DNA of 21,448 nucleotides, taken from positions 266,256 through 287,703 of the forward strand of contig NW_003120425.1 of the NCBI RefSeq assembly GCF_000003605.2, read 5' to 3'. Below the pieces are notes generated by a model. That model was not told the origin of the DNA, did not search any database, and worked only from the letters and a program-made list of their open reading frames with translations. Positions 1 through 21,448 of this stretch are shown here, piece by piece (position 1 is the first letter of the stretch; each line of letters starts with the position of its first letter). The DNA is from Saccoglossus kowalevskii (taxonomy: Eukaryota; Hemichordata; Enteropneusta; Harrimaniidae). The position numbers and the translations under genes are program-made.

Positions 1-242
1 AGTTTATGAATATTCAAAGTAAAGTTGAGACTCTGAATAAAATGAATCGTAGCAGTTCGTAGCAGTTTAATATTAAACTTGCATATTCCTGCAGACCGAA
101 ATTGAAATGTTCGTGTTATTTTATAGAAGGAAACAATGCACTTTATGACAAAAAATGCAGCAATTTCCTTACATTTGCTGACCACCGCAAATCACATTTT
201 TGTATTTTATTTGAACCCATAAATACCATGACCACGACAGAT

Positions 243-313
243 GACAAGCTGATGCCTTGGCTTTGTCTCTCAACAGGATATTGATGAAAGAATATCATTC
301 ACTGCTTATATTT
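243..313 (+). repeat. Small dispersed repeat, copy A (partial)
   Basis: It shares CTTTGTCTCTCAACAGG and the surrounding AAGCTG...CCTTG...TGATGAA...CATTC pattern with copy B at about 1730-1845. The 3' tail seen in copies B and C is not visible here. The family is unidentified; a SINE or short non-autonomous element is possible. Confidence 0.55.
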
Positions 314-1729
314 AATAGTGCTATTCATTAATGCCAAATAACAAACGAATGTGATCAGAATAATGCTTTATATGTGACACCATCTGCCAGCAAATATCAA
401 GATGTCATTCAATACCGAATAATATACACTACTCTTTCAAATAAATTGTGAGGTTTGGTGCACTTTATTCTGTGATAATTATTGGCCATTGAACTAGTAA
501 CCTTTCTAGTAATATTTCTTTTTAATAAAGTCGGCAGGTTTAATTTTTTTACCGAGGTAATCATTAAAGTCATTAATTTTCTTGAAATGAAAATTGTGTA
601 ATGATTAAGCAGAACATCTACTATTTCTGGGAGTAAGGTTTAGCAAAATGGAAGGCAAATTTAATGTATATGGTTGAGTTTAGTCAAGTGAAACCACGTT
701 CATGGCAGAAACTGTTTAGAAAAATAATGATGTCCTATAGAACTAACACAATGTAAAAATAACGCCTGAAAATTTGTCACTTTTCAGTGTATGCCTATTG
801 TTGGTTCTTAATAATGTTTTTACTGTAATTGGAGTAACATACAGAGCCACATTTCGGCCATACTATGTTTTTGATTATAGAACATTATTTATGTTCTGTT
901 TAGTCATACAAAGCTCATGAATTCACTGTCGGTTTGAACAGTACGTTTTTCATTCATGCTGTTCAACGGTGACACACAGCTCTCTTTGACATTCTTTAAT
1001 TTGGTGAAATTAAATTTCGTCGTATGATTGCATACGTGTAACCATTATTTATAAGACATTTTAGAAGGACTTGTTAATAAATGAAAATATAAATAGCAGC
1101 TAACTTTGATGTTCGTGTTGTAAGTATGCGAAGGCCATAATAACATTTTGACTAAATTGTGCTAACATTGTGGGTGAACCATGATAAGGATTGGTTAGCG
1201 GCACCACGTGTTTGTGATCAATGATTTGCTTGCACATATTGTGTTGTGTGTGCTGATTGTGAACATACTGCGCATCGTTCGATACTATCACCAAACAGCA
1301 TTCATGATATTTTATTCTCGTAATAATTCCGTAGTAATAATAGCAGTTACATGTACTATGCTTGTTGTACATTGGTCAGGATGAATCAACAAATTTTTGT
1401 TCAGCCATGTGTTTAACTTACATATGCTTATATCGGTTCCGTATTACAGTTTATTCTTGTCTGTGTGTTTACAAACCCACCACCATAATCCGTGCAACAG
1501 TATTCAATTTTACACATGCCAGTAATTTTACCCTTATTTAAGTTCCATCTCGTATTATGTGGAATGTATTTAACTTAAAACTATCAACTTACAAAACTTC
1601 CTTGTTATTTTTAATAAATACAGGCAATGTTTAGGAGACATAACACATTTTTCTTAATTTGACATTCGAGTAATTAAACAACATTCAAACATTCGACCTG
1701 CTGATATTATCAACATGCTGATCGTGATA

Positions 1730-1845
1730 GCAAGCTGCTACCTTGTCTTTGTCTCTCAACAGGGAGTCGATGAATTATTGCCATTCCCTACATCTAAGCT
1801 TATTTTTGTTGCAGTGACAAATACAAATAAACTTAATTTGACCTG
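1730..1845 (+). repeat. Small dispersed repeat, copy B
   Basis: This is the longest of three related copies. The left part (AAGCTGCTACCTTGTCTTTG, then TCTCTCAACAGG) matches copy A. The right end, a run ending ACTTAATTTGACCTGA, matches copy C (ACTTGATTTGACCTGA). I see no coding capacity or poly(A) tail. Confidence 0.6.
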
Positions 1846-3334
1846 ATGACACGCCACCAAACAATTCTTTATTCATGATAACATATGTCAGGCTGCTGTT
1901 GGGTGTGCCAACATTGACATTCTCCCTTTTTCTTGACTTTTAGTGTAAGGAATTTTTTCTCATTCTAGGTTGTTGTTTTTTCCTGAAGTTGCGGTGCTCT
2001 AATTAAAGTTGTGTGTTCCGGTAATGGAATAAATTGTTTATTTAGGTAAATAAACATAATATGCAGTTTTTATAAACTTATTGGTAGATTGATTGTTGAT
2101 TCAGAAATATTGGTTTCTATTTAGGACTTGTAATTATCATATAGATATAGCTATTTTTTTAGAGAGATAATGGCATCACGTACGGACGATTACCGTAGTA
2201 ACTATTGCAAACTAGTCGTTTAGCAATGAAACCCAAAACTGTTGTTTTTCAGCAAAACTGATGACATACATTTGAGGTTAAAATGTGAAATAGTGTTATA
2301 GTGAAAATATTGTATGATTAAAATCAAGGTAAGCAATTTAGGAAGGCAAACTAGTAACGGATTATGATATGGGAAATATAGTGGTTCAGCACTATGGCCG
2401 ACTGGCAGCTACCTATTTTTAAAAAAATGTACTATCTTAGATATGATTTGTCTTTTCAATATTATACATTGTCAGCATCCTTTATTCTATCTTTTATATT
2501 ACCTAAAACCCTTGCAAATAGAAGTATGAAGTATGAAATCATGGGAAGAAACGGTGTGCATTGCCATGTGATAACTGCCATGGAGGTGATTGACAGGTCT
2601 TACTTGTTTACAATTTTGGAAGGACAATTGGAATCTAACAGGTGTGCTTGTGATTTACATAACAAATAATGTTTATGATCTTCTGACTTTATGTGAGAAC
2701 CTGCATGTCATGAAACATATACTAGCAAAACCACATTCTGATTGGTTTCTGTGGAAACTGTGCACTCTAAATATGTTTGACTGACGATTGGGGTCTGTGC
2801 ACTCTGTGTGTTGCTGCTGCTGCGATATTGTGAGGCAAGTGATACAGGCTTCAATCATAATTTTATAAGACTTGTATGAACATCTCTCCGCATCCCAGCT
2901 ATCAGAGATGCCCTCCAGAATAACAGCGTTCTTCTGCAAGCAAGACTACTGTATTTCGTTGTTGTGTTGCGGAAGCCATTGATTGCTTTCCAGTCAATCC
3001 CCTATTTTAGTGAATTTATTCACTGTATTTTTCTGTGCTTTGTTTCTTGTAATAATTTTGAGAGGTATTAAAGCCAGGAGCTTTAACCTGATATTTTGGT
3101 GTATGTGAATTCCCTTTCCAGTACTATTGTCTTGTCAACCTTATTCTAGTTGTGTCCTCTCAATAGCAATGGGCAGGCCTTGCACTGTTACATAGATGTT
3201 AGAACACATGTTCATTGCGATTTGTTCTGCGGTCATATCTGAGATGGCCGACTGGTGGCCATCTTGTTTTGTTTTTGGACATGCCTAAACATTTCTTGGA
3301 GTTACTAATGATAAATTATGGGTTAGGTTGTTAT

Positions 3335-4420
3335 AGGTCCCCGTTCTAGAGATGTTGTATAGAGTTTTTAGCGATAAATTATGAAATTTGTTTATATAGG
3401 CACCCAAACTTGGAGTACTTATTACAGTAACCTCAGAGTTCGGTCAACAATTTATTCAAATGACAGCATAACACTTGTTTCTTTTTTATTGTGAAAATAT
3501 TGAAATCTTAGTGTTTGTACACTATAAAACATAAATATTGGGCAGTGATCGGAGCAAAATATACATAGATTGGACACATAAACACCAGACAATTATTCCC
3601 AGCACTTATGAAAGCCAGAGGCTTACGGTGGAAATGAAGTTCGCCATGTGTTCAACGTTCAAGTGAATCGTGTGCTGCTAGGAAGTGTAATGACTGTCTA
3701 ATGGCCAACCACTTGGCCAAAGGTCGACATGGAAATGCGGCAATGTCATTAGATACAGTCAAAGTCAATGTCGCAGGGTTATCTTGTATTAAGTCAGAAG
3801 AATTTATTTTCATTTTATTTTTGTGACACGTCTGAACCTCTGGGCTTTTGATTCTGAATTCTGAGCTTCTGAAATATCAATTCTGCTGTCTTGCTATGCC
3901 AGATTTGATGCACAACATTTGAAATAGTTCTTTCTGAGCTTGGTGCTTTTCGAACACCAGTATAAATCGTGCCAACAGCTAAGCAAGTTCCTCCTTATCG
4001 ATGTCAAATTATGGCCAATGTTTCTCTCCATGCAGTACTTTTTAACACCTTGACAGCGGCGGCAGTTGGCTTCCTAGTTTTCTGGAAGTGAATATTTCCT
4101 CTCGTCTAATTAATCTCTCCAAATGTGGGACCAAGGCGTGAAACTGCCTTTCCATCGCCAGAATTTTAGAAATCAAATCCCAAATCAAAATTTGGCTTAC
4201 TGGGGATCCATCAGCATACAGAAGCGGAAATGCAGAAGACGATTTCATAATGTAAACAAACCAAGCGCGCACGCGCAGTAAGGACCAATCGGCGTAACGA
4301 TGGTGAACACGAGGTGTAATAAGTTAATAATAAAATCTGAAATGTGTATACAGGTCCCCGTTATACAATGATAATATGGAGTTATTAAGATTTAGGAATG
4401 ATTACATGAAGTTATTGGTC
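3335..4420. repeat. Possible decayed mobile element bounded by degenerate direct repeats
   Basis: AGGTCCCCGTT occurs at about 3336 and again at about 4352. Each copy is followed by a related run (a GAGTT-TTA-GAT-TTATGAA pattern), giving two degenerate repeats of roughly 50 bp about 1.0 kb apart. Between them the sequence is richer in CpG than its surroundings and includes the minus-strand ORF at 4042-4272. This suggests an old insertion, but I see no transposase motif and cannot name a family. Confidence 0.3.
4042..4272 (-). pseudogene. Short coding-like ORF of unknown family (possible element remnant)
   Basis: From an internal ATG at about 4245 the minus strand reads MKSSSAFPLLYADGS and later AMERQFHALVPHLERLIRRE, with a charged helical composition unlike the AT-rich noise around it, and ends at a TAA. 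Upstream of the ATG lie GCGCGTGCGC-type CpG sequence and a CCAAT-like GATTGG. There is no conserved domain that I recognise. YADG is not enough to call a reverse transcriptase. It may be a fragment of an old element or an exon of an unseen gene. Confidence 0.25.
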
Positions 4421-6110
4421 TTAAATTATGAGTTACTAGTAAATTATAATCGTTTTATATTCTAAGGTTTTTCGCAGATATGCACATAATTAATGAAGTC
4501 GTGTAATGATTAAAAGGTTCATAATAGTCGAACAAAGACCAGATTGTAGTCAATTAATATCAAAAAGTAGTTCAGGGAAATCGATATATGCATTTGAGTC
4601 ACATGACTATATATATAGCTGATACGTTATTCATACATTGTAATCTTCATTATTGTGCAGGCGGGATGATTCAACCAGTATTACCATATATGGTCAAATG
4701 ATTAGTTAGTTGTATTTCTTATTATATGGCCACATTTAAACTAATGGACACGCAACCTCATTATTATAACTGTATTCTCAAAAGATGTTGCAGATATGTA
4801 ACCCATGATATAATGAAGAAATCGGACAAGAGATATGATCATTTCGGTTATATATTTACTATTAACTGGTTATCAGGCAGAGATTTAGATAAACTGTTAG
4901 CTGGGCATATGACCTAATTAGTATTGACATCTATTATAGATACATTTACTACTAACTGAGTACTGTGTACGTTGATAAGATTGAAAAAACTTGATTAAAC
5001 TATTAGCTGGAAAGACGCTTTTATTAATTATATTCATAAATAATTGTCAAAATCTATCATAGAGACATATTTACCTGTAACTAGGAATTGTAACTTGTTG
5101 AAATATGCAAACATTGCAATTTAAAAATCGAACTTTTTCAAGAGCACACTGATTTTAAACTTGAATTTTAGCACAGAAGTTGTTTTTTACCATGGACGTG
5201 TTTGTTATGAAGGATAAGTAAACAAATCGCGTTCAGTTATATAAGAAAACTCAACATTCTCATATCTTATTAAACAATGGTCCAACTGTGTTCAAAATGG
5301 ATTTCCTGAGATTAGAAAGTTTATTCGAATTTAGGGGGTCTTTTTTTCTGTTCTAATTTTCATATTTTATGTATAGATTTTTTATAACATCTACCATTAT
5401 ATCATGACTGAGAGAAAATAACATACCAAGCTATACACCTGATTCCAAAGGTTGTACAAGGAAAGGTTCAAAACCACAACAAGACAAACAAAAATTGACC
5501 GAACAATCCACAAAACGATTACTCACAACATACTCAAATCGTTAAGATATATAGACGCAGTGGTACAATAACGTGATTTCAGGTGTGTCAAACAAGCTAG
5601 CACTTGCTGTACCACGCATAGCCTCTGCCGGAGACCTTGTACCTACATCTTGCAAACGACATTGATGCTATCAAATACAGTGTTGTTGTATTTAATCACA
5701 AGCTCATTGTATCGTTTTCTTGTTCAAAAATGAAATGTCCTTTCCGAAAATATGTATATGTACTACAGGTCAGGGCATGGCAAACAAGTTGGTAACTGTC
5801 TACCCTATGTATAGGTAGAAGGGATGGGATACTGCAGCAAATATGTCGAAATCCATAATAATAAAATAAAAATCGTCCCTCTTGTCAGATAGAAATCTGA
5901 CCCGAAGAGACAATATTTAAATATGACTTGGATTTATGTATGAAGCAAGAGAAGCAGACTCGATGGTATACTCGATTAAATGTAATCAATAAAGTTCATC
6001 AGCAATATATCTGAGCATGAATTAAATGGTTTTTCTTCTTCATATTTTTTTTAACTTTAGCTCAGCTTCATGAGAATAAAATGAATCGGAAAGCAATTTG
6101 CAGTACTATA
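4420..6110. other. Intergenic AT-rich stretch downstream of the gene
   Basis: No coding exon is recognised. A compact hairpin lies at 5875-5911, with core GTCAGAT, loop AGAA, ATCTGAC. A plus-strand AATAAA occurs at about 5989, but no plus-strand coding exon was found to go with it. The remainder is plain AT-rich sequence. Confidence 0.6.
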
Positions 6111-6111
6111 C

Positions 6112-6117
6112 TTTATT
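6112..6117 (-). promoter_or_regulatory. Candidate poly(A) signal of the FN3/vWD gene
   Basis: The minus strand reads AATAAA here, 78 nt beyond the proposed TAA stop. That suits a short 3' UTR and supports the terminal exon. AATAAA is frequent by chance in AT-rich DNA, so the position relative to the stop is the main argument. Confidence 0.45.
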
Positions 6118-6194
6118 ATTAACAACGTTATGCTTAGTATATGTGCCGGATCCTCCACAATTAACATGGCCTTGTGGTCGTTTCCAAAATTACA

Positions 6195-6204
6195 TTATTC
6201 ACAG
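6195..6204 (-). CDS. Last coding exon, ten coding nucleotides ending in Ser-Cys-Glu-stop
   Basis: The minus strand has a very long T-rich tract (6207-6233) ending TTTACAG directly before CTGTGAATAA, one of the best acceptors in the window. Entered in phase 2 from the vWD exon, it gives AGC TGT GAA TAA, so the protein ends VPGSCE. Cys shortly after the FGDSW motif is common at vWD boundaries and gives this domain an even number of cysteines (four). A poly(A) signal follows about 80 nt downstream. Entered in phase 1 the same exon would instead read [13 protein letters not shown] before a stop. No C8 or TIL exon, which often follow vWD, was seen in the 1.16-kb intron. Confidence 0.62.
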
Positions 6205-9200
6205 CTGTAAAAAAAAATAAAAAAATAAAAAAATAGTGTTCCAGTGAGGTATTCCGTTGCACGTATTAACACTAACAGTTAACACACATTTTGAAAAAGA
6301 ACATATTAATTATTTAAAAAAACATATCAAAGTATGTTCCTCTTTTTTATTAGTTAACGTTATACAGCATGACCGCGCAAAACGATGGAAATTGCTATTA
6401 TGTTCTAAACTCTACGTTAATATCTTTGTGGACAATCGCAGTTTTAACAATATGTTCTTATATGTGCCGCCTTGACTTTAGAGCTTTGCCACAGGTGTAA
6501 CGTACAAAAAAGGGCCGATCAAATTATCATGAAAAGTAAAAAGTAATCATATGCCTAATTTCAAGGCTCTACATATGTAATGCAAAGGATAATTTAGCTA
6601 TGAAATGTGATATATAATTTTCCATTCAATAAATATTCTATTACAAATGATTTATAAAACATTAATCGGTGATTTTCTGTAAGAGTTATATAAATATTCT
6701 ATCCACTAAAAGACGGTTGGTATATTTTGACAGTGTGTCGTGCTCATTTGTAGCATTGTATCAAACAGGTGTTAGCTTTGACGTAGGACTGCTGAATTAT
6801 TTAACACTTCTGGTATTTAATAACAAAACACAATAAAACAACCTGGATGCTGTTTTCATCTTTAGAATGACAACCCCTACATAGCGTGAAAATTTCAAAT
6901 CTAATGGATGCAATCGGACGAGCTATTTTAGTTTGAAGGGCATAAAAATATGAATATCCAGAACGTAGATAATTTCAAACATACAATATTATGTATACCA
7001 CAGTCTTTTTGATATTTTAAAGTCATTTTACCTGGTATGTACCATCGAAGGTGAAAGGTAAGTTGTATGAGGGTAAAATGTCTGTCCTCGTAATTGCTGT
7101 TGTTCTCGTCGCTGGTTCAGTCGTAAAACTTTTATTTGTATTTATAGTACTTCAAAATTGCCATATATTAACCAGTTTGGGATTTTGGTCGAGTTCGATT
7201 GTGATACATGTTCTATGTAGGTTTGTCTTCAAGATATTGATTAAATTTCACAAACCTGTATCTTAATCTATATCTTAAATGAGCAAATAGTATTATATTG
7301 TAATGACAAAGAAAAAACTCAATATTGAAATTACCATATCTATAGAATAAATAAATCTCACCTTCCAGGGACCATCCAGCTGTCTCCAAACTCATATATA
7401 TCATCTTTAGTCAGAGTAACTCCATCAGATTTCATAAAGTCATCCTCAGGATCACCATTAGCGTTTCCCAGTAGACCACAGACATTGCCTCGCATATTAG
7501 AACCATTCAAAGCTATATTGATACCATGGGTAGGTTTAGTCCAAACTAAAGATAGAGCAGGGTTATTTAGTTGTACGTACACGTGCTCATCTTTTACTTT
7601 TACAGTTCCTTGTCCATTACCAATTACAGCAGATGCATTGGTGAAGAGATGCCCTTTTATCTACAGTATAAAAAGTAAGAAATACTAATATTTTTTTCTG
7701 AATGTATGTACCACATAAAACCTGTTCTTGTACCTGATACATCATTCAAAAAATAACATTCATTTAATGTTAGCATTATTGTATCAGTGGCATTTAGGTA
7801 AAGGCCTATTCAATTCAGACACAAGTGTTGACTAGTTTTCCAATGCCAGACAAGAAAGGAGGGGCCTAAGAAATAATCAAGCAAACGTTCGCCCTATAAC
7901 AAACTCAACTCAAATACTCACGCAACATACAATGCCCGAAATGGTTAAACACATTTACATCATTCACCCAAATTTTGGCATTGACATTAATGGCATCAAG
8001 ACAGGCAACTACCAAACGAATGTACAACGACTTACAAGAAAATGATCATTCTTGAGTATTCGTAGTAACTGCATTCCATCAACATTAACATCAACAGCAT
8101 TAATACGAGTTAGTGGTTTTGAACGTAACTCAGAATATTTCCCTCGGAAATCAGCAGTCACTTGAAATGATGGTCTGTGAATGTTACGACAATCCTGGGT
8201 GAGAATATATGTACACAGACCCTGGAAGTTGTATCTTACGCCATCAAAAGTTGTCATGTGAGGATCCTGTTCGGTAATAGCTGTAAGAACAACACATCGT
8301 TGACAATTTGTTTGCTGTTGTTGAATGTGATATGTCATACACACAGTCAGTGACGAACACAGTCAGTGACGAACACGTAGTTAGTGGCGCAAACTGTCAG
8401 TGCTTAACGTATACAAACACATAGACAAATTATTGCATCTTTTAGGAGCTCAACATGTTCAAATATTTACCTGCCATTCAATGGTGTGGAAAAAATATAT
8501 TGTTTGCCATACTCGAACAAAAATACCACCAAGTTTTGTCATTTTATTTGTCCGACAATTGTGCGAATACATTGTATACACTATATATACATTGTATACA
8601 TTATATATGAATAAATCAGGTATATCTTACCTGTTGGCGTTGGACCTATAGTAGGAAAAGAAAGTGTAAAGTGTATTATTATGCAAAATATGCATATATA
8701 CGCATATGCGTAGATCTCAGTCTATTTTTGTAGGAATATACTTTAAAAGTATTTTGAAATGAAAGTTTTTTGTAATTTTCAACTGAAACAAAATAAAAAA
8801 AAACTTCGGTAGTGATATATTCACTACCCTTTAAGCATTTATTTGATTTCCACGCTATATAAAGATCGTACAAGAGTTATAAAACAAGTAAAACTGCAGA
8901 TCTATATTTCTATTGACTATCTACAACATTTAGTTCTTTCACTTCTATTTCTTTTAAGTAAAAGTACTTTGATCACATAAGAATTCTCACGATAGTGTCA
9001 CCATTATGGCTGCATATCAAATACATAAGAAGCAATAAATATCATATAAAAACATGCAATTCTGGTTTTGACAACCGAATAAAAAATGTGTTACTTATTG
9101 GAGGAGGAGTGGTACCTGTTTTAAAATAAAAAGAACTACAAATTTAACATTATTATTTGCGAAATATTAAATCAGTGTGTCAGATTTAATGACTGGGACA

Positions 9201-12200
9201 ATGGTTGAAGTACACATAGATCTGTTCTGTGCAGGTAAATCCATTACTGTTTCATATGTATTTGTGATTAAAATCTAGTTATATTAGAAGGATCATATAA
9301 ACAAAATATTACAGGTTGTGTATGATGTTTAGTTATAGTCACAAAACACTATAACACATGACGCATAGAGTCAGTAACAACCACTGGTGGTGCTGTATAA
9401 CTTCAAACATTTTAGTGGCTCGCAAAGGTTGACATGTCAAGGATATAGGCATCGACGCACGCACGCACGCACGGACGCTCAGACATACGGACAGAGGTCA
9501 ATCCACAAATTCAAAATATTCAAACATGTACATGCCGTGCAATGGTGTTAAATAAACACACATACATATTGTATGAGGTACTCGAAAACAATTCCACATA
9601 TCAAGTTTTGTCATTTATTTATCCGACAATGGTGCGAATACACTGTATACACTGTATATACATTGTATACACTATATATGAATAAATCAGGTATATCTTA
9701 CCTGTTGGCGTTGAGCCTATAGTAGGAAAAGAAAGTGTAAAGTTTATTATTATGCAAAATATGCATATATACGTATATGCGAAGATCTCAGTCTATTTTT
9801 TTAAGAACATACTTTGAAAGTATTTTGAAATTAACGTTTTTTCTAATTTTCAACTGAAACAACAAAATAAAAATTTAGTACTGATATATATTCACTACCC
9901 TTTACGCATTTGTTTGATATCTACGCTATATAAAGATCGTACAAAAGTTATAAAACAAGTAAAACTGCAGATCTATATTTCTGTTGACCACTGCAAGATT
10001 TAGTTTCTTCACTTCCATTTCTTTGAAGTAAAAGTACTTTAATGACATGAAAACATTCTCACGATAGTGTCACCGTTCTTGCTGCATATGAAATACCGTC
10101 AGAATCAGTACATTCATTGCCACATACTTTTTTTTATAAATGATACATTTTGAGTTTGTACGCTGTGAATTATAGTTATTTTAACAGTTGACATTGAGTT
10201 CACATGCGATTCACAAATTTGGTGAATCGTGAACTCTTTGTAGTGGACTATGTTATATGCAGGTTATCCCACTATTTATGGTTTAATTAATTGCAATAAG
10301 ATACAAACTGTGGTTTCCCTTGTAATCAAATGTAGATCTTTCTCAAAATCCAAAATATTTGTTCCTGACGAAGGATAGTCTCTACTGCAAATTTCATGAA
10401 CATTCGTCACAAACTTGGATGGGAGTTCAAACTTCGCACACCATCATTTCTACAACCGAAATCAATGAAGTGCAATATATTATTTCTTTACTTATTATTT
10501 TTTTTCACTAATTTTCATATAACAGGTTTATTGTATAAAAAATAAATTCATATTATTGACTCGCATTGATGGATTTTCATGTTGTTGAAACATGTATGTT
10601 TCATTATAAATCAACAATACTCTTGTTATCTTAGAAAGCTATCATATTGCTAATGTGTATGTTCTGTAAAACTAGTTACACTAATTCAATAGTCAAACCA
10701 ATACAATGGTGTACATTTAGAATGTTGAACGGGTAATAACAGAATTTACACTTGTAATCGCTGCCTGGTCACCTCTTGTAAATCGATTGGAACTGAACAT
10801 CAAAGATGCACAAATTCCATATAAAAACATACAATTCTGGTTTTGAAACCTGAATAGAAAATGTGTTACTTACTGGGAGTGGGAGGAGAAGGAGTGGTAC
10901 CTGTTTGAAAATAAAAAAAAATACAAATTTAACATTATTATTTGCAGCACATTAAATCAGTGTGTCAAACTTAATGGGACAATGACGCAAATACACATAT
11001 ATCTGTTCTGTGCAGGTAAATCAATTACTGTTTCATATGTATTTGTGATTGAAATCTAGTTATACTAGGAGCCTAATATTCGTAAAATATTTCAGGTTGT
11101 GTATTATGTTTAGTTATAGTTACAAACCACTATAACACATGACGCATAGAGTCAGTAACATCCACTGGCGGCGCTGTATAATTTCAATTTTTTTAGTGGC
11201 TCGCAAAGGTAGGCATGTATATAGGTTTCGACGTACGCACACGGACGGGGACTAATAATGTACTGGAGAAGACGAACATGCACATAACTCGGTCGGGTTC
11301 ATTTTTGAAAGACACTGTGCCATAAATTGTAAGTGAAAAGCAGAGCCCTTGATATGTGAATGAAAAGCACATATGTTTCGATACTTTGCAACAACCCATT
11401 GCATATGTTTATTTTTAGACTGCTGATACAGCCACTGGATTGTGTTGTCAGCAGAATTTGACATACATGCATCCAGTCTCCCCCAGTGGCATAATGGTGT
11501 TTCCCAGACAGTGGCGTGGTGATTGTGAACTTGGAATGTACTAAGCCCAGCGTTGTTGGCAATGAAAATAGGTATGACATAATTGACCCGACTCTCCTAC
11601 TTTTTATATTGGTAGAGCTCGGATAAACAGTGGTTTATTCCACTACCAAAATTGTCATCTACTTTACTCTAATTTGTCCGCTATTTCGAGATAACCAATC
11701 GTTTCGTTGAATACATTTTATTGTTTCCATGGCCATAATTTAGTTGTAGCGTTTAAGTTGAAACATGTGGAATAATCTTAAGTCAGGAAGGTGACCTGAC
11801 TTGATCCTATAACATCCTGTGATGCTGATTCCTGACTCCAGTGAGCTGTACCCTATACAGGGGTACATGTGCAGACGTGCTGTGCACTAATCCCTGCTGA
11901 TCAAGAGAAACCACTGACGCTCACTGTTCGTTGTACCGGCGGTACTGGTAGCAGCATATAGCAGTACAGTTGCCGATACTCCCTGGACATATAGCACGAG
12001 TTTAAATTGTAGTGCAGCTGTTTCGACAGTGTGCCAGAAACGATAAGTCCTAAGTTTTATTTGTTTAATGTATATCCCCATTCCTTGCTGGTTCCAGTGA
12101 CTAGCACGCCATACTACTTATTTATTAAAGTGAAGGGAGACGATTTATAAAATAAGCATGCTGTCAGAGACGTCTATTATTAGACCTGTATGAAAATATG

Positions 12201-15200
12201 CTCCCAGCTCCTGAATACAAAGTATACCCATAAAGGCCCCTCCCCGCATTTTACATCACAATACCATCAATGTCGAAGCCGAATGATTGTATTATATTTT
12301 TTCTTCTATGACATTGAAATTGCATTATTTTTCCATGATCTCAATTTCTGATAATTGATCTCAACTTGTTGGTAGTTTCAAAGTTTAAACCAGCACGGGT
12401 ATTATTTTGTTAGAAGTCATTTTGGCTAGCAACGTGACCGAATGTTTCGTGGTCGAGAAGAACGGGATGGCAAATGATGGACGAAACTTTGTTCACCAGA
12501 AAATGGATAGATGGCATGGACATCGTGCAATTGAGTACGCCCTCCTACTATAGCCCAAACGTTAGCCTCGTCGGGTAATTTGTTCAAAATGAAAAAAAAA
12601 TATTTCGCTTCGTAACTGCTTGTTTTCGTTGTCAATGTGTGATCGAGTGTACATGACCATGATATATAATAATTGCTCATCTCTTCGGGCTATTCATACT
12701 GGGGATATTATTCCAAGACTGCTGTGTCGGCATGTTTGTCGTAAATACGAGCGAAATCCATAGTCATGCAGCGCACATTCGCATTCCGTGCAAATAAACA
12801 TTTGAATGCATTTACGCGAGTTGCTTTATCGCATAAGGGTCCTCGTAAAACACGACCTGTCGTAACGACCACGGTACCGCTCTTTTTATGTATTTACAAA
12901 ATACATAGAACATCTACTTTCTACTCATAACAGGCTAAAATTGTGCGACTGAATAAATATTAAACAAATTTGACTAATTTGAAAACAATTCAATTTGTCT
13001 GAATCGAGAAGCGGTTTTAGTGGAAGAGCGATTCCACTAAATTGAGTACAATATATATTTATTAACTGCAACTAAGTCATATATAAACATTGGTCCCTTT
13101 GATATTACATTTATTCAGTTGGTACAGCTCCTCTTGAATAACTGTCACATCGGGGAAAGCAATCTTTATATACCCTGAGTGTTATAGGACATTATTCAAG
13201 TTACCTTGACGCGTCCAAATGAAATAAGTCGTTTCGTGGTGAAGCTTGTTTTAAAATTATATATTTCCGAGGTTTATTAATCATCATTTTGATGATTTCC
13301 AGTAAAAATCTATTTTGCGTGGTTTGAAAAGCTTTCTAAAACTATGTCATAACCAATTGAGCAAACAATTAACTGCCAATGAGATGAATGCCTGTACCCA
13401 ACAATCATTTTGCCGAATAGAGTTTTGATTAAATATTAGCGAACGAAAGATGACACTGTCGCCGATATAATTTATATTGGTGGTCTTGTAATAATACTTA
13501 CATTTGTTCACAATAACAGACTGCATGAGTGCATTGGAAACATCCCATTGTCTATAATATATGATATAATATTTCGTTGGGTCATATACGCTACGAAATG
13601 CACTTAAACCATTTGACGTGGGTCCTCCTCCAATTCCTTTACTTAAGCTACCTGGGGCTGCTGCTGGGTATTCAAGAATTTCATATTTTACTGTGACAGT
13701 CGATCCAAGGTCCTTCGCTAAGACCACTTCTATGGTGCCATTTTGACATGTGTTCCAGTCTGCACCAAGTGTAAAGTTACCTGCAATTCAAATGATATCC
13801 AAGATATGGTGTATATGAATACTACTAAATACCGGTTTATTATTTCTCTAAATGCACGATTGTGAATATTCAATGTGACGGCAAAAGTCGTGTAACTGTT
13901 GATTTTTATATTCGTGGAATCGGTAGCTCATATAGCAGAAATGTTACAAGAATACATAAATGTTAATGGCTAGATCATCAGGAAAGGTTTAAGTGACCGC
14001 GTCCGGTTTAACTTTGCTATCTTGTCAGCTATCTTGGAATGGAGAAAAATGTTCGAAATGTTTCGAATCAAAATCTATAAGTTGACAAGATTAATTATTT
14101 CCGATATTTGGCTGATGTGAGAAAAGTTGCAGAAAAAGAAGAAAAAACAATTTAGTCTCAAATCCAAACATCACTCAATTAACCCAGACAAGTCATTTTA
14201 GGGTACAAATATGATGATCCGCACCAATTAGACAGCTGGACAATACCATCGATATAAAATTACTACTAAAATGTGAAACATCGTGTAACAACATGTTGAC
14301 TCACTCACAAACGATTCTTAATGCATATTATGAAGCATACTAGTTTTTATTGATGGAAAATGCCAGAGTATGTATTAACAAAAGTACGAGCTAGACAGCA
14401 ACGAAATAAATATACATTCAGGAAAGAGCTGTTAATAGAAAATAGAAAAGACATATAAAATACCGTGTGAAACTTGCACTCATCAAACTCTACCTGTCAC
14501 ATTTGTGATTTCAAATGGTCGATGTCGAATATTTCTATTGAAAGGGGTTTTATTTATGCACGGACATAAGTAGACACTTTTTCGCCGTCACCATGGAAAT
14601 CATACGTTGTGCACCTGGGACATCTTCTTTAAGTTTGTCATCTGCAAATTTTATTGCAACGAATTTTTCGAACAACAATTATTTGATTGGGTCATACTGT
14701 TTATTCGGGCAATAACAGGTTTATTAGTCACCATGTACAATCTTTCATTTTTCGTATGGCAATTTACATCTTAGTAGCTTAGTGTGGCCATGGTATCGAA
14801 TGAGTTTGTTGGACAGTTTCTCAGACCGTCCACACGACTGTTATACTTAATAATTATATTCATGTAATTCATATTATAATGCTGCCAGATATTTCTTATT
14901 TAATTAATTATTGTTTACTTTTCCACTAACTAAATTAAGCCCATGTATTGCACTTTGCAGGATATTTCCAACTACCATGCTGTTATATTTAGTTTAGTGA
15001 ATATTTTACATGGAGTAATGTTTGTGTTTATATTTAATTAGTGCCACACATTAGATATCCAAGCTAACACAAAGCAGTATTAAAATGTGTGTCTAAATGC
15101 CCACATATTATATATTGCTCTTTCTGCATACATGTCTCATATAGACTACATGAACTATACATTATATTAGGGTGCACAACTACAAATATTTTGGCTTCAA

Positions 15201-16591
15201 CCAAATATCTGTATCCAGATAATAACAGTTGTCATTCTAACTTTGAATGCGAAATACAGAAATCACCATCGTCTCACAACAAAATTCAAGGTGTCTATCC
15301 GGGGATAAAGAAGCCATTATTTTTTTATCGTATGAGTAGCTTAATCTTCTTATTCAATCATATATGTGCACTTTGGTTTATTGTCATCAGTGGCATTATC
15401 AAAATTTTTTTTATCAGGGGGGAATGATATTTAGTAACTTGAAATCATGAAAAACGCCATGTTAATGTATAGCTGAAACCCGCACCATGATTCCTTCGTA
15501 GAACATAAACATAGTATTCCCAGTAATATATTGAAAAAAAATACGTGTTTCAGAACATGCTATGTCAAATTTTAATAAACATTCTTTCTTTCTTCCTTCT
15601 AATAGTATCATATAAACACAAGTGCATATAATTAATACAATTGAAAGTAGTCAGGATTATAAGTAGTACTACAAGTAGTGATGACGTCAATTATTATATA
15701 TAACTTATGGGCTAAATTTTCATGTTTGCTGTTGACTTATTAGAAAAGGCATGTATGGCATAATCATCAAAACCAAACTGAAGAATACATGCAACAATGA
15801 AGATACACAAGGGACAACCATGAGACTGCTACCAGCAAATATGTTTTACAACTTGGAACCCTTAATGCTCCTTTCAGCTATATATTCAAATGATCTGGGT
15901 AATGTTGAACGAAAACAAAAAAATGAGTACTGACTTGTTTGTGTTGTTTGTTGTACCCTATTACTGATATCACTTGTCACACCAGGATAAACTGCTTGTA
16001 CAGAGATTAGGTCATATAATGTGCCAGGGTTCAAATTTGTCAATTGATAAGTTGTCCCTGTTCCTGGGAGATTTATGGATTCGTGCTTTCCAGATGCAGA
16101 TTCATAATAGTTAAGAATATAACTGTCAGCTCTATTTGACGCAGTCCAAGAAAGAGATATTGTAGTGTCCGTAAACCCTGTAACTTGTAAACCAGTTGGT
16201 GCTGGTGCGGCTGTAAAACAAATTATTGTTGGAATCATTCAATCATTTTTATTGTTCATATCATCTGTGATACAATTATTGTTTAATGTAAAGAACAATG
16301 AGTACAAATATCAGTACTTACATGTTGTTTGTTGTACCTCATTACTGATATCACTTGTCGCATCAGGATAAACTGCTTGTACAGAGATTTGTTCATAGTA
16401 TGTGCCAGGGTTCAAATTTGTCAATTGATTAGTTGTCCCTGTTCCTGGGAGATTTATTGAATGGTGGATTCCAGATCCGGATTCATAATAGTTAAGGATA
16501 TAACTATTTGCTCCAGGGGTTCCAGTCCAAGAAAGTGATATTTTAGTGTCCGTATACCCTGTAACTTTTAAACCAGTTGGTGCTTGTGCAG
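6195..16591 (-). CDS. Multi-exon secreted FN3-FN3-(unknown domain)-Pro/Thr linker-vWD protein, 5' end missing
   Basis: Ten exons are read on the minus strand: 16591-16322, 16210-15935, 13780-13502, 10900-10874, 9716-9702, 9115-9095, 8645-8631, 8280-8036, 7660-7362 and 6204-6195. Acceptors are AG. Donors are mostly GTAAGT, GTAAGA or GTGAGA; two are weaker (GTCAGT after the second FN3, GTAACA after the 21-nt exon). Phases agree at every junction (1,1,1,1,1,1,1,0,2), and the sum is one open frame of about 485 residues plus stop. Rough residue ranges are FN3 1-90, FN3 91-182, an unrecognised domain 183-275, a Pro/Thr linker 276-301 and vWD 302-485. FN3 and vWD are known extracellular modules, so a secreted or matrix protein is inferred. 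No start codon or signal peptide was found, so the N terminus lies upstream. Function and orthology are unknown. The exon pairing is strong; inclusion of the 21-nt micro-exon and the final 10-nt exon is less certain without transcript data. Confidence 0.85.
6205..7361 (-). other. Intron between the vWD exon and the terminal exon
   Basis: The donor is GTGAGA and the acceptor TTTACAG. A run of A/T blocks (A-rich on plus, 6207-6233) forms the polypyrimidine tract. I looked for C8 or TIL-like cysteine-rich exons on the minus strand and found none. An open plus-strand ORF at 7051-7266 overlaps it and is considered spurious. Confidence 0.6.
7362..7660 (-). CDS. Exon: von Willebrand factor type D domain, C-terminal half
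   Basis: The acceptor is TATACTGTAG and the donor GTGAGA. The exon is 299 nt, starting in phase 0 and ending in phase 2. The peptide starts [14 protein letters not shown] and includes [14 protein letters not shown], then [17 protein letters not shown] and finally [11 protein letters not shown]. The GNxNGxxxDDF signature is the conserved vWD loop that binds calcium in related D assemblies, and FGDSW is the usual end of the domain. Most vWD domains read CGLCGN here; this one reads CGLLGN, so the second Cys is missing, matching the missing Cys before DPH in the previous exon. Sequons NAS and NGS are present. The intron between the two halves is 375 bp. Confidence 0.93.
8036..8280 (-). CDS. Exon: von Willebrand factor type D domain, N-terminal half
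   Basis: The acceptor is TTGTTCTTACAG and the donor GTAAGT after CATTTTCTT. The exon is 245 nt, entering in phase 1 and leaving in phase 0. The peptide begins [20 protein letters not shown] and continues [11 protein letters not shown], the classic vWD opening (DPH, TFDG, the F-x-G-x-C-x-Y strand, then a second Cys). The rest is beta-strand-like ([20 protein letters not shown]). The Cys that usually precedes the GDPH motif is absent: the position before ITEQ is Ala at the exon junction, and the CVVLT that can be read further upstream lies in the intron. vWD domains mediate extracellular assembly and binding; no partner can be inferred here. Confidence 0.93.
8341..8406. repeat. 16-bp direct tandem repeat beside the vWD exon
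   Basis: ACACAGTCAGTGACGA occurs twice without a mismatch (8341-8356, 8357-8372), followed by two degraded copies (ACACGTAGTTAGTGGCG and CAAACTGTCAGTGC). It lies in the intron 61 bp upstream, in transcript sense, of the first vWD exon. Confidence 0.85.
8631..8645 (-). CDS. 15-nt micro-exon, Pro/Thr linker (beta copy 1)
   Basis: The minus strand reads CTACTATAG, then GTCCAACGCCAACAG, then GTAAGA. The 15-nt exon is phase 1-1 and encodes PTPT; its last G joins CT of the vWD exon to form Ala. It is the last linker exon before the vWD domain and a close copy of 9702-9716. The four micro-exons together would give about 26 residues of Pro/Thr/Ser linker, and any of them can be skipped without a frameshift. 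Confidence 0.75.
9095..9115 (-). CDS. 21-nt micro-exon with shifted donor, Pro/Thr linker (alpha copy 1), possibly skipped
   Basis: The acceptor (AAAACAG before GTACC) is conserved with the 27-nt copy at 10874-10900. At the position of the ancestral donor this copy reads ATAAGT instead of GTAAGT, so that site is dead. A GT four bases further on (AA, then GTAACA) would give a 21-nt exon in phase 1-1 encoding TTPPPI. Using the old boundary would give 17 nt and break the frame. Either the new donor is used or the exon is skipped; both outcomes keep the downstream vWD frame. Confidence 0.45.
   Translation of the reverse strand, partial: VPLLLQ
9451..9475. repeat. ACGC microsatellite tract
   Basis: A short (ACGC)n run ending in ACGG lies at the right end of duplication unit 1. 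A degenerate counterpart (CGACGTACGCACACGGACGG) lies at about 11228-11248 at the end of unit 2. Confidence 0.7.
9702..9716 (-). CDS. 15-nt micro-exon, Pro/Thr linker (beta copy 2)
   Basis: The minus strand reads CTACTATAG, then a 15-nt exon, then GTAAGA. Phase is 1-1 and the exon encodes STPT plus the first base of a Gly codon. The exon and its flanks match the 8631-8645 copy closely, differing at 2 of 15 exon bases, while both splice sites are unchanged. Retention of both sites in each copy argues that the exon is used. An exon this short normally needs strong splice sites or enhancers. Confidence 0.72.
10096..10802. repeat. Indel block of about 0.7 kb between beta2 and alpha2, with a long hairpin
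   Basis: Unit 1 runs directly from CATATCAAATAC into the alpha block, whereas unit 2 has about 700 bp between the matching points. Near its left end, 10196-10236 forms a hairpin: GAGTTCAC and GATTCAC on the left pair with GTGAATC and GTGAACTC on the right, with a 4-nt bulge and a 7-nt loop. I could not see terminal inverted repeats or a target-site duplication, so a mobile origin is only possible. Confidence 0.4.
10874..10900 (-). CDS. 27-nt micro-exon, Pro/Thr linker (alpha copy 2)
   Basis: On the minus strand the exon lies between a T-rich acceptor ending CAAACAG and a consensus GTAAGT donor. It is phase 1 on both sides and encodes TTPSPPTP between two split codons, a flexible linker that could carry O-glycans. 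It lies inside the second unit of an intronic tandem duplication and is the better preserved of the two alpha copies. Joining to the preceding exon gives a Cys codon (T+GT); joining to the next micro-exon gives Ser (A+GC). Confidence 0.75.
10901..13501 (-). other. Large intron, with palindromes and a CpG-bearing patch
   Basis: This sits between the unknown-domain exon and the first linker micro-exon. It holds the alpha2 duplication tail to 11253. A palindrome cluster follows at 11780-11945: AAGTCAGG with a 7-nt loop and CCTGACTT, an imperfect 21-bp palindrome at 11847-11867, and GTACCGGCGGTAC at 11933-11945. A relatively CpG-rich patch lies at about 12420-12880, with a minus-strand ORF at 12426-12680 that matches no family I know. 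Additional small linker exons could be hidden here. Confidence 0.5.
13502..13780 (-). CDS. Exon: cysteine-bracketed domain of unknown family
   Basis: This 279-nt exon is phase 1 at both ends, with acceptor TTGAATTGCAG and donor GTAAGT after AACAAAT. The peptide opens [19 protein letters not shown] and continues with strand-like stretches ([34 protein letters not shown]). A Gly/Pro/Ala/Ser-rich loop in the middle contains [10 protein letters not shown]. One Cys lies near the start (WNTCQ). The codon split across the junction with the 27-nt micro-exon reads TGT, so a second Cys closes the domain and a disulfide between them is plausible. Sequons NFT and NGT suggest glycosylation. I do not recognise the family. 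The length and 1-1 phases match the FN3 exons, so it behaves as one shuffled module; a diverged beta-sandwich is possible. Confidence 0.82.
13781..15934 (-). other. Large intron between the second FN3 exon and the unknown-domain exon
   Basis: No further exon is recognised. A plus-strand ORF at 15089-15427 is the longest in this stretch but lacks an ATG start, domain motifs or codon bias. A TGACGTCA site (15682-15689) lies just before TATATATAA on the plus strand, noted as a weak promoter-like arrangement. Confidence 0.55.
15935..16210 (-). CDS. Exon: fibronectin type III domain (second)
   Basis: This is a 276-nt exon, phase 1 at both ends, reached through a 111-bp intron with a TTGTTTTACAG acceptor. 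The peptide begins [16 protein letters not shown] and contains the core Trp (ISLSWTA), [12 protein letters not shown] and [15 protein letters not shown], so it is a complete FN3 module. Its donor (GTCAGT) is weaker than that of the first FN3 exon (GTAAGT), although the flanking intron bases are clearly related, so the site probably drifted after duplication. Reading through would meet an in-frame stop at the far end of the 15.85-16.24 kb minus-strand ORF, so splicing here is needed. It joins the next exon as A+GT, giving Ser. Confidence 0.92.
16322..16591 (-). CDS. Exon: fibronectin type III domain (first in window)
   Basis: This 270-nt exon is phase 1 on both sides, so the whole domain can be duplicated or skipped without shifting the frame. 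The acceptor is a T-rich tract ending TTTTACAG at 16592 and the donor is GTAAGT. The peptide starts [15 protein letters not shown] and shows the FN3 hallmarks: the N-terminal APTGL strand, the core Trp in [15 protein letters not shown] in the middle, and the [15 protein letters not shown] turn and strand near the end. It has no cysteines, as usual for FN3. It is a close copy of the next exon (about 78% identical residues by eye). FN3 modules mostly act as spacers or adhesive surfaces in extracellular proteins; nothing here points to a specific ligand. The split first codon shows that at least one more coding exon lies upstream. Confidence 0.93.
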
Positions 16592-17984
16592 CTGTAAAAC
16601 AAAGTGTTAAAATTGATAGCACGTGTGAACTGTTTAAACACGATGTTTTAATCTACAAGTAAAACTGTAAGTACTTTATGTGAACAAAATAACAAATCAG
16701 ATGATAATATTCATTAATGATGTTTTTTTTTAAAAAATCCAACTCAGTAGGACACATTTTCTAAATTTGAGAAACGAATTATTATGCAAATAAATAGTAG
16801 TTGCAGGTTGGAAGGGTAAACGGGTGGTGCGCATTGGATTGGGTCGACGACCCCTGGCAAGTTAGTGAAAAGGCAAGCCAGTTAACCAATCATTCGACGG
16901 GCCGATGAGGCATTTTCATTGATTTTGATTGAAGGTATTGTTACTGAGTGCTGCCGCAATGGCTGTGTGCAACAGGTGGGAACTGTGAGAAAACATGAAT
17001 ACGTGTAATGAGATACGTTACTAATCTTCCTACTGAACTTTCACTACGTGATTATCGTGTGTGCCGAGTTTGCAATAATGATGATCGTTGGGTAATGTAA
17101 TTTATTGTATAACCGGATTTGAATAATTAGTTACCGTTTTGTGTGAGTGTTATGGAATGCAACACACTACCTAAGTCTATACTGGAATGAGTGCTGCAAT
17201 TACTGCTTGTGGGATTATCATATATGGATTAATTGCTGTTTCGTCGCTGTTGCGATTATTTGTGCTTGGGATTAACCGTTGTGTATCGCAATTGTGTCGT
17301 TATATGACGTTTGTCTTCGTCGAATATATTCTCGTATTTGAATGGTTAATCGTCACGTGTGGCCTTTGAGAGAAATCGCATTATATTGTATTGTTTCGTG
17401 TCGTCTATTCGTTATTGCATCTGATTTCTTGATAAACTGAATTTTCCGATAAATATTTTATACGATTGAATTGTATATATTATAAATCTCATTATTACAC
17501 ATGTACTGCAGCAGTTTATTTTGATTCGTCCATGAAATCAAAACCGGTATTTCCACACCTCATATGCAAATGAGGTCTGAGAGCAAACAAAGTAGTTCCT
17601 TCAGCAGTACCGTTTTTCGAAATAAACAATATTAAGAAGTACGATATTTTTCTCTTGGAGTACATGAATATACTTGCCGAGTGAAATGAAATTTGAACAA
17701 CAGTAATGGTACCTTTAGCCAGTCACTTATTTTGACTAAAACTAATTTGCATATCACCCATGCAATAATGTTTTCGGTATTTTCACGGTCGATATGCAAA
17801 TGAACATAGTATTTTCATTGGCTACCGAAAAATTTTTATTTTGTAAACACATTTTCGTCTGCTATTTTTGTCCAGTTCAAATCGTCAGGCAACATTTTTG
17901 GCGTGTTAGGTGTACGTCACATGGAATCATGATACTACGATTGGGAGAACTTAATTTATGTTTACCACCTGGAAACTGAGTTTT
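16592..17984. other. Upstream flank or 5' intron of the gene with octamer motifs
   Basis: No coding exon joins convincingly to the first FN3 exon here. ATGCAAAT or its complement occurs at 16784-16791, 17564-17571, 17745-17752 and 17794-17801. The last three extend to ATATGCAAAT, and two sit in a longer related context (CGGTATTT...CAC...ATATGCAAATGA). This is the consensus octamer for POU-domain factors. Short palindrome GGGTCGACGACCC lies at 16841-16853, and ATTGG/CCAAT occurs on both strands at 16834-16890. Confidence 0.4.
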
Positions 17985-18424
17985 ATGAACCTTGAAGGGC
18001 TCTCGGAAGATCCACCCGCAGTAAAATCAGCAATTACTATGCAGCCGCAACCAACAACATCGAAGTACCAGGAGGTTTCTGCTGGCGACGTTGCGGCGTT
18101 ACTCAGTTCCAAATAAAATTTACCAACGCCAAATGAGCAACATTTTAACCGGTAACCAAGACTCAGTCAATCCACGACCAGCAAGCAACATCACGCACGA
18201 AGTTGTAGCGTGCAACTCAGCGACGACCGCTGTCGACTTATGTCATCCCGTCAGTAGAGTACCGCAGTTGCACGGCATGTTTGCCAAACGAATGTGCAAT
18301 TCTGTGGAGGAGCTTTTAACTCCAACATAAACTGTGTATCATAGTCGTCCAGTTCAAGTTCTGGTTCTGTCGTGGTCCCAACTAAACGTCCACGAGTTAT
18401 TTATTCGGAGAGTGACTCAGATTA
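17985..18424 (+). pseudogene. Broken coding-like patch, unrecognised (low-confidence resemblance to DUF3504/Crypton-type N termini)
   Basis: This patch is clearly richer in G+C than its surroundings. From ATG at 17985 a 43-codon frame starts MNLEGLSEDPPAVKSA and ends KYQEVSAGDVAALLSSK before TAA at 18114. A different frame is open at 18091-18330. In the first frame again, 18345-18424 reads a Ser run followed by SVVVPTKRPRVIYSESDSD, a typical acidic, nuclear-localisation-like stretch, bounded by stops on both sides. No single frame spans the patch, so it looks like a decayed gene or exons of an unseen one. The KYQEVSAGDVAALLSSK motif is loosely like the start of some tyrosine-recombinase-type DUF3504 proteins; I hold this weakly. 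Confidence 0.3.
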
Positions 18425-18627
18425 GACGTCTGATTATTTTATTTTCAAACAAACAGTGACACGCGTTCTCAGGGTGCGTTCTACACTGACACGCGCTGCT
18501 AGGCCGTAACACTATATTGGAACATATTAATGGGCAATGGGGTTCCCCGACCTAAATTTCATCCCGGTTTGTTGCACGTTCTTTCTTTAATATGGAATAA
18601 TCAAATATGGAACATATGTAATAATAA

Positions 18628-18713
18628 CAGAACCCCACATGTATTCTGCTCGCTTCACTCGTGAAAATAACTTCCATACGCAACGAAAGTCACGGGGAGG
18701 TTGTGGGGTTCTG
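18628..18713. repeat. Inverted repeat of 12 bp (imperfectly about 18 bp)
   Basis: CAGAACCCCACA at 18628-18639 is matched by its complement TGTGGGGTTCTG at 18702-18713, and the match extends imperfectly outward (TAATA-ACAG against TAATATGACAG). The spacer is 62 nt. It could be a hairpin or the ends of a very short element. Confidence 0.6.
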
Positions 18714-18714
18714 T

Positions 18715-19105
18715 CATATTATGCACTAGTGTTTTGCACGTTGCCTTCCAGTTAATTTATCACATTCAACTCATGTATTTTGCAACAGTACATTTTGTTG
18801 TGTCAATGATATATATCCAATCTGTATTGCATCTTATAAATAATTATAAATATTATGTAATAATTCTGTATACCAATTTGGTATTGTTATATTAAATGTC
18901 ATGCATTGTACTAGATATGTCCCATAGTCTAGTTAAGCAATAACCTCCCGATGAAAGCGGGTATACCACTCGATAAAACTAGTAAAAAAGTTGTATCTTC
19001 TATAAAATCATGATTATCGCCCTTGAAAATGAATATTTATAATAATAGTATGTAGTTTTACACTGAATGGACACACAAAAATACACACGCACATTTCAAA
19101 TTAAA
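18715..19105. other. AT-rich stretch without recognisable genes
   Basis: I see no exon, RNA gene or repeat that I can support here. Confidence 0.6.
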
Positions 19106-19111
19106 TACAAA

Positions 19112-19122
19112 TTTATTTTATT
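19112..19122 (-). promoter_or_regulatory. Two overlapping AATAAA poly(A) signals
   Basis: The minus strand reads AATAAAATAAA, downstream of the 19289 stop at a distance typical for a 3' UTR. It is only meaningful if the segment at 19289-19693 is transcribed. Confidence 0.3.
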
Positions 19123-19288
19123 CTTCATGAAAACGAAGCTTATCCACAGTGAATAGAACAGCGTAAACACAACATTAGCATAACAAAAGATGACCTCTCT
19201 GACCTTTTACTGACTATGTCAACGCAATTTGAAATACCGGGTTGTGTACAATTTTGATCATTGAAACAATGGATTTTCCACGTTTTCA

Positions 19289-19693
19289 TTTCGGTTTTTG
19301 TACAATTTGAACTGTAATTGTCCCATCAAAAGTACGAAATAAACTGGTTTTCTGACTCATCATGATAATTGTAACTGTGGATATTTGACGTTCAACCGTA
19401 CTTGATTCGACCGAAGTTTGAGTGATGGTGGGACGCGGTGGGGTATCATGTACGGTGACCGGCACGGCGACCCCAGTCTCAACATCTAACCTGCATACAT
19501 CTTTGGTATAACCAGAGATTTGTGACATTATGCCTGACAGACAAGTTTTGTCGTTAAGTTTGTCTGAGTTAAGTTTGTTGGTGTAAGATCGGATTCTCGG
19601 ATCGATTTTGCGACACGTACATAATTTGCCTTGTCTCAACTCTGGCCAAGTAAGGGAATTCGTCGTCGAATTCTGCAATATCCCGTGGGACAC
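19289..19693 (-). CDS. Hypothetical minus-strand coding or coding-like segment, possible 3' terminal exon
   Basis: This is the longest ORF in the window (135 codons, TGA at its end, no ATG at the left boundary, so it would be entered by splicing). Composition is richer in G+C than the flanks. It reads KTCLSGIMSQISGYTKDVCR, then LDVETGVAVPVTVHDTPPRP and a Ser/Thr-rich tail ending VQIVQKPK. An AG at an ATTGCAG acceptor-like site (before AATTCGACG) could open it in phase 0. Two overlapping AATAAA signals on the same strand (19112-19122) lie about 165 nt past the stop. A second frame over 19575-19690 also reads plausibly (EFDDEFPYLARVETRQIMYV), which tempers the call. No family is recognised; it could be an exon of an upstream neighbour or an element remnant. 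Confidence 0.33.
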
Positions 19694-21302
19694 CGGTTGT
19701 TATTGGTGGCAAACATTTTATTTTATATTATATTATCTGCTATTATTTAAATATATCTTTCCATACTAAAGACACGATATCAGTGATTCGTTTAACGTGT
19801 AAAGTACATTTATTTAATATATGTGCTAGTTAAGGTTTGTTGTAACTAGGCAGGTATGGTTAATTTGAAAATTAGTCACAGTGGTCATAATTAATTTGAC
19901 AATTACTATCCCAATTCATTGTACCGTTGTATTTCAGAATAATATACTAAGTTATAATAGTGTTCATTTAATATATCGACATTGTATACAAAAATATCAA
20001 GCCATTAGGACGACTAATCAAGAAAAAATACCATTAGACAAAATACTCATGAATGGTAAAGAATACTTGACAATACCAATGTCAAAATATTAAGTATATT
20101 TACGCAGGACATGGTTTAATATTGATGAGTTTGTGCTTATACATCTATACAATTAATATTGATATGTATAGGCATAGACATATTTCACGAGTAAACTCAG
20201 TTTCATATCTGATCACAGACAGCAATTGTACATACAATACTTTGATTTGCATATATAACACGAAACAGTGCTGAACATACTGAGACTGAATAATTTAATT
20301 TTTGTAGTATTTTCTAAAAATGAAAAATATCCATAATAAATATAAAGATAACACAAAATCGTTATCGCAGAATGGAATTCATTTCTCATTACAACTTCAT
20401 ATACTTAGATATTCTATTTCTTATTTCTGGTTTCTAGATCTGAAAATTCTATGTTGGTCTTTTTTCAAGATTTTCAACCAAAATTACCTCTCCCTACTGC
20501 ACTGAGAGATCTGAGTATGCTCAGAATAAATAATTAGCTTAGATTGTAATGCTAGGGTTTTTAGTGATGTCATGAACTGGTCAGATGGGTCGTACCATTA
20601 CCAATGTAGAGGGGTGTCAGGGCTACATTTTGATGGGAATTATAGTGGTGATACTAAAACAAACCCAATTTTGATGTTGGTTTATATTCATCGACCAAGA
20701 TATGAACAAATTAAAACAATTAGATATTTTGTTTACTTTAAATGCTTAAGCGCAAGATCTACCTAGCTCCATAGAAGTATTATAGATCAGCTGATATCAC
20801 ATCTATCTAATAAATGTGGTGTACATAGCGCAACCCCCACATGTTCTTGTCCATATAGATGCCAAGCTACTGCCTTGTCTTTTCTCTGCATATTATTAAT
20901 TGTGTTTATTCTTTAATACTAAATGAATGAACTTGATTTGACCTGACTGAACGTGAACAAATGTAAATACTATTAATAATACTATGCATTAAACGAGGCG
21001 ATCTTAAATAATATGATATTTTTAATGTAAACTTTACATTTCTCAAATATATATGGGTTAGTATTACATTTAAAAGACTGTCGGCTAAATACAAAGTGGT
21101 AAATTCATGGGATGGTTATTTTTGCCAGTAATTGTTGTTATTTGAAGACAAATAATTACAGATCTATGTAATCTGTAAAAGCATCTATTCTATAGCTGAT
21201 CAAACTAATTCTTATACACTGCCAAACATATAACTAGTTTCTTTGTAATACATCGTGTTTCAAGAACTATATTAAATGTTTTTATTGCCTTCTTACTTAC
21301 AG
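19694..21302. other. AT-rich region without recognisable genes apart from repeat copy C
   Basis: Small plus-strand ORFs (19881-20093, 20320-20505, 20572-20766) have random-looking composition. Another ATTTGCAT lies at about 20247. Confidence 0.6.
20861..20947 (+). repeat. Small dispersed repeat, copy C
   Basis: It begins GCCAAGCTACTGCCTTGTCT and ends ACTTGATTTGACCTGA, matching the left and right ends of copy B with an internal deletion. It is in the same orientation as copies A and B. Confidence 0.55.
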
Positions 21303-21412
21303 CTGGTTATTCACTAAGGGGCATATATAGCAGCCAACATCTGCGTGTTAACTTCAAAAAGATGCAAACGTTTTTTTATATATATAATGATTTCATGAAA
21401 CCCACACAGTGA
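21303..21412 (+). CDS. Possible plus-strand terminal exon at the right edge
   Basis: A strong plus-strand acceptor (TTGCCTTCTTACTTACAG) precedes a phase-1 frame of about 35 codons starting GYSLRGIYSSQHLRVNFKK and ending TQ before TGA at 21410-21412. AATAAA follows at 21438-21443. The order acceptor, frame, stop and poly(A) signal is that of a last exon. The peptide is not recognised, no upstream partner exon was found, and the minus strand at the same place also has a donor-like GTAAGT, so this is tentative. Confidence 0.22.
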
Positions 21413-21437
21413 TTGCAGTAATATTGTTTTGAATGGA

Positions 21438-21443
21438 AATAAA
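21438..21443 (+). promoter_or_regulatory. AATAAA, possible poly(A) signal
   Basis: It lies 26 nt after the stop of the candidate plus-strand exon at 21303-21412 and has no other support. Confidence 0.2.
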
Positions 21444-21448
21444 GGTTG

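Follow-up and report, generated by a model that had tools for sequence, protein, structure and literature searches.

Predicted symmetric micro-exons, duplicated together with their introns, in a Pro/Thr/Ser spacer before a VWD domain of Saccoglossus kowalevskii

How can the spacer between two protein domains change in length without touching the reading frame? The question is raised by a gene on the minus strand of a 21,448-nt stretch of Saccoglossus kowalevskii DNA (hereafter, the window; unprefixed positions refer to it, and those prefixed C1299 to its contig). A VWD domain is encoded there by two exons 3' of a group of micro-exons, the first at 8036..8280 (starting in phase 1, placed by PF00094 and splice sites) and the second at 7362..7660 (placed by PF00094; 92% amino acid identity to a paralogue, hereafter gene P). 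The two exons joined matched PF00094 at 88.6 bits (cut-off 22.9; E 7.2e-25) over profile positions 3-155 of 156, and this was the one complete VWD identified within the window. The best PDB match of the VWD region was FCGBP, with E 5.6e-64 summed over several domains and 51.8 bits for the best single stretch. VWD domains are very numerous in the genome, with at least 158 matches when 150 of 425 candidates were scored, and the contigs holding many of them include C2922, C889, C3574, C4504 and C3976.

On the 5' side of the linker, an exon for an unnamed domain of 93 aa (13502..13780, minus strand) ends in phase 1 at T/gtaagt (the slash marks the exon boundary; donor score 5.29). It has relatives at C1299:202600-202875 (52% amino acid identity; hereafter, the 202.6-kb copy) and, in part, at C1299:228440-228532. 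No Pfam family matched this domain up to E 1, a comparison with PDB sequences returned a single match at E 0.84 and none better, and a single-sequence AlphaFold model had a mean pLDDT of 48.9, too low to interpret. Farther upstream lie two fibronectin type III (FN3) exons (15935..16591, minus strand; splice ends by eye; PF00041 E 1.6e-9 for the upstream exon, the one scanned), which presumably belong to the same gene as the linker. The FN3 exons are themselves tandem DNA copies (15942-16227 vs 16323-16608, 88%), a further exon duplication nearby. The domain exons in the part of the gene seen are about 245-300 nt each, and none of the 19 listed frames of at least 80 aa, which cover only the known part of the gene, appeared Pro/Thr/Ser-rich by eye. 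The region in question would be a spacer between the unnamed domain of about 93 residues and the VWD domain, in a modular, presumably secreted protein.

Four candidate micro-exons lie between these domains on the minus strand, i.e., A1 (10874..10900; 27 nt, TTPSPPTP; acceptor 6.8, donor 3.2), B1 (9702..9716; 15 nt, STPT; acceptor 7.2, donor 7.3), A2 (9095..9115; 21 nt as drawn, TTPPPI; acceptor 5.1, donor -1.57), and B2 (8631..8645; 15 nt, PTPT; acceptor 7.2, donor 7.3). The initial annotation had placed all four in phase 1-1 with only Pro/Thr/Ser-type residues, between flanking junctions at 13502 and 8280; the peptides read in phase 1-1 and the splice-site scores of the junctions agree with it. 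Its further statement that each micro-exon has its own splice sites holds for A1, B1 and B2 and is doubtful for A2, in which the homologous donor has AT for GT and the drawn one scores -1.57. The micro-exons are presumably spliced into the mRNA, and the resulting spacer may be flexible and O-glycosylated, though "mucin-like" was a generous term for a linker of at most 26 residues, the length with all four micro-exons.

The tandem duplication that had been proposed at 8455-11253 was recovered by self-alignment, at 83-85% and with limits within about 5 bases. On the minus strand, 11248-10803 aligned with 9474-9027 (458 columns, 83.4%) and 10117-9511 with 9045-8450 (613 columns, 85.5%), giving a unit 1 with A1 and B1 (9511..11248) and a unit 2 with A2 and B2 (8450..9474). 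Unit 2 is without about 690 nt of intron (10803-10117), a segment that is kept in unit 1 and in both units of the paralogue. Genome-wide, the cassette had 16 matches, of which six were on this contig in the two genes and the other ten were only 45-74 nt long, near one unit edge. The intron before A1 also carries an interspersed repeat (11320-12255; 78 genome matches with 40 of 141 candidates scored), which was not aligned there in gene P.

To gauge how often such exons arise by chance, we scanned for exons of 9-36 nt that are open and preserve the frame, using general position weights, with thresholds (acceptor ≥4.5, donor ≥3) that were chosen after the exon scores had been seen. Within the window, the minus strand gave A1, B1 and B2 and nothing else, A2 failed, and the one match on the plus strand was not Pro/Thr-rich. 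Across 111 kb of the contig (C1299:196001-307000), all six matches on the coding strand were at least 75% Pro/Thr/Ser, three in each of the two genes, and the other strand gave one match that was not Pro/Thr/Ser-rich. Thirty first-order random sequences of 111 kb yielded 0.47 matches on average and no Pro/Thr/Ser-rich one. Relaxing the thresholds raised the number of matches in the 111 kb, with 15 on one strand and 18 on the other at the most permissive setting, but gave no extra Pro/Thr/Ser-rich ones; at the setting (2, 1), the Pro/Thr/Ser-rich calls were the six already known, with none on the other strand. When length and an open frame were not required, eight matches were found on the coding strand and one on the other. 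In the 1,560-nt upstream flanks of the best 30 of the 158 VWD matches, searched in both orientations, no call reached 75% Pro/Thr/Ser at either setting; one 12-nt exon encoding PPE was found there.

Gene P, which this contig carries on the same strand at a distance of about 50 kb, allowed the history of the spacer to be compared. Its VWD exons have 91-92% protein identity to those of this gene (dS 0.263, dN 0.034; 27 synonymous and 14 other changes), a pattern that indicates constraint on these exons. On the same strand as this gene, its linker is predicted to contain two A-type micro-exons, both homologous to A1, at C1299:226216 (18 nt, TTTPP) and C1299:224756 (21 nt, TTIPPP), followed by a B-type one at C1299:223633 (15 nt, PKPT), giving 18 residues in the order A18-A21-B15. 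Gene P has a tandem duplication of its own (C1299:226946-225481 and 225479-223992, 89.5%), which carries A only and excludes B. The unit duplicated in this gene corresponds to about 225121-223414 of P (225088-223469 with stricter scoring) and includes B, and at either end the breakpoints of the two genes' duplications are several hundred bases apart. The Jukes-Cantor (JC) distance of the introns is 0.065-0.070 within the P duplication vs 0.135-0.160 within that of this gene; judged by these distances, the P duplication is the younger. The predicted spacer thus grew by at least two separate duplications, of an A+B unit here and of an A-only unit in P. The separate and differently bounded duplication in P, together with the single A-like exon of a third gene (see below), strengthens the suggestion in the initial annotation that linker length can change by copying.

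A different order of events, in which the ancestor already had two A+B units and P lost one, would place the duplication of this gene before the gene duplication. The JC distances between the genes (0.128-0.211) overlap those within this gene, which speaks for that history, yet several stretches are common to the two units of this gene and absent in P, an observation that is not polarised; we regard this older origin as possible but somewhat doubtful. The surroundings of P also differ from those of this gene. The exon before its linker is rearranged: its upstream domain exon (C1299:228440-228537) is like that of this gene over about 31 residues only, and the next exon (C1299:228112-228398), of about 95 residues beginning TWPCGDNRK, occurs once in the genome, so that a domain swap in the upstream exons of P is possible. 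In addition, positions 56-1574 of the window match C1299:231453-232928, upstream of P, in pieces, and an open frame at 1100-1375 has 82% amino acid identity over 90 residues to DNA upstream of P; this similarity marks either a repeat or the limit of the duplicated gene region.

A distant third gene (C1299:167.6-169.2 kb) has a VWD exon with 42% identity over 77 residues to that of this gene and, above it, a stretch weakly similar to the upstream domain (26%, E 0.004). This domain stretch contains in-frame stops and may therefore be decayed or used differently. Between the two is a single 21-nt micro-exon, GCACCACCGCCACCACACCGG/gtaagt (TTATTP, phase 1-1; acceptor 3.4, donor 6.4), whose start resembles that of the A exons and which passes the looser setting (2, 1) only. 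With the strict thresholds, the third gene gave a single match, a 48-nt frame directly above its VWD exon and not the Pro/Thr exon, and no B-like exon was called. Below the 202.6-kb copy, neither a VWD nor a Pro/Thr micro-exon was found in 11.6 kb. P and the third gene may not all be intact, because of the rearranged exon in the former and the weak, stop-containing domain stretch in the latter.

The four A copies of this gene and P were also informative on the status of A2. Three of them end in CCCA/GTAAGT, whereas A2 reads CCA/ATAAGT and has no GT at the donor. With a core of 17 nt, which is not divisible by three, A2 is in frame only via a GT 4 nt downstream, which gives the 21 nt drawn; this donor (TAA/gtaaca) has the score of -1.57 given above, and the remaining six donors of the gene that were scored range from 3.2 to 7.3. 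A2 is thus probably weak or dead and not an equal member of the set, and either the shifted donor rescues it or it is skipped. We lean slightly towards the view that its donor mutated after the duplication and its frame drifted, leaving a linker of A1-B1-B2: the AT replaces a GT kept by the other three A copies, the substitute donor is poor, and skipping a symmetric exon is harmless. Its intact acceptor speaks against this loss, as does the shifted donor, which yields exactly 21 nt that are in frame (a one in three chance) and still Pro/Thr-rich. Should the gene by now skip A2, or use it weakly, the remaining three micro-exons would encode 19 residues, close to the 18 of the paralogue. One may go further and propose a birth and death of symmetric micro-exons in which the total spacer is held near 18-19 residues, with three working micro-exons per gene (A-B-B after the failure of A2, and A-A-B), but we consider this idea speculative and rather improbable.

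Two further properties bear on whether the micro-exons are used at all. The upstream domain ends in T/gtaagt in this gene, P, the 202.6-kb copy and the third gene, and the Cys codon is made whole if the next exon starts with GT or GC, as all A-type exons do and, in this gene, B1 and B2. The B exon of P starts with CT and would give no junction Cys, and a direct join of 13502 to 8280 (T/CT) would give Ser in this gene. The last Cys of the upstream domain is therefore split over the junction, which hints at micro-exon inclusion. Three domain sequences were aligned, with this last Cys added by hand to the MAFFT alignment; each contains a single further Cys, close to the start of the domain, which MAFFT put in another column for P, and a disulphide involving the junction Cys may be formed. 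As for the frame, the A exons with intact donors measure 27, 18 and 21 nt, and that of the third gene 21 nt; every one of these lengths is divisible by three, vs 8 of 60 gaps in the alignments of the flanks (the pairs overlap and are not independent), an argument that few length changes underlie.

Visible in the DNA are the duplications, their differing breakpoints, the symmetric open exons, their splice signals and the constraint on the VWD exons, and we consider it likely that the spacer is built of predicted symmetric micro-exons that were copied together with their introns and duplicated at least twice. Each micro-exon, a multiple of three in phase 1-1, would add 5-9 Pro/Thr/Ser residues. 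Given the symmetry of the micro-exons and their location in long introns, tandem duplication of intron segments, whether unequal or replication-based, would then supply extra spacer residues in frame. A and B would have been copied together here (A1-B1-A2-B2) and, later and separately, A alone in the paralogue (A-A-B). It could instead be that the supposed micro-exons are chance motifs or fossils in introns that were copied whole, and that the domain exon joins the VWD exon directly, a join that is also in phase. The scan statistics, the occupation of the same site in three genes, the length changes that keep the frame and the junction Cys all run counter to this, and we find it very improbable. 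Regulated alternative splicing that tunes linker length between tissues is a separate matter: all the exons are symmetric, the A1 donor (3.2) is weaker than the B donors (7.3), and the same has been suggested for chicken Muc13 (PMC1552070). Skipping all micro-exons would nonetheless change the junction Cys to Ser here, and such regulation seems unlikely.

Gene finders easily miss exons of 15-27 nt, and micro-exon linkers of this kind are therefore probably under-recorded. On this contig, three genes with one, three and four micro-exons form a compact natural series, which lets one trace how a disordered linker grows as entire micro-exons are copied in tandem, together with relative ages and breakpoints.

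The general principle has already been published for chicken Muc13 (PMC1552070) and, for symmetric short exons, for the micro-exon genes (MEGs) of Schistosoma mansoni (PMC10526429). The PTS domain of Muc13 is described there as several near-identical exons with one repeat each, and its authors propose that length changes by recombination and splicing (PMC1552070). Here too, a Pro/Thr/Ser stretch comes from several homologous small exons (two A and two B in this gene, two A and one B in P); in that case the stretch is the PTS domain of a transmembrane SEA mucin (PMC1552070), and here it is a short linker in front of a VWD, formed from exons of 15-27 nt. Schistosome MEGs encode secreted proteins and have long introns and very short exons, mostly multiples of three with 15 nt the commonest, of which 10-20 make up the gene (PMC10526429). 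The micro-exons of the present gene resemble these in size and symmetry, but they number four in the part seen, not 10-20, and are interspersed with ordinary domain exons. The exclusively spliced exon duplicates described in PMC9741552 are likewise tandem copies within a gene; those copies replace each other, whereas copies here can add up. The VWD domain is shared with FCGBP, VWF and gel-forming mucins, as the PDB matches show, and this gene differs from these proteins in the FN3 and unnamed domain upstream and in that no long PTS exon was noticed in the window. Among the titles listed by literature searches, none concerned this gene or a VWD linker made of micro-exons.

Separately, the mitochondrial contig of the assembly (C4830) reads well with AGR = Ser and AAA = Lys, a code that would suit a non-echinoderm deuterostome such as a hemichordate or lancelet, and COX1 (C4830:13355-14941) is on one strand and the other long mitochondrial frames recognised on the other.
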